A stretch of DNA of 64,000 bases from Bacilli bacterium. GTDB lineage: Bacteria; Bacillota_I; Bacilli_A; RF39; UBA660. The notes under the pieces were generated by a model. It did no database searches, was not told where the DNA came from, and saw nothing but the letters and a program-made list of their open reading frames with translations. The position numbers and the translations under genes were made by a program. Shown piece after piece: positions 1-64,000 of the stretch. Positions within the stretch are counted from its first letter, which is position 1. Each line of letters starts with the position of its first letter. Location of the stretch: the NCBI GenBank assembly GCA_017544525.1, contig JAFYEA010000018.1, positions 129,307 to 193,306 on the forward strand. Reading direction: 5' to 3'.

Positions 1-2292
1 ATTGCTAAAGAAATATGTACTTTACTTGGTATTAAATATATTGAAATAGATAATTATGAAGCAGATGATATAATTGGAACATTTGCTAGAATGGCTGATG
101 AAGATAAAAATTATAATGCAACTATTATAAGTAGTGATAAAGATTTGTTGCAACTAATAAGTGATGAAGTGGATGTAAAATTATTAAAACAAAAGGATTA
201 TATTATGATGAATCCTAAAACATTCTATGAAACATATGGTTTAGAACCTATTAGAATGATTGATTTAAAGAGTTTGATGGGGGACGCTTCTGATAATATT
301 CCTGGTGTTAAGGGAATAGGTGAGAAAACTGCATTATCATTATTACAAAAATATGGTACTTTAGAGGGTGTATATCAACATATTGATGAAATAAGTGGTA
401 AAACTAAAGAAAAATTAATTAATGATAAAGATAATGCTTATTTTTCATATAAACTTGCTACTATATATAAAGAAGTTCCATTGGATTATACTTTTGAAGA
501 TGTTAAATATGATGGACCAAATACTGAAGAATTAATTAATAAATATAAAGAATTAGAATTTAATTCATTTTTAAAAACAATTCCTCAAAAGATGGATAAT
601 AAAAAAGTAAATTCTGAAGAGGTAAAAGGTAAAATTGAAATTAATGGCGACTATAGTTTTTATTTAGAATTAGATAATTCTAATTATCATAATGCAAAAA
701 TAATTGGTGCTTCAATTTATGATGGTAAAAAATCATATTATTTAGATTCTGCTTCATTAATGTTAAATAAAGACCTACTTAAAAATGTATTGGTTTCTTT
801 TGATAATAAAAAGAATATAGTTGCATTAAATAAAATGGGAATAGAATTTAAATGTAAGTTTGATACATTAATAGCTGCATATTTACTAGGTTTTAATGTA
901 AAAGATGATATATCTTATTTGAGTACTTCTTTTGGTACTGAAATACCTTATTATGAAACAATTATTAATCCTAAAAAAGGTTTAAGTGAAGAAGAAACAA
1001 AAAATGCTATTATATTAAAAGCTAAATTTTTATATGATACATACAATGATTTTAATGAAAAGTTAAAGAGAGAAGAATTATATGATTTATATTATAATAT
1101 TGAACATCCATTAATTGTTGTTTTGGCTGATATGGAAATGACAGGTATTAAAGTTGATAGTAGTGTAATAGATGATCTTAAAAAAAATATTAAAGTTAGA
1201 ATAGAAGATTTAGAAAAGAAAATATATGAACTAGCAGGTGAAGAATTTAATATAGCTAGTCCTAAACAATTAGGAGATATTCTTTATAATAAATTGAAAC
1301 TTCCAAAAGGTAGAGGAAAGAATGCTACTAGCACTGCTCATGATGTGTTAATTAAATATGTTCATTCTCATCCTATAATTAATGAAATACTTGAATATAG
1401 AAATCTTAGTAAGTTATATACAACTTATTTAGATACATTTAATGATTATATTCATAAAGATGGAAAAATTCATACTATATATAAACAAACTGGGACAAGA
1501 ACTGGTAGATTATCTTCTGTTGAACCAAATCTTCAAAATATTCCTGTTAGAAGTGAAGAGGGTAAGTTAATTAGAAAAGCATTTGTTGCTAGTGATAATT
1601 CATATTTATTATCAAGTGATTACTCTCAAATAGAACTTAGAATACTTGCACATATAAGCAATAGTGAATCATTAAGACAAGCATTTATTAATGGAGAAGA
1701 TATTCATACTCATGTAGCTAGTGATATATTTAATAAAGATGATAGTAAAGTAACTCCTAATGAAAGAAGGACCGCTAAAGCAGTAATATTTGGCATAGTT
1801 TATGGAATTAGTGGTTATGGGTTAGGTGAGAACTTAGATATAACTCCTACTGAAGCAAAAAAATATATTGATAAGTATTTAGAACTGTACCCTGAAGTAA
1901 ATGATTATATGAAAAATATAATTGATAAAACTAGAGAACTTGGGTATGTTAGGACATTATTTAATAGAAAAAGAGAAATTGAAGAAATTAAAAACACTAA
2001 TTATTTAATTAGATCTATGGGTGATAGAATGGCCTTGAACACACCAATTCAAGGTACGGCAGCAGATATATTAAAACTTGCTATGGTTAAGTTATATGAT
2101 TTATTAAAAGAGAAGGGTTATAAAACTAAAATGTTATTACAAGTACACGATGAATTAATATTTGATGTACCCGAAAATGAACTTGATGAAATTAAAAAAA
2201 TAGTAAAAGAAACTATGGAAAATATATATAAATTATCTGTACCATTAAAAGTATCAATTGAATATGGTAAAGACTGGTATGAAGCCAAGTAG
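1..2292 (+). CDS. polA: DNA polymerase I, 5'-truncated by the window edge
   Basis: The reading frame is open from base 1, so the gene starts upstream; 763 codons are present and roughly the first 90-100 are missing. What remains of the 5' nuclease domain (about codons 1-185, with the metal-site run EADDIIGTF and a helix-hairpin-helix region) is followed by a 3'-5' exonuclease-like domain and the family A polymerase domain. Polymerase motif A reads DYSQIELRIL, motif B RRTAKAVIFGIVYG, and motif C QVHDELIFDV, all intact. The exonuclease domain has YLELD where proofreading enzymes have DTE, so proofreading is probably lost, as in Bacillus-type Pol I. Role: Okazaki fragment maturation and repair synthesis. 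A strong hairpin terminator follows. Confidence 0.97.
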   Translation: MAKEICTLLGIKYIEIDNYEADDIIGTFARMADEDKNYNATIISSDKDLLQLISDEVDVKLLKQKDYIMMNPKTFYETYGLEPIRMIDLKSLMGDASDNIPGVKGIGEKTALSLLQKYGTLEGVYQHIDEISGKTKEKLINDKDNAYFSYKLATIYKEVPLDYTFEDVKYDGPNTEELINKYKELEFNSFLKTIPQKMDNKKVNSEEVKGKIEINGDYSFYLELDNSNYHNAKIIGASIYDGKKSYYLDSASLMLNKDLLKNVLVSFDNKKNIVALNKMGIEFKCKFDTLIAAYLLGFNVKDDISYLSTSFGTEIPYYETIINPKKGLSEEETKNAIILKAKFLYDTYNDFNEKLKREELYDLYYNIEHPLIVVLADMEMTGIKVDSSVIDDLKKNIKVRIEDLEKKIYELAGEEFNIASPKQLGDILYNKLKLPKGRGKNATSTAHDVLIKYVHSHPIINEILEYRNLSKLYTTYLDTFNDYIHKDGKIHTIYKQTGTRTGRLSSVEPNLQNIPVRSEEGKLIRKAFVASDNSYLLSSDYSQIELRILAHISNSESLRQAFINGEDIHTHVASDIFNKDDSKVTPNERRTAKAVIFGIVYGISGYGLGENLDITPTEAKKYIDKYLELYPEVNDYMKNIIDKTRELGYVRTLFNRKREIEEIKNTNYLIRSMGDRMALNTPIQGTAADILKLAMVKLYDLLKEKGYKTKMLLQVHDELIFDVPENELDEIKKIVKETMENIYKLSVPLKVSIEYGKDWYEAK

Positions 2293-2355
2293 AACTTTAC
2301 ATAATAACTAAATTATATTATATTGAAAATGCAAAGAAATATTGCATAAAATAAA

Positions 2356-2397
2356 AAAGGAACGTCTGATTACACTAAGTTAGACGTTTCTTTTATT
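2356..2397 (+). terminator. Terminator after polA
   Basis: A 12-bp stem (2356-2367 with 2382-2393, one G-T pair) with a 14-base loop is followed by a T-rich run. A-rich bases on the left make it potentially active for the convergent tmcAL gene too. Confidence 0.8.
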
Positions 2398-2475
2398 ATA
2401 ATATTGTTATAAAAAGTAATATTATAAGTAAAATAATAATTATTGAATACAAAAGATTTTTTGTAAAGTTATGCT

Positions 2476-3612
2476 TTACATTTTTGATGGTTTGTTTTTT
2501 ATTTCTAAATCATTTATATCTTCATATATTAAAGAGTATATATTAGTTACTCTTTTTTCAATGTTTAATGATTTATATTTTTTTGTATCATATTTATTTA
2601 AAATAGGCATTTTAATATTTGATTTAATACTTTTTAAATAGTTTTGTCCTTCTTTACTAAATCCTAATATTCTAATATATTCTAAATCGTTTATACTTTT
2701 TACTTCTTCTTTAGTTAAAGAACATAATATATGATTTAACATTCTTGATATTTTATTATATGTATATCTTTTAGTTTTAATATTTTGAATTAGTTCTTCT
2801 AATGAATCAGATTTTTTTATTACATTTTTTATTCTTGTACTTAAACCTTCATCTACGTCTAAATATTTATTTAAATCTTCTTCTGATAATATTTTATATT
2901 TTAAATATTCAAAATATTTGTTATTTAGTTTTTTCATCTTTAATAAATTAAATACATCATTTGGAACATTCTTCTTTATATCTATATTATTTAATAATTT
3001 ATTTCTTATGTTAGAAGCAGATATTATATTATCATTTGAATTAACATCATGATAATCGCTTGTTCTTTTTATGCTTTTAATTTCTATATTATAATTATTA
3101 TTTAATACTTCTTTTATATAAGATAAACCTAGTAAATCATTAGGAGTATTAATACTAGATCCATTTAAATCTTTTAAAGCATTATTTAAGGCTGTAGGAT
3201 AATTAATTCCATTATTCATGTATTCTTTTACCTTGATATCAAAATCATTGTTATAAAGTTGTATTTTAGCGTTATTTAATAGTTCATCTATATTATCGCT
3301 TTCACTACCAAATATTAATGTATTGATTTTTAACTCATTTAATAGTTTTATTGAATACTTAGCAAATATATCACTAGATTGAGTCGAATATAAATAAGGA
3401 AGTTCTATAACAATATCTATACCATGATTTAATGCAACAATTGTTTTATCCCATTTATTTAATATAGATAATTCTCCTCTTTGTGTGAAAGAAGAAGACA
3501 TACAAACTATAATTAAAGAATTAGGGTATAATTCCTTAATCTTATTTATTTGATATAAGTGTCCATTATGAAATGGATTATATTCTACTACTATTCCTAT
3601 TACATTTTTCAT
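2476..3612 (-). CDS. tmcAL: tRNA(Met) cytidine acetate ligase
   Basis: 378 residues, full length for the family. It is predicted to use ATP and acetate to make N4-acetylcytidine at the wobble position of elongator tRNA-Met. The N-terminus carries the nucleotidyltransferase signature VVEYNPFHNGH (a HIGH-type motif) at residues 8-18. The following SSFTQRGE stretch and a central ISASNIR segment (here SASNIRNKL) are typical of the family formerly called YlbM/DUF795. The start is supported by AAAGAGGG a few bases upstream on the minus strand. It is convergent with polA and apparently transcribed alone. The tRNA-Met gene near the window end is a possible substrate. Confidence 0.93.
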   Translation of the reverse strand: MKNVIGIVVEYNPFHNGHLYQINKIKELYPNSLIIVCMSSSFTQRGELSILNKWDKTIVALNHGIDIVIELPYLYSTQSSDIFAKYSIKLLNELKINTLIFGSESDNIDELLNNAKIQLYNNDFDIKVKEYMNNGINYPTALNNALKDLNGSSINTPNDLLGLSYIKEVLNNNYNIEIKSIKRTSDYHDVNSNDNIISASNIRNKLLNNIDIKKNVPNDVFNLLKMKKLNNKYFEYLKYKILSEEDLNKYLDVDEGLSTRIKNVIKKSDSLEELIQNIKTKRYTYNKISRMLNHILCSLTKEEVKSINDLEYIRILGFSKEGQNYLKSIKSNIKMPILNKYDTKKYKSLNIEKRVTNIYSLIYEDINDLEIKNKPSKM

Positions 3613-3759
3613 AATAATCCCTCTTTATAACGAGAATATTATAGCAAAATATATTAATTTCTTCAATTTTTACTTGATATTTTTGAATATTTGTGAGAAA
3701 ATACATTAGCAATGCAAAAAATGTATATATACAAAGAATCGCGCGAAGGAGGAATAAAA

Positions 3760-3972
3760 ATGAAATTAGATATCACTTTATTTGGTGCACTACCTTTTAG
3801 AAGAATTAGTAAAACTGCTAAAAGACAAAGAAGAACTCATTTAAAGAAAACTGCTCCAACTACTACTACATGTAGTAATTGTGGTGCTGTTGTTGCTCCA
3901 CACAGAGCTTGTACAAAATGTGGTTTTTATAAAGGAAAAGAAACTTTAAAAGTTAAAAAAGAAGAAGAATAG
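3760..3972 (+). CDS. rpmF: Ribosomal protein bL32 with an N-terminal extension
   Basis: 70 residues. The core PFRRISKTAKRQRRTH, then CSNC and CTKCGFYKG, is the zinc-ribbon form of bL32, a large-subunit protein near the peptidyl-transferase side of the ribosome. The start at 3760 is fixed by AAGGAGG at 3746-3752; a longer frame from 3712 has no ribosome site. Most bL32 proteins begin directly with MAVPFRR or a close variant, but here MKLDITLFGAL precedes PFRR and no start codon lies between them. The usual upstream partner yceD (DUF177) is absent. A terminator overlaps the stop codon. Confidence 0.95.
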   Translation: MKLDITLFGALPFRRISKTAKRQRRTHLKKTAPTTTTCSNCGAVVAPHRACTKCGFYKGKETLKVKKEEE

Positions 3973-3996
3973 TCAATCATTAGATTGACTTTTTTA
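3971..3996 (+). terminator. Terminator of rpmF
   Basis: AGTCAATC, a four-base loop, GATTGACT and a run of T. The left arm begins inside the rpmF stop codon. Confidence 0.9.
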
Positions 3997-4035
3997 TTTG
4001 TGTGTTTATAATATATTTTACTTGGAGGGTTTTGT

Positions 4036-4470
4036 ATGAATAAAAAGAATAAAGCAATAATTTTATCAGCACTATTATCAGCTACCTTATTAGCAGGTTG
4101 CGATGATAAAAAAGAAGTAGTAGAGATTGATGGTAAAAATTATGTTAAAAATGGTGAAGAGTATATAGAAGTTTTTGAAAAAACAAAAATTTTTGAACCA
4201 GGTACACATTATATTCATTATTACAATTATATATCTTATAATAATCCTGATAGACAGTCTGGTTTTAGTGATAGTTATAATGTTCCTGTTTTAGAAGGAT
4301 ATGAAGTTTTTTCTGTTGAACCTGTTTTACGAAATGGGTATACATATGGTTATATGTACATATTTGTAAATACTCAAAGAGTAGAAGCAACTGCTAGTTA
4401 TGATTATAATAAAAATGAATATTATTTTTGTAATCCAGGAGTTTTAGTAGAAGAACATAAATTATCATAA
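4036..4470 (+). CDS. Predicted lipoprotein, function unknown
   Basis: 144 residues with a short positively charged start, a hydrophobic stretch and a lipobox LLAGC with Cys22, so it should be lipidated by Lgt (encoded at 5569) and anchored outside the membrane. The mature part is rich in Tyr and Asn and predicted to be mostly beta; I recognise no domain. GGAGGG precedes the ATG. It is transcribed alone between two terminators. Confidence 0.8.
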   Translation: MNKKNKAIILSALLSATLLAGCDDKKEVVEIDGKNYVKNGEEYIEVFEKTKIFEPGTHYIHYYNYISYNNPDRQSGFSDSYNVPVLEGYEVFSVEPVLRNGYTYGYMYIFVNTQRVEATASYDYNKNEYYFCNPGVLVEEHKLS

Positions 4471-4471
4471 T

Positions 4472-4497
4472 GTAGGTGTAAAAACCTACTTTTTTTA
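4472..4497 (+). terminator. Terminator after the lipoprotein gene
   Basis: GTAGGT and ACCTAC form a short stem with a six-base loop, followed by seven T. Confidence 0.85.
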
Positions 4498-4543
4498 TTG
4501 AATATTGATATCTAAAAGTGTTAATATAATATTAGGTGATGAT

Positions 4544-5050
4544 ATGAATAGAAAAGGTTTTACATTAGTTGAAATACTAGCTGTTATTGCTATTATTGCA
4601 GTTTTATCTATTGTATTAGTTCCTAATATTATAGAAAACTATAAAAATAGTACTGATAAAGCAATGCAATTACAAGAAAATGAATCATTAGATGGAGCAA
4701 AACTATTTGTTGAAGATTTTTGTAGAAATCCAATAAGTAGTAATCACAAGTGCAGTAATTATGAAAAAACATCTACATCTGGATTTGTATATTTTTGTTT
4801 GAGTACTTTACAATCCAATATTGCAATACCAGGTTTTGATTCGGAACCATATTTACCAGGAGTTAATTTTAAAGGTGGGGTCCCTTGTGATGGATTTATA
4901 AAGTTTACTAAAAATGGTAATGCTTATGAAGACGGGAAAGCTTACTTAGTTTGTAAAAATCCTGATGAAACTGAATACGGTTATGCAACTGAAGGATATG
5001 AAGCTTATACTACTGAATTGAATTCTTGTTTAAGTAAGACTAAGAATTAA
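4544..5050 (+). CDS. Type IV pilin-like protein
   Basis: 168 residues. The N-terminus MNRKGFTLVEILAVIAIIA has the classical prepilin cleavage and N-methylation site (cut between G and F, Glu at +5) followed by the hydrophobic alpha-1 helix. The mature region has six Cys, which could form disulfides in a secreted pseudopilin. The start was placed at 4544 because it gives this leader exactly; the upstream in-frame start at 4505 would add a non-signal extension. AGGTGAT lies just before the ATG and TATAAT at 4525-4530. No prepilin peptidase or assembly ATPase is in the window, so its machine must be elsewhere. Confidence 0.88.
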   Translation: MNRKGFTLVEILAVIAIIAVLSIVLVPNIIENYKNSTDKAMQLQENESLDGAKLFVEDFCRNPISSNHKCSNYEKTSTSGFVYFCLSTLQSNIAIPGFDSEPYLPGVNFKGGVPCDGFIKFTKNGNAYEDGKAYLVCKNPDETEYGYATEGYEAYTTELNSCLSKTKN

Positions 5051-5063
5051 AATTTAAAGTAAA

Positions 5064-5087
5064 AAAGTATTTTAAATACTTTTTTTA
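5064..5087 (+). terminator. Terminator after the pilin-like gene
   Basis: AAGTATTT and AAATACTT form a compact hairpin followed by a T run. Confidence 0.75.
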
Positions 5088-5091
5088 TTAT

Positions 5092-5120
5092 TTGATTAAT
5101 TAATTAAATTAAAGTATAAT
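5092..5120 (+). promoter_or_regulatory. Promoter of the YvlD-like/lgt unit
   Basis: TTGATT (5092-5097) and TATAAT (5115-5120) are separated by exactly 17 bases. The ATG is only 18 bases after the -10 box, so the predicted leader is about 12 bases and begins at the ribosome site. Confidence 0.75.
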
Positions 5121-5138
5121 TTATGTTAGGTGATTTAT

Positions 5139-5567
5139 ATGAGTAAAACTAAAATTTTTAAGATAGAAAAAGAAGAATATAATAAAAAAGATAATAAAAA
5201 TGATTTATTAAGTATGGCTATTGGTATAGCAATATATGCATTTATTTTAATCATTAGTTCAAATTTATTTACTAATTTTTATATTGATAATTATTTTTGG
5301 GCAATAATTGCTGCTGTTTTAATAAGTGCATTAAACTATACTATTAAACCTTTCTTAGTATTTTTAACTTTACCGCTTACTATTATTACTTTTGGTATTG
5401 CGTATCCTTTAGTAAATATGATTATATTAAAAATATGTGATTTATTAATGGGTGATAAGTTTGTTATTTCTGGTTTTTTCTCATTATTCTTTATTGCAAT
5501 ATTTATAAGCATATTAAAGATTATATTAGATAAATTCATTACTAAAAACTTTAAAGGAAGTGATTAA
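5139..5567 (+). CDS. YvlD-like four-helix membrane protein (phage holin superfamily 4)
   Basis: 142 residues. After a charged cytoplasmic start of about 25 residues come four hydrophobic segments with the family-typical NYTIKPFLVFLTLPLTIITFG run and a PLVN motif. This is the small membrane family called DUF360/YvlD or mycobacterial-type holin; its role is not established. The start at 5139 follows TTAGGTGAT and fits the short-leader promoter. It ends one base before lgt starts, so the two are translated from one message. Confidence 0.85.
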   Translation: MSKTKIFKIEKEEYNKKDNKNDLLSMAIGIAIYAFILIISSNLFTNFYIDNYFWAIIAAVLISALNYTIKPFLVFLTLPLTIITFGIAYPLVNMIILKICDLLMGDKFVISGFFSLFFIAIFISILKIILDKFITKNFKGSD

Positions 5568-5568
5568 T

Positions 5569-6381
5569 ATGTCTCCAGTTATATTTACTATATTTGGGTT
5601 TGAAGTAAGATGGTATAGTGTTTTAATTTTATTATCTGTAATTATTTCTTATTTTTTAATTATAATTGAAACAAGAAAGTTTAAAATTAAATCAGAATAT
5701 GTAACTAATTTATTATTTTGGACTATTATTTTTGGAATATTAGGAGCTAGAATATATTATGTTTTATTTAATCTAGATTATTATTTAGCCAATCCTAAAG
5801 AAATTGTTATGGTATGGCATGGTGGTTTGGCAATTCATGGGGGAATTATTGCTGGCTTGATTACGATTATATTTTATACAAGAAGATATAATGTAAAGAC
5901 TCTTAAAATATTAGATATAATGGCTCCAGCACTTATTATTTCACAAGCAATAGGTAGATGGGGTAATTTCTTTAATTCGGAAGCATATGGAAGCATAGTT
6001 GAATACAATACTCTTGTTAATATGAAAATAATACCTCAATATATAATAGATCATATGTATATAGATGGTGCGTATAGATTACCAATGTTCTATTTTGAAT
6101 CTTTGGCATGTTTGATTGGGTTTTTAATAATATTATTTATTAGAAGAAGAAAGTATATTAAGAATGGGCAAGTATTTTCATTTTATTTAATATGGTATGG
6201 TATAGTTAGATTTATTATTGAGATCTTTAGATCAGATAGTTTGATGCTATTTAATATAAAAGTCGCTCAAATTGTTAGTGTTTTAATGGTACTAGCAGGT
6301 ATCGTAATAATTATCAAACAAAGAAGAAAACCTTTGCTTGATGAATTATATAATAAACAATATGAAGATATACAGTTCTAA
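5569..6381 (+). CDS. lgt: Prolipoprotein diacylglyceryl transferase
   Basis: 270 residues, several membrane helices. The Lgt signature appears as GRWGNFFNSEAYG in the middle of the protein, with an earlier conserved HGGLAIHGG stretch. It transfers diacylglycerol from phosphatidylglycerol to the lipobox Cys of preprolipoproteins in the membrane. Substrates visible in this window include the proteins at 4036 and 17656. AAAGGAAG precedes the ATG and the gene sits directly behind the YvlD-like gene. A terminator overlaps its end. Confidence 0.97.
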   Translation: MSPVIFTIFGFEVRWYSVLILLSVIISYFLIIIETRKFKIKSEYVTNLLFWTIIFGILGARIYYVLFNLDYYLANPKEIVMVWHGGLAIHGGIIAGLITIIFYTRRYNVKTLKILDIMAPALIISQAIGRWGNFFNSEAYGSIVEYNTLVNMKIIPQYIIDHMYIDGAYRLPMFYFESLACLIGFLIILFIRRRKYIKNGQVFSFYLIWYGIVRFIIEIFRSDSLMLFNIKVAQIVSVLMVLAGIVIIIKQRRKPLLDELYNKQYEDIQF

Positions 6382-6401
6382 ATTTAATTTAGAACTTTTT
6401 A
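6374..6401 (+). terminator. Terminator of lgt
   Basis: AGTTCTAAAT, a three-base loop, ATTTAGAACT and a T run; the left arm overlaps the stop codon. Confidence 0.85.
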
Positions 6402-6451
6402 TTTGCTTTTTTTTATGATAAAATGATACCTAGTAGGATAGGAGTAAAAAA

Positions 6452-9400
6452 ATGAATAATCTATTAGCATTCACTGAAAAACCGAGTAAGAATTTAATTA
6501 TAAAATTTATTAATAATATTTCATCTTTAAGGAGAGATTATAAGATTTTTGGTATGATTAGAACAAACAATTATAATGATTCAGATGCAAATGTTGAACT
6601 ATTATTTAATATAATGATTGCTTTGTTTGAATCTGGAATGTCAATTGAACAAGTAATTGAAAAAACATGTTATTTTGCTAGTAGATGTTATTTTGAACCC
6701 AATAGTATTGATGTATATGAATTAAAAGATTTATTTAATGGTAGAAGTAAAGATGAAATATTTACATTTTTAGTTGTTTTAAAAAAATATAGTGATAATA
6801 ATGTATTTGATTTTGATGAATTATTTTCTGTATTTAATGATTTTTTTGTAGATAATACTACCAAACTTGACTTTTTGCTTTTTCTATCTAATCATTATCA
6901 TATATATATCGATACTAATAATCCATGTAGATTTGTTATTGATCTATTAAAAGAAGAAAACCCTAACATTTTAAAATATAAAGATGTTTTTGATAGTTTA
7001 CATGTCGATCATAATAGAAATTTTATTTATGATTTAGTTCATACTTGTAGTGATGTTGAAAAATACAATTTTATTAATAATGCATCAAAAATGAATTGTT
7101 TTTATTTTCCTACTGGTATAAACGCTTTATTAAGTTCAATGAATGACCATACATTATTATATAAATCACTAATTTCTATATATGATGGGGAATCTCCTTA
7201 TTCATTTTATTCTTATGACCTTCCATCTTTTCTTTTAAAAAATATACCAAAAAAAGAGAATGAATTAGGTCCATTTATAGAATTATTAGATTTTATACGT
7301 AGTAAAGGAAATGATATATCTATTCCGCTTATGACTCGATTGATTAATAACTTTAATGATTCTCCATTATCTAATGAAGTCTTTAAGTATGTTTTAAATT
7401 TTTTAAAAACTAGTAAATTTGATTCACTAAATCATAATACCTTTTCAGATTTATACTTTGTTATATTACTAAATACTAAAACTTTAAAAGAAAGAGTTAT
7501 CTATTCATATGATATGGTTGAAGTATTAAACAATTGTAATCATGATGATAAATATAAATCAGATGAAAAAAACTACGTATTTTCTTGCACTTTTTTCGAA
7601 GATTTGGGTTCAACTTTTACATGTACAGATGAAGAATTTATTGAATCATTAGAAATAATAGCTAACTCAAACGAATTAGAATCAGAAGTTTTTTATAGAG
7701 ATTTGTTTTCTAATTGTCCTATTGATTTTCATAAAAATAGTACTTATAGAAGCGAAAGATTAGATAAAATACTATATAAAATTGCACATAAATACTTGGA
7801 AGTTTTAAGATTAACGTATAAAGATATGGATTATTTTCATTCCACATCATATAATAATTATGATCATACTAAAGGAATTGATGGTGTTATTGAAAAGTTT
7901 GTTTATATGTTTTCTGATCCAAAATATAACGATATGATATATGAAGAATATTCTGCATTACTTGATTCCTTTAATGCTTATGATGATGGTGATTTAAATC
8001 TCATTAAAAACAATGCATTATTTGCTCTTAAATCTAGGCTTATTATTAATAATGAAGATGATTTAAATCAAATTTTAAATATAATTTCTTCTACATATAG
8101 TAGTTCTTATAATTTTACAGTTTTTCTTTCAAATATACTTGTCAATAATCCTAATTATTTAGATATAATATTTAATTTTATCGTAGATAATAATTATAAT
8201 TCTTCTATTAATTTGATTGGTTTAGGTCAATATATTTCCAATCAATCTTCTTACGATTTCTTTGATAAGTATATGAGTAAAATATATGACTTATTAAGTA
8301 AAAAAGAATATGATGACTATAAATTTAAATATAGTAAAGAAGAATTCTTACGTTGTTATATTTTAATGTTTAATAAGATTTTTAATAAAGAAGGTAATAT
8401 AGATGTTTTTGCTGAATTTATCAATAAGTTTGATGATGAAAATTCTATATTTGATAAAGTAGACTTTAGTTATTTTTTAGATTCTTTGTTTGAAGGTTTT
8501 GAAATAGATAAACTTAAAATTGATAATTATAATATTCTTGAAAAATTAGCAAATTCTTATTATTCTTCAATTGTTTCTTATTCTAAAGGTTTAGATGAAT
8601 ATGATGACTTTTATTCAGCTGAATATAGATCAATTAACAAGTATATATATTTAGAAAGATTTATAAACAGTTTAAGTAGTTTTGAAGATAAATATAAGTT
8701 AACAAAAAGTATTGTTACTAAAATTAACGATTTTGCAACTTGTAATAATTTTGTTTTTAATAATAGTAGTAGTTCTTTCCATTACTATTTTGACCTATCA
8801 CAAAATATAGATAATATTATTTTTCAAATGAAAAAAGTGTTTGAAGATCCTGATATTGGTATATATTTTAAAAAAGATGATGTTTTTAATGATGTAGTTT
8901 ATTCTCTTCATAATTTTTCGGATGCTAAGGATTTATTCTTTAAATTTATTAATACATTTAATATTACACCTGATTCTAACAAATATAATTATGCTGATAT
9001 GGTTTTAAATGTTATAAGAATAACTGATATGCATGATATGGAGTTATTAGATTTTCTAAGAAAAACAAAACCTAACACTTCATATTTACCAATTTTTAAA
9101 AAAAGAATTATAAATAAAGAATTATTATTAGATTATGATTTAATGAAAGATTATTATAAATTAAGTGATTTTTATCATGGAACAATTGCTGAATTATACA
9201 TGAATTATTCAAGAAATACTATAACTGCTCGTTCTTCTTATCGTGAAGAAATGAGTAGAGCATATATTTATGGTAATGAGGAAAGAGATTATATTAGTTC
9301 AGGAAGATTAAATGAATTATTAGACAAATATAAAAAAATTGGGATTGTTTCAGATACAGTTTTAAATGATTTATATGTAACATTATTACCTTCAATGAAA

Positions 9401-11959
9401 AATCTTACTTATGAAGAATTCTTAAAAAGATTAATAGAAAACGTTGATACACATACTTTGTTTAGTAAAATGTATTATAATAGTGAACTTTTATCAAAAA
9501 TTAAAATTTTGCTTCCTAAAACAAGATTTAAAGAATTACCTCCTGCTGAAGTAATTGAAGATATGGACTTAGAATTTTGCAAAAAGTTTAATTTAGGTGT
9601 TTGGAGAAAATTATTAAATAATCCATTATTTGCTTGCAATATGGAAACTAAAAAAGCAATGATTAAAGTAATTAATTTTGCAGGATTATTTGAAAATGAT
9701 TCAGAAGTAAAAACTAGAATTGATACTATTTTAGATTTATTTAGTGTTGACAGGATGATTTTTAGCTTAAATGATATTAGTATTTTAGATAATACAAGTG
9801 GTTTGTTTGTTTCATATTTAGAAAACGGTTATGAAATAAAACCTGGTGTAAATATTCCAGAAAGTTTACAACCTTATTTACCAAGAACATTTGGTGAAGT
9901 AGAAAGAAAAAGATTATTAGATTTATATGGTAATGTTGGTTCAGACATTAATAAATTTATTTATCCTTATTCTAAGGAAGGTAATGTATGGACTCTTAAA
10001 AGGGGAGTTGACATTAGTAGATTTGTTCCTAGATTAAAAGAACAAATGACTAACGAAGAAATGCAAGCAATAATTAATAAAGAAGATCCATTGTCAGAAA
10101 TTATGTGTTTTTTAAATCCTTATTCTGTAGTTCAATATAAAAGATATAAAGTTAAACCAGGTTTAAAAGATTACTCTAAGTTATCAAAGTTATTTACTTA
10201 TGATAGTAGAACTCTTAGTTTAGAGTGCTTACTTAGATTATTTGAAAGAAACACAGGTTATTTAAAAGAAGTATTTGATTTCTTTGTTAAGTATTATGAT
10301 CAAATAATGTTAAGTAATGGAACACAATCAATTTTCCCAATAGTTATTAAAAAAGTAGAAAAGATTAAAAAGTTTTATATGGAGAGAGGTAATTCAAATC
10401 CTGATTATATTGATATGTATAATTATTGTATTTCCAATGGTTATAATCCTGATTTTGGAAATGAAGAATTTGCACAAGAAGCAAAAGTAAATGAGGTATC
10501 TAAAGAAGGTTTTGATTTTTATCAAGAGTTATTAAAGAAAACAAGAGCAAGAAAATTAAGTACTATTCCTAGACATGAAAAAGTATATGAAATTACAGCA
10601 AAAAATGGTAAAAAGTTTAAAATATTAACTAAAACATTAAGAGGCGATGATCCTTTAAATCTTATTGTAGGTGAAAATAGATTTGCAGGTTGTTGTCAAA
10701 AATATGGTGGTCCTGGGGAAACTTGTATGGTTCATGCCGCTTCTAGTCAAAGTGGTGGAATATTTGTAACATACTTACTTGAAGGAGATGAAAAAATTCT
10801 TTTAACTCAATCTTGGACTTGGACTAATGAATCTAAGTTATGTTTTGATAATGTTGAAGCATCTGAGTATTTTAAAGATCATAGAAGAAGAGATGTACTT
10901 ACAGAAGTTGTTATGGAAGCTTTGCTTCTTGCTAGTAAAGATTTAGTAGAAACAAGTGATAGAGAAATTGATGAATATTGTTCTAAAGAAGCTGCTAAGA
11001 TTAAAAAATCCAATTTATCTAATGAAGAAAAAGTTAAAATGTTGGATGAATTAGAAGAATTTAGAAAAAGACAAAAGTTAAGCATTGTAACAGTAGGAGA
11101 AGGTTGTGACGATTTAAGAGTTAAGGAAAGATTCCCACAAAAAGATTTAGATGAAACAACTGTTAGAGCGAAAGATTCTGATTTTGTAACTTATAGTGAT
11201 TCCAAATTAGGTCAGCAACATATTATCTATCAAACGGATGCTAAACGTATTCCTTCTTCTGATAAATTTAAAGATAGACCAATTTATAGAGATCCAAGAC
11301 AAGTAAAAGTTGAAAGAGGAAGAGATATTAAATCATTTACATTAAAAAGAATTGCCGATATTGAAAAAATAGCTCATAAAGAAAACATGTTACAATATTC
11401 TCGCGGGGAATCTTATTATGCCAGAACTCCTGAAGCATTAGCAAGCATCAATAATTGTGATGTTGATAATTTAAGAGTGGTTATTGGTGAAGATTGGTAT
11501 TATATATATGGCGTAGAAGATGATTTTATTGAAGTATATGATATGGCCAAGACTTCTTCTAGATTTGAAGATGAATCAATTTCCCAAACTATGGAATTAT
11601 CATCAACATTTAATAATATATTAAAAGAATCAATTATTGTAGATTCTCAAGGAAAAGTTGCTGGTGTCAAAGAAATTAAAGCGGATTTAAGGGAAGATAC
11701 ATCTTATCTATTATTCTTAGCAGAAATTAGAAGAGGTGTAATTGAACAAGTTGGTGATGATTATGCATATGGTTATTCTAATTCGTCAAATAGAAGAGTT
11801 GTAAGTAAAGAAGAACAAAAAGATATATTATCAAGAGCTAAGGAAATAAAAAATGCTGGTAATGAAGATATGATAATGCATAGAGTTACATTTAAACCAA
11901 CTATTAAAACAATTGAAAAAATGTATGGAAAAATAGATATAGAAGGGAGAAATATATAA
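6452..11959 (+). CDS. Giant protein of unknown function (1835 residues)
   Basis: By far the longest gene here. I see no signal peptide and no membrane segment, so it is probably cytoplasmic. Residues 1 to about 1300 are an acidic, Asn/Asp/Tyr/Phe-rich all-helical region that looks like degenerate helical repeats. From about residue 1360 the composition changes to a globular part. That part holds a Cys-rich run (AGCCQKYGGPGETC, about residue 1410) and QSWTWTNESKLCFDNVE (about residue 1453), followed by charged helices and another mixed domain. I cannot assign a family; the C-terminal part looks like a catalytic or ligand-binding domain fused to a helical scaffold. AGGATAGGAG precedes the ATG. 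Its stop overlaps the start of the next gene by one base (TAATG), so both products are probably needed together. Confidence 0.9.
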   Translation: MNNLLAFTEKPSKNLIIKFINNISSLRRDYKIFGMIRTNNYNDSDANVELLFNIMIALFESGMSIEQVIEKTCYFASRCYFEPNSIDVYELKDLFNGRSKDEIFTFLVVLKKYSDNNVFDFDELFSVFNDFFVDNTTKLDFLLFLSNHYHIYIDTNNPCRFVIDLLKEENPNILKYKDVFDSLHVDHNRNFIYDLVHTCSDVEKYNFINNASKMNCFYFPTGINALLSSMNDHTLLYKSLISIYDGESPYSFYSYDLPSFLLKNIPKKENELGPFIELLDFIRSKGNDISIPLMTRLINNFNDSPLSNEVFKYVLNFLKTSKFDSLNHNTFSDLYFVILLNTKTLKERVIYSYDMVEVLNNCNHDDKYKSDEKNYVFSCTFFEDLGSTFTCTDEEFIESLEIIANSNELESEVFYRDLFSNCPIDFHKNSTYRSERLDKILYKIAHKYLEVLRLTYKDMDYFHSTSYNNYDHTKGIDGVIEKFVYMFSDPKYNDMIYEEYSALLDSFNAYDDGDLNLIKNNALFALKSRLIINNEDDLNQILNIISSTYSSSYNFTVFLSNILVNNPNYLDIIFNFIVDNNYNSSINLIGLGQYISNQSSYDFFDKYMSKIYDLLSKKEYDDYKFKYSKEEFLRCYILMFNKIFNKEGNIDVFAEFINKFDDENSIFDKVDFSYFLDSLFEGFEIDKLKIDNYNILEKLANSYYSSIVSYSKGLDEYDDFYSAEYRSINKYIYLERFINSLSSFEDKYKLTKSIVTKINDFATCNNFVFNNSSSSFHYYFDLSQNIDNIIFQMKKVFEDPDIGIYFKKDDVFNDVVYSLHNFSDAKDLFFKFINTFNITPDSNKYNYADMVLNVIRITDMHDMELLDFLRKTKPNTSYLPIFKKRIINKELLLDYDLMKDYYKLSDFYHGTIAELYMNYSRNTITARSSYREEMSRAYIYGNEERDYISSGRLNELLDKYKKIGIVSDTVLNDLYVTLLPSMKNLTYEEFLKRLIENVDTHTLFSKMYYNSELLSKIKILLPKTRFKELPPAEVIEDMDLEFCKKFNLGVWRKLLNNPLFACNMETKKAMIKVINFAGLFENDSEVKTRIDTILDLFSVDRMIFSLNDISILDNTSGLFVSYLENGYEIKPGVNIPESLQPYLPRTFGEVERKRLLDLYGNVGSDINKFIYPYSKEGNVWTLKRGVDISRFVPRLKEQMTNEEMQAIINKEDPLSEIMCFLNPYSVVQYKRYKVKPGLKDYSKLSKLFTYDSRTLSLECLLRLFERNTGYLKEVFDFFVKYYDQIMLSNGTQSIFPIVIKKVEKIKKFYMERGNSNPDYIDMYNYCISNGYNPDFGNEEFAQEAKVNEVSKEGFDFYQELLKKTRARKLSTIPRHEKVYEITAKNGKKFKILTKTLRGDDPLNLIVGENRFAGCCQKYGGPGETCMVHAASSQSGGIFVTYLLEGDEKILLTQSWTWTNESKLCFDNVEASEYFKDHRRRDVLTEVVMEALLLASKDLVETSDREIDEYCSKEAAKIKKSNLSNEEKVKMLDELEEFRKRQKLSIVTVGEGCDDLRVKERFPQKDLDETTVRAKDSDFVTYSDSKLGQQHIIYQTDAKRIPSSDKFKDRPIYRDPRQVKVERGRDIKSFTLKRIADIEKIAHKENMLQYSRGESYYARTPEALASINNCDVDNLRVVIGEDWYYIYGVEDDFIEVYDMAKTSSRFEDESISQTMELSSTFNNILKESIIVDSQGKVAGVKEIKADLREDTSYLLFLAEIRRGVIEQVGDDYAYGYSNSSNRRVVSKEEQKDILSRAKEIKNAGNEDMIMHRVTFKPTIKTIEKMYGKIDIEGRNI

Positions 11960-12807
11960 TGTTAGAAGAAAAAATTAATAGTATGAAAGAAAAAAGATTA
12001 AAGGTTGATTCTTATGACGTTAAAGATGTTATGAGTGATATTGTTTCAAATATTAAAAATAATATTGATACACTTAAGAAAACTTTTAATCAAGAATATG
12101 AAGAAGAATTAGATGTTAATATGCTTTTTAATTCATTTGATTTAGTAGATTTTTATACTGAAATATATAAAAATGATTTTGGTTTAGTTACTAATTCTTT
12201 TTCTCCATATGGTTTAATTGGATTAATTGTTGATAACGAGATTTCTATATACAATTTAGCTAATATATTAAGTCTTATTATTCAAAGTAGGAATTCTATT
12301 ATATTAGAATTAAAAAAATCAAAAAAATCTTTAATTCTATTGATTAGTATGATTAATAAAGTATTGAATGAAAAAAGAATTGTACCTATAGAAACTAATA
12401 AATATTTATCTAATATGAACACTTATGATTTATTAATATTTATTGGTGATAAAGATAAATTTAATAGACTAAATAATACTTGTGAAAAAAAATATTATGG
12501 TATAGGTAATTATGAATTAATTATTGATACTGAACTTGATAAAAAGTTGATTGAAACAGCCAAAAAGAAAAACGTATTAATTACTTATAAAACTAAAGAT
12601 GATAGATTCTATACTAATTTTAGTAGAATAAGTAGTAATTATTGTGTTTCTTTAATGACTGATAGTAAAGAAGAAGCAAGAGTGTTTTTTAGAGATATGA
12701 AAGCGAGTTTCCTACTAGTAAATATAATTCCTACTTTAGAAAAAAGAATTAATATTAGATTTGAAGATCTAATATATCAAAAATCTTGTATAGTTTATGA
12801 AGAATAG
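11959..12807 (+). CDS. Aldehyde-dehydrogenase-fold protein resembling ProA, without catalytic Cys
   Basis: 282 residues, translationally coupled to the giant gene. After a helical start, residues about 80-125 (SPYGLIGLIVDNEIS, then SRNSIILEL) match the place and spacing of the gamma-glutamyl phosphate reductase segment PxGVIGxIYE...GNAxILRG. A later GIGNYELIID matches the AGNCHxYVD strand. VSLMTDSKEEARVFF then resembles the ProA stretch around the oligomerisation strand. The segment that normally carries the catalytic Cys is replaced by ETAKKKNVLI, with no Cys. ProA is usually about 415 residues, so this is also shortened. I infer a non-catalytic or repurposed relative that works with the 1835-residue protein. 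The fold call rests on motif reading only. Confidence 0.6.
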   Translation: MLEEKINSMKEKRLKVDSYDVKDVMSDIVSNIKNNIDTLKKTFNQEYEEELDVNMLFNSFDLVDFYTEIYKNDFGLVTNSFSPYGLIGLIVDNEISIYNLANILSLIIQSRNSIILELKKSKKSLILLISMINKVLNEKRIVPIETNKYLSNMNTYDLLIFIGDKDKFNRLNNTCEKKYYGIGNYELIIDTELDKKLIETAKKKNVLITYKTKDDRFYTNFSRISSNYCVSLMTDSKEEARVFFRDMKASFLLVNIIPTLEKRINIRFEDLIYQKSCIVYEE

Positions 12808-12863
12808 ATATTGATTTTTAAGTTATAATTGATAAAATATATTTAACTTTTTGGAGGTATGTT

Positions 12864-13562
12864 ATGCTTGTTTATGGAAAAAATGTTGTTAATGAAGTTT
12901 TAGATAATAATACTAAAGTATATAAAGCATTTTTAGATAATAAATTTGATGATCAAAATATTTTAACTAAAATAAATAAAAAAAATATTAAAAAGTTTCA
13001 TATTGATAAGAATAAATTAGATAAAATGTGCTCTAATAGTGTTAATCAAGGTGTTGCTTTAGATATCGAAGAATATAAATATCATGATTTAAAAGAATTA
13101 GAAAAAGATAATAATGCTAATTTTGTTATTATGCTTGATTCTTTAGAAGATCCACATAACTTTGGCGCTATTATAAGGACATGTGAATGTGCAGGAGTAA
13201 ATTATATTATTATTCCTAGAAATAGAAGTGTTTCTGTTAATAGCACTGTATATAAAACTGCTTGTGGTGCTGTATCTCATGTTAAAATAATAGAAGTAGT
13301 AAATTTATCTAACACTATTAGAAAACTACAAGATTTAGGTTTTTGGGTTTACGCTTCTGATATGGGTGGTAAGGATTATAAATCAATTGATTTTAATGGC
13401 AAAACATGTTTAGTTATTGGTAGTGAAGGACATGGAATCAAGCAAATAGTTAGAAATACTTGTGATGAAGTTATTTCTTTACCTATGAAAGGTAAAATTA
13501 ATTCATTAAATGCAAGTGTTGCTGCTGGAATATTTATTTATGAAATTATGAAATATAAATAG
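12864..13562 (+). CDS. rlmB: TrmH-family 23S rRNA 2'-O-methyltransferase (RlmB-like)
   Basis: 232 residues. The SPOUT knot motifs are clear: LEDPHNFGAIIRTCECAG, then IGSEGHGI, then SLNASVAAGIFIYE. A small N-terminal substrate-binding domain (residues 1-75) precedes them. It is predicted to methylate G2251 of 23S rRNA using SAM. GGAGG precedes the ATG with good spacing. The next gene is a SigH-like sigma factor, the same order as in Bacillus but without the intervening yacP gene. Confidence 0.92.
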   Translation: MLVYGKNVVNEVLDNNTKVYKAFLDNKFDDQNILTKINKKNIKKFHIDKNKLDKMCSNSVNQGVALDIEEYKYHDLKELEKDNNANFVIMLDSLEDPHNFGAIIRTCECAGVNYIIIPRNRSVSVNSTVYKTACGAVSHVKIIEVVNLSNTIRKLQDLGFWVYASDMGGKDYKSIDFNGKTCLVIGSEGHGIKQIVRNTCDEVISLPMKGKINSLNASVAAGIFIYEIMKYK

Positions 13563-13569
13563 GTGAAAA

Positions 13570-14172
13570 ATGATATTAAATGATTTGAATGATTATGAAC
13601 TAGTATATTTATGTAATGATGGAAATGAAGATGCTGCTAATATATTAATTTCTAAATATAAAAGCATTATTTTATCTACTTTAAAAGAATATCTAAAAGA
13701 ATATAATGTATATGGGATTGATATATCTGATTTATATCAAGAGGGTTTAATTGGACTTATACATGCTATTCATACATATTCTGAATCAAAAGATACAACT
13801 TTTTATACATATGCTTTAAAATGTATTAAAAACAATTTAATGACTGCATTAAAAAAGACTTTTAGAATGAAAAATAGAATATTAAATAATTCTTATTCAT
13901 TAGATAAATTAATTGAAGATTCTAATAGTAATTTTTATGATTTATTTATTGATGAAAAAAATGATCCTAATAATTTATTAATTAAAGAAGAAGAAACAGA
14001 AGATTTAATATACTTATTAAGAAATAAATTAAGTAAAAATGAAAAAATAATATTTGATTTAAAACTTAATGGATTGTCAAATACTGAAATTAGTGAATTA
14101 ATTGATAAAGATAAAAAATTTGTTGAAAACACTATATTTAGAATAGGGAAAAAATATAAAGAATTATTTTAA
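13570..14172 (+). CDS. sigH: Sigma-70 family factor, SigH-like
   Basis: 200 residues. Region 2 is visible as DLYQEGLIGLIHAI followed by FYTYALKCIKNNLMTALKK. A helix-turn-helix region 4 near the C-terminus reads LNGLSNTEISELIDKDKKFVENTIFRI. Length and architecture match the stationary-phase/competence sigma factor SigH. The gene starts 7 bases after rlmB, with its ribosome site AGGTGA overlapping the rlmB stop, so the two are co-transcribed. Whether it still directs sporulation or competence genes cannot be seen; the window has a pilin-like gene, SpoIIM- and SpoVB-like genes but no core sporulation genes. Confidence 0.85.
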   Translation: MILNDLNDYELVYLCNDGNEDAANILISKYKSIILSTLKEYLKEYNVYGIDISDLYQEGLIGLIHAIHTYSESKDTTFYTYALKCIKNNLMTALKKTFRMKNRILNNSYSLDKLIEDSNSNFYDLFIDEKNDPNNLLIKEEETEDLIYLLRNKLSKNEKIIFDLKLNGLSNTEISELIDKDKKFVENTIFRIGKKYKELF

Positions 14173-14180
14173 TTCTTTTT
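14158..14180 (+). terminator. Terminator after the sigma factor gene
   Basis: AAAGAATTA and TAATTCTTT form a 9-bp stem with a three-base loop and a T run. Confidence 0.75.
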
Positions 14181-14183
14181 TAT

Positions 14184-14213
14184 TTGTCTTCAATATATTA
14201 CTTATGATATAAT
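14184..14213 (+). promoter_or_regulatory. Promoter of ruvA
   Basis: TTGTCT (14184-14189), 18 bases, then TATAAT (14208-14213) preceded by TGA, an extended -10. The start codon is 19 bases further on. Confidence 0.65.
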
Positions 14214-14232
14214 TTTAATGAGGATGATAAAT

Positions 14233-14781
14233 ATGTATGAATACTTAAAAGGGAATATAACTAAACAAATTGCAAACTATATTGTTATAGATGTAAATGG
14301 TATAGGATATAAAGTTTTTACTCCTAATCCATATAGTTTTAAAGATACAAATAATATAACAGTATTTGTTTATAATCATGTTAGAGAAGAAGAAAATAGT
14401 TTATATGGTTTTAAAACTGAGGAAGAAAGAGATTTGTTTTTAAGATTAATAGATGTAAAGGGATTAGGTCCTAAAATGGCAATAACAATACTTGCGAGTT
14501 GTTCTTTAAATGGTTTAATAGACGCTATCGATAGAGAAAACATATTATATTTAAAGAAAATACCTAAGGTTGGTGAAAAACTAGCTAGACAAATTATATT
14601 AGATTTAAAGGGTAAATTAGCATCCATAGAGAATGAAAATATTGAAAGTGATGAATTATCACTTGCATTAGAAAGTCTTGGATATAAGACAAATGATATA
14701 AAAAATGTAGTTGGTAAAGTAGATAGAGATTTACCTATTGAGAATCAAATAAAAGAAGCATTAAAGTTATTATTAAAGTGA
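14233..14781 (+). CDS. ruvA: Holliday junction branch migration protein RuvA
   Basis: 182 residues, near the family length of about 200. It begins MYEYLKGNI with the OB-fold domain I. The helix-hairpin-helix segments of domain II follow (LIDVKGLGPKMAITIL and LKKIPKVGEKLARQIILDLKGK), then a domain III helix bundle ending in the RuvB contact region. RuvA binds four-way junctions and loads RuvB. The start was set at 14233 after GAGGATG; upstream in-frame ATGs lie inside the ribosome site. It heads a ruvA-HAD-ruvB operon; no ruvC is present. Confidence 0.97.
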   Translation: MYEYLKGNITKQIANYIVIDVNGIGYKVFTPNPYSFKDTNNITVFVYNHVREEENSLYGFKTEEERDLFLRLIDVKGLGPKMAITILASCSLNGLIDAIDRENILYLKKIPKVGEKLARQIILDLKGKLASIENENIESDELSLALESLGYKTNDIKNVVGKVDRDLPIENQIKEALKLLLK

Positions 14782-14791
14782 GGTGTTTTAT

Positions 14792-15367
14792 ATGGTATTA
14801 GGTTTAGATATGGATGATACTATTTGTTCTACTAATGAATTAATTATAGAAACAGCAGATAAATATGATAAAGAAGTATTAGGTGGAACAGGCGTTAAGG
14901 ATATTAATGCATATGAATTTACTGATATGATGGGTTGGGAAGAAGACATGAAAGGTAAATTCTTTTCTGATAGACTTGAATATATTATGAATAATTCACC
15001 AATAAAAGAAGGTGCTCGTGATGTAATTAATGATTTGCATGATAAAGGATGGAAAATAGTTATTATTTCATTTCGAAAAGATAAATATTTACATGATCCT
15101 TTTAATCTTACTAAAAATTGGTTAGATAGAAATGGTATAAAATATGATAAAATATTTGTTAATACTGGTACTAAAGAAGATGAGTGTCTTGAAAATAATG
15201 TTACATTATTTATTGATGATAAAGAATCCCATTGTGAAGATGTAAGTAATGTTGGAGTAGATGTTTTATTATTTACTAATGCTTATAATCATGATGAAAA
15301 AAGATTTAAAAGAGCGAATAATTGGTATGAAGTAAAAAAATATATAGAGGAGAAATATAATGGATGA
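14792..15367 (+). CDS. HAD-family 5'-nucleotidase-like protein
   Basis: 191 residues. The nucleophile loop [12 protein letters not shown] is at the very N-terminus and the metal-binding loop [13 protein letters not shown] near residue 145, typical of the 5'(3')-deoxyribonucleotidase/YqfW group. Predicted cytoplasmic phosphatase on nucleotides. GAGGTG overlapping the ruvA stop serves as its ribosome site, and it overlaps ruvB by 8 bases, so it is a full member of the ruv operon. Why a nucleotidase sits there is unclear; dNMP clean-up after repair is one speculative role. Confidence 0.85.
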
Positions 15368-16373
15368 AAGAATAGTTACTAATCATGAACTTGAAAGCGA
15401 TACATTTGAAAAGAGTATAAGGCCTGATTCGTTTGATGAATATATTGGTCAAACAGATGTAAAAGAGAACATTAAGGTATTTGTAAAAGCTGCTAAAATT
15501 AGAAATACTAATCTTGATCATGTGTTATTATATGGTCCTCCTGGTTTAGGAAAAACTACTCTTGCCCATATTATAGCTAATGAACTTGGAAGTAACATTA
15601 AGACAGCTAGTGGCCCAACTATTGAAAAAAGTGGCGATTTAGCAGCAATTTTATCTACTTTAGAACCAAATGATGTTTTGTTTATTGATGAAATACATAG
15701 AATTCCTCGATATATAGAAGAAATATTATATAGTGCTATGGAAGACTTTAAATTAGACATTATTATTGGTAGTGATGGTCAAAGTAGAAATATCAAAATA
15801 GATTTACCTCCATTTACTTTAGTTGGTGCAACTACTAGAGCTGGTGATTTATCTAGTCCTTTAAGAGATAGATTTGGTATTGTTAGTAAGTTGGAATTTT
15901 ATAGTGATGATGAACTTACTCAAATAGTTGAAAGAACTGCTAGGGTAATAGGTACTAAAATTAATAAAGATGCTGCTCATGAAATAGCTATTAGGAGTAG
16001 AAAAACTCCTAGAATTGCTAACAGATTATTAAAAAGAGTTAGTGATTTTGCTTTAGTTGAAGGTGTTAAAACAATAAATTTAGATATTGTTAAGAAATCA
16101 CTTGAAAGACTTAAAATAAATCCTTCTGGTCTTGATAGTACTGATATTGAATATTTGTTGAGTATTGTTAACAAGTTTAATGGAGGTCCTGTTGGAATTG
16201 AATCAATAGCTTCATCTATTGGAGAAGAGGCTACTACTATTGAAGACGTAATTGAACCTTTCTTATTACAAGAAGGATATGTCAAAAGAACTTCTAGAGG
16301 AAGGGTAGTAACTGAAAAAACATACAAAGAATTTAAATTAAATCAACAGCAAAGTTTATTTGATTATGAATAG
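15360..16373 (+). CDS. ruvB: Holliday junction helicase RuvB
   Basis: 337 residues, full length. Walker A GPPGLGKT, Walker B FIDEIHR, sensor GATTRAG and the RDRFG arginine-finger region are all intact. A winged-helix domain follows ([15 protein letters not shown] and the [11 protein letters not shown] region). It is the ATP motor that drives branch migration with RuvA. The start ATG at 15360 follows AGAGGAG and overlaps the end of the nucleotidase gene. Confidence 0.98.
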
Positions 16374-16396
16374 ATATCTTAAAGATATCTTTTTTA
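16372..16396 (+). terminator. Terminator of the ruv operon
   Basis: AGATATCTT and AAGATATCT form a near-perfect palindrome followed by six T, beginning at the ruvB stop. Confidence 0.8.
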
Positions 16397-16425
16397 TTGA
16401 ATAAAATGAATGTTTTTGATATAAT
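16397..16425 (+). promoter_or_regulatory. Promoter of the HETIH protein gene
   Basis: TTGAAT (16397-16402) and TATAAT (16420-16425) with 17 bases between and a TGA extension before the -10. The start codon follows after 21 bases. Confidence 0.75.
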
Positions 16426-16446
16426 ATAAATCCGTCGAGGGGTTAT

Positions 16447-17640
16447 ATGATTAGTTTTAAAGGTAATTATTATAATTTGAATAATTCAAAAAATGAAACA
16501 TTAGATTTTGTTAATGATTCTTTAATGCGCTCATATGAAGCAATTGATTATTTTTTCGATTATTTGCAATTAGATAAAACTTTGTTTTCTCATCTTAAAA
16601 ATGTAGATATTGTTGTTGATAATAATGAAGAAGCAGGATTAAATAATATGGCAGCATACTTTATTGTAAGAGATAATATAACAAATGAACCAGTGATTCA
16701 TCTTTCGTCAACTTATGTAGATAAAGTATTAACCATATCAAAAAGAGATTTACAATATAATGATTCAGTTAATCAGTTAGCATGGTCTATTATACATGAA
16801 ACAATCCATTGCAATAGATGTATTATTATTGATAGTTTAATTACATTACAAGATACTAATATAATTTTACACGGTGATTCAAAAAAATTTAAAAATACTT
16901 ATATAGAAATAGAAGATTTATTATCAAATTATTATAATCCAAATAAAGAACCTTTCATTTATGATATTTTAAAAGTTATAGAAGATAGAGAATATTATGA
17001 TGTTTATTCATATAATGAAAAAGAAGATAGATATGAGTTTTACTTGATAGATAAAAAAGATATAGTTAATTTTTCAATGACTGAATTAAATAAATTTTTA
17101 ACTATAAATTATATAAAAAATTATTTATGTAATAAACCTTATGGAACTATCAAAAGAAATATTAAATATAATGAAGAAGATATGGTTATGAATTATGATT
17201 TAGATAGTTGTTCTATAATGGTTCCATTTGAAAAAGAAGAATCAATAAAAGAAAAAGAAAAAATATCTTTAAATGAAGGATTAGAAGAATCAATTACTGA
17301 AGTGTTTGCTGGATTAATAATAATTATGAATAAAGACAGATCTTTAAATATATATGAAGCATGTGACATTTTAAGGCAAATAATAAATAATTATGATATT
17401 CAATTAGGAATAGAACTAGTTAAAAACATGAGTTTAGATGATATTAGATGGTTTTTCTTATCATGCTATCAAGATGAATATAATAATAGATTTAAAGAAA
17501 TATATAGTGAAGAATATGATAAATTGTTGGAATGTTTTTCTGAATTATATAAAAATACAACTGATTTATCAAAAGAAAACAAAGAATTTTTAACTGAAGG
17601 TAAAAATATTATTTATAGAAATAAAGTATTAAAAAAATAA
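16447..17640 (+). CDS. Unknown protein with an HExxH zinc-peptidase motif
   Basis: 397 residues, no signal peptide or membrane helix, so probably cytoplasmic. SIIHETIHCNRC at about residues 113-124 is an HExxH motif in a helix. A conserved-looking helix GLEESITEVFAGLI near residue 278 could provide the third zinc ligand (Glu). This suggests a gluzincin-type metallopeptidase, but I recognise no named family. Start at 16447 after GAGGGG. It is a single-gene unit with its own promoter and terminator. Confidence 0.7.
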   Translation: MISFKGNYYNLNNSKNETLDFVNDSLMRSYEAIDYFFDYLQLDKTLFSHLKNVDIVVDNNEEAGLNNMAAYFIVRDNITNEPVIHLSSTYVDKVLTISKRDLQYNDSVNQLAWSIIHETIHCNRCIIIDSLITLQDTNIILHGDSKKFKNTYIEIEDLLSNYYNPNKEPFIYDILKVIEDREYYDVYSYNEKEDRYEFYLIDKKDIVNFSMTELNKFLTINYIKNYLCNKPYGTIKRNIKYNEEDMVMNYDLDSCSIMVPFEKEESIKEKEKISLNEGLEESITEVFAGLIIIMNKDRSLNIYEACDILRQIINNYDIQLGIELVKNMSLDDIRWFFLSCYQDEYNNRFKEIYSEEYDKLLECFSELYKNTTDLSKENKEFLTEGKNIIYRNKVLKK

Positions 17641-17665
17641 TAGTAAAGATTACTATTATTTTTTA
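17634..17665. terminator. Bidirectional terminator
   Basis: About 13 bp of AATAATAGTAA-type stem (17634-17646 with 17650-17662) flanked by A and T runs, shared by the converging genes at 16447 and 17656. Confidence 0.8.
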
Positions 17666-18516
17666 TATAATTCTTTTTTATAATTATCTATTATTTCATT
17701 CATTATTGTAAGATAATTTTTTTCTTCTTTCTTTTCAGTTTCTGTTAATGAATGAATATCATTTATTTCTACTTTTACTAGTGAATTGTCATTAATTAAT
17801 TTTTGTTGAGTTATATTTAACTCGTCACCTTCAAGATAATAAATATATTGAATTTTTTTATCATTAATTAATTTTTTAGCATCTGAATATGCTTTATCAA
17901 TAGTTTCATTATTTGGATCTAATGATATTACATTAATATTATATTTAGTTAAATAATTAAAAACATTATTAGTAACTAGTATAGTATTATAATTACCATT
18001 TTTGCCTATATCATATAGTTGAACATCAATCTCTGATATTTTTTCATTTAGTTTTTTATAGTTATTTTCTATTCCTTCTTTAACATATACGTTATTGTTA
18101 TAATCAATTAAACTTGATTTAATATTACTACATATCATTAAATAATTTGATGGATCTAACCATATACTTGCGATATTATTATTTTTTTGCATACCTTTAG
18201 TAGCATCAATTATTTTAATTTTATTATTTAAATTTATAAGATCTTTTGCTAGTATTGCTTCATCAGCTACTCCTGAATATATAAATATTTCAGCATTTGA
18301 ATATGTTTGTTTCTTTTTATCAGTTAATTTATAATTTAATGTAGCATCAGTGGGATAAACGCTTGATACGTTTCCATAGTCGCTATAAATCATTTGCGTA
18401 GCATATTCAATAGGATACAGTGTAGTATATACATGTTTATCACTAAAATCCTCTTTAAATTCACAGCCAGTTATAAATATTAGTAAAGTTAAAACAAATA
18501 GTAATTTCTTTTTCAT
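17656..18516 (-). CDS. ZnuA/TroA-like lipoprotein lacking the metal-binding histidines
   Basis: 286 residues with a lipobox FITGC in a signal peptide, so a membrane-anchored surface lipoprotein. The frame [15 protein letters not shown]...VSSVYPTDA...[10 protein letters not shown]...WLDP follows cluster A-1 metal-binding proteins closely. The expected His ligands are replaced: the usual H after the V(Y)P(G) loop gives ATLNYK, the H before WLDP is absent (ASIWLDP), and the third site reads NNVFNY. So it probably no longer binds zinc or manganese in the usual way. No ABC partner genes are adjacent. It overlaps yidD by 4 bases (ATGA) and takes its ribosome site from inside yidD. Confidence 0.8.
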
Positions 18517-18731
18517 AATTTTTCTCCCTTAATAACAGGATCATATCCAATTTTACCAAATGGATGACACCTTAATATTCTTTTAATTCCTTTTATAATT
18601 CCTTTATATCCATATTCTTCAATACATTCTTTCATATATTCACTACAAGTGGGAGTAAACCTACACATAGAATGCGAATGTAATGGAGTTATTTGATATA
18701 ATTTGATTAACTTAATTAATAACTTTTTCAT
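18513..18731 (-). CDS. yidD: Membrane protein insertion efficiency factor YidD
   Basis: 72 residues. The family hallmarks [11 protein letters not shown] and [16 protein letters not shown] are present after an amphipathic start. YidD assists YidC-dependent membrane insertion at the inner face of the membrane. In most bacteria it sits by rnpA-yidC; here it is coupled to the ZnuA-like lipoprotein gene instead. Confidence 0.95.
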
Positions 18732-18824
18732 ATTTATAATTATATAATATTTTTAAATAAAATGAAACTATTACTAATTCATTTTTACTATTAAATATGT
18801 TATAATTTTAAAGTAGGTGAGTAT

Positions 18825-20276
18825 ATGAAAAAAATATTATTCTTTTTATTATTTTTTATTTTATTTATTCCGTTTATAAAAGCAGAAACATATATTACAG
18901 ATTATATTGATATAAATGATAAAGTAACTTTTGTTGATGATAATAATTCTTTTAATATTGTAAAAATTGAAAGAAATGATAGATCTTTCTTATATTTAAA
19001 ATATAGCAATACAGGTAAAAAATATATGCCTGTTGTTATTTTATATGATGAAATGCATAACGAAATTGATAGAATAACTCAAGGATATTATTCTTCTTAT
19101 AGTGATTCTATTTTTCTTGATATAGATCTAAAAGAGATTAAATATTATAAGTTAATATTAAAAGTTGAAAATAAGGAAAAAACTAATAGTTATAATGAAA
19201 AAATATCTGATGAAGAAATTGAAAATGCTATTAAGATAAAAACTGATATAATTTATTCTGATAATAACAAAGAATTAGAGAAATTCTATTTTGATAATTT
19301 TATAATTAATTTAAACACAACAAAAGTAGATGAAAAAAAATATGAAGTAATATATGAATATAATTTTGATATTATTGCTAATGAAGATATAGAGGAATTT
19401 GAATTTTATATACCAAAATTCGATTATTATGGATTTAAAAACGATGATTCTTCAAATAATTTAGAAGTGTTTATTAATAATGAATCTGTAAGATTCGGCA
19501 CTGATTATCATCTTGTTAAATTAAAAGACATAAATAGAGGTAAAACTAGTGTAATAATTAAATATACTATTTTGGAAGAATATAGTTCTTCTTATGGAAT
19601 ATATTTAAATATTTATAAAAATATATATGAGAATAATATATATGATTATTTTAAAGTAAATGTATATAACGATTATAATATAAATGTTGATAATTCTACT
19701 TTGTTTTGTGGTTATGATACATGTATGAATTATTATTACAATGTTAATGGTAAAATATATACTGCAGATGTAAAAGGACATTTTGATAAAGATACATTTG
19801 GTATATTTGTTGTAGGAGATAGTAAATCTAACTTTTTTGATAAAATAAAAGATATCTTTAAAACCAAAAGTTTTTGGGGTTCCAAATCATATATAATAAT
19901 ATTGGGCATAATAGCTGCAGTTGTATTGGCTATAATCGTTATACTTTCTCTTCGTGGATTTGCAACTGAAAATCCTAATGAAGTCGTTGGACTATCATTA
20001 AGTATTTTCCTTTGTAATTGGTTTGTAAATTTTATTTATTGTGATTATGATAGTGAATATAATAGTCTAATATTTTTTATAATAGTATCTTGTTTTATTA
20101 ACATTTTTATTATTAATGCTATTCATGATAAGAAGAAGAAAAAATATTTAATATATGCTAATATTTTTTTAAATGTTTTATTAGTTTTATTGGATGTATA
20201 TACAGCAACATTTGCATATATTTTATTATCAATAATAATGCTAATGTATATAAAAATAATTAAAATACTTAAATAG
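18825..20276 (+). CDS. Exported membrane protein of unknown function
   Basis: 483 residues. A clear signal peptide (MKKILFFLLFFILFIPFIKA) is followed by about 330 residues of extracellular beta-rich sequence, then a membrane helix near residue 355-380 and four or so further hydrophobic segments to the C-terminus. The layout (exported domain plus C-terminal membrane bundle) recalls DUF2207-type proteins, but sequence identity is too weak to assert. TATAAT at 18801-18806 and GTAGGTGA support the start. It is a single-gene unit divergent from yidD. Confidence 0.75.
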   Translation: MKKILFFLLFFILFIPFIKAETYITDYIDINDKVTFVDDNNSFNIVKIERNDRSFLYLKYSNTGKKYMPVVILYDEMHNEIDRITQGYYSSYSDSIFLDIDLKEIKYYKLILKVENKEKTNSYNEKISDEEIENAIKIKTDIIYSDNNKELEKFYFDNFIINLNTTKVDEKKYEVIYEYNFDIIANEDIEEFEFYIPKFDYYGFKNDDSSNNLEVFINNESVRFGTDYHLVKLKDINRGKTSVIIKYTILEEYSSSYGIYLNIYKNIYENNIYDYFKVNVYNDYNINVDNSTLFCGYDTCMNYYYNVNGKIYTADVKGHFDKDTFGIFVVGDSKSNFFDKIKDIFKTKSFWGSKSYIIILGIIAAVVLAIIVILSLRGFATENPNEVVGLSLSIFLCNWFVNFIYCDYDSEYNSLIFFIIVSCFINIFIINAIHDKKKKKYLIYANIFLNVLLVLLDVYTATFAYILLSIIMLMYIKIIKILK

Positions 20277-20304
20277 GTTTCTTTTATAGAAGAAACTTAT
20301 TTTA
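20272..20304 (+). terminator. Terminator before rnc
   Basis: A 12-bp stem (20272-20283 with 20290-20301, one G-T pair) starting at the stop codon; the tail is only moderately T-rich. Confidence 0.65.
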
Positions 20305-20330
20305 TATGTTATAATTGGAGTGTGATTAAT

Positions 20331-20978
20331 ATGAAAAATATATTTAAAAAATTTGGAATTGTTTTTAAAAATGATAACTTATTAAAACAAGCATTAACTC
20401 ATTCAAGTTATTCAAATGAACATGGTGGATTATGTTATGAGAGATTAGAATATTTAGGTGATGCAGTTTTAGAAATAGTCTGTAGTGATTATTTATATAA
20501 TAATACGGATTATCCTGAAGGTGAAATGAGTAGACTTAGAAGTTTATATGTTTGTGAAAATGCATTATATGAATATTCTAAGGAAATTGATCTATCTAGT
20601 TATATTTTATTAGGTAATGGAATGGATAAACCAAATAAAACAATTATAGCAGATTCATTTGAAGCTTGTATGGCTGTAATATATATTGAAAATGGATTAG
20701 ATGCTGTTAAGAAAATTTTTAATGATTTAATTGTTCCATATATTGAGAGACATGAAGATTTTCTTATGGATTATAAAAGTTTATTGCAAGAAAGTGTTCA
20801 AACTGTTAAAAAAAGTGTTGAATATGTTTTGGTTAATGAAAGTGGACCAGCACACAAGCGTTTATTTGAAGTAGAAGTGGTTATAGATGGACTTGTATAT
20901 GGTAAAGCAACTGGTAATTCTAAAAAAGAAGCAGAACAAAATGCTGCTAAAGAAGCATATATGAAAAGAGCAAATTAA
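20331..20978 (+). CDS. rnc: Ribonuclease III
   Basis: 215 residues. The catalytic signature ERLEYLGDAVLEI and the second acidic helix DSFEACMAVIYIE are intact. A double-stranded-RNA-binding domain ends the protein (GPAHKRLFEVEV ... SKKEAEQNAAKEAY). It cuts rRNA precursors and structured RNAs. Start at 20331 after GGAG; a GTG three codons upstream lies in the ribosome site. smc follows, as in Bacillus. Confidence 0.97.
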   Translation: MKNIFKKFGIVFKNDNLLKQALTHSSYSNEHGGLCYERLEYLGDAVLEIVCSDYLYNNTDYPEGEMSRLRSLYVCENALYEYSKEIDLSSYILLGNGMDKPNKTIIADSFEACMAVIYIENGLDAVKKIFNDLIVPYIERHEDFLMDYKSLLQESVQTVKKSVEYVLVNESGPAHKRLFEVEVVIDGLVYGKATGNSKKEAEQNAAKEAYMKRAN

Positions 20979-21042
20979 AAATATACTAGAAATATAAATA
21001 TTACTTTGTTATAATTATTAAGATTGATAGTAGGTGAAATAG

Positions 21043-23973
21043 ATGTACATTAAAGAAATAATTATTCATGGATTTAAAAGTTTTGCTGATAAAATGACTA
21101 TTGAACTTGATCCAACGTTTACAGGTATAGTTGGACCTAATGGTAGTGGTAAGAGTAATATAGTTGATGCAGTTAAATGGGTACTTGGTGAACAAAGTAT
21201 CAAGTCTTTGCGTGGTTCAAATAATATGACTGATGTTATTTTTAATGGTTCTAGTTCTAGAAATCCATCTAATTTTGCCAGTGTCTCTATTATATTTGAT
21301 AATAGTGATAGAACTTTAAATGTAGATTATAATGAAGTATCAATTAAAAGAGTTGTATATAAAACAGGAGAGAATGAATATTTTATTAATAATGATAAAT
21401 GTAGATTGAAAGATATTACTAATTTATTCTTAGATTCAAAATCTTCTAAAGAATCATTTAATATTATTCCTCAAAATAAAATAGATCAAATATTAAGTGA
21501 AAGACCAGAAGATAGAAGAGTTATTTTTGAAGATGCTGCAGGTGTTTTAAAGTATAAAAAAAGAAAAGAAGAGAGTTTATCTAAATTATCAAAAACACAT
21601 GATAACATTGATAGAATTAATTTAATTATAAGCGAAAATAGTGAAAACTTAGAACCTTTAGAAGAATCTGCTAAAAAAGCAAGAGAATATAAAGATGCTT
21701 TAAGTGAACTAGAAAGTGTAGAAATAGCACTTATAGCTAAAGATATTACAACATATAATAATGAACTTGAAAATAATAATAACAGAAAATTAAAATTGGA
21801 AGAAGAAATATCTAAATTAGATAGTTCATCTTCTACTGATAATACTGAGGTAGAAAAGATAAAAGTAAAGATATTAGAAGTAGATGAAAAAATCAAAGAT
21901 ACTAGTAATGATATTTTTAAAAACAACGAAAGCCTAATTAGTTTATCTAACAAAAAGACATTATTAACAGAAAGAAATAAATATGATAAAACAAGTGAAA
22001 CTGTTAAGAATAATTTAATAGCATTAAGAGATAGGGAAGGGACATTAAAAAATAATATATCTGTATGTGAACTTGATATTAAATTATGTGAAGAAACTAA
22101 AGAAGATTTAAGCAATAAACTTAGTGAATTAACTAAGGATTATAATAGTTTAAATAAAGAAGCAGAAAAGGTTAATTATGAAATTAGCAATAAAAGAAAA
22201 AAATTATTGGAAATTAATAATAAAATTGATATATTAGAGAATAATCTTTCTAGTATGAATAAAATTCCTTTTAGTGTAAGGAGTGTTATTGATAATCCAA
22301 CATTAAGAGGTATTCATAATATTCTTGGAAACATAATTGATACAAAGGAAGAATATGTAAATATGTTAGATGTTGCGCTTGGTGCTTCTTCTAATAATAT
22401 AATTACTGATGATGAAGCATGTGCTAAAGAAGCAATAGAATATTTAAAAAGGAAAAATCTTGGTAGAGCCACATTCTTCCCATTAAATGTTATTAAACCT
22501 AGAAGCATTGATCCCGAAACTTTAAGAGAAGTAGCAAATTTAATTGGATATATAGGAACTGCAGCTGATCTAGTTACTTATGATTCAAAATATTATAATA
22601 TTATAATGAATCAACTAGGTAATATTATAGTTACAGATAATATTAATAATGCTATTAGTATTAGTAAAAAAATAAATCATAGATATAGAGTAATATCACT
22701 TGATGGTGAAATAATACATGTTGGTGGTATTATGACTGGTGGAAGTTTAAAATCAAACAATTCATATATAAGTGATAAATATGAATTAGATAGATTAAAA
22801 TCAAATATTGATGTTATTAATAATGAGATTAAAGAAGATGAATTAAAATACAATTCAATTAATGAAGAATTAAATATTTTAAAAGATAATATATATAATA
22901 ATAGTATTGAAACAATTAAGAATGAAGAATTATATAATAATAAAAAACAAACATTAGATAGTTTAAATAATGATTTAGAAATGGTTTCTAATGAAATTAG
23001 TAATCTAAATGATAAATCTTTAGATAAAGAATTAGAAATGGTGATTGAAGCTTTTTATGAGCATCAAGAGAAAAAATTAGAACTTGAAAAGAATTTAGAA
23101 GTTTTAAATAAAGAAAAATTAGAATTAAATTCAACATTGAATGATTTAGAATCTTCAATTAAAAAGATTAATACTGATTATAATAAGTATAATAGTGAAC
23201 TAAATAGTATTGAGATTAATATAACAAAATTAAATATGAATTTGGACTCTTTATTAAATAGATTAAGTGAAGATTATAGTTTAACATATGAAAGAGCTAA
23301 AAATGAATATATTCTTGAAATTGATGAAAAAATTGCTCGTGAAAAAGTAACTAGTTTAAGAAGAAAAATTAAATCTTTAGGTGAAGTAAATTTAGGAAGT
23401 ATTGATGAATATGAAAGAATATCTAAAAGAGTTAATTTCTTAACTAAACAAAAAGAAGACTTAGAAAAAAGTGAAAAAGATTTATTGACTATAATTAATG
23501 ATATGGATAGTGTAATGGAAGATAAATTTAAAGACACTTTTGATGATATAAATGTTGAGTTTAGCAAAGTATTTAAAACATTATTTAAGGGTGGAGATGC
23601 TCATTTAGAACTTACTGATCCAGATAATATTTTAGAAACAGGTATCGATATAATAGCTGTTCCTCCAGGAAAAAATCAAAAACCTTTAAGTTTACTATCT
23701 GGTGGTGAAAGAACTTTAACTGCGATTAGTTTATTGTTTTCAATTATGAATTTAGAAAAAGTGCCTTTTGTAATTCTTGATGAAGTTGAATCAGCATTAG
23801 ATGAGAATAACGCAACTATATTTGGTGAATATCTAAAGAATTATAAAAACAAAACTCAGTTATTAATAATTACACACAAAAAGAAAACTATGGAATACTT
23901 AGATAAACTATATGGAATAACAATGCAAGAGAGTGGTGTAAGTAAAATAGTTAGTGTTAAACTTGAAAATTAG
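21043..23973 (+). CDS. smc: Chromosome segregation ATPase SMC, short-armed
   Basis: 976 residues. The N-terminal head has Walker A GPNGSGKSNIVDA. A coiled coil follows, then the hinge at about residues 405-560 (LRGIHNILGNII ... GGIMTGGS). A second coil leads to the C-terminal head with signature LSGGERTLTAISLL and Walker B FVILDEVESALD. Bacterial SMC is usually about 1150-1200 residues; the missing 200 or so are split between the two coiled-coil arms, so the arms are about one third shorter. All ATPase motifs are intact. It acts with ScpA/ScpB in chromosome organisation. TAGGTGA precedes the ATG; ftsY, the usual downstream neighbour, is absent. Confidence 0.96.
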   Translation: MYIKEIIIHGFKSFADKMTIELDPTFTGIVGPNGSGKSNIVDAVKWVLGEQSIKSLRGSNNMTDVIFNGSSSRNPSNFASVSIIFDNSDRTLNVDYNEVSIKRVVYKTGENEYFINNDKCRLKDITNLFLDSKSSKESFNIIPQNKIDQILSERPEDRRVIFEDAAGVLKYKKRKEESLSKLSKTHDNIDRINLIISENSENLEPLEESAKKAREYKDALSELESVEIALIAKDITTYNNELENNNNRKLKLEEEISKLDSSSSTDNTEVEKIKVKILEVDEKIKDTSNDIFKNNESLISLSNKKTLLTERNKYDKTSETVKNNLIALRDREGTLKNNISVCELDIKLCEETKEDLSNKLSELTKDYNSLNKEAEKVNYEISNKRKKLLEINNKIDILENNLSSMNKIPFSVRSVIDNPTLRGIHNILGNIIDTKEEYVNMLDVALGASSNNIITDDEACAKEAIEYLKRKNLGRATFFPLNVIKPRSIDPETLREVANLIGYIGTAADLVTYDSKYYNIIMNQLGNIIVTDNINNAISISKKINHRYRVISLDGEIIHVGGIMTGGSLKSNNSYISDKYELDRLKSNIDVINNEIKEDELKYNSINEELNILKDNIYNNSIETIKNEELYNNKKQTLDSLNNDLEMVSNEISNLNDKSLDKELEMVIEAFYEHQEKKLELEKNLEVLNKEKLELNSTLNDLESSIKKINTDYNKYNSELNSIEINITKLNMNLDSLLNRLSEDYSLTYERAKNEYILEIDEKIAREKVTSLRRKIKSLGEVNLGSIDEYERISKRVNFLTKQKEDLEKSEKDLLTIINDMDSVMEDKFKDTFDDINVEFSKVFKTLFKGGDAHLELTDPDNILETGIDIIAVPPGKNQKPLSLLSGGERTLTAISLLFSIMNLEKVPFVILDEVESALDENNATIFGEYLKNYKNKTQLLIITHKKKTMEYLDKLYGITMQESGVSKIVSVKLEN

Positions 23974-23980
23974 TTATAAA

Positions 23981-24006
23981 AAAACCTTCATTTTGAAGGT
24001 TTTTAT
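23981..24006. terminator. Bidirectional terminator of smc
   Basis: AAAACCTTC, a five-base loop and GAAGGTTTT, flanked by A and T runs, between smc and the converging gene at 24003. Confidence 0.9.
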
Positions 24007-24923
24007 TTTCTGTTTTCAGGTTTAGGAATTATTATTCTTAATATACTTGAATCAGAGTTAAATACATCAACTTCAGTAAATGTAGCATTTAATCTTACTT
24101 CATATAAAGAATCTTTACTATTTTTATTAAGTCTATCTCCAGCACTTCTTATTTGATTTAGTGATTGATCATTTAATAGTTTTATTACATTAACTAAGGA
24201 ATTGTATAAGTCATCATCTGAATTCAAATCTAAATTCTCTGCAAATATATCATATGTTTCTCCATTATCTCTTATATAAACTGTTATATTTCTTTTATGA
24301 ACTCTAAATGATTTATGTTCTTCCAAATAATCTAACATACTTGATAAATCACCTTGAGTAATATATCCTGTAACAGCTTTTTCTAAATCAAGTCCACTAC
24401 ATAATTCAATAACATTAGCATTAATATCTAATTTAACAGTTGTATCTTTACCTGAAGTAACTGTAATACCATTTTCTAATGATGTTGATGTAAACGCTGA
24501 GAATTTATAAGTTGCTAATATGCTTTCAGTACCACCATGTAATTTATATATAGCATCCATCATTCCCCCAGCAACTAAATCTCCTAAATATACGTCTTCA
24601 CTAGAATAAGTGTTTGATATTATTTCTTTATTTCCTTCTTCTAAATATTCATAAACGAATTTCTTTTTATCTGCTTTTTCTGGTTTATATGTAACAACTA
24701 TTTTGCTTCCTTTTACAACGGCTGTTATATCACCATATCTAATTATTGAATCTTGTTTATTAAATTCATTTGCTATTGGAATTAGTTTCAATCTAGCTCT
24801 TCCTGTTTTCCCATATCCTTCTTCATATTTTTTAACTCCAATAATAGCTAGAACAACACATAATATTAATACTAAACCCCAAAATATAATTCTACCTTTA
24901 TTCTTTTTTATATTACTTACCAT
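24003..24923 (-). CDS. Single-pass membrane protein of unknown function
   Basis: 306 residues. Residues 1-12 are basic, then a single membrane helix (IIFWGLVLILCVVLAIIGV), then about 270 residues outside the membrane. A Gly/Tyr motif GYGKTGRARLK comes right after the helix; the rest is beta-rich and ends in RIIIPKPENRK. No family recognised. AGGAGAAAAGT precedes the ATG on the minus strand. Confidence 0.75.
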   Translation of the reverse strand: MVSNIKKNKGRIIFWGLVLILCVVLAIIGVKKYEEGYGKTGRARLKLIPIANEFNKQDSIIRYGDITAVVKGSKIVVTYKPEKADKKKFVYEYLEEGNKEIISNTYSSEDVYLGDLVAGGMMDAIYKLHGGTESILATYKFSAFTSTSLENGITVTSGKDTTVKLDINANVIELCSGLDLEKAVTGYITQGDLSSMLDYLEEHKSFRVHKRNITVYIRDNGETYDIFAENLDLNSDDDLYNSLVNVIKLLNDQSLNQIRSAGDRLNKNSKDSLYEVRLNATFTEVDVFNSDSSILRIIIPKPENRK

Positions 24924-24961
24924 AATTACTTTTCTCCTATGATAATTATAAAATAATATAT

Positions 24962-24996
24962 AAAAAAAGTAAATAAATATTTAAATTTATTTACTA
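24962..24996 (-). terminator. Terminator of def
   Basis: On the minus strand AGTAAATAAAT pairs with ATTTATTTACT and is followed by seven T. Confidence 0.75.
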
Positions 24997-25548
24997 TATG
25001 CTTCTCATATTTGCTTGATTTTTAAATGGATTCTTTTTATCTATTCTATCAATAAACAATATACCATTTAAATGATCTATTTCATGTTGAAACGCAACGG
25101 CAATTTCTTCTCTTACTCTTATACTTTTTTTATTACCAAATTCATCATAGTATTCAATTGTTACTCTAGCATATCTTGGAACAATTCCTTCCACATATTT
25201 ATTAACGCTTAAACAGCCTTCACCTTCTTCAACATATATAAGTTCTTCTGAATTTGATACAATTTTTGGATTAACTACTTTATATTCATCAAATGTTCCA
25301 TCATCTCTTTTATAAGATATGACAAAAAATCTTTTTAATACGCCTAATTGTACAGCAGATAGTCCCATACCAGCACGAATATTATTTTTTTTAGCATATT
25401 CTTCATCTTGACTTAATCTCAAATACATAATCATGCTATTTAAAAGTGTAATATCTTCTTCATTCATAGGAAATGTTACTTCTTTACTTTTTTCTCTTAG
25501 AATTTTTCCTTTTTTTTCAAAATCCAATATATCACATTGCTCAAACAT
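24994..25548 (-). CDS. def: Peptide deformylase
   Basis: 184 residues from the start at 25548, chosen because GAGGAG lies just upstream; an upstream in-frame ATG would remove it. The three deformylase motifs are present: GMGLSAVQLG, EGCLSV and QHEIDHLNG. Cys and the two His bind the catalytic metal. It removes the formyl group from nascent proteins. Monocistronic. Confidence 0.96.
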   Translation of the reverse strand: MFEQCDILDFEKKGKILREKSKEVTFPMNEEDITLLNSMIMYLRLSQDEEYAKKNNIRAGMGLSAVQLGVLKRFFVISYKRDDGTFDEYKVVNPKIVSNSEELIYVEEGEGCLSVNKYVEGIVPRYARVTIEYYDEFGNKKSIRVREEIAVAFQHEIDHLNGILFIDRIDKKNPFKNQANMRSI

Positions 25549-25661
25549 AACTCTTTTCTCCTCAAAAATTATTTTATCAAATTTATATAAATATTTCAAT
25601 TTTTATTGAAAAAATGGACTAATAATTATATAATTATTTTATATTATAATAGGTGATAAAT

Positions 25662-27083
25662 ATGAATAAATACAAAATTAGTATCATATTTGCAAGTATT
25701 GGAATTATACTTGTTTGCCTTTTAATGATTTTATCTACTTATGCTTATTTTACTGTCGATGTTGAAGGAGAAGGAGAAGATATATCTTTAAAAGCATTTA
25801 ATGATAATACTGATGTTATATATAATGATACAAGTAATGTTTCATTAGTAAATGCTTATACAGGTGATGAAATAATTAAAACTTTTACAGTTGAAAATAC
25901 AAGTGATTATTTAATATATTATGATATTTTATTAGAAGATGTAGTTAATAATTTTGAAAATAAAGATGATTTAGTTTATGAGTTATCTTCGGATAATAAT
26001 GGAGCTATTAGAAATGAAACAATTTTACCATCATCCGATACTTATATTGCTTCTAAAATTAAACTTCCAAAAGGAGTTAAGCATTCTTATCAATTAAAAA
26101 TTACGTTTTTAAAAACAAATAATGATCAAAGTAATAATATGAATAAAACATTTTCTTCAAAAATTAGAATATTACCTACAAATGGAATTAATGTTGGAGA
26201 ACAAATATATAAAAATAATACTTTAGGTAAAAAAATTGAAGACAGTTTAGATAATATTAATGTATTATATACAAATTCTAGTATTAATGGTGTAACAATT
26301 TATTATTATAAAGGTAATAATGAATTAAATAATAATGTTATATTTGATAATTCTTGCTATAAAATTATTAGAACAACTGAAGATAACGGAATTAGATTAA
26401 TTTATAATGGTAAATATGAAAATCAAGAATGTGGTAATAAGATTTTAGAAGAAAAATCTGTATTTAATTCTAAGACAAATTACAATGCTTATATTGGGTA
26501 TATGTATGGGGATGCTAATAGTAATAATTATAATGATGAACATAAAAATATTACAACAAGTATTATCAAATCAAATGTTGAAAAGTGGTATAGTGAGAAT
26601 GTTAAAAGTACTAATTTAGTATCTAGTAGTAGTATATATTGCAATAATAGAAAAACAACTGAATTTACACTTAAAAATGTATTATATTCAACACTTGGAT
26701 ATGGAAGTAACAATAGTGGTTATTATAACAATATAAATAATAATTATACATTTGATTGTTATAATATAAATGATAGATTAACAATATCTAGTGTTAATGG
26801 TAGTAAAGTGTTAAATCATCCAGTTGGATTAATTACAGCTGATGAACTATTATTAATTGGAATTGGTAATGATAGTTATTTATATTCTAATGATGAATAT
26901 TGGACTATGTCACCAGCATATTATAATGCTAGTGGGGCATATAATTATAGTGTTAATCAAAGTTCATTAGTAGCTAGAAAAGTAGACACAGAATTAGGTG
27001 TTAGACCTGTTATAACATTAAATAAGGATGTAAAAATAAAATCAGGTGATGGAAGTAATATTAATCCATACATACTTGAATAG
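25662..27083 (+). CDS. SipW/TasA-like surface protein with a C-terminal GVRPVI domain
   Basis: 473 residues. The N-terminus has a signal anchor ending in LSTYAYFTV, the Ala-Tyr-Phe/Thr pattern of camelysin/TasA-type proteins processed by SipW. A beta domain with FTVENTSDYLIYYDI follows, typical of that group. The C-terminal half has paired Cys and ends with YWTMSPAYYN ... LGVRPVITLNKDVKI ... GDGSNINPYIL, a module often found in surface proteins of gut Firmicutes (DUF6273-like). Probably extracellular. TATAAT (25645-25650) is 11 bases before the ATG with AGGTGAT in between. The CvpA-like gene follows 9 bases downstream. Confidence 0.75.
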   Translation: MNKYKISIIFASIGIILVCLLMILSTYAYFTVDVEGEGEDISLKAFNDNTDVIYNDTSNVSLVNAYTGDEIIKTFTVENTSDYLIYYDILLEDVVNNFENKDDLVYELSSDNNGAIRNETILPSSDTYIASKIKLPKGVKHSYQLKITFLKTNNDQSNNMNKTFSSKIRILPTNGINVGEQIYKNNTLGKKIEDSLDNINVLYTNSSINGVTIYYYKGNNELNNNVIFDNSCYKIIRTTEDNGIRLIYNGKYENQECGNKILEEKSVFNSKTNYNAYIGYMYGDANSNNYNDEHKNITTSIIKSNVEKWYSENVKSTNLVSSSSIYCNNRKTTEFTLKNVLYSTLGYGSNNSGYYNNINNNYTFDCYNINDRLTISSVNGSKVLNHPVGLITADELLLIGIGNDSYLYSNDEYWTMSPAYYNASGAYNYSVNQSSLVARKVDTELGVRPVITLNKDVKIKSGDGSNINPYILE

Positions 27084-27092
27084 GAGGAAAAC

Positions 27093-27761
27093 ATGAATAT
27101 ATTAGATGCAGTTATTATTATATTTTTTATACTTGGAATTATGTCTGGGTTTAGAAGAGGATTTATTAAACAAACAGTTTTATTAATAGGTATTGTTGCT
27201 ATTCTTATTTTTTCATTTTATTTAAGAATTCCAATTGCAACATTTTTATATAAACATCTACCATTTTTTAAATTTTATGGAATATTTAAAGGTGTAACGA
27301 TACTTAATATTCTATTGTATGAAACTATTGCTTTCTTAATTGTATTTTCATTATTATATCTATTATTAAGAATTGTTTTAAAAATTACAGGATGGATTGA
27401 AAAACTATTAAAAGCCACTGTAATTTTAGGGTTCTTTTCTAAAATAGCAGGTGGAGTAGTTGGTTTAATTGAGGCATATATTTTAGTTTTCATATTATTA
27501 TTCTTATTTTCACAACCATTTATGAAAGTAACTGGTATTGAGGATTCATATTTAGCAAGTAAAATACTTGATAATACTCCAGTTATGAGTGGTGCTGTAG
27601 AAAAAACAAGAATTGTTATGAATGAACTAAGTGATTTAGCAGTTGAGTTTAAAAAAGATAATAAAAAATTTAATGAAGAAGCAATTAAATTATTTATTAA
27701 ATATGAAATTGTTTCGGAAGAAAACGTAAAATACTTACGAGAAAAAGGTAAATTAGATTGA
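27093..27761 (+). CDS. CvpA-family membrane protein
   Basis: 222 residues with four membrane segments. It starts NILDAVIIIFFILGIMSGFRRGFIKQ, the CvpA/colicin V production signature, and has the GxxxGxxEAYIL run near residue 125. Exact role unknown; family members are linked to membrane homeostasis. AGGAGG gives a strong ribosome site, and the gene is in one unit with the surface protein before it. Confidence 0.88.
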   Translation: MNILDAVIIIFFILGIMSGFRRGFIKQTVLLIGIVAILIFSFYLRIPIATFLYKHLPFFKFYGIFKGVTILNILLYETIAFLIVFSLLYLLLRIVLKITGWIEKLLKATVILGFFSKIAGGVVGLIEAYILVFILLFLFSQPFMKVTGIEDSYLASKILDNTPVMSGAVEKTRIVMNELSDLAVEFKKDNKKFNEEAIKLFIKYEIVSEENVKYLREKGKLD

Positions 27762-27762
27762 A

Positions 27763-27790
27763 AAAACACTGAATATTCAGTGTTTTAATT
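27763..27790. terminator. Bidirectional terminator
   Basis: AAAACACTGAAT and ATTCAGTGTTTT form a perfect 24-base palindrome flanked by A and T runs between the converging genes. Confidence 0.85.
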
Positions 27791-28640
27791 TTAAATATAA
27801 TTCATCATATTCTTTTGTATTTATTGGTAATCCCAATCGTAATCTTTCTTCTAATGACATATTAATATAATTTGGAAAATAAAACTGTCTTTCACCCGTT
27901 AAATTAATAAAGAATTCAGTTGTTGGAGAAATAAATGAATAATCATAACCCTGCAATTTTCGTTCCAATATTAATTTATCCAAAAGAATATATAAATTTG
28001 GAATATATGATTTTATTTCTTCGCACATATTATATAGTTTTGTCATAGCATCTAAATCAGCTAATCTTTCTAATAAAGATATATCATAATTTGATTTATA
28101 CAATCTATTTTCTTTATTATAAGCATGAATATATTTTATATATTCAAAAGAACTTAAATCAAATTCATCTGTTTCTAAATCATATTTGCTAGGATCTAAT
28201 ACTTTTTTACCCATATTATCTAAAAAATCATTTTCAATTTTTATCAATTTTTGTTCTAAACTTCTAGGAGTATTTTTTGATATCTGTGCTTGAATTGCAT
28301 GTTCCATTTCATGACATACATTTAATAAAATAAATAGATTTCTTCTATAGAATCCTTCTAAGATGCTTAGTATATCTTCTTCCATAAAATCACTTTTAAA
28401 GTCATTTATTCTAATAGCGCACATTATTCTACTATAGTATATATCTATATAATCATCCACATATGTTCCAACTACAGGATGACCAAATATTATTTCAAAT
28501 TTGTCTATAATATTTAGTTTTTTTAATATATCAATATTAAATTCTTTTTTATATGATTTAAATATTTTTTCAATTGCGGCTATATCAAATATTTTTCTTT
28601 TCATTGAATAATCAAATAAGACATCTAATATTTCTTTCAT
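27777..28640 (-). CDS. Unknown protein with an HEMEH zinc-site motif
   Basis: 287 residues from the start at 28640 (AGAGGAG just upstream). NVCHEMEHAIQAQ near residue 110 is an HExxH motif, and LLERLADLDAM about 85 residues later could supply a third ligand. No signal peptide or membrane helix. It resembles a cytoplasmic minimal metalloprotease but I recognise no family. It is not an obvious paralogue of the HETIH protein at 16447. Confidence 0.7.
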   Translation of the reverse strand: MKEILDVLFDYSMKRKIFDIAAIEKIFKSYKKEFNIDILKKLNIIDKFEIIFGHPVVGTYVDDYIDIYYSRIMCAIRINDFKSDFMEEDILSILEGFYRRNLFILLNVCHEMEHAIQAQISKNTPRSLEQKLIKIENDFLDNMGKKVLDPSKYDLETDEFDLSSFEYIKYIHAYNKENRLYKSNYDISLLERLADLDAMTKLYNMCEEIKSYIPNLYILLDKLILERKLQGYDYSFISPTTEFFINLTGERQFYFPNYINMSLEERLRLGLPINTKEYDELYLKLKH

Positions 28641-28715
28641 AATCTCCTCTTTAAAACGCAAAATATTGTAACAAAATTACTTTAAATAGTCAATAAAATA
28701 TGTTATAATCACTAC

Positions 28716-28759
28716 GAAAAAGGAAGGTGAAGTACTAGGCTGTTTTCCTAGTATTAATT
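28716..28759 (+). promoter_or_regulatory. Hairpin leader between the ribosome site and start of queA
   Basis: TATAAT at 28704-28709 predicts a transcript start near 28716. The only ribosome site is AGGAAGGTGA at 28721-28730, 32 bases before the ATG. Between them TACTAGG (28733-28739) pairs with CCTAGTA (28747-28753); folding it shortens the spacing to about 12. Alternatively AGGAAGG (28721-28727) can pair with TTTTCCT (28743-28749), hiding the ribosome site. The two folds exclude each other, which suggests a translational switch. Confidence 0.5.
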
Positions 28760-30937
<2,178 letters not shown>

Positions 30938-30992
30938 TTGCAAACAAAAATTCTTTTTGTTATTATAGACATTAAATCTTGAGGTGAGTTAT

Positions 30993-31376
30993 ATGGAAAG
31001 TAATAATTATATATTAGGCAGAATACCTGGGAATTCTGGGGGTGTTCATAAAACATATGAAGAAAGCATTATAATGAAATTACATCATCTAAATTACAGA
31101 GAATTATTTAATAATGGACCTTATGATGTAAATAATCCATTTAAATTATATTATAGTAAGAGTGATAAATCTTTTGTAACTTTAAGAAAAAAACATGTTG
31201 AATTATCAGAAGAAAAAGACAATTATAATGAATATGAAATAATTAATTTATATATACTAGGACCTGAAAATGTAATAGTTGAAGTAATAGATAAAAAAAT
31301 ACTGCGTCAGCATTTGCTTAGTGAAAGAATGATTATAGAGAGAATATTACGTAAAGAGGAGGAATTAAATTTATAA
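30993..31376 (+). CDS. Small protein of unknown function
   Basis: 127 residues, soluble, charged. It begins MESNNYILGRIPGNSGG and has a helical Glu/Arg-rich C-terminus. The start at 30993 follows GAGGTGAG. It overlaps the next gene by one base (TAATG), so the two form a coupled pair. No family recognised. Confidence 0.7.
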   Translation: MESNNYILGRIPGNSGGVHKTYEESIIMKLHHLNYRELFNNGPYDVNNPFKLYYSKSDKSFVTLRKKHVELSEEKDNYNEYEIINLYILGPENVIVEVIDKKILRQHLLSERMIIERILRKEEELNL

Positions 31377-31867
31377 TGACAAATAGTAAAATCAATTTTT
31401 ATATAGTAGAATTACATAATAATTATTACTATAAAGATTGGAAAAACGCTGATCCTGCAAGTGGGTTAACAAATAAAGATTTAAGAAAAGATAAAATTAG
31501 ATGTTATATGAGAAGATATCCAGGAGATGGATTTGAAGCAGATATGGTTCCAATTTTAGCAGTAGATTCACCAGATAAAAATGGATTAATAGAATATTTT
31601 ACACACAAACATATTTATGAAAAAAATGATATAGCTATTGATGGACTTTCATATATATCTAAAAGAGAACCAACTAGTGATGAATTAAAATGTATAGCTT
31701 ATTATTCTAAAATGTTAAAAGAATTTCCAGATACAACTAAACATTATGTGAACGCTATTGAAGAAATTGAAAAATATTGTAAATCAGAATATGAAGAATA
31801 TATTAGTTCATTAGAAGAATTAGAGCAAATATATAATAGTCCAGATTTGCAAATGAGAAGAGATTAA
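31376..31867 (+). CDS. Protein of unknown function coupled to the preceding gene
   Basis: 163 residues, soluble, no recognised domain. The first half is a mixed fold (NFYIVELHNNYYYKDW, RRYPGDGFEADMVPILAVDSPDKNG), the second half is helical and acidic. GAGGAGG just upstream of the ATG. Translationally coupled to the 127-residue protein. Confidence 0.7.
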   Translation: MTNSKINFYIVELHNNYYYKDWKNADPASGLTNKDLRKDKIRCYMRRYPGDGFEADMVPILAVDSPDKNGLIEYFTHKHIYEKNDIAIDGLSYISKREPTSDELKCIAYYSKMLKEFPDTTKHYVNAIEEIEKYCKSEYEEYISSLEELEQIYNSPDLQMRRD

Positions 31868-31883
31868 ACTCTTCTTATTTTTT
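31855..31883. terminator. Bidirectional terminator
   Basis: AGAAGAG and CTCTTCT (with one more G-T pair) form a stem with a six-base loop, followed by a T-rich tail, between converging genes. Confidence 0.75.
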
Positions 31884-32228
31884 TGTGACACCAATAATAC
31901 CTCCTGTTATTGATGATAGAATTAGTGATAAATAATATATAAGTGAGGATAAGGTGATTTTAGAAGATATAAGAGATATAAGTATGAAAAGTATAATTAT
32001 ACAAATTGATATAATAAATCCTTTAAAATAACCTTTATTTCTTTCTAAAGACGATATTTTAAATCCTGTTATAAAGAATAATATAATCATAAAAACAAAA
32101 TTTATAACAGATATTGTTTTATAACTAAATAATTCAAAATAATATATTGCGCTTATAATAATTAAATAAATTAAAAATATGGTTATAAATAATATATAAC
32201 TTTTTAAATAATTGTATATTTTGTTCAT
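31875..32228 (-). CDS. TIGR04086-like four-helix membrane protein
   Basis: 117 residues made almost entirely of four hydrophobic helices, with the ending LSSITGGIIGVTKK typical of the TIGR04086/YrzE small membrane family. TAGGTGA precedes the ATG. Function unknown. Confidence 0.7.
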   Translation of the reverse strand: MNKIYNYLKSYILFITIFLIYLIIISAIYYFELFSYKTISVINFVFMIILFFITGFKISSLERNKGYFKGFIISICIIILFILISLISSKITLSSLIYYLSLILSSITGGIIGVTKK

Positions 32229-32299
32229 TTTTTCACCTAATTAATTATATTGATGATTAAAAATAATATGAATAAAACATAATAATATTAGGTGATATC

Positions 32300-32950
32300 A
32301 TGGATTTATTTATGGTTAGTATTAAAACAGTATTTTTTTATTTTTTTATTCTTGTTATATTTAGATTAATGGGTAAAAGAGAAGTAGGTGAATTATCTAT
32401 TCAAGATCTTGTAGTTAGTTTATTAATTACAGAATTAGCATCTATTTCAATTGAAAACTATAAATCGTCAATTTTATTGACTATTGTTCCAATTATAATA
32501 TTATTGTTTTTTGAATATACAACAGGTTATTTATCATTAAAGTTTAATAAATTTAGGAATTTAATTGAAGGTAAACCAGCTTTAATTATTAATAAAGGTA
32601 AAATAAATTATAAAGAAATGATGAGACAGAGATATAATTTGGATGATTTATTATTAGAACTTAGAAATAATGGAATAAAAAATCTAAAAGATGTAGAATT
32701 TGCCATATTAGAAAATAATGGTCATTTAAATATATTTAAGTATAATTATATGAATAAGAATAATAATCCTTTCCCATTAATACTGGATGGCGAGATACAA
32801 AGTGATACTTTAAAATACATTAAAAAAAATGAAAAATGGTTAAATGAATATTTAGATAATAATAATTTAATACTAGATGATATTTTTTATGCGTTTTATA
32901 AAAATGAAAGAGTATATGTAATAAAAAAAGATGAGTTAAATTACGAGTGA
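32300..32950 (+). CDS. YetF/DUF421-family membrane protein
   Basis: 216 residues. Three membrane helices, then the DUF421 pattern: FRLMGKREVGELSIQDLVVSLL near the start, the IEGKPALIINKGKI linker, and the soluble MMRQRYNLDDLLLELRNNGIKNLKDVEFAILENNG domain. Family members in Bacillus are YetF/YrbG/YcaP. Role poorly known. The last 15 bases overlap the 3' end of the converging flippase gene. Confidence 0.92.
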   Translation: MDLFMVSIKTVFFYFFILVIFRLMGKREVGELSIQDLVVSLLITELASISIENYKSSILLTIVPIIILLFFEYTTGYLSLKFNKFRNLIEGKPALIINKGKINYKEMMRQRYNLDDLLLELRNNGIKNLKDVEFAILENNGHLNIFKYNYMNKNNNPFPLILDGEIQSDTLKYIKKNEKWLNEYLDNNNLILDDIFYAFYKNERVYVIKKDELNYE

Positions 32951-34240
32951 TTTTTTAATTTCTTTATAATATAAAAGTGTGGAGAAGAACATATTAATAA
33001 TTATTGATATAACTAATGAATACATTCCAATTTTTAATAAAGAAAAAACAACAATAGATATAATTCTAATAATAGATGATATTAAAACAATATTGAATGT
33101 TTCTTTTACTTTTCCAAGCGCCTGCAATGCATTGTTTAGTGGTGATTCTATATAGAATAAAATAGTAAAAGGGGATAATAATCTTATATAATCTATTCCT
33201 TCATTGGTATTATATAGTAAATTTAAAAATAAATTTGGAAATATAGTTATTATTACAGTAGAAAGTCCCCCAATTAGACATGATATTAATACTATTTGTT
33301 TAATTCTTTTCTTACATAATTCTATATTATTTAATTTATAATTTTTAGATAATTCTGGTATTAATGATGTTGCCATGTTTTGTGTAAAGAATTGCGGAAT
33401 TAAAAGAGTTGATAAAGCATAAGCATTTATTACTCCATATTCATAAACTATATAGTTTTCTGTATATCCTACTTTTAAAAGTATATGTGTCAAAATAATG
33501 GGTTCTAGAAAGTATGCTATTGAACCAATGATTTTGCTAAATGTTGATGGAATACAAAAATCCATCACTTTTTTAATCTCATTAAATGAAATTTTTATAT
33601 CATTTTTATTAATTTTAAATTTTGGAAAAAATAATATCATTACTAATTGAGATGATATTTCACCAATTATATTAATTAAAATAATAAAGCAAATTGAATA
33701 TATTATATTAATACTCTTTACTTTATTTAAAAATAATAATATTAGTATTAATCTAACTATTTGTTCAATAAAATTAGATAGCATATAAGGATACATGTTT
33801 TGTTTACCCCAAAAATATCCTTTTATGATAGCAGATATACTCATAAATGGCATTGTAAATGCTATTGAAATAATTGGTAAATATAAATCTTTTTCATTTA
33901 ATAACTTACTAGATAAGTGTGGTGCAAACAATAACATAATAATTATAAATATTATATTTAATAGAATTGATATTGGAATAATTGATATAAATAAATCTTT
34001 TGATTTTGAACTTTCTTCCGATACTATTTTAGAAATAGCATTTGAATAAGAAAAAACAGCCAATACTGTTAATAAAGATATAGTAGGGGATAACATACTA
34101 TATAATCCCATCCCTCTAGCTCCTAGCATCCTTGTTACTATTATTCTTATAAAGAAACCAACTGTTTTGCCTAGAATTCCTCCAATTAATAAAATGATTG
34201 TTGATTTATAAAAAGAATTCTCTTTAATTTTTCTTAACAT
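32936..34240 (-). CDS. MOP-superfamily flippase, SpoVB/MurJ-like
   Basis: 434 residues, about 12-14 membrane helices. The N-terminus TIILLIGGILGKTVGFFIRIIVTRMLGARGMGLYS is typical of oligosaccharide flippases of the SpoVB/polysaccharide-exporter group, which move lipid-linked sugars outward. It may act as the lipid II flippase or export a surface glycan. No ribosome site is visible; TATAAT on the minus strand (34246-34251) is 5 bases before the ATG, so the message is probably leaderless. Its stop lies inside the DUF421 gene. Confidence 0.88.
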   Translation of the reverse strand: MLRKIKENSFYKSTIILLIGGILGKTVGFFIRIIVTRMLGARGMGLYSMLSPTISLLTVLAVFSYSNAISKIVSEESSKSKDLFISIIPISILLNIIFIIIMLLFAPHLSSKLLNEKDLYLPIISIAFTMPFMSISAIIKGYFWGKQNMYPYMLSNFIEQIVRLILILLFLNKVKSINIIYSICFIILINIIGEISSQLVMILFFPKFKINKNDIKISFNEIKKVMDFCIPSTFSKIIGSIAYFLEPIILTHILLKVGYTENYIVYEYGVINAYALSTLLIPQFFTQNMATSLIPELSKNYKLNNIELCKKRIKQIVLISCLIGGLSTVIITIFPNLFLNLLYNTNEGIDYIRLLSPFTILFYIESPLNNALQALGKVKETFNIVLISSIIRIISIVVFSLLKIGMYSLVISIIINMFFSTLLYYKEIKKSLVI

Positions 34241-34292
34241 AATAAATTATATGTACAATTTTATTTTTCTTCACAAAATTATTAATTATTTG

Positions 34293-34301
34293 TGATATAA
34301 T
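34293..34301 (+). promoter_or_regulatory. Extended -10 box of the metK leader
   Basis: TGATATAAT (34293-34301) is an extended -10 element with no good -35; transcription would start near 34308, just before the riboswitch. Confidence 0.55.
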
Positions 34302-34321
34302 ATATGTGTCGAAAGACAAAA

Positions 34322-34447
34322 ATTACCTTATAAAGAGTGATTTAGAGACTGGCTCGTAGATCACACCAACCTATTTAGTTAGGTGGTAAACCCAGACGGA
34401 TGAGGATAACTTATGCTAACAATACCTAAGTTATCTTAGGTATTTTT
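34322..34447 (+). promoter_or_regulatory. SAM-I riboswitch with terminator/antiterminator, upstream of metK
   Basis: The aptamer core follows the SAM-I (S-box) consensus in order: CTTATAAAGAG, GACTGGCTC, a TGAT/ATCA helix, CAACC, then AGGTGGTAAACCCAG and GATAAC. ACCAACCT pairs with AGGTGGT for the third helix. The expression platform is explicit: GATAACTTA (34405-34413) can pair with TAAGTTATC (34427-34435) as antiterminator. Otherwise ATACCTAAG (34422-34430) pairs with CTTAGGTAT (34435-34443) followed by T to terminate. SAM binding should therefore switch metK off. A second hairpin, TTCATTGA (34461-34468) with TCAATGAA (34500-34507), lies between it and the gene. Confidence 0.9.
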
Positions 34448-34530
34448 CTTTCTAAGGTAATTCATTGAAAGGAGGTATATATAAATAATTAAATAACTAT
34501 CAATGAAATATATTAGAAAGGAGTTTTAGT

Positions 34531-35553
34531 ATGAAATTATATAGTAATGAGATAGTATTTAGAGGACATCCAGATAAAGTATGTGATCAAATAAGTGATG
34601 CCTTATTAGATGAATATTTAAAAGGGGATAAAAATTCTAGATGTGGTATTGAAGTATGCGGTGGTAAAGGAAAAATATTTATTACGGGAGAAGTAACATC
34701 TAAAAGTAAAGTAAATATTGAAAAAGTTGTAAAAAATGTTTTAAAAGATGTAGGTTATAACACAAACTATGAAATTATAGATAATTTAGGAGTTCAAAGC
34801 AAAGATATTGCTCTTGGTACAAACGATAAAGTAGGAGGAGCAGGGGATCAAGGTATGATGTATGGATTTGCTTGCGATGAAACAATCAATTATCTACCTC
34901 TATCTATGATTATTTTACAAACTTTATCAATAAAATATGATGAATTAAGAAAAAAAGATAATAGATTTAAAAGTGATGGCAAAGCACAAATTACAGGATA
35001 TTATGACGAAGATATGAGATTATATAGAATTAAAACATTTACTGTTTCATACCAAAATACTGAAGAAAACAGAAAAGAGACTGATAAAATTATTAAAAAT
35101 ATAATACTTGATATATGTAATTATTTTGATATTAAAATAGAAGAATTCTTGATTAATCCAACTGGAAGATTTGAAATAGGAGGATTTGAAGGAGATTCAG
35201 GTCTTACTGGTAGAAAAATATTAGTAGATAATTATCACTCATTTTCTAAAGTAGGTGGTGGCGCTTTTTCAGGTAAAGACCCAACAAAAGTAGATAGGAG
35301 TGCTGCTTATAAAGCAAGAAAAATTGCAGTTAGATATTTAAAAGAATACCATTTAAAATGGTGCGAAGTTCAAATAAGTTACGCTATTGGAATAAGAAAA
35401 CCACTTGCTATTAGTATTACATCAAATATTGGAGAAATAAATCCTAGTGAAAAATTATATACCGAATGTGAACCAAAGAACATTATTAAAGATTTAAAAC
35501 TACTTGATAAATGTTATTATGATACAGCTAAATTTGGACATTTTATAAATTGA
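34531..35553 (+). CDS. metK: S-adenosylmethionine synthetase, short form
   Basis: 340 residues against 380-400 usual. GHPDKVCDQISDALLDEY, GAGDQGMMYGFACDET and GGGAFSGKDPTKVDRSAAY show the ATP, metal and phosphate sites intact; the shortening is in the peripheral loops and the C-terminus. It makes SAM, the ligand of the riboswitch before it, closing a feedback loop, and supplies QueA and the methyltransferases in this window. AAAGGAG at 34517-34523 is the ribosome site; another AAAGGAGG lies uselessly at 34468-34474. Confidence 0.96.
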   Translation: MKLYSNEIVFRGHPDKVCDQISDALLDEYLKGDKNSRCGIEVCGGKGKIFITGEVTSKSKVNIEKVVKNVLKDVGYNTNYEIIDNLGVQSKDIALGTNDKVGGAGDQGMMYGFACDETINYLPLSMIILQTLSIKYDELRKKDNRFKSDGKAQITGYYDEDMRLYRIKTFTVSYQNTEENRKETDKIIKNIILDICNYFDIKIEEFLINPTGRFEIGGFEGDSGLTGRKILVDNYHSFSKVGGGAFSGKDPTKVDRSAAYKARKIAVRYLKEYHLKWCEVQISYAIGIRKPLAISITSNIGEINPSEKLYTECEPKNIIKDLKLLDKCYYDTAKFGHFIN

Positions 35554-35597
35554 CAATATATAATTCATATGTTAGTATATTGACTTAGGTGATTAAA

Positions 35598-36287
35598 GTG
35601 AAATATGATGCAAATGATTATTTAAGAAGAAAATTAGAATCTAAAGAAGGAATGAATGAAGAATCAGTTAAATTGTATTTATCTGTATTAAGCGGATTAA
35701 TGTTAAAAGATTCAAAGATTAATAATTTCCCTGATAATTCAATGCGTATTTATTTAGAATATTCAAATAAAGAATTCGTAGGTATAACATGGAGCAAAAA
35801 GATATTTTCAAAAGTAGATAAAAATAATAATCTAACTATTGGAATAGATGTTGAATCAAGAGAAAATAGAATAGAATGGAACATTGGATTTGATGGTAAA
35901 CACTATGAAATTTCAATATTTAATAACTTATATTCACAAGATGATCATGACATGTATTCAGGAATATATTATATTAATAAAGATAAATCAGGATTAATTA
36001 CACAAAAATTTTATTCTTATGATGCATACGATAAATTAAATGGATATCATATTTCTAAAGATGATGAAATGTTTTTTTATAATCCTAATTATTTTTATTG
36101 TAATGGATTTAATCCTGATTATCTTTTAGTTCAAGAAACAAATAATCAAATTAGCGAAGAACAACTAGCTACTGAATTAAATGATATTATTAAAAATATG
36201 AGTGTTGAATATTCATTAGGTTTATTTAAGAAATTCTTATCTGATTATAAGCAAAAAGACCCTGAAATAAATTTAGTTTTAAAGTAA
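35598..36287 (+). CDS. Protein of unknown function with a GTG start
   Basis: 229 residues, soluble, Tyr/Asn/Asp-rich, no recognised domain. The GTG at 35598 is chosen because TAGGTGAT lies at the standard spacing used throughout this window; the GTG at 35589 is inside that site. There is no terminator between metK and this gene, so they may share the riboswitch-controlled transcript. Confidence 0.65.
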   Translation: MKYDANDYLRRKLESKEGMNEESVKLYLSVLSGLMLKDSKINNFPDNSMRIYLEYSNKEFVGITWSKKIFSKVDKNNNLTIGIDVESRENRIEWNIGFDGKHYEISIFNNLYSQDDHDMYSGIYYINKDKSGLITQKFYSYDAYDKLNGYHISKDDEMFFYNPNYFYCNGFNPDYLLVQETNNQISEEQLATELNDIIKNMSVEYSLGLFKKFLSDYKQKDPEINLVLK

Positions 36288-36309
36288 GTGTAAAGTTGAT
36301 TTTGAAATG

Positions 36310-36338
36310 TTGAAAACTTTTATTAAATGTGATAATAT
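36310..36338 (+). promoter_or_regulatory. Promoter of the 6S-like RNA
   Basis: TTGAAA (36310-36315) and TAATAT (36333-36338) are 17 bases apart, placing the start near 36345, which is exactly the first base of the closing stem of the RNA. Confidence 0.6.
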
Positions 36339-36344
36339 ATAATT

Positions 36345-36513
36345 AACCTAGAGATAGATATAGACACAATAAACCGCCTAGTAATAATTATCGGGGGATT
36401 AATTAGTGTAAGGAGTTGAATACTGCTTTTATTGCAGGATCCCGAATACATTATGTATCCTACCACCTCGTGTGAAGCGAGTTTTTATTACCTATATTTA
36501 CACTAGGTTTTTT
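36345..36513 (+). ncRNA. ssrS: 6S RNA (RNA polymerase regulator), by structure and neighbourhood
   Basis: No open frame explains this stretch. The ends pair: AACCTAG (36345-36351) with CTAGGTT (36503-36509), then GATATAG with CTATATT, separated by a small internal loop and followed by a T run. Inside, TCGGG pairs with CCCGA to give an upper stem. The 3' side of the open middle carries a small hairpin CTCG/CGAG (36467-36481), as in the central bubble of 6S RNA. The length of about 169 bases fits. In Bacillus the 6S-1 gene lies beside yrvM (tcdA) followed by yrvN (rarA), and the same two genes follow here. The primary sequence alone would not prove it. Confidence 0.7.
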
Positions 36514-36552
36514 ATTTGGTATAATATATGCACCAAAAAGGAGTGTATTTTT

Positions 36553-37224
36553 ATGAATTTATCTAGACTTGAAAGTTTAGTTGGAGAAGAGAATATACAA
36601 AAAATAAAGAATTTGAAGGTTTTAATATTAGGATTAGGTGGAGTAGGCGGTTACACTGTTGAATCACTTGTAAGATGTGGTATTAATAATATTACTTTAG
36701 TAGATGGTGATACAATAAAACCAAGTAATATAAATAGACAAATAATAGCAACATCCAAAAATAATAATAAATATAAAACTAAAGAATGGAAAAAAAGAAT
36801 AAAAAAGATTAATCCTGATGCTATAGTAAATATAATTAATACAATGATTAATGAAGATAATATGGAAATATTATTTAGTGAGCATTATGATTATATAGTT
36901 GATTGTTGTGATACAAGTAAAGTAAAGATTAAATTAATAAAGGAATGCTATAATAAAGGAATTAAAGTTGTTTCATCAATGGGAATGGCCAATAAAATGG
37001 ATGCTACTAAAATTATAATTAGTACACTTGATAAAACTGAAACTGATCCACTTGCTAAAAAAATAAGAAGTGAGATTAGAAATAAAGAAATTATGAGAAA
37101 TGTTCCTGTTGTATATTCAAATGAAAAACCAATAAATAATACTATGTTAGGTTCAACATCGTTTGTACCAGCAGTAGCAGGTCTTTATATTACCAATTAT
37201 ATAATAAATGATATAATAAAATGA
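36553..37224 (+). CDS. tcdA: tRNA threonylcarbamoyladenosine dehydratase (TcdA/YrvM-like)
   Basis: 223 residues. An E1-like ThiF fold with ATP loop LILGLGGVGGYTVESLVRCGI, the acidic VDGDTIKPSNINRQ stretch and VDCCDTSKVK. It is predicted to cyclise t6A37 in tRNA. The start at 36553 follows AAAAAGGAGTG; TATAAT at 36520-36525 lies in the tail of the 6S RNA. Its position between the 6S RNA and rarA matches Bacillus yrvM. A MoeB/ThiF sulfur-carrier role is less likely without partner genes. Confidence 0.88.
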   Translation: MNLSRLESLVGEENIQKIKNLKVLILGLGGVGGYTVESLVRCGINNITLVDGDTIKPSNINRQIIATSKNNNKYKTKEWKKRIKKINPDAIVNIINTMINEDNMEILFSEHYDYIVDCCDTSKVKIKLIKECYNKGIKVVSSMGMANKMDATKIIISTLDKTETDPLAKKIRSEIRNKEIMRNVPVVYSNEKPINNTMLGSTSFVPAVAGLYITNYIINDIIK

Positions 37225-37249
37225 AAAAGTACATGAAAATGTACTTTTT
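37224..37249. terminator. Bidirectional terminator
   Basis: AAAAAGTACAT, GAAA tetraloop, ATGTACTTTTT: a perfect 11-bp hairpin serving both converging genes. Confidence 0.9.
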
Positions 37250-37454
37250 ATAATTTTCTTCCATTTAGTAAATTATTCTGTTCTTCAATATAAGCTAAAA
37301 TTACTTGCATTTGTTCTTCAGAATATTGAAATATAAATGGGTCATAGTTTGAGAAATATACAACAATTTTATCATCTATAATTTCATAATTTGTAATTAT
37401 AGGTCTTAGAATTACATCATCTGTAATTGGTTTTAACATTATATCTTTATACAT
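37248..37454 (-). CDS. Small protein of unknown function
   Basis: 68 residues, acidic, soluble (MYKDIMLKPI ... FIFQYSEEQMQVILAYIEEQ). The start at 37454 is set by AGGGGGAA a few bases upstream; the longer frame overlapping rarA has no ribosome site. It follows rarA and likely shares its transcript. Confidence 0.7.
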   Translation of the reverse strand: MYKDIMLKPITDDVILRPIITNYEIIDDKIVVYFSNYDPFIFQYSEEQMQVILAYIEEQNNLLNGRKL

Positions 37455-37497
37455 ACAAATTCCCCCTAAAAAATTAATTAATATTATAAGATTGTAA

Positions 37498-38697
37498 TTA
37501 TTGTTTATCAATTTTTATTTTTTGATTAAAATTATACATTTCAGTTTCAAATTTGTTTTTTCTAGGTAAATAATATTTTCTTCCTTTTAAATTATCTGGT
37601 AAATATTGTTGATCTACCCAATAATTAGGATAATTATGTGGGTATTTATAATTTGGACTTGTTGTTTTTATATGTTCGGGAATCCTACCAACATTTCCCG
37701 ACACAATATCATTAATTGCAGCATCAATTGCACAATTTGCTGAATTTGATTTTGGAGATAAAGCCATTTCAATTATTACAACACTTAATGGTTTTACTAG
37801 TTCAGGATATCCAACTCTTTCACTTGCTTCAATAGCAGCTATTACTTTAGGTCCAATACTTGGATTAGCAAGTCCAATATCTTCATAAGCAATAACTATC
37901 ATTCTTCTATAAATTGAATCATAATCTCCAGATACTATTAATCTTCCCAAATAATGAAGAGCGGCATCTACATCACTTCCTCTAATACTTTTTTGAAAAG
38001 CTGATAACATATCATAGTGTCCATCTTCATTTTTATCAGTAAAGAATGATGGTTTTGAATTTACTTCATTAATATTTTCAATAGTTATTTCTTTATTGTA
38101 TCCATAATAAATAAATTCTACTAAATTATATGCATATCTAATATCACCATCAGATAATTTTGCTATATATTTAATTACTTTATTATCCATTTTTATATCT
38201 GGTAGTACATCTTTAATTCTTTTTAATCCTTTTTCAATATCTTTTTCCTCTAATGATTGAAGTTCTAATAATTGACATCTACTTCTAATAGCAGGATTTA
38301 TTGAATGATATGGATTAGAACTAGTAAGACCTATTAATGTAATTAAACCACTTTCTATATATGAAAGTAATATATCTTGTTTATCCTTATTCATTCTATG
38401 AATTTCATCTACTATAAGAATAATACCTCCATACATTTTTGCTTCTTCTATAACAACTTCAAAATCTTTCTTTGAATTTACAGTTGCATTTAATAATCTA
38501 TATCTTTGTGATAATTCATTCATTAATGCTAAAGCAATGGTTGTTTTACCAACACCACTTTTACCATAAAATATTATATTAAATAGTTTTTTTTCTTTTA
38601 CAAGATTGCTTAAAACTTTATTTTTCCCTATTAAATGTGTTTGACCTAAAACATCATTTAATTTATTTGGTCTTAGTTTATTTTGAAGTAATTCCAT
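37498..38697 (-). CDS. rarA: Replication-associated recombination ATPase RarA
   Basis: 399 residues. It begins LLQNKLRPNKLNDVLGQTHLIG, with Walker A YGKSGVGKTT, Walker B ILIVDEIHR, LTSSNPYHSINPAIRSRC and the C-terminal tetramerisation region SVVIIEMALSPKSNSA. RarA (MgsA/YrvN) acts at stalled forks. The start at 38697 follows GGTGAT. It converges on tcdA, its neighbour in Bacillus too. Confidence 0.96.
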   Translation of the reverse strand: MELLQNKLRPNKLNDVLGQTHLIGKNKVLSNLVKEKKLFNIIFYGKSGVGKTTIALALMNELSQRYRLLNATVNSKKDFEVVIEEAKMYGGIILIVDEIHRMNKDKQDILLSYIESGLITLIGLTSSNPYHSINPAIRSRCQLLELQSLEEKDIEKGLKRIKDVLPDIKMDNKVIKYIAKLSDGDIRYAYNLVEFIYYGYNKEITIENINEVNSKPSFFTDKNEDGHYDMLSAFQKSIRGSDVDAALHYLGRLIVSGDYDSIYRRMIVIAYEDIGLANPSIGPKVIAAIEASERVGYPELVKPLSVVIIEMALSPKSNSANCAIDAAINDIVSGNVGRIPEHIKTTSPNYKYPHNYPNYWVDQQYLPDNLKGRKYYLPRKNKFETEMYNFNQKIKIDKQ

Positions 38698-38817
38698 ATA
38701 AATCACCAATAATATTTTATCATATAATATTATAAAAAATATACCTTTACTTTATCTAAAAAAATTTATATAATATATAATGAAAGATAATGAAGAATAA
38801 AGAGGGAAGTGATCAAA

Positions 38818-40674
38818 TTGAACTATAATATTTTTCTAAGTATTGGTTTTTCAGTTTGCGCTTTAGCTTTTGAACTTGTTATCATTTTTTTATATTCAAA
38901 TAAAAAAATATTTAGAAATATAGAAAACACATTATTTATTACGTTATTAGTATTAACATCACTATTAATCACATCAGAAATAATATATGTCTTAGCTTTG
39001 GCAAAAAATAATACTATTACATTTACTGCTAGATTTTTTAGCAGATTATACTTAAATTATATGATTGCATGGTTATACTTATTTATGTTTTATATTTCTG
39101 TTTTAAGAACAAAAAGATATACAGATCCAACATTAAAACATGAAAAAAGAAAGAAATATGCCTATATTATAGGTGGTTTTTTGATTGCAAGTTTAATAGT
39201 ATCAAACCTACTTGGAATTGAATTTTATGATTATACTGATCATATATATAATTTTACAGGAGATGCCCCATATGTTGCTTTTGCATCTGCTGGTGTTGTA
39301 ATATTTTTGATGGTTTATGGATTTATATTTAACTCTGATATTAAAACATATCAAAGAATTCCAATTATATATTGTGTTGGACTAATTGTATTAAGTACTT
39401 TACTTCAATTTATGATTCCAAACGCAGATTATAATATTCAAAATTTTCAATTTACTTTAATGCTTTTAACTTTATATTTTACTATTGAAAGTCAAGATAC
39501 AAAGTTATTAGATGAGCACGAAAAGTCAAAAGCAGAAGCTGAGAAAGCTAATCAAGATCAAACAAAGTTTTTAACTAGTATGTCTCACGAAATAAGAACA
39601 CCTATGAATACAATAATGGGTTTTAGTGATGCTATGCTAAGAGAAAAAGATTTGACAAAAGAAACTATTACAAGTGATACAAATAATATTCATATAGCTG
39701 CTGTATCACTATTAGAATTAATCAATAATATTCTTGATTTATCTAGAATTGAATCTGGAAAAGAAACACTTGTTGAAAAAGAATATGATTTAGAAGATCT
39801 ATTTATTGAAATTAATAATTATATTTCAAATAAAATTGATAGAAGTAAGATAGAATTTATTCCTAAGATTGATACAACACTTGCTAAAAAATACTTGGGT
39901 GACTATACCAAAATATCTAAAATAGTTTTAAATGTTTTATCAAATATTAGTTATTATATAAAAAATGGTTCAATTATATTTGATGTACATAAACTTCAAA
40001 TCGAAAATAAAAATATGATTGAATTTAACATTTTAGCTGTTGGAAGCAACATGGAAAAAGAAGAATTTGAAAAATATTATAAAGATTTTGAGCATATTGG
40101 AAATGATGTTAATGATGTTGTTTTAGGAATAAATGTATCTAAAATGTATTCTGAAATGTTAGGTGGAAATTTAGAATTAAAATTTAATGAAAACGATGAT
40201 TTAAATTATATTGTTAGAGTAGAGGAACAAATTGTAGATCCAAATCCAATAGGTGATATTTCATATTTATTTTCAGTTATAAATTCAGAAAATAGAATTT
40301 TGGATTTATCTAACAAAAACATATTAGTAGTAGATGATAATCAAATTAATATTAACTTACTAAAAAGATTATTAAAGGATTATAAAGTTAATATTGATTC
40401 TGTAACAAGCGGTATGGAAGCATTAGATATTGTTAAAAATAAAAAATATGATTTAATTTTTTTAGATCATATGATGCCAGTTATGGATGGAATAGAAACA
40501 ATACATAAATTGAAGGATATTAAACAAAATTTATGTCCAGTTATTGCATTAACAGCGAATTCTTATACGGGAATTAAAGAGATGTATATAGGAGAAGGTT
40601 TTAAAGATTATCTAGCAAAACCAATCAATAGGAATGAACTAAATAAATTATTAAATGAAATATTTAGTAGTTAG
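38818..40674 (+). CDS. Hybrid histidine kinase with degenerate ATP-binding domain
   Basis: 618 residues. About seven membrane helices (residues 1-225), a HisKA domain with SHEIRTPMNTIMGF near residue 256, a HATPase-like domain, and a C-terminal receiver. The receiver is intact (ILVVDDNQ, LDHMMP, ALTAN, KP). The ATP-binding domain is not: the N box reads NVLSNISYY, the DxGxG motif is absent, and GTGLGL is replaced by VVLGINV. It therefore probably cannot phosphorylate by itself. A TTG start at 38818 is inferred from GAGGGAAG at the right distance; a GTG at 38809 is inside that site. The next gene is an intact paralogue. Confidence 0.85.
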   Translation: MNYNIFLSIGFSVCALAFELVIIFLYSNKKIFRNIENTLFITLLVLTSLLITSEIIYVLALAKNNTITFTARFFSRLYLNYMIAWLYLFMFYISVLRTKRYTDPTLKHEKRKKYAYIIGGFLIASLIVSNLLGIEFYDYTDHIYNFTGDAPYVAFASAGVVIFLMVYGFIFNSDIKTYQRIPIIYCVGLIVLSTLLQFMIPNADYNIQNFQFTLMLLTLYFTIESQDTKLLDEHEKSKAEAEKANQDQTKFLTSMSHEIRTPMNTIMGFSDAMLREKDLTKETITSDTNNIHIAAVSLLELINNILDLSRIESGKETLVEKEYDLEDLFIEINNYISNKIDRSKIEFIPKIDTTLAKKYLGDYTKISKIVLNVLSNISYYIKNGSIIFDVHKLQIENKNMIEFNILAVGSNMEKEEFEKYYKDFEHIGNDVNDVVLGINVSKMYSEMLGGNLELKFNENDDLNYIVRVEEQIVDPNPIGDISYLFSVINSENRILDLSNKNILVVDDNQININLLKRLLKDYKVNIDSVTSGMEALDIVKNKKYDLIFLDHMMPVMDGIETIHKLKDIKQNLCPVIALTANSYTGIKEMYIGEGFKDYLAKPINRNELNKLLNEIFSS

Positions 40675-40687
40675 AAAGGAATAATAT

Positions 40688-42538
40688 ATGATAGCAAGAA
40701 TAATTCTTTCATTAAGTAGTTTCTTAGTACTTATTTTACTTATATTAGTTTATTATTCAAAGAAGAATGAAAGTAGTTTAAGTAGTAAATTTTATAGAGT
40801 ACTATTATTTTCATGTGTTTTATTACTAATATTTCAAATTTTAACATACAGTTTATATTCAGAAGGAGAAATAACATTTTATTCTAAGTTATTTTATAAA
40901 ATATATTGGTTAATAGGTGTTGAATGGGCTTATATTACTATATGTTATTTTATAGTATTCTTAAATGATACTGAAGAAAAAAGTATTTTACTTTTAATAA
41001 AAAAGAACAAGTCATTTAAAATATATTTAATATTTACAATTATATTTATTTTTGTAATTTTTTCAATTAAAATACCTGTAAAAAACAGTGATAATTATTT
41101 GTTTGGTCTAACGTCATATTTAAGTGCTGGATATTCAGTAGTTACAAATTTTTTGATATTAATTCCAATTTTTTTAAATCATGGTAAATATGAAAATGAA
41201 AAAATTAGAAATGTTATTTTGGTTCCTGTAACTCTTGGTATATTCTTTATATTTCAAATAATATTCCCAACAATAATTATCATGGGATTAGGATATGTTG
41301 TTCAAATAGTTTTAATGTATTTTATGATTGAAAATCCTGATTTAAAGTTAATAAAGAAGATCGATCAATTAAAAACAAGTGTTGAGAGAAGTAGTAAAGC
41401 AAAATCAGATTTTTTATCAAATATGTCTCATGAAATACGTTCGCCTATGAATGCTATTATTGGTTTTAGTGAAACAATTTTAAATGAAGAAAACTATGAT
41501 TTAGCAAGTGTAATAAATGATGTTAATCATATTAAATCTTCAAGTAAAACATTACTTGAGATAATTAATAATATTTTAGATATTTCTAAAATAGAAACAG
41601 GTAGCGATACCCTTGAAATGAAAGAATATTCTTTAAAAAATCTTATTGTTGACTGGACAGGTATAGTAGATGCAAGACTTGAAGGAAAAAATATTAAATT
41701 TATATTAGAAGTAGACAAAGAAATTCCTAATAAATTATATGGAGATTCAACAAAGATATTTCAAGTTGTATTAAATATACTTACAAATGCAGTTAAATAT
41801 ACAGAAGTAGGTAGAATTAAAATGTCAATTTCTAGAACATATGATGAAAATAGAAATTTAATATTACATTTTAAAGTATCAGATACAGGATTTGGAATTA
41901 AAGAAGAAGATTATGATAAAGTATTTCAAAAGTTTTCAAGACTTGATTCTGCAAAAACAAATGAAATTGAAGGTACAGGGTTAGGTTTAGTACTTACCAA
42001 AAAATATGCTGAGTTAATGGGTGGAAGTATTTGGTTTGAAAGTGAATATGGAGCTGGAACAACATTTTATTTCAATGTTCCTCAAAGAATAATAGATCCT
42101 ACACCTATGGGAGATATTACTGAATCAATTAATGAAGAAACAAATAAAGATTTAATTGATTGTTCAAAATATAGTGTATTAATAGTTGACGATGATGAAT
42201 TAAATTTAAAAGTTACCGAGAGATTATTAGGAGGATATAAATTTAAAATTGATAAATTATCTAATCCAGAAGAATGTATAACAAGATTTAAAATGGGATA
42301 TCATTATGATATTGTGTTTTTAGATCATGTTATGCCAAGAGTAGATGGAATAGAGTTGGTACATGTAATAAAAAATTTAAAAGGATACTATGTGCCACCT
42401 GTAATTGCATTAACTGCTAATGCTATAACCGGTGTTAGAGAAATGTATTTAAAAGAAGGTTTTGATGAATATTTATCTAAACCAATAGATATAAATGAAC
42501 TTGATAGAATAATTGAAAAATATTTTAAAAAACAATAG
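40688..42538 (+). CDS. Hybrid histidine kinase, intact
   Basis: 616 residues, same architecture as the preceding gene: about seven membrane helices, HisKA SHEIRSPMNAIIGF near residue 247, HATPase and receiver. Here the HATPase is complete: NVLTNAVKYT, DTGFGI, and GTGLGLVLTKKYAELMGG. The receiver has IVDDDELN, LDHVMP and KPI. AGAAAGGAATA precedes the ATG, 13 bases after the first kinase. The pair probably senses the same signal; no separate response regulator with a DNA-binding domain is nearby. Confidence 0.93.
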   Translation: MIARIILSLSSFLVLILLILVYYSKKNESSLSSKFYRVLLFSCVLLLIFQILTYSLYSEGEITFYSKLFYKIYWLIGVEWAYITICYFIVFLNDTEEKSILLLIKKNKSFKIYLIFTIIFIFVIFSIKIPVKNSDNYLFGLTSYLSAGYSVVTNFLILIPIFLNHGKYENEKIRNVILVPVTLGIFFIFQIIFPTIIIMGLGYVVQIVLMYFMIENPDLKLIKKIDQLKTSVERSSKAKSDFLSNMSHEIRSPMNAIIGFSETILNEENYDLASVINDVNHIKSSSKTLLEIINNILDISKIETGSDTLEMKEYSLKNLIVDWTGIVDARLEGKNIKFILEVDKEIPNKLYGDSTKIFQVVLNILTNAVKYTEVGRIKMSISRTYDENRNLILHFKVSDTGFGIKEEDYDKVFQKFSRLDSAKTNEIEGTGLGLVLTKKYAELMGGSIWFESEYGAGTTFYFNVPQRIIDPTPMGDITESINEETNKDLIDCSKYSVLIVDDDELNLKVTERLLGGYKFKIDKLSNPEECITRFKMGYHYDIVFLDHVMPRVDGIELVHVIKNLKGYYVPPVIALTANAITGVREMYLKEGFDEYLSKPIDINELDRIIEKYFKKQ

Positions 42539-42563
42539 TAAGTGTAAAACTATTGTTTTTATT
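42530..42563 (+). terminator. Terminator of the kinase pair
   Basis: AAACAATAG and CTATTGTTT (42550-42558) with an 11-base loop and a T run, overlapping the stop codon. Confidence 0.75.
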
Positions 42564-42609
42564 ATGTAAACTTCTATTATTTTAAAAAAAACTATTATAT
42601 AATAAATAT

Positions 42610-43506
42610 ATGATAGAGATAGATAATAAAGAATATTTAAATGATTTTGAAGAATACTTAAAAATAGACAAGAATTATTCAAAAAATACACTTGAATCTT
42701 ATATAAGAGATATTAGATTTTTTTTAGAGTGGGTTAATAAAAATATTGAAGATATTAGTAAAAAAGACATAGATAATTATATTTTAAATGCTTTACCTAA
42801 TTATAATGAAAGTTCTGTAAATAGAATTATTGCTAGCATTAAAAGTTTTTATAAATACTTATCTATATATAAAGGATTAATTAATGTAGCAAGTGATGTT
42901 AGTAGTTTAAAAAGGAAGAAAAAATTGCCAAAATATTTAAGTATTGAAGAAGTAGATAAACTACTAGATATTAAATTAGAAACTCCTTTTGACTATAGAA
43001 ATAAAACAATGCTAGAAGTATTATATGCAACAGGACTTAGAGCATCAGAATTAATAAATCTTGATATAATGAATGTAGATACAGCTAATATGGTAATAAA
43101 TGTATATGGAAAGGGAAGCAAAGAAAGAATAGTCCCTTTATCGAAATTAGCAGTTAATTATTTAAATATATACTTAAATGTATATAGAGAGAAACTATTT
43201 GTTAAAAATCAAAAACCAACTGAAGCTTTATTTTTAAATAATCATGGAAATAGGATAACAAGACAAGGTCTTTATAAAATGATTGGTGAAACAGCAAAAA
43301 AACAAGGAATAAATAAAGAAATTACTCCACATGTTTTAAGACATAGTTTTGCAACACATATGATTGAATGTGGCGCTGATATTAGAAGCGTACAAGAATT
43401 ATTAGGTCATGAAAATGTAGTAACGACAGAAATTTATACTCATTTAGCAAATAATTTTATTAAAGATAATTACAATGAATATTTTAACAGGAGTACAAAG
43501 GAGTAA
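42610..43506 (+). CDS. xerD: Tyrosine recombinase XerD
   Basis: 298 residues, the normal Xer length. Catalytic residues are in ATGLRASEL, HVLRHSFATHM, LGHENVVTTEIYTH. It resolves chromosome dimers at dif with XerC. It is followed by deoB, the order of Bacillus xerD (ripX)-drm, hence XerD. No ribosome site is present; TATAAT (42598-42603) ends 6 bases before the ATG, so transcription should begin at or next to the start codon (leaderless). Confidence 0.92.
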   Translation: MIEIDNKEYLNDFEEYLKIDKNYSKNTLESYIRDIRFFLEWVNKNIEDISKKDIDNYILNALPNYNESSVNRIIASIKSFYKYLSIYKGLINVASDVSSLKRKKKLPKYLSIEEVDKLLDIKLETPFDYRNKTMLEVLYATGLRASELINLDIMNVDTANMVINVYGKGSKERIVPLSKLAVNYLNIYLNVYREKLFVKNQKPTEALFLNNHGNRITRQGLYKMIGETAKKQGINKEITPHVLRHSFATHMIECGADIRSVQELLGHENVVTTEIYTHLANNFIKDNYNEYFNRSTKE

Positions 43507-43509
43507 AAT

Positions 43510-44670
43510 ATGTTTAAAAGAATATTTTTAGTTGTAATGGATAGTCTTGGAATTGGAGAAACAAAAGATGCATATAAATATGGTGATGAAGGGGCTAACA
43601 CATTATTACATACAATAAAAGATAGTTATAATTTAGATGTTTTAGAAAAATTAGGACTTACTATTCTTGTTGGGAAAGAAGAAAATGGTACTAGAGGATT
43701 ATATATGAGAGCAAATCCATTAAATCCTATGAAAGATTCATTAAATGGCCATTATGAAATGATGGGCGCGATATGTAAAAATCCTTATCAAACTTATCCT
43801 GATGGTTTTCCTTTAGAATTAATATCTAAAATTCAACATACGATAGGAAGGGATGTAATAGGTAATATTGCAAGTGATGGCATAGAAATAATTAATGAAT
43901 TAGGCGAAATGCATGCTAAAACAGGAGCAGTCATTATATATACATCTAATGATTCAGTGTTACAAGTAGCTGCACACGAAGATATAATAAGTGTCGATGA
44001 ATTATATGATATTTGTGAAAAAATAAGAGAATTAACATTAAATGAAGAATATAATATTGCAAGAATAATTGCAAGACCATTTGCTGGTAAAAATGGAAGT
44101 TATTATAGAATAGATAAAAGAAAAGACTATGCATTAGATCCGCCAATTAATGTCCTAGATTTATTAACAAGAAATGGAGTACAAACTATAACAATTGGTA
44201 AAATAGCTGATATGTTTAATAATAAAAGTATAGATGTAAAAATTAAAACTAAAAATAATATAGATGGAATGATGAAATTAATCGACTTTGCAAAAGGTGA
44301 ATTTAAAGGATTCTTATGGGCAAATTTAAATGATTTTGATAGTGATTTTGGTCATAGAAGAGATAGAGAAGGGTATTTAAAAGCTCTAGAAGAATTTAAT
44401 TATTATTTACCAATATTATTAAAAAACCTAAAAAAAGATGATCTACTTATATTAACTGCAGATCATGGATGTGATCCTACATTTAAAGGTCATGATCACA
44501 CAAGAGAAATGGTTCCAATATTAATATATAGTCCGATATTTAAAAAAGGTAAAAAATTAGATGATAGGGAATCATTAGCAGATATAGGAGCAACGATACT
44601 AGATAATTTTAATATTAAAAACTCACTTGGAGTAGGCACATCAATATTTGATACATTAAGAAAAGAGTAA
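43510..44670 (+). CDS. deoB: Phosphopentomutase
   Basis: 386 residues, full length. VVMDSLGIGETKDAYKYGDEGANT at the start, NGHYEMMG with the phosphorylated Thr replaced region upstream, and LTADHGCDPTFKGHDHTREMVPIL at the metal site. It interconverts ribose/deoxyribose 1- and 5-phosphate in nucleoside salvage. AAAGGAG lies before the ATG, 3 bases after xerD. Confidence 0.96.
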   Translation: MFKRIFLVVMDSLGIGETKDAYKYGDEGANTLLHTIKDSYNLDVLEKLGLTILVGKEENGTRGLYMRANPLNPMKDSLNGHYEMMGAICKNPYQTYPDGFPLELISKIQHTIGRDVIGNIASDGIEIINELGEMHAKTGAVIIYTSNDSVLQVAAHEDIISVDELYDICEKIRELTLNEEYNIARIIARPFAGKNGSYYRIDKRKDYALDPPINVLDLLTRNGVQTITIGKIADMFNNKSIDVKIKTKNNIDGMMKLIDFAKGEFKGFLWANLNDFDSDFGHRRDREGYLKALEEFNYYLPILLKNLKKDDLLILTADHGCDPTFKGHDHTREMVPILIYSPIFKKGKKLDDRESLADIGATILDNFNIKNSLGVGTSIFDTLRKE

Positions 44671-44684
44671 TCTTTTCTTTTTAT
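44658..44684 (+). terminator. Terminator of xerD-deoB
   Basis: AAGAAAAGA, a four-base loop, TCTTTTCTT and T run, overlapping the deoB stop. Confidence 0.85.
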
Positions 44685-44722
44685 TTTATACTTATTATGA
44701 TATTATAAATATAGGTGATAGT

Positions 44723-45466
44723 ATGAAAATAGAATTTGAAAAACCAAATCTTATTCAAGAATATTTTACTTTATTATTAAGTGATAAAGTAAAAGGAAAT
44801 GGAAATAATGATGTAAGTAGTGTTACAAATAAAATAGATTACTATGTTAGTAAAATAGATACATATAAATTATTAATGAATAAAGATAGAGCATTACCAA
44901 ATTCTGTTTTTTTAGATTTATTAAAAGAAATATCAAGAATCAAATTAGAAGAAAAAGATATATTGAATATTCTTTCATTAAAAGAAAATGCAAACTATAA
45001 TAGAATACTAATTTTAAGCACTGATATGATTGCTAAAAGAAAGAATACAACATATGTATCATTAAAAGTGGCTTCTACTTCATTATTAAATACAAAGCAT
45101 ATTTATACAATAGATGAAATCAATAATCTAATTGAAGATAAAACAATAGTAGTATTAGGTGAATATTTAAAATCATTTAATCTAGAAAAATATAAAACGC
45201 ATGAAAAATATATGAAATATGACTATTTCTCTAATAGTGATTTTGTAGATAAAGAAGGCAGATTATATGTTTGTACATTACAATATATTAGAAATACAAT
45301 AAAAGATGAAATGTTAAAAAAAGAATTAGATAATTATATTAGATTATTAAAAATTGAAATAGATAAAGTAACTAACAATAAATATTTAATAAATAATTCA
45401 AGTATAATATCAAAGGATATTAGTGAGCAATTAGATGAAAAACAAATTACATTAAAATTAATATAA
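44723..45466 (+). CDS. Protein of unknown function
   Basis: 247 residues, soluble, Lys/Asn/Ile-rich, mixed alpha/beta by eye; no motif recognised. ATAGGTGAT precedes the ATG and TATAAA is a few bases further up. Single-gene unit. Confidence 0.7.
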   Translation: MKIEFEKPNLIQEYFTLLLSDKVKGNGNNDVSSVTNKIDYYVSKIDTYKLLMNKDRALPNSVFLDLLKEISRIKLEEKDILNILSLKENANYNRILILSTDMIAKRKNTTYVSLKVASTSLLNTKHIYTIDEINNLIEDKTIVVLGEYLKSFNLEKYKTHEKYMKYDYFSNSDFVDKEGRLYVCTLQYIRNTIKDEMLKKELDNYIRLLKIEIDKVTNNKYLINNSSIISKDISEQLDEKQITLKLI

Positions 45467-45485
45467 CAAAGTAATTTGTTTTTTA
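45465..45485 (+). terminator. Short terminator
   Basis: AACAAA, GTAA loop, TTTGTT and T run right at the stop codon; the stem is short and AT-rich. Confidence 0.5.
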
Positions 45486-45515
45486 ATATGTTATAATAAA
45501 AATGTGGTGTTATAG

Positions 45516-46676
45516 ATGAACGTAAATGATAAGTATATAGTAAAAATAATTGATGAAGACAATATAGGAAATGGAATCTGCAAAATAAATAATTTTGTTG
45601 TTTTTGTCAAGAATGCTTTATTAGATGAAGAATTAGAATTAATAATAACAGATATTAAAAAACACTATGCAATTGGAAAAATAATAAAATATATTTCAAA
45701 AAATAAAAATAGAATAAATGTTGAATGCAAATATTATGATATATGTGGAGGATGTAATTTCTTACATACTAATTATATAAATGAAAGAAATATTAAACAA
45801 AAATATTTAGAAAAATTATTTAATAGAAAAATTGAATATCTAGATACAAAAGAAATATTAAATTATAGAAATAAAGTAACATTACATGTTTTAAAGGGTA
45901 AATTAGGCTTTTATAACGATAAAACACATGAATTATGTGAAATAGATAAATGTCTATTATTAAACCCTAAAATTAACATTATAATTAGTGAATTAAAAAC
46001 AATTAATTTAAATAATATATCTGAAATAATGATAAGGTCTATAAATAATAAAATAATGATTAATATAAATGGAAATATTAAAGACATTAATATAGATTGT
46101 GATTCTTTATATATAAATAACAAATATATAAGAGGAGAAAAGTATTTAATTGATGTAATAAATAATTATAAGTTTAGTATATATCCTAATAGTTTTTATC
46201 AAATAAATAAAGAAGGCATGATAAATATATATAATAAAGCATTACAACTAATAAGAGAAGATAATTCATTATTAGATTTATATTGTGGTACTGGAACAAT
46301 TGGAATATGGATGCATAGTAAATTTAAAAATATTTTAGGAGTTGAGATTAATAAAGAGGCAATAAATAATGCAAATATAAATAAAAAAATAAATAATATT
46401 TCAAATATAGAATTTAAACACGAAGATGCTAAAGAGTTTAAAGGAAATTTTGACTGTATTATTGTTGACCCACCAAGAATTGGGCTATCAAAAGATGTAA
46501 GTAAGTATCTTAATAATTCTAAAAGCAAACAAATAATCTATATATCTTGTAATCCTAACACATTAAAAAGAGATATAGATCTTTTAAATAATTATGAAGT
46601 TAAAAAAATATCATGTTGTGATATGTTTCCAAGAACAAAGCATATAGAATGTATCACATTTCTTAAAAGGAGATAG
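45516..46676 (+). CDS. 23S rRNA (uracil-C5)-methyltransferase, RlmD/RlmCD-like
   Basis: 386 residues. TRAM-type N-terminal domain, iron-sulfur Cys cluster (CKYYDICGGCNF and a later Cys in KCLLLNP), SAM loop LLDLYCGTGTIGIWM and catalytic region IVDPPRIGL ... YISCNPNTLKRD. It methylates a uridine of 23S rRNA (U747 and/or U1939); the exact target cannot be read from sequence. TATAAT (45492-45497) is 18 bases before the ATG. It is followed 8 bases later by an unknown gene. Confidence 0.93.
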   Translation: MNVNDKYIVKIIDEDNIGNGICKINNFVVFVKNALLDEELELIITDIKKHYAIGKIIKYISKNKNRINVECKYYDICGGCNFLHTNYINERNIKQKYLEKLFNRKIEYLDTKEILNYRNKVTLHVLKGKLGFYNDKTHELCEIDKCLLLNPKINIIISELKTINLNNISEIMIRSINNKIMININGNIKDINIDCDSLYINNKYIRGEKYLIDVINNYKFSIYPNSFYQINKEGMINIYNKALQLIREDNSLLDLYCGTGTIGIWMHSKFKNILGVEINKEAINNANINKKINNISNIEFKHEDAKEFKGNFDCIIVDPPRIGLSKDVSKYLNNSKSKQIIYISCNPNTLKRDIDLLNNYEVKKISCCDMFPRTKHIECITFLKRR

Positions 46677-46684
46677 GATTAAAT

Positions 46685-47287
46685 ATGTTAAAAATGATTA
46701 AAGGCGTAAAAATAGATGATTCAGATAAGTTAAATGAAGAATATATGATTACAGAAAACTGTATAATAGCAAATATTAATGCAAATAAGATATTAAACTT
46801 AATTAATGATTTTATTAATATACAAAAAGACCCTCTATTTTTAATAATTGAAGTCCCTAGCAATGAAAAAAATGAAATAATTGAAGAAAATATTATTAAA
46901 AAATTTCATAAAGATGTTTATTATCTTGATAATATGTCTAAACAATTTGCAAAAGAATTAATAAAAACATTTGGTAATTTGTTTATAAATGATGGATTAT
47001 CACAAATTGGTATAGGAAATCACATTAGTAATGCAGAAATAATAACTGACAAATATAATGTAATAGAAATTTTTAATGGAAAAGACAAAATTGAAAAATA
47101 TGAAAAGTTGATGGATAAACATAAGATTAAAATAGTTGAAGATTTAGTAACAGCATGGGATTTCTTTAGCGATTCTAATCAAGGAGAATGTAATCGTGTT
47201 GATGAAGATGGAAAGTCAGTATATGATGCTATTGAAGTGTTAACAAAAGAAGCAGGATTATATTTTGCAGAAAGAAGAGAAGATTGA
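46685..47287 (+). CDS. Protein of unknown function before the HipA-like kinase
   Basis: 200 residues, soluble, no membrane helix. Features: a beta-strand run DPLFLIIEVPSNEKNE, DVYYLDNMSKQFAKELI, INDGLSQIGIGNH, and a C-terminal GLYFAERRED. I do not recognise the family. GGAG about 13 bases upstream of the ATG at 46685; a second ATG three codons in is possible. It lies in the same direction as, and 60 bases before, the kinase gene. Confidence 0.65.
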   Translation: MLKMIKGVKIDDSDKLNEEYMITENCIIANINANKILNLINDFINIQKDPLFLIIEVPSNEKNEIIEENIIKKFHKDVYYLDNMSKQFAKELIKTFGNLFINDGLSQIGIGNHISNAEIITDKYNVIEIFNGKDKIEKYEKLMDKHKIKIVEDLVTAWDFFSDSNQGECNRVDEDGKSVYDAIEVLTKEAGLYFAERRED

Positions 47288-47347
47288 TAGTAGAAATAGA
47301 TATATAAATACAAAATAATTAATAAACACAATAAAGGAGGTAATTTG

Positions 47348-48163
47348 ATGGTAACAAAAGATGATTTAAAAAATATAGGATGGAAAGATATGTTACCAAT
47401 TTATCTTGGCGGAACTGGTAGAATGTTTTTAATAACTATAAGTGGTATTGATTACTTATTTAAACCTGCAGAAAAAAAGTGGACACATGAAAAACAAAGA
47501 TTTAGAGGTATAGTACAAGAAGTAGCTTCTAAAATTCAAAAAATTGTAGATGAAGAATCATATGTACCATGTATATATTTTGAAAATAAAGAATTAGCAG
47601 GATCATTACAAATAAAATATAAAATAGATACGAATGCACCTCATTATCAAATAGTACAAACAGATGATTCATTCGATATAACTCGAGAAGAAACAAAACA
47701 ATTTTTAAGAGAATTTATTACAGATTATTTATTATGTAATTTTGATGCACATGGAAGTAATTTTATTACAGATTCTAACGGTATAATAAGAGGTGTAGAT
47801 AAAGAACAATGTTTTAGATATATAGCAACTAAAAATGATTATTTTAATATATTTATTAATCCAAATGAAGAATATGGTGAGAGTGAAACAATATATAACT
47901 ATTTGTTTAAAAGATATATTAATGGAACGTTAGATATTGATTTTGACATTCTAGAAAAGTATATTGAAAAAATTGAAAATATAAGTGATGAAGATTATAT
48001 AAGTATATTTGAAGAATACATAGATGCAAGAAAGCATAGAATTGAAACAAGTTATTTAAGAAAACTAATACTTGAAAGAAAACAACAAGTAAGAGTAAAA
48101 ATGAATGATTTTGTTTCATATCTAAAAGAGGAAAGAGATAAAATGGTAGGTAAAAAATTATGA
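47348..48163 (+). CDS. HipA/PI3K-like protein kinase fold
   Basis: 271 residues. FLREFITDYLLCNFDAHGSNFITD is the HipA-type catalytic loop (Asp...His...Asn) and GIIRGVDKEQCFRY the metal-binding Asp-Lys-Glu, as in HipA and CtkA-like kinases. The N-terminal half has YLGGTGRMFLI and a Lys in YLFKPAEKK as possible ATP-binding parts. It lacks the usual HipB antitoxin neighbour, so a toxin role is uncertain. AAAGGAGG gives a strong start at 47348. It overlaps the next gene by 4 bases (ATGA). Confidence 0.75.
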   Translation: MVTKDDLKNIGWKDMLPIYLGGTGRMFLITISGIDYLFKPAEKKWTHEKQRFRGIVQEVASKIQKIVDEESYVPCIYFENKELAGSLQIKYKIDTNAPHYQIVQTDDSFDITREETKQFLREFITDYLLCNFDAHGSNFITDSNGIIRGVDKEQCFRYIATKNDYFNIFINPNEEYGESETIYNYLFKRYINGTLDIDFDILEKYIEKIENISDEDYISIFEEYIDARKHRIETSYLRKLILERKQQVRVKMNDFVSYLKEERDKMVGKKL

Positions 48164-48960
48164 ATTACAAATTAATATCAATGGATTTTGATGGGACACT
48201 ATTAACTAGTGAAAAAATAATAACCCAAAATACTAAAAGAGTATTAGAAATATTAAAAAATAATGGATATTATATTGTAGGAGTTACTGGAAGAAATATA
48301 AATAGTGCTAAGAGTGTATGTGATTTAAAAATGTTTAATTATCTTATACTCAATAATGGAGCATTTATATATGATGTAAAAAAAGATAATGCTGAAAATA
48401 TTGGTGGTTTAGATGAAAAATTACAAAAAGAAATATTTAACCATTTTAAAGATAAAAGTTATGCAATAGATTTTTGCTCATATGATAAATACTTTATGTA
48501 TAGAAAAGTAATTGATGAAAGTAAAAAATTTTTAGTTAAAATAAATGATTTAAATGATATAAATGAACCAATATGTAGAATAAATATATTTGCAGATGAT
48601 TCGTTAATTGATGAATATTATACATATTTAATTAATAAATATAGTGATAAAGCAAACATATTTATTATGAAAGATTCAGATGATGCCAGTAATTTAAGAT
48701 GGATTGCAATTATTCCTAAAAATATTAATAAGGGAATTGCTATTGAAAAACTATGTAATAAATTAAACATTAAATTAGATGAATGTATGTTTTTTGCTGA
48801 TGGTCCAAATGATATCGAAGCCTTGGATATTGTAGGATTAGGAATAGCAATGGATAATGCTTTTGAAGAAGTTAAAAGATATGCTGATGATATAACTTTA
48901 TCAAATGATAAGGAAGGTATAGCAGTATATTTAAGAAACAAATTTAATATAAAGATATGA
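48160..48960 (+). CDS. Cof-type HAD phosphatase
   Basis: 266 residues. DFDGTLLTSEKII nucleophile loop, GVTGRN, KGIAIEKLCNKL and FFADGPNDIEALDI are the four HAD motifs of the Cof/YbhA subgroup, which dephosphorylate sugar phosphates or cofactors. The start overlaps the kinase gene, implying co-translation. Confidence 0.92.
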   Translation: MNYKLISMDFDGTLLTSEKIITQNTKRVLEILKNNGYYIVGVTGRNINSAKSVCDLKMFNYLILNNGAFIYDVKKDNAENIGGLDEKLQKEIFNHFKDKSYAIDFCSYDKYFMYRKVIDESKKFLVKINDLNDINEPICRINIFADDSLIDEYYTYLINKYSDKANIFIMKDSDDASNLRWIAIIPKNINKGIAIEKLCNKLNIKLDECMFFADGPNDIEALDIVGLGIAMDNAFEEVKRYADDITLSNDKEGIAVYLRNKFNIKI

Positions 48961-48985
48961 TATAAATATTAATAGGAGGGAAATT

Positions 48986-49345
48986 ATGGAAATCATATTT
49001 AAAAAATGTAATACATGCGGAAATGTTTTGTGGGAATTTGGTGATAGAAATTTGGCTTGCTGTAGTAAAGATATGAGGACACTAAAAGCAAATGAAGTTG
49101 ATGCATCATTTGAAAAACATATACCAAATTATAAGGTGATTGATAACAAGATTGTTATTGAAGTAAATCACGTTATGGAAGATAATCACTATATAATGTG
49201 GATTATGATGGTGTGTGATAATGAAATATATTATAAAGAATTTATACCTGGCGAAAGGCCAATAGTAACATTTGATTATAAAGAAAATGCTACTATATAC
49301 TCTTATTGTAATTTACATGGTTTATGGTCTAAAGAAGTAGAGTAG
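48986..49345 (+). CDS. dfx: Desulfoferrodoxin-type superoxide reductase
   Basis: 119 residues. The N-terminal rubredoxin-like centre has CNTCG and CC (Cys-x2-Cys ... Cys-Cys). The active-site iron ligands are present: EKHIP, then NHVMEDNHYIMW and YCNLHGLW. It reduces superoxide without making oxygen, a defence typical of anaerobes. AGGAGGG precedes the ATG. Confidence 0.95.
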   Translation: MEIIFKKCNTCGNVLWEFGDRNLACCSKDMRTLKANEVDASFEKHIPNYKVIDNKIVIEVNHVMEDNHYIMWIMMVCDNEIYYKEFIPGERPIVTFDYKENATIYSYCNLHGLWSKEVE

Positions 49346-49435
49346 TATAACATCAATTTTAAAGAATTATTAATAAAAATAATATATTTATACATTTTTA
49401 TAATAAAAACTTTAAAAATGGCTTAATAATCACTT

Positions 49436-49466
49436 AAAAAGATAGTTTAATAAACTATCTTTTATT
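49436..49466. terminator. Bidirectional terminator
   Basis: AAAAGATAGTTTA and TAAACTATCTTTT flank a single-base centre; it ends the NlpC/P60 operon on the minus strand and possibly dfx. Confidence 0.75.
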
Positions 49467-49467
49467 A

Positions 49468-50790
49468 TTACCACATATTAGTTAAATTACCATCAATTTT
49501 ATAATATTTATCCATTAATACAACATGAGGGAATGTCTTTTGTAATTCTGACTTTTTAATCTTAGTAATTATTACTCCAATTTCATCATACCATAATGCT
49601 TGTGCAACATAGTAATAATTATTATCTTTTCCAACAATAATTCCAATATGTCCACCAGCAGCTTCACTATGTAATAAATCTCCTACTTTTATTTCATCAG
49701 AAATAGATATTTCTTTTGTAAGTTTCTTTACTTCACCAAAATCAGTTAAATCTTCTTTATCAGACCATCCAGCTCCGACATCTTTTACATCAAAACCTCC
49801 ATTTAGTAAAGCCCATGATACAAACCCACTACAATCAAGTCCATTATCTATATTTCTATGTGCTGGATAACTATAAATACTACATCCCCATGGTCCTTTA
49901 TTATTTGTTGTTGTTGATCCAGTTAAATTATTATATCTAGATGAATCTAAATAGAATCCAACATGATAATATCTTCCTTCACCATCTACTTTATTTGTTG
50001 TTTGTCTACCATTTTCATAAAAATAATTTATTCTATATGGGAAATCTAATGTTAAAAATCTTGCTGCTTCAACAACTCCAGCTCTTGTTTGATATCCGAC
50101 ATTTTCAATTCTAGATTTTAATATTTTATCAATTAAATCATTTTCTTCCTTAGAATATTTATTACAAGTTAAATATTTTTTATTATAATCATATCCTTCA
50201 GATGGTCTTTTTGTAATAATTGATGTTACAATTACTTTGGTTTCATACGATATATCTTTATATTTTAATTTTAATTGAGTTTCGCCATCTTTTAGACCGA
50301 CAATAATACCATTATTATTAAAAGATATAATATCTTTATCATAATCAATTATTTTTATTTTATTACCATTTCCAATTAGATAATTATAATAATTATATTT
50401 ATCTCCTTGAGCAATATATAAAGTATTAATGTTTTTAATATCAAAATAAATATCTTTTTTCGAATTATATATTATTTTACTATTGTTTTTAATGTATAAA
50501 ATACTTTTTTCAACATAATCTAAAATACATTCATTATTATTAGATTTAGTCCAATTATCATTATCATTTGGTATTTTATTATCTAAAATACAATATAATT
50601 CTTTATCATCACCATATAGATGAACTGTTAGTTTATTGTTGTTGTATTCAATATATTCTACAACATTTTTTTTAAATACTAAGAAATAAAATTTTACTAT
50701 TATATAAATAATTACAAATAGTATAAATAATAATTTAAATGTATTAAATATAATTCTTATTTTTCTTTTTAATCTTCTTCTTTTAGCCAT
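49468..50790 (-). CDS. NlpC/P60-like cell-wall hydrolase 1 (last of three paralogues)
   Basis: 440 residues. Basic N-terminus and one membrane helix (residues about 15-40), an extracellular region with a bacterial Ig-like Big_2 module ending VIVTSIITKRPSEG, then a hydrolase domain. The domain has NGLDCSGFVSWALLNGGF with the catalytic Cys and GGHIGIIVGKD with the catalytic His. It probably cuts peptidoglycan peptides outside the membrane. The Big_2 module is more degenerate than in the two upstream paralogues. GGTGAT precedes the ATG at 50790, which lies 5 bases after the stop of the second paralogue. Confidence 0.88.
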   Translation of the reverse strand: MAKRRRLKRKIRIIFNTFKLLFILFVIIYIIVKFYFLVFKKNVVEYIEYNNNKLTVHLYGDDKELYCILDNKIPNDNDNWTKSNNNECILDYVEKSILYIKNNSKIIYNSKKDIYFDIKNINTLYIAQGDKYNYYNYLIGNGNKIKIIDYDKDIISFNNNGIIVGLKDGETQLKLKYKDISYETKVIVTSIITKRPSEGYDYNKKYLTCNKYSKEENDLIDKILKSRIENVGYQTRAGVVEAARFLTLDFPYRINYFYENGRQTTNKVDGEGRYYHVGFYLDSSRYNNLTGSTTTNNKGPWGCSIYSYPAHRNIDNGLDCSGFVSWALLNGGFDVKDVGAGWSDKEDLTDFGEVKKLTKEISISDEIKVGDLLHSEAAGGHIGIIVGKDNNYYYVAQALWYDEIGVIITKIKKSELQKTFPHVVLMDKYYKIDGNLTNMW

Positions 50791-50795
50791 ATATA

Positions 50796-52139
50796 TCACC
50801 ACATATTAGTTAAATTACCATCATTTTTATAATATTTATCCATTAATACAACATGAGGAAAATGATTTTTAAGCTTTGATTTTTTAATTTTGGTAATTAC
50901 AACTCCTTTTTCTCCATACCACAGTGCCTGAGCAACATAATAATTATTTTTATCTATACCAACGATTATACCAATATGTCCCCCGGCTCTTTCAGAATGG
51001 AGTAGATCTCCAACTTTTATCTTGTTAGAAGTAGATAGGGAAGTGGTGATCTTTTTAACATCACCATAATCAGTTAAATCTCTTTTATTAGACCAACCAG
51101 CACCGACATCTTTTACATTGAAACCTCCATTTAATAGAGCCCATGATACAAATCCACTACAATCAAGACCATTATCCATTTTTCTATGAGCAGGTTTTGA
51201 ATAAAGAGAGCATCCCCAAGTCTTAGGACCGGTTCTTGACCCAGTAATATTTTTATATCTACTACTATGAAGATAAAAACCGACATGATAATATCTTCCT
51301 TCACCATCAACATTGTTAGTTGTTTGTCTACCATTTTCATAAAAATAATTTATTCTATATGGAAAATCAAGTGTTAGAAATCTTGCTGCTTCTACAACTC
51401 CCGCTCTTGTTTTATATCCAACACTTTCAATTCTACTTTTTAATATTTCATCTATTAAGTCATTATCACTTCTACTATATTTATTACATCCTAAATTTTT
51501 TTTCTTATAATCAAAACCTTTAGTAGGCCTATTTGTTATTAAATTTGTAACATGTACATCAATATATTCATCTTTATCACCAATTGTTGCATGAATTTTA
51601 GTTATACCATTTTTAATTCCAGTAATTATACCTTTATCTGATACAGTAGCTATTTTATCATTTTCGCTATAATACTTTAATGTATCATTAATATCACCAA
51701 CATATTCATAATTTGCAACTATTGTATATTTTCCTTTTATAGCTAAATATACTTTTCTTTCATTATTTATTTTTAATGTTATCACTTTACTTATATAATT
51801 TATATAATTATCTTTTAAAACAATATTACTAACTTTATTATTCTGTTTTGGTGATAGACTATTAAATAACAAATACAAAACTAATAATATTACAATTATT
51901 ATAATAAGAATATACTTATAATATGATTTTTTAGAATCATACTTTTTGCTTGTTTTTTTATCTTCTATATTTTCTATTTTCTTTTTTGTAGATTGTGATT
52001 TAGAGCTTACTTTTTTAACGTTAGATTTTTTATTTTGTGTTGTTTTTTTCTTATTAGTAGATTTCTTTTTAGTAGTACTTTTCTTCTTTTTAATATTTTT
52101 CTTCTTTTTTACTACTTTTCTTTTCTTTTTCTTTGCCAT
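50796..52139 (-). CDS. NlpC/P60-like cell-wall hydrolase 2 with a poly-lysine tail
   Basis: 447 residues. The first 70 residues, inside the cell, are more than half Lys with Thr/Ser/Asn between, followed by one membrane helix, a Big_2 module (YYSENDKIATVSDKGIITGI) and the same Cys/His hydrolase domain as its neighbours (LDCSGFVSWALLNGGF, GGHIGIIVGID). The Lys-rich tail could bind nucleic acid or acidic lipids. Good ribosome site AAGGGGGA. Middle gene of the operon. Confidence 0.88.
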   Translation of the reverse strand: MAKKKKRKVVKKKKNIKKKKSTTKKKSTNKKKTTQNKKSNVKKVSSKSQSTKKKIENIEDKKTSKKYDSKKSYYKYILIIIIVILLVLYLLFNSLSPKQNNKVSNIVLKDNYINYISKVITLKINNERKVYLAIKGKYTIVANYEYVGDINDTLKYYSENDKIATVSDKGIITGIKNGITKIHATIGDKDEYIDVHVTNLITNRPTKGFDYKKKNLGCNKYSRSDNDLIDEILKSRIESVGYKTRAGVVEAARFLTLDFPYRINYFYENGRQTTNNVDGEGRYYHVGFYLHSSRYKNITGSRTGPKTWGCSLYSKPAHRKMDNGLDCSGFVSWALLNGGFNVKDVGAGWSNKRDLTDYGDVKKITTSLSTSNKIKVGDLLHSERAGGHIGIIVGIDKNNYYVAQALWYGEKGVVITKIKKSKLKNHFPHVVLMDKYYKNDGNLTNMW

Positions 52140-52152
52140 AAATCCCCCTTAA

Positions 52153-53529
52153 TTAATACCACATTTTTGTTAATTTGCCATCTTTTTTGTAATAATCGTC
52201 CATTAACATAACATAATAATATCTTTTAAACAAATTCTTTTTAGAGTAGGGAATAATAACAACTGCTACATTAGGCGGGGTCCATAAACTTTCTGCTACA
52301 TAGTAATAATTATCATCTTCACCAACAATGATAGCAATATGCCCACCATTTACACCTCCAGAACTCAATAAATCCCCAACTTTTACTTTACCTGATTTAA
52401 CTACATTAGCATTGAATTTTATTCTTTTTCCATAATCAGTTAAATCTTTATGAGATGCTAAACCGGCTCCAATATCTCCAACATCGAAACCACCTTGTAA
52501 CATAACCCATGATACAAAACCACTACAATCAAGACCGTTAGGCCTATATCCATGCGAAGGTCTACTATATAAACTGCACCCCCACGTCTTAGGACCAGCA
52601 GATCTTTTTTTAATTCCTTTATATCTACTTTCATCTAAATATAAACCAACATGATAATATCTTCCTTCACCATCAACACCATTTGTTGATCCTCTTCCAT
52701 TTTCACTAAAATATCTGATTTTATATGGAAATTCTAATGCTAAAAATCTTGCTGCTTCAACAGTAGCAGCTCTAGTTTTATATCCAACATCATTAATTCT
52801 GTCTTTTAATATTTCATCTAACAAATCATTATCTGCTTTTGAGTGCTTCCCACAAGATAGATATGGTTTTTTATTATTATATTTTTTCGGTCTAACAGTA
52901 ATCAAATTGGTAACTATTACTTCAACACCTTTTTTTACATCTCCAACTTTAGCATATATTGTTGTATTACCTTTTTTTATTCCTTTAACATTTCCATTAG
53001 AATCTACTGTTGCTATTTTATCATTTTCACTATACCATTCAACTTTGTCATCAATATATTCTAAATCTCCAATATAATCATATCTTACGCTCAAAGAATA
53101 TTTTCCTTTAATAGCAAGATATATCTTTTCTTTACTAACACTAACAGTTGTTACTCTTGAAAATTTATTTAAATCACTAACATTAAATATTTTATCATCT
53201 TCGTTTTTTAAAAATGCATAATACTTGTTTTTATCCATTTTAAAACTAAATTCATTATTTTCTACTTTTTTCCAATTAGAATCGTATTTTAATGGTAAGT
53301 CATTATCATTTTTGTATAAATAATATATATTACTATTAGAACTATCTTCAGAATCTACTTTAACTGTTAAAATATTATCATCATTTATAGATATATCTTT
53401 AACAATAGGAGTAGGTGCTTCAGTTTCAATAAAAGATATTTGTTTGTTTTTAAAATCACATAAAAATATAGTAATAAAGATTACTAAAATAGTTGAAAAA
53501 ACAATTATCTTCATTATATTATTTCTCAT
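52153..53529 (-). CDS. NlpC/P60-like cell-wall hydrolase 3 (first gene of the operon)
   Basis: 458 residues. One membrane helix near the N-terminus, an extracellular stretch, a Big_2 module (WYSENDKIATVDSNGNVKGI) and the hydrolase domain with LDCSGFVSWVMLQGGF and GGHIAIIVGED. It is the most divergent of the three (YHVGLYLDESRY, SLWTPPNVAVVIIP). The start at 53529 is inferred from the promoter at 53537-53565: only 7 bases separate the -10 box from the ATG and no ribosome site exists, so the message looks leaderless. Confidence 0.85.
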   Translation of the reverse strand: MRNNIMKIIVFSTILVIFITIFLCDFKNKQISFIETEAPTPIVKDISINDDNILTVKVDSEDSSNSNIYYLYKNDNDLPLKYDSNWKKVENNEFSFKMDKNKYYAFLKNEDDKIFNVSDLNKFSRVTTVSVSKEKIYLAIKGKYSLSVRYDYIGDLEYIDDKVEWYSENDKIATVDSNGNVKGIKKGNTTIYAKVGDVKKGVEVIVTNLITVRPKKYNNKKPYLSCGKHSKADNDLLDEILKDRINDVGYKTRAATVEAARFLALEFPYKIRYFSENGRGSTNGVDGEGRYYHVGLYLDESRYKGIKKRSAGPKTWGCSLYSRPSHGYRPNGLDCSGFVSWVMLQGGFDVGDIGAGLASHKDLTDYGKRIKFNANVVKSGKVKVGDLLSSGGVNGGHIAIIVGEDDNYYYVAESLWTPPNVAVVIIPYSKKNLFKRYYYVMLMDDYYKKDGKLTKMWY

Positions 53530-53536
53530 ATTATAT

Positions 53537-53565
53537 ATTTTATCATTTATATAAATTATTCTCAA
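53537..53565 (-). promoter_or_regulatory. Promoter of the NlpC/P60 operon
   Basis: On the minus strand TTGAGA (53565-53560), 17 bases, TAAAAT (53542-53537). Start codon 7 bases later. Confidence 0.7.
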
Positions 53566-53566
53566 G

Positions 53567-53603
53567 AAAAAAGATATTCATAATAATCTTGAATATCTCT
53601 TTC
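53567..53603 (-). terminator. Terminator of the 34-residue peptide gene
   Basis: GATATTCA (53573-53580) and TGAATATC (53590-53597) form the stem; the minus-strand product ends in six U. It isolates the small gene from the operon after it. Confidence 0.8.
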
Positions 53604-53608
53604 TATAA

Positions 53609-53713
53609 TTAACGACATCTTGAATTTGATGTACTACTTTTTGCATTAGATCTAGCTCTTGAATTAGATCTAGCTTTAGCATTACTTCTAGCATTGCTTT
53701 TAGCTTTTGCCAT
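53609..53713 (-). CDS. Tiny basic peptide of 34 residues
   Basis: An ATG at 53713, preceded by GGTGGTGAT at good spacing, opens a 34-codon frame ending in TAA and directly followed by a clear terminator. The peptide is made almost only of Ala, Ser, Asn, Arg and Lys, in repeats of the type SNAR / SNAK / ARSN, ending SNSRCR. With about eleven basic residues and no acidic one it resembles a protamine- or histone-tail-like nucleic-acid-binding peptide. It is too short for ordinary gene callers. I know no named family. Confidence 0.7.
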   Translation of the reverse strand: MAKAKSNARSNAKARSNSRARSNAKSSTSNSRCR

Positions 53714-53791
53714 TATAAATCACCACCCACTATTATTATGGTTATTCTATAATTTATAATGTATTAATTAAATGGAAATAATTGGGACATA

Positions 53792-53820
53792 TTGAAATAT
53801 TTATAATGTAATTATATAAT
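53792..53820 (+). promoter_or_regulatory. Promoter of the CYTH gene
   Basis: TTGAAA (53792-53797), 17 bases, TATAAT (53815-53820). Transcription should start near 53827, at the ribosome site itself, leaving a leader of about 9 bases. Confidence 0.8.
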
Positions 53821-53835
53821 TGAGTTGGTGAAATT

Positions 53836-54408
53836 ATGAAAGAGATAGAAATATTGGTACAATTATATGACAATATAGAAAAATGTAAAAACAGTTTAAA
53901 TAGTAAATACGTATATGAAGGGACAAACATGACTATAGATGAATATTATTATGATCCTCTAAGAAATAATCTTAAACCAAACAAATATAATCAAATAGAT
54001 GAATGCTTAAGATTACGTCATAAAGAAGATTCATGTTATATTACCTATAAAGTGGACAAATTTGAAGGAAAAAAATGGTTATATTCAGATGAATATGAGA
54101 CAAAAGTTGAAGATATTACCCAATTACATAAAATATTTGATTTATTAGGATTAAAACAATTATTAATTATTAAAAACAAAAAAAGCAATTATAAATCTGA
54201 CAAATATGAAATAACAATTGAAGAAGTAGAAGATTTAGGCAATTTTATGGAAGTTGAATATTGTACAACTGAAGAAGTAGATGTTAAAAAAATTAAAAAA
54301 GATATTGATATTTTTATTAAAGAATTAGGTTTTAATGTTTCAGAAGAATTAAATATTGGAAAACCAGAAATGATGTTAAAAGAAAAAAATATAAAGATTA
54401 CTGATTAG
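53836..54408 (+). CDS. CYTH-domain protein
   Basis: 190 residues. The CYTH tunnel motifs are EIEILV at the start, ECLRLRH, CYITYK, DEYETKVED, YEITIEEVEDLGNFMEVE. CYTH enzymes (class IV adenylyl cyclase, thiamine triphosphatase, inorganic triphosphatase) bind triphosphates with two metal ions; which activity this has cannot be told. GTTGGTGA is the ribosome site. Confidence 0.9.
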   Translation: MKEIEILVQLYDNIEKCKNSLNSKYVYEGTNMTIDEYYYDPLRNNLKPNKYNQIDECLRLRHKEDSCYITYKVDKFEGKKWLYSDEYETKVEDITQLHKIFDLLGLKQLLIIKNKKSNYKSDKYEITIEEVEDLGNFMEVEYCTTEEVDVKKIKKDIDIFIKELGFNVSEELNIGKPEMMLKEKNIKITD

Positions 54409-54419
54409 TAGTCTTTTTT
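54393..54419 (+). terminator. Terminator of the CYTH gene
   Basis: AAAGATTACT, GATT loop, AGTAGTCTTT (one T-G pair) and T run. Confidence 0.8.
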
Positions 54420-54443
54420 ATTTAAATAAATATATACTTTATT

Positions 54444-55178
54444 ATGAATCCATATATATGTCTTACGTTATCTTTATTAGCAGGTCTATCTACTTTACTT
54501 GGATGTATCTTTATATTTATAAAAGTAAAGAAAGTAGGGGAGTACATTGTTTTTTCATTATCAATTTCAATGACTATAATGATTTTAATATCACTAATAG
54601 ACTTAATACCAACTTCATTACCAGTTATAATTAATAAATATAATTATTTAGGTATAATTATTTCTTTATTAATATTCATACTAGGTTATTTATCTATATA
54701 TATGATTAATAAAAAACTTAATTATAAAGATTCTAATTTAAAAAGAATTGGTATTTTAAGTATGATATCTTTAATTATTCATAATATTCCAGAAGGAATA
54801 GCAGTTTTTATGAGTTCATATACAAATATATCATTGGGAGTTAAATTATTTTTAGCAATAGTATTACATAACATACCTGAAGGTATAGCTATATCCGTAC
54901 CACTTTATTATGGCGGAGAAAGTAGGGGACAAGTAATAAAAAAAACACTTATATCAGGATTAAGTGAACCAATAGGTGCCCTATTTTCTTTTTTATTTAT
55001 AAAAGAGAGGATAAGTCAATTATTTTTAGCATTTATATTATTATTTGTAGCTGGATTAATGATAAGCCTATCTATTAATGATATATATAAAGAAATTAAA
55101 AATTATAATAAAAATAAATATATATTATATGGAATAACAACAGGTATTATAATCTCAATACTACTCTTTTTACTCTAA
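54444..55178 (+). CDS. ZIP-family metal transporter
   Basis: 244 residues, about eight membrane helices. The two ZIP metal-site helices read IIHNIPEGIAVFMSS and VLHNIPEGIAISVPLYYGG. It imports Zn, Fe or Mn, closest to ZupT. No ribosome site precedes the ATG; TATACT (54433-54438) is 5 bases upstream, so translation is probably leaderless. Confidence 0.93.
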   Translation: MNPYICLTLSLLAGLSTLLGCIFIFIKVKKVGEYIVFSLSISMTIMILISLIDLIPTSLPVIINKYNYLGIIISLLIFILGYLSIYMINKKLNYKDSNLKRIGILSMISLIIHNIPEGIAVFMSSYTNISLGVKLFLAIVLHNIPEGIAISVPLYYGGESRGQVIKKTLISGLSEPIGALFSFLFIKERISQLFLAFILLFVAGLMISLSINDIYKEIKNYNKNKYILYGITTGIIISILLFLL

Positions 55179-55222
55179 AAGTAGGGGAGTATTAATACTA
55201 CATAAAATAATCATTTTTCTAT

Positions 55223-55270
55223 TTGGAATCGAGATATAAAAAGATGAATAGTTATTCAACTCAATTCCAA
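55223..55270. repeat. Hairpin repeat, copy 1
   Basis: TTGGAATCGAG pairs with CTCAATTCCAA (one mismatch) around a 26-base AT-rich centre that contains AAGATGAATA. Related to copy 2. Confidence 0.65.
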
Positions 55271-55347
55271 TTTCAAAAATGCAATTTATTAAAATAGAAC
55301 AAAAAACAATACAAAATATAATGAATATATAATATATAAATAATTAA

Positions 55348-55397
55348 TTGGAATCGAAAGTATAGAAGATGTATAAAATTATCTATCTCGGTTCCAA
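55348..55397. repeat. Hairpin repeat, copy 2
   Basis: TTGGAATCGA pairs with TCGGTTCCAA (one G-T pair) around a 30-base centre that contains GAAGATGTATA, like copy 1. The copies start 125 bases apart. Confidence 0.65.
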
Positions 55398-55619
55398 TCA
55401 AAATATATAATATATATATAATGTATTATATTATAAATCAAAATTCATTATAAATTTTAAAATCTATAACAATTATAATTTATTCTTTTATAATGCAAAA
55501 GAGAAATATAAATTTTGTTTTTTAAAATAAAAAAGATTACTATTAATAAATAATAATCTTAATTTTTATATACAAGTTAACATAACATATATTATTGGAA
55601 GTTGCCCTAAGACTGCTTT

Positions 55620-56387
55620 TTATACTTTTCTAGATTGAATTTCAGCCATACGATTTAAAACTTCAGAAGCATTTTCTTTAGTAATCTCTGTATAACCTAA
55701 TTCTTTTAACGCTTGAACTTTAAAAGTATTTAGTTGTTGAGTACGACTTAATTTTTCTTCCTTGTCATTTTCAATTTCTTGTTCAAATCTATTATGTGAT
55801 TCAACCAATTTAGATTTAGAAGCGCCACCATTGTTGTATAAATTAAACGCTGTAAATACAATACTTTCTAATATAAATTGTTTAGTCTCATTAAATTTAA
55901 ATTCTTTAGGATTAGTAAATCCACATTTCTTTGATAAATATGCAAATATATATTTAATTTCTTGTACATTATCTAATGATTGTAGTACATGATATAAATA
56001 TAAGAAAATCCAATAAGTTTCTTTTGTTTTTTCTTCAGTAAATTTTTCTTTAATTAAGAATACAAGATCATTTAATAATTCTTGTTCTTCACGAGTTAAA
56101 TTCTTATAATTAAATTGTTGAGAATTCATATCTCTCACGTTTTGATTTAATCTTGCTTCAACATTTTCTAAATATTCACTTGTAATTTTAATATTCTTTA
56201 TTACCTTATCACTACCCTCTTCAATATCAAGTAGTTTTAATAATAAAATTCTTTTTTCCTGAGGCCATTTACTTAATGAATCTAATTCTAAATAATTATA
56301 AATCATTTGTCTTGATACACCTAAGTATTTAGCTAATTTTACTTTTGATATTCCTATTTCACTTAATAGTTTGTTTAATTCTTCCAT
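55620..56387 (-). CDS. XRE-type helix-turn-helix regulator with a helical C-terminal domain
   Basis: 255 residues. Residues 1-45 (LLSEIGISKVKLAKYLGVSRQMIYNYLE) are a helix-turn-helix of the Cro/C1 type. The rest is helical, with no recognised sensor or catalytic motif. GAGGAG precedes the ATG. The two hairpin repeats just beyond its 3' end are candidate binding sites or a small RNA; this is inference. Confidence 0.8.
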   Translation of the reverse strand: MEELNKLLSEIGISKVKLAKYLGVSRQMIYNYLELDSLSKWPQEKRILLLKLLDIEEGSDKVIKNIKITSEYLENVEARLNQNVRDMNSQQFNYKNLTREEQELLNDLVFLIKEKFTEEKTKETYWIFLYLYHVLQSLDNVQEIKYIFAYLSKKCGFTNPKEFKFNETKQFILESIVFTAFNLYNNGGASKSKLVESHNRFEQEIENDKEEKLSRTQQLNTFKVQALKELGYTEITKENASEVLNRMAEIQSRKV

Positions 56388-56480
56388 GTTTTATCTTCTC
56401 CTCTACTCTACAATATAATTGTATAATAGTTTACATAAGGTTGTCAATAATTTTAAATAAAAATAGTAACAATTAAGTTG

Positions 56481-57260
56481 CTATTTCAAATTAAACATTC
56501 CCATTACATTATCGCCAGCATAAGTTGTTGGTAGTTTTCCATCCCATTTTTCAATCATTTGTTTTTCTATTAATTCCTTTGTTAATGATTGCTTCATAAG
56601 GTCATTTGCTTTCTTAGTTGCTTCTGCTTCTATTACTTTTGCTTCTGCTTCAAGTTTTGCTTTTTGAAGTTTTTGTTCTGCTACTTGTTTTTCTTCAATT
56701 GCTTTTGTATATTCTGCACTAAAATTAAAATCTGTTAAATTAAAATCTTCAACAATAATTCCGTATTTTTCTACTTTGCTTTGAAGTGCTTCTAAACATT
56801 TTTTTGAAACTTCACTACGTTTTGTAGTTATTTCTTCAGCGTTATATTGAGCAATAGCACTCTTAATGCTTTCTTGAATAGCAGGTGTTAAAACTGTTTG
56901 CTCATATGTATTACCTACTGTTCTATATAAATTACTTGCTTTTTGACTATCAACTCTATAATTTACCGCTATTGTAGAATCAATTAATTGCATATCTTTA
57001 GTAGAACTTTCAGTAGGAATTTCTACTTTTTGAACTTTAATATTTACTTTTTTTATTTCTTCAATATAAGGAATTTTTAAATTCAATCCTTCATTTAAAC
57101 TTGAATCAACGATTTTACCAAATCTTACTTTTAATCCAACTTCTCCAGATTCAATTGTTTGAAAACTACTTAATATTGTAACAAAAATAAATAATATTAT
57201 TGCTCCATATATAAAAACCTTTTTTGGATTAGTACCATAAACATCTCTAAATTTTTTCAT
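56481..57260 (-). CDS. Prohibitin/HflC-like SPFH protein
   Basis: 259 residues. One N-terminal membrane helix (VFIYGAIILFIFVTILSS), then the SPFH domain from SGEVGLKVRFGKIVDSSLNEGLNLKIPYIE, and a coiled coil AEQKLQKAKLEAEAKVIEAEATKKA. Such proteins form ring-like membrane scaffolds and modulate FtsH. Single gene, no HflK partner. Confidence 0.9.
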   Translation of the reverse strand: MKKFRDVYGTNPKKVFIYGAIILFIFVTILSSFQTIESGEVGLKVRFGKIVDSSLNEGLNLKIPYIEEIKKVNIKVQKVEIPTESSTKDMQLIDSTIAVNYRVDSQKASNLYRTVGNTYEQTVLTPAIQESIKSAIAQYNAEEITTKRSEVSKKCLEALQSKVEKYGIIVEDFNLTDFNFSAEYTKAIEEKQVAEQKLQKAKLEAEAKVIEAEATKKANDLMKQSLTKELIEKQMIEKWDGKLPTTYAGDNVMGMFNLK

Positions 57261-57375
57261 TTTTTCCTTCTTTCTTATTAAATATTAATTGTATTATAAC
57301 ATAAATCCTATTATATTTAAAGTTATGCTTTACTATTTTATCTATTAAATATAAAATAAGGTTAAGAGGTTTATT

Positions 57376-58281
57376 ATGAAAAAATATTATGATAAGAATA
57401 ATCAAACAATATATAATTGTGATAATTTAGAATTATTAAAAAGTTTAGAAAGTAATTCAATTAATTTAATATATTGTGATATATTGTATAACACTGGTAA
57501 ACAATTTGATTACTATAATGATAATTTAGGGAGTCCAACAGAAGCAGTTGAATGGTATAGACCCAGAATAATAGAAATGAAAAGAGTTTTAAAACCAAAT
57601 GGAAGTATATTCTTACATTGCAACTGGAGACTCGACTCTTATATGAGAGTATTAATGGATGAAATATTTGGAGGAGATCATTTTAGAAACAGAATATATA
57701 GAAAACATAGTAATGAGAGAGGATCATACTTAAATTTTGATTCACAAATTGATGTTATATTATATTATGTAAAAAATAAAGTTGATTTTATCTTTAATGA
57801 AGAAAAAACAAATGATAAAAAAATATATCCAATATTTGAAAATGGTTATATGAAAGATAGAAGTGATACATTAATATTTGGTAAAAGAAAAATCAATTTT
57901 AAAAAAATTAATAAGCATTATTTATTACCCAAGGAAATAATATATAAAATGTATGATAATAACGAAATAATATTTATTGATGACTTACCATATAGAGTAA
58001 CTTGTAGTAAAGCATTAGGAAATATTTGGGTGAGTGATGAAACATTAGATGATTATAGTAGAAATGTAAAAAATGAATTATATGATACACCTAAACCACA
58101 AGAAATTGTAAAAAGAATCATTACTACATGTAGTAATGAAGGCGACACCGTCGCTGATTTCTTCTTAGGAGGTGGGACAACAGCGATTGTTGCAAAAAAA
58201 TTAAAAAGAAAAGGAATATATTGCGATATAAATAAAAATGCATGTGATGTCGCCATTAAAAAATTAGAAGAGATTAAATAG
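57376..58281 (+). CDS. Orphan DNA methyltransferase (N6-A/N4-C type)
   Basis: 301 residues, beta-type order. The catalytic motif IV near the N-terminus reads CDILYNTG instead of the common DPPYNTG. The SAM motif near the C-terminus is ADFFLGGGTTAIVAKKLKRKGIYCDIN. NPNGSIFLHCNWR-type motif V/VI (here KPNGSIFLHCN) lies between. No restriction endonuclease or specificity gene is adjacent, so it is an orphan or a relic of a restriction or phage system. AAGAGGT precedes the ATG. Confidence 0.88.
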   Translation: MKKYYDKNNQTIYNCDNLELLKSLESNSINLIYCDILYNTGKQFDYYNDNLGSPTEAVEWYRPRIIEMKRVLKPNGSIFLHCNWRLDSYMRVLMDEIFGGDHFRNRIYRKHSNERGSYLNFDSQIDVILYYVKNKVDFIFNEEKTNDKKIYPIFENGYMKDRSDTLIFGKRKINFKKINKHYLLPKEIIYKMYDNNEIIFIDDLPYRVTCSKALGNIWVSDETLDDYSRNVKNELYDTPKPQEIVKRIITTCSNEGDTVADFFLGGGTTAIVAKKLKRKGIYCDINKNACDVAIKKLEEIK

Positions 58282-58294
58282 TCTCTTCTATTTT
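58265..58294. terminator. Hairpin between converging genes
   Basis: TAGAAGAGA (58265-58273) pairs with TCTCTTCTA (58282-58290); the T tail is weak on both sides. Confidence 0.55.
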
Positions 58295-59382
58295 AAGTAC
58301 CATAATTCTTTATTATCTTTAAATACTTTTTTAATGATTCCACCCATAATACATTCTTCTTTATCGTAAATTACACATGCTTGACCAGGTGTTACTGCTT
58401 TACTATTTTTATATTTAACTCTTATATGATTATTATCAATATATTCAATAGAAACAGGTATATCCTCACTTCTATATCTAAATTTAGCTGTTGCTTCAGT
58501 AGGCTTTTTATCAGATATATAATTCATATCCTCAATTATAGCTTCATCTGATAATAAATATTTTGAATCTTCACCATATGCTACATATAATGTGTTAGTT
58601 TTTGAATCTTTTCCACATACATAATGTCTTTTATCATCTCCAGAAAGACCAACATTTCTTCTTTGACCAATAGTATAATTCATAAGACCTTTATGTTTTC
58701 CAACTATCTTTTTAGTTTCAACATCTACGATATCTCCACTTTTACCTTTTAAATAATTAGCAACAAAGTTTTGATAATGTCTTTCTCCAATAAAGCATAT
58801 TCCAGTAGAATCTTTTTTATCGTAAACTGGTATATTATTTTCTTTTGCAATTTTTCTTACTTCAGGTTTAGTTAGATGCCCAATTGGAAATAATACATCT
58901 TTTAATTGTTCTTTAGACACTTGTGATAAAAAATATGTTTGATCTTTATTGGAATCAATTCCTCTTAAAAGTCTTCCGTTATCCATTCTGGCATAATGAC
59001 CTGTTGCTATTTTATCAGCGCCTAATTTTTTAGCTTCTTTTTTAAATAAATCAAACTTTATATATTTATTACACATTATGTCAGGATTAGGAGTCCTACC
59101 CTTTTCTAATTCATCCAAAAAATATTTAAAAACGTCATCCCAATATTCTTTTATAAAATCAACTCTATATAAAGGAATGCAAAGCTCATCGCATACATTT
59201 TTAGCATCTCTATAATCTAATTCTTGCGGACAAACATCTTCTGTTATTCCTTCTTTATCGTTATTGATGTTAGAATCCCAGTTTTTCATAAAAAGACCAA
59301 CTACATCATAACCTTCTTTTTTTAATAAATAAGCAGCAACAGCAGAATCAACTCCACCACTCATACCAACTACTACTTTCAT
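58288..59382 (-). CDS. mnmA: tRNA-specific 2-thiouridylase MnmA
   Basis: 364 residues. PP-loop GMSGGVDSAVAAYLL at the N-terminus, catalytic Cys in PDIMCNKYIKF, second Cys in STGICFIGERHY, and the central GQRRNVGLSG. It inserts sulfur at U34 of tRNA-Lys, -Glu and -Gln. AAAGGA precedes the ATG. Its usual partner cysteine desulfurase is not beside it. Confidence 0.98.
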   Translation of the reverse strand: MKVVVGMSGGVDSAVAAYLLKKEGYDVVGLFMKNWDSNINNDKEGITEDVCPQELDYRDAKNVCDELCIPLYRVDFIKEYWDDVFKYFLDELEKGRTPNPDIMCNKYIKFDLFKKEAKKLGADKIATGHYARMDNGRLLRGIDSNKDQTYFLSQVSKEQLKDVLFPIGHLTKPEVRKIAKENNIPVYDKKDSTGICFIGERHYQNFVANYLKGKSGDIVDVETKKIVGKHKGLMNYTIGQRRNVGLSGDDKRHYVCGKDSKTNTLYVAYGEDSKYLLSDEAIIEDMNYISDKKPTEATAKFRYRSEDIPVSIEYIDNNHIRVKYKNSKAVTPGQACVIYDKEECIMGGIIKKVFKDNKELWYLK

Positions 59383-59405
59383 ATGCTATTTTCCTTTCGA
59401 ATAGA

Positions 59406-59978
59406 TTATAGCACATATTTAATAATATTAGAAGTAATATATATTTCAAATATTGAACTAAGTAATAACAATCCTAATGATATTAAAAAAATATAAAAAT
59501 AATTTCTTGAAAAAGATTTGATATTAATCATTTTATTATTCTTAATAGATCTATATACTTTCAATGAAAAATTAATAGCATAATAAGATAATAATAAAAA
59601 TATTAATTCATTTAATAAAACAGTAGGAAACAGCAAAATAAAGCTAATTAAGAGACCTTTTGTCTTAAAAATAACAATTATACTAAATAATGTTAATCCA
59701 AGAGAAATACCTCTATATAGTATTATAAATGGTATTATAAACGAAAACATAAATATAATTCCTAATATCCATATAATTATAGAATATTTATAGTTTTGTA
59801 TTAATGATATTAGTAAACTATTAGAATAATTTAATTTGGATTCTTTTAACAAAGAAAAGTAATTAATAATACTATCATTTGAATTATCTAATATAAAATA
59901 ACTTATAATTCCTAAAATAAAACCTACAATTAATAATATGACTAATGCTTTAAATAATCTACTTTTTATAATTTTCAT
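59406..59978 (-). CDS. SpoIIM-family membrane protein
   Basis: 190 residues, five membrane helices, with the FIILYRGISLGLTLF and LLFPTVLLNELIFLLLSYYAI segments typical of stage II sporulation protein M. In Bacillus SpoIIM belongs to the septal peptidoglycan machine with SpoIID/SpoIIP, neither present here. No ribosome site; TATAAT (minus strand, 59984-59989) is 5 bases before the ATG with TTGTCA 19 bases further up, so probably leaderless. Confidence 0.8.
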   Translation of the reverse strand: MKIIKSRLFKALVILLIVGFILGIISYFILDNSNDSIINYFSLLKESKLNYSNSLLISLIQNYKYSIIIWILGIIFMFSFIIPFIILYRGISLGLTLFSIIVIFKTKGLLISFILLFPTVLLNELIFLLLSYYAINFSLKVYRSIKNNKMINIKSFSRNYFYIFLISLGLLLLSSIFEIYITSNIIKYVL

Positions 59979-60043
59979 ATTTAATTATATTTAAAACTTT
60001 ATTTTTTATGACAATTATATTATAATGTATGTGAGGTATCAAT

Positions 60044-60193
60044 ATGTCAAAGAACAAAGAATTAAAAAAGGAACAAAAAAAGAAAAAACTAAAAACTAAA
60101 GCAATTATAAAAAAAATAGTTTTATGGGCATTATTAATTGTTTTAGTAGTTGGTATGGTATTTATGTATGCCATCACTGCATTAGCAAAATAA
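60044..60193 (+). CDS. Small single-helix membrane protein, 49 residues
   Basis: ATG at 60044 after GTGAGGT, TATAAT at 60021-60026, and a strong terminator at the stop. The first 24 residues are strongly basic (KKEQKKKKLKTK), followed by one membrane helix (VLWALLIVLVVGMVFMYAI). It resembles DUF4044-type small membrane proteins. Too short for many gene callers. Confidence 0.75.
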   Translation: MSKNKELKKEQKKKKLKTKAIIKKIVLWALLIVLVVGMVFMYAITALAK

Positions 60194-60216
60194 AAAGAGG
60201 CAAAACCTCTTTTTTA
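60193..60216. terminator. Bidirectional terminator
   Basis: AAAAGAGG, five-base loop, CCTCTTTT and T run between the small membrane protein and the phosphatase gene. Confidence 0.9.
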
Positions 60217-60876
60217 TTTTATACTTTTAAAATAAGGAAGATCATTAAATTCAATCAGTTCAATAGAATATAATTTATCTTTGTCAAAAATCAGTTTAAA
60301 TACTTCAGGAGCATTTAATTTTTTATTAAAAAACACTTTATCATTAAATGATAATTTAAGTTCTCTATCTTCATTTATTGATTCTAATTTACACCATTTT
60401 AATAATGAAAATGTAATTGCATATCCATGAGTAAATATTGCTATTCTTTTACTCTCATTTTCTTTTAAAACTTTATTTAATGCTCTATGAAATCTTTTAC
60501 TTACTTCTTCTTGGGATTCACCACCTTTAGTTTTAAATTTTTTATCAAGATATTGTCTTTCAAACCAATCATTATATATATCACAATTTGGTGTTCCAAC
60601 TTTTCTTTCATTAAATCCTTTATCAATATTTAGTTTAAGATTATGCTTAAAACACATATATTTAGCAGTAGCCATTGTTCTAGCACAATCGCTTGAATAT
60701 ACTGCATCAATATTTTGTAATTCTTTTTCATCAGCAAGTATTTCTGCTCTTTTTTCTCCCTCAACACTTAAAATAATTTTTAAATCCTTAATGTGATTAT
60801 TTTTAAATCCTCTATATATATCAATATCATCATTTGAATATTTAACAGAATGTCTAATTAAATAAACTGTTGTCAT
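60214..60876 (-). CDS. Histidine phosphatase (phosphoglycerate-mutase-like)
   Basis: 220 residues from the start at 60876, set by AAGGAG just upstream. VYLIRHSVKYS is the RHG-type catalytic motif with His (RHS here), YSSDCARTMATA and FNERKVG follow, and the second catalytic His is in IAIFTHGYAITF. Broad phosphatase or cofactor-dependent mutase family; substrate unknown. Confidence 0.9.
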   Translation of the reverse strand: MTTVYLIRHSVKYSNDDIDIYRGFKNNHIKDLKIILSVEGEKRAEILADEKELQNIDAVYSSDCARTMATAKYMCFKHNLKLNIDKGFNERKVGTPNCDIYNDWFERQYLDKKFKTKGGESQEEVSKRFHRALNKVLKENESKRIAIFTHGYAITFSLLKWCKLESINEDRELKLSFNDKVFFNKKLNAPEVFKLIFDKDKLYSIELIEFNDLPYFKSIK

Positions 60877-60945
60877 AAAAAACTCCTTAACTAATCTTAT
60901 TATAACATAAAAAAACTTATAAATAAGCATTTATAAGAATTATTT

Positions 60946-60992
60946 AATGGTGGCCCGCTAGGGATTCGAACCCTAGACCCACCGATTAAGAG
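60946..60992 (-). repeat. Left attachment repeat (tRNA-Lys fragment)
   Basis: Identical over 47 bases to 63551-63597, including the CCA end, T-arm and part of the anticodon loop of tRNA-Lys. The remaining 5' half of a tRNA is missing, so it is not functional. Confidence 0.93.
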
Positions 60993-61081
60993 GTGGAAAG
61001 GTATACATGATTTATGTATATTTACATATCCAATATTTCCTTATATTTACTAGCAATTTTTCAATTACTACGATTTTTTAA

Positions 61082-61372
61082 TTAGTTAATTAACTCTCTA
61101 GTGCCAAAATCTGGTGCCATAGTTTTTTCTACAAGTGCATCAAATATTTGTGCTGCTTCACTTAGTTGTTCACTTGAAACTAAGGCATATAAATCCATAG
61201 ATGTTGAAATAGATGCACGACCTAAGCATGTACTAATGGTTTTTAGATCTTGTCCTTTTTCATTTCTCACAGTTGCATTGGTGTACCTTAAACCGTGTAG
61301 AGTTACTTTTTTTAAATTATATCTTTTAATCATTTTACTAATAATTTTAGTTAATGTATCTGGATGCTGGTA
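61082..61372 (-). pseudogene. Integrase remnant (tyrosine recombinase C-terminus)
   Basis: About 96 codons on the minus strand, starting without a start codon at YQHPDTLTKIISK and ending DFGTRELIN. The piece matches the catalytic end of Tn916-type integrases: LHGLRYTNATVRNEKGQD, LKTISTCLGRASISTSMDLYALVS. The HxLR motif survives, but the His after Arg is Tyr and the His of the LGH motif is Arg, and the N-terminal two thirds are gone. Its position just inside the left repeat is where an integrase gene should be. Confidence 0.85.
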
Positions 61373-61550
61373 TTATTTTGATGGTTCATGAAATCCATTA
61401 AAAAGATGGCAAAAACTTAGTTGGAGTGGCGGAAATAACTGATTCTACTTCAAGAGTCATGGATGTATGCTTGCAAATACAACTCAAACTATAAATGGTA
61501 AAAAATATCACTTTGATTCTAATGGTGTATGTGATTCAGAAGGCTGTTAA
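61362..61550 (+). pseudogene. Remnant of a choline/cell-wall-binding repeat protein
   Basis: One frame reads GCWYYFDGS-stop-NPLKRWQKLSWSGGNN-stop-FYFKSHGCML, then INGKKYHFDSNGVC, ending at a TAA. These are two to three cell-wall-binding (choline-binding type) repeats. Both interruptions are TGA; the second replaces the conserved Trp of WFYF. The rest of the gene is missing, and it abuts the integrase remnant, so a deletion or recombination joined two broken genes here. Confidence 0.8.
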
Positions 61551-61558
61551 AAGCATAA

Positions 61559-61591
61559 TAAAACCCTTAAAACTTATTTAAGGGTTTTTGT
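61559..61591. terminator. Bidirectional terminator
   Basis: AAAACCCTTAAA and TTTAAGGGTTTT around a five-base loop, with T runs outward; it ends the ADP-ribosyltransferase gene. Confidence 0.85.
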
Positions 61592-61592
61592 T

Positions 61593-63422
61593 TTATCTTA
61601 CTAAGACTTCATCTTGCTCAGGTATTTCCATTGCTTTTTTTGCTTTATTATTTCTTAATTTTATCTTATTAAATACAATTTTTTCTGAGCTTGTTTTATC
61701 TCCTAAAGTAGCTTCATATGATTGTTCAAATTCATAAGTAAATTTACTAGAATCTAATATAACTTCTTTTTGTTCATCAGGGAATGGGAAATTCTCATCC
61801 TCTACTCCATCCCATATTTCACGAGTAATAAATATTACTGGTGTACCTTTTGGTACTTTTATTTCTGCAATTACCCTTGGACTAACTCCATCAGATCTAT
61901 TTCTTGCAAAGAATAAAGCTTTATATGGATCTGTTGTTGTAGATAATATAGGAGCATCAAACACGTAACTTGCATTCCCTATTCCTCTATATAATACTAA
62001 ATCTTCAGTAGTTCTACATTTAGATAAAGCACTGTCTAGTTCTCCTAATGATTCTAAAACTAATTCTCTATATTCTTCAAATAATTCTTCTTCAGTAGCT
62101 ACTCCATCAAGATAAGGTTTGAATTTTTTAAATTTACTATCAGCCCTAGTCGTTGCTTCTTTAGCTTTTCCTCCAAATGGACTAAAGAATCTATTAGAAA
62201 CAGCTTCTCTAATCTGAATTTTGTATTCGTTAAATCCTGTTCTAATTAAATCATCAAATACTTTTGTATCTTTTATATCTTCAAGTTTTAAATTATTATC
62301 TCTTAAATATTTTTTAACAGAATTAATTGCTCTATATAATTGAGTTTTATATAACATAATAGCTGTTTTCTCTCTATCAGTTAATAACTCTGCTTGTCTT
62401 CTTTGTATTTCAATTAATGACTCTTTTTTAGGCTCTTTAGATCTATTTTTTGGAGAAAAATGAGCATCTGGCATAACTACATATTGCTTTTCAGGTTTTT
62501 CTTCAAAATTAGGTTGTTCTACAAACTCAATACTATTTAAAATTGAAGGTATATCACGCAATGATTTAGAAGTATTAACAAGTCTTACTTTATCTTCAAG
62601 TTTATTGTAAGCATCACTTACAGTTTTCAAATGTTCTTCTAATTTATCATTATATCTACCTAAAGAACTATCAAGTAATGAAAAGAACTTGCTAAATCTA
62701 CTTAATGCAACTGCATCCATTTTTGATATATCTAAACTTGTAAAATCAAGTCTTTTTGAATCTTCAATAACTGATTTTTGTAATTTCTCTATTTCTTCAT
62801 CAGTTAGTTTCATATCTAAAGCATCAATTTTTTCTTCATCAAAATAAGTCATTATAGTAAAGAAAAGATTTCCTTTAATCTTCTTAAGATAAATACTTAA
62901 TCTACCAAATAATGTCTTTGACTCTTCTTTCTTAGCTTTTAGTAATTTAGATAAAGCTGCATAATTTCTTTCATAATCTTTAATTCTATGCTTATTTCTT
63001 ATAATACTAGCAGATACACTGTTTATATTAATAATGCTTTCACGTAATTTATTCCTTGTTGTAGAAACATTTTCATTATACTCTTTTTCTAATTCATCAT
63101 AGGTAAATATTTGACCTTCTTCATCAATTATTTCTGGATAATGGCCTTTTATAGTTACAGAGTATTTCTTACTATTTATTAAATTATTCTTTTTACATAT
63201 TTCCAAATACTTTTTTAATCTTTTTAAAAAATCTATTTCATTACCATATAAAGGATAAGAAAATGTTTTTGAAATAGTAACATATCCCGTAGGACTTAAT
63301 TCTTTAACACTTATAGTACATTTACCTCTAATACTTTTATCATACATAAAAACACTATCATAAGTAAAATAACTCAAATCTCTATAAAGCATATAAATAT
63401 CTTGAAATAATCTATCATCCAT
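61593..63422 (-). CDS. ADP-ribosyltransferase-like protein with a long helical N-terminus
   Basis: 609 residues, no signal peptide or membrane helix. Residues about 1-110 form a small mixed domain (GYVTISKTFSYPLYGNE ... GQIFTYDELEKEY). Residues 110-340 are long charged helices. From about 346 a VIP2/C3-type ADP-ribosyltransferase domain follows: LLTDREKTAIMLYKTQLYRAINS, then LVLYRGIG with the NAD-binding Arg (about 479), ILSTTTDPYKALFF as the STS motif (about 494), IKVPKGTPVIFI, and FPDEQKEVIL (550-553) as the Gln/Glu-x-Glu motif. All key residues are present, so it is likely active. TAGGTGAT precedes the ATG. It is the only intact gene of the tRNA-Lys island. A defence, toxin or phage-derived role is inference. 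Confidence 0.8.
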   Translation of the reverse strand: MDDRLFQDIYMLYRDLSYFTYDSVFMYDKSIRGKCTISVKELSPTGYVTISKTFSYPLYGNEIDFLKRLKKYLEICKKNNLINSKKYSVTIKGHYPEIIDEEGQIFTYDELEKEYNENVSTTRNKLRESIININSVSASIIRNKHRIKDYERNYAALSKLLKAKKEESKTLFGRLSIYLKKIKGNLFFTIMTYFDEEKIDALDMKLTDEEIEKLQKSVIEDSKRLDFTSLDISKMDAVALSRFSKFFSLLDSSLGRYNDKLEEHLKTVSDAYNKLEDKVRLVNTSKSLRDIPSILNSIEFVEQPNFEEKPEKQYVVMPDAHFSPKNRSKEPKKESLIEIQRRQAELLTDREKTAIMLYKTQLYRAINSVKKYLRDNNLKLEDIKDTKVFDDLIRTGFNEYKIQIREAVSNRFFSPFGGKAKEATTRADSKFKKFKPYLDGVATEEELFEEYRELVLESLGELDSALSKCRTTEDLVLYRGIGNASYVFDAPILSTTTDPYKALFFARNRSDGVSPRVIAEIKVPKGTPVIFITREIWDGVEDENFPFPDEQKEVILDSSKFTYEFEQSYEATLGDKTSSEKIVFNKIKLRNNKAKKAMEIPEQDEVLVR

Positions 63423-63550
63423 ATCTTAATCACCTACTATAAATAGTATATCATATAAAAATAGACAATTCTATCGTTTCTATTATCTTAATTAAACAAT
63501 TACTAGTTTCAAATAAAAAATGCCCAATTAAGGACATTTAAATAACCAAT

Positions 63551-63597
63551 AATGGTGGCCCGCTAGGGATTCGAACCCTAGACCCACCGATTAAGAG
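63551..63597 (-). repeat. Right attachment repeat (inside intact tRNA-Lys)
   Basis: The 47-base partner of 60946-60992; it contains the 3' part of the functional tRNA gene, which is therefore restored after integration. Confidence 0.93.
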
Positions 63598-63628
63598 TCG
63601 GTTGCTCTACCATCTGAGCTAGCGGGCC
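63556..63628 (-). tRNA. tRNA-Lys(CUU)
   Basis: Cloverleaf on the minus strand: acceptor GGCCCGC/GCGGGCC, anticodon arm ACCGA-CTCTTAA-TCGGT with anticodon CTT, T-loop TTCGAAT, and encoded CCA at 63553-63555. It is the integration site of the island. Confidence 0.95.
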
Positions 63629-63738
63629 AATTCAAATTGACAATAAGAAGTATAACATACTTTTTAGCAAAAATAAAGACATAAATTAAAAAAATGTATT
63701 GAAATGCCCACAAATATATGATATTATTAATAAGCGAT

Positions 63739-63812
63739 GGACCTTTAGCTCAATTGGTTAGAGCATCCGGCTCATAACCGGGCGGTTGTAGGTTCGAGTC
63801 CTACAAGGTCCA
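63739..63812 (+). tRNA. tRNA with CAU anticodon (Met, elongator-type)
   Basis: Acceptor GGACCTT/AAGGTCC, anticodon loop CTCATAA, T-arm TAGGTTCGAGTCCTA, encoded CCA. The first pair G-C excludes initiator tRNA; tRNA-Ile2 read by lysidine cannot be fully ruled out. Confidence 0.88.
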
Positions 63813-63824
63813 CCACTTTATTTT

Positions 63825-63906
63825 GCAGGTGTGGCGAAATTGGCAGACGCGCTAGACTTAGGATCTAGTGGAGCAATCCATGGGGGTTCAAGTCCCTTCA
63901 CCTGCA
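63825..63906 (+). tRNA. tRNA-Leu(UAG)
   Basis: Acceptor GCAGGTG/CACCTGC, anticodon arm CTAGA-CTTAGGA-TCTAG with anticodon TAG, a long variable arm typical of Leu, and encoded CCA. Confidence 0.95.
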
Positions 63907-63918
63907 CCACTTAAAAAT

Positions 63919-63946
63919 AAAACGACTTTAATAAGTCGTTTTTTAT
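63919..63946. terminator. Terminator after the tRNA pair
   Basis: AAAACGACTT, TAAT loop, AAGTCGTTTT and T run; also placed to stop the converging partial gene. Confidence 0.85.
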
Positions 63947-64000
63947 TTATAATTCTAAAATTAAAGGTTGTTCTTCCGCTTTTTCTTCTTCTTTTGATTC
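63947..64000 (-). CDS. C-terminal end of an unidentified gene
   Basis: On the minus strand the last 17 codons before a TAA are open and encode an acidic tail (ESKEEEKAEEQPLILEL). The gene continues beyond the window, so it cannot be identified. Confidence 0.45.
   Translation of the reverse strand, partial: ESKEEEKAEEQPLILEL

Follow-up and report, generated by a model that had tools for sequence, protein, structure and literature searches.

An ADP-ribosyltransferase (ART) gene is carried as cargo in a 2.6-kb insert at a tRNA-Lys gene in the window (the whole 64-kb stretch of DNA analysed here), and it is well supported that this insert has recently spread, being present in two species that belong to an uncultured lineage; the encoded protein has a rare architecture. 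We propose, with moderate confidence in the account as a whole, that the insert derives from a tRNA-Lys-integrated element that decayed by deletion and left behind an ART which would act as a defence-type effector.

The tRNA-Lys insert and its remains

The insert is bounded by a perfect 48-bp direct repeat, the right-hand copy of which falls inside tRNA-Lys(CTT) (Table 1). The sequence-only reading had claimed a 47-base direct repeat made of the tRNA-Lys 3' end, and this proved correct to within 1 bp in its coordinates. In direct orientation the pair is the sole exact repeat of that length in the 64-kb window, and the chance level reached in ten order-1 Markov nulls was 17-19 bp. A tRNA cluster closes the window, with tRNA-Lys(CTT) on the minus strand followed by tRNA-Met and tRNA-Leu on the plus strand. 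tRNA-integrating elements are flanked on each side by a direct repeat of the tRNA 3' end; both copies are present in the window, and a single one is found in the genome that carries the near-identical ART gene (G001, see below).

Table 1 Features of the insert and of its chromosomal surroundings (window coordinates)
Feature	Coordinates	Strand	Evidence or remark
mnmA, after the SpoIIM-family gene	58288-59382		tRNA_Me_trans E 1e-80 (Pfam)
SpoIIM-family gene, after the histidine-phosphatase gene	59406-59978		SpoIIM E 3e-12 (Pfam)
Histidine-phosphatase gene, chromosomal neighbour beyond the insert	60214-60930	-	His_Phos_1 E 4e-21
Distal repeat copy, tRNA-Lys 3'-end remnant by the chromosomal flank (attR-like)	60945-60992	-	perfect 48-bp match to 63550-63597
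Tyrosine-recombinase integrase, C-terminal stub (83 aa), N-terminal part absent	61082-61333	-	Pfam, PHROG
Choline-binding-type cell-wall-binding repeat gene, 3' remnant (endolysin-like tail)	~61362-61550	+	two in-frame stops
Terminator-like hairpin, 3' of both the ART gene and the lysin-like tail	61560-61588	.	readable on both strands
ART gene, intact and fully open 609-aa frame	61593-63422	-	ORF list
ART gene leader	63423-63517	-	AGGTG 8 nt before ATG; TGATATACT
Terminator-like hairpin just behind tRNA-Lys	63518-63539	-	within the near-identical block shared with the ART gene
Proximal repeat copy, within the intact tRNA (attL-like)	63550-63597	-	48-bp repeat match
tRNA-Lys (anticodon CTT), intact, target gene	63553-63628	-	tRNA search

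Prophages, satellites and genomic islands that integrate into tRNA genes likewise have the tRNA 3'-end repeat, an integrase at one end and cargo at the other; the window element differs from them in keeping only one intact gene and in having a truncated integrase. The integrase matches positions 119-167 of Phage_integrase (E 9e-4; 19.4 bits, below the cut-off of 27.1) and the PHROG integrase (E 3e-10), and since it is a C-terminal stub the insert is a remnant and not an active element. The stub has no relative in IMG/VR; it matches 198 phage and 126 plasmid records, all at less than 60% identity (37% for the top-ranked phage match), and is matched in 15 of the 18 genus genomes, where the best match by E-value is 31% identical. 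The piece of the lysin-like tail that follows the last stop matches Choline_bind_1 (E 2e-5), and the tail weakly matches a PHROG endolysin (E 0.0077). Both the integrase and the cell-wall-binding gene are thus wrecked, as had been read from the sequence. Traced upstream, the integrase frame runs into a stop close to the beginning of the lysin-like tail, which suggests a deletion joint. No ORF of the prophage structural or packaging type is present in the 2.6-kb insert.

The ART gene has an open frame with its own ribosome site and terminator (the AGGTG and the hairpin read 61588-61560), again in agreement with the initial description. Five terminator-like sites were observed in 60850-63700, against 0.6 expected. 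The TGATATACT of the leader is extended -10-like by eye, and the promoter scan made no call there; the leader shows a single difference from that of G001.

The position of the lysin-like tail between the ART gene and the integrase is suggestive of a prophage in which the ART gene lay between the lysis genes and the attachment site, a place in which cargo genes are common. Since no relative of the ART was found in IMG/VR (by sequence and alignment) or in the phage or plasmid collections at the limits used, a phage origin would rest on the integrase stub and the weak endolysin match. We propose that an element encoding a tyrosine recombinase (most likely a temperate phage or phage satellite) inserted itself into the 3' end of tRNA-Lys(CTT), the tRNA being rebuilt with the element's copy of that end, and that the ART gene, with a leader and terminators of its own, sat at the tRNA-proximal edge of the element. 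Deletions would have taken nearly the whole element, sparing the ART gene and the 3' ends of a lysin-like gene and of the integrase gene; the window copy could thus no longer move itself.

The insertion site in relatives and the copy in a second species

The tRNA-Lys locus was compared in 16 of the 18 genus genomes (G387 and G394, which gave no convincing tRNA-Lys(CTT) match, were left out), short contigs being those of G397 (6.4 kb), G391 (7.8 kb) and G398 (12 kb). At no locus of the 16 was the tRNA end found duplicated. At 11 of them the SpoIIM-family gene and mnmA come after the tRNA-Lys, separated from it by a variable stretch, as is the case past the distal repeat of the window, and in G392 a histidine-phosphatase gene is also present between the tRNA-Lys and these two genes. 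The sequence-only reading had proposed looking in relatives for other cargo in the same slot and for sites without the insert. As to the former, the genes behind tRNA-Lys do vary within the genus. As to the latter, the DNA match between the window flank beyond the distal repeat and the tRNA flanks of relatives is near noise (39 against 37 for the highest of 200 shuffles in G392, and 29 against 27 in G398, while on the control side G389 passes too, 29 against 28), and the uninserted site of the window therefore rests on gene order. Evidence for insertion at the tRNA-Lys 3' end comes from the comparison of G393 with G001, in which homology starts 26 bp past the tRNA of G393 and ~196 bp past the ART stop in G001. 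The downstream side of G393 is thus uninserted, and ~2.1 kb in G001 lies at the tRNA 3' end or no more than 26 bp away from it.

G001, an 'uncultured Tenericutes bacterium' MAG, carries a close copy of the ART gene, also behind a tRNA-Lys. From the tRNA 5' end (63628) to 61700 there are 12 differences between the window and G001, while over the 62 bases immediately 5' of the tRNA there are 20, gaps counted, and beyond them no match at that place. At the other side, the two copies diverge in ART codons 597-606 and in what follows the gene. In mnmA the two genomes share 79.9% DNA identity (dS 1.01), and in a second chromosomal gene dS is 0.705, against 0.003 in ART codons 1-596. The chromosomes are therefore those of different species, and the tRNA 3' end with the ART edge, nearly unchanged between them, has moved between species recently. 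Because the tRNA-proximal edge of a mobile element is captured in both species and breaks off cleanly at the tRNA, the moving unit is made visible.

There is no second repeat copy in G001, where the single match genome-wide at up to 3 mismatches is the tRNA itself; hence either a deletion removed the far end, or homologous exchange at the identical tRNA brought the block in. The tRNA-Lys of G001 lies ~77 kb from mnmA and the upstream flanks of G001 and G393 are unmatched (only 35 bp), so that the G001 tRNA itself has moved and the comparison is valid for the downstream side only. As G001 is a MAG, a caveat applies, a join at an identical tRNA being a classic place of misassembly; the far end of the G001 insert is without such a repeat. 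In two further genomes, G395 and G192 (loci L075 and L076), tRNA-Lys is inverted relative to tRNA-Met/Leu and mnmA; together with the distance in G001, these inversions mark the tRNA-Lys surroundings as a mobile neighbourhood.

ART residues 184 and 187 (62862-62873, minus strand) are all different among the window, G001 and the predicted protein P0001 (G/I/R and F/R/G, respectively), with two-base codon changes at each site between the window and G001. This variation is either local hypervariability or assembly noise.

The ADP-ribosyltransferase, its relatives and selection

The protein consists of an N-terminal alpha/beta and coiled-coil half (residues ~1-330), which is poorly modelled (mean pLDDT 46) and has no family match over its ~330 residues, and of a C-terminal domain (~330-593). 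The predicted model of the latter has the ART fold, its blocks being mostly at 70-90 pLDDT and poor at ~401-440, and the domain is of the R-S-E type, with Arg479, Ser494-Thr495 and Gln551-x-Glu553. These residues are invariant in two overlapping alignments of long forms, of seven sequences each; when short relatives are added (15 sequences), Arg479 and Ser494 remain invariant, Thr495 and Glu553 are conserved at 90% or more, and Gln551 less so. The identity assigned by the sequence-only reading is thus supported for the domain. The window protein itself does not match PF03496 at E ≤ 10; three of the seven members of alignment A2 do so at E ≤ 1, and the G266 homologue passes the cut-off (28.5 vs 23.4). 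The nearest known kind are the C3-like and VIP2-like ARTs (PF03496, R-S-E type), from which the window ART differs by its unmatched 330-residue N-terminal half, by its place on a decayed mobile element and by having no secretion signal. By hydropathy, no signal peptide was found (there is no hydrophobic N-terminus, and the maximum 19-residue mean hydropathy is 0.94), and the protein, with neither signal peptide nor predicted membrane segment, would most likely be cytoplasmic.

The ART is present in one of the 18 genus genomes. In the family, 5 of 386 genomes have matches, four of them long forms; in the order, 14 of 385 do, three with long forms, and in nine of the remaining 11 the match is a 226-270-aa protein. 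Alignment A3 took eight of these nine short proteins; L064 (nearly the same as L061) was left out, as were the two remaining matches, L067 and L069. The protein searches gave three proteins each and at least four in all; in part of them only the 7994 candidates sharing most words were scored, so relatives may be missed. P0002 is an 84% identical full-length homologue, and a context search for it over 391 relatives matched only in G001, G042 and G053. The family is a rare full-length form in uncultured bacteria with ~1-1.6 Mb genomes.

A single-domain ART-like protein of 226-236 aa, encoded in several genomes of the order (L059, L061, L063, L065, L066 and L068), aligns with the C-terminal half of the window ART; at L059 its gene lies beside a dihydrouridine synthase (Dus) gene (Pfam).

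The sequence-only reading had argued that the survival of one gene among ruins points to a use for the host, and had proposed a dN/dS test. In the first 596 codons of the window and G001 copies eight codons differ, by seven replacement changes and one silent change (dN 0.006, dS 0.003). This agrees with the neutral expectation for single-base mutation (~79:21 replacement to silent); the copies are too alike for selection to be tested on this pair, and the argument that survival implies use is not supported. Moreover, if the element was lost mainly by deletion, as the stubs would have it, one intact gene is not surprising. The gene may accordingly be neutral, recently arrived cargo that is heading for decay, an explanation compatible with the others discussed here and consistent also with the broken state of the remainder of the element; we take it seriously but consider it on balance unlikely. 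Against it stand the full-length frames of the window, G001, P0001, P0002 and P0004 (P0003 has 478 aa), the last three known as predicted proteins only, a source biased towards intact frames, as well as the invariant catalytic residues of the long forms. Better evidence for a function in the longer term comes from the full-length 84% identical homologue and from distant homologues, which keep open frames and catalytic residues: in the G042/G266 pair (65% identical) dN is 0.224 and dS 0.495, giving a dN/dS of ~0.45.

Gene neighbourhoods and the proposed role

The surroundings of the distant long homologues of G266 and G042 include, on the one hand, a gene for a type I restriction subunit and one for a KAP NTPase and, on the other, Fic, ASCH and weakly Mrr-like genes. 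That of G053 adjoins a spore-coat GerQ gene and has other ordinary-looking genes in its surroundings, with Fic, KilA-N and recombinase genes farther off. Pfam supplied the labels histidine-phosphatase, SpoIIM, mnmA, GerQ, Dus and Mu-F, and the other neighbour names in relatives were given mostly by eye. At E ≤ 1e-15, seven of ten ART neighbours have PADLOC matches, against one of ten genes farther along the G042 contig, and at E ≤ 1e-3 eight against five; the ten neighbours were picked by eye as defence-like, a biased choice, and the enrichment around the distant homologues is suggestive. The ART itself has no PADLOC match. In the literature precedents were found, and no paper on the window ART gene.

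A defence or competition role is a reasonable guess, and the best fit is a cytoplasmic effector that acts alone under restraint by its N-terminal half. We propose that the protein works alone, that its N-terminal half would sense or restrain, and that the R-S-E domain would ADP-ribosylate a cellular or phage target from NAD+ during phage infection. The window ART shares with DarTG, an ART toxin-antitoxin defence system, a possible use against phage. No adjacent antitoxin of the DarTG or CmdTAC type was found by the window ART among ORFs of at least 30 aa. CmdTAC is described as an anti-phage ART system in which CmdT has an antitoxin and a chaperone (PMC11618068); the window ART resembles it, as so described, in a possible use against phage, and differs in standing alone. 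Phages and satellites are themselves described as carriers of anti-viral genes (PMC9122126).

Delivery to neighbouring cells as an antibacterial toxin (a polymorphic toxin or type VII effector) is brought to mind by Lmo0066 (8za7), the ART of a Listeria effector-immunity pair, which ranks first among PDB entries by sequence profile (E 0.0011) and is among the top matches by structure, and by the WXG100 genes of 13 of the 18 genus genomes (six above the cut-off). Bxa of Bacteroides stercoris, described as a prophage-encoded ART with a MuF N-terminal domain and immunity proteins (PMC11699363), is similar in being an ART on a prophage or prophage-like element. However, neither the MuF domain nor immunity genes were found here: no immunity or antitoxin gene adjoining the ART was recognised in the window or G001 among ORFs of at least 30 aa, none of which is immunity-like on the strand of the ART, and the window protein has no MuF- or LXG-type domain by Pfam (the N-terminal model being of low confidence) and no signal peptide by hydropathy. 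We therefore regard a delivered toxin as distinctly improbable.

The predicted model also matches phage ARTs and minor capsid proteins with ART domains, and the ART could be a virion or takeover enzyme that modifies host proteins at infection, as the phage ART Alt of T4 or ARTs fused to head proteins do, now a leftover without benefit to the host. A protein of the same order, L067 (1366-2964, in G295), joins an ART domain (ADPrib_exo_Tox E 8e-23) to a preceding Phage_Mu_F domain (E 2e-15), so that a phage head-type protein bears this catalytic fold too. This explanation appears unlikely, as the window protein is without a Mu-F or other capsid-type domain by Pfam, the three long homologues lie, by eye, outside structural gene clusters, and the ART gene has its own leader and terminator.

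Returning to the stand-alone effector, the presence of two distant members near restriction- or Fic-type genes is a lead for a stand-alone ADP-ribosylating defence gene. More speculatively, and with considerable doubt, the ~600-residue proteins may form a small undescribed one-gene defence family, in which a variable N-terminal sensor would be joined to a C3-like ART kept inactive inside the single chain until phage infection frees it; the family would be shuttled between species of the lineage via tRNA-Lys 3'-end elements.

Elsewhere in the window, a paralogous array occupies 49466-52897: three related stretches follow one another in tandem, with 82% and 72% identity (reference copies of 300 nt at 49910, 51232 and 52598), and two of the three share an exact repeat of more than 40 bp.
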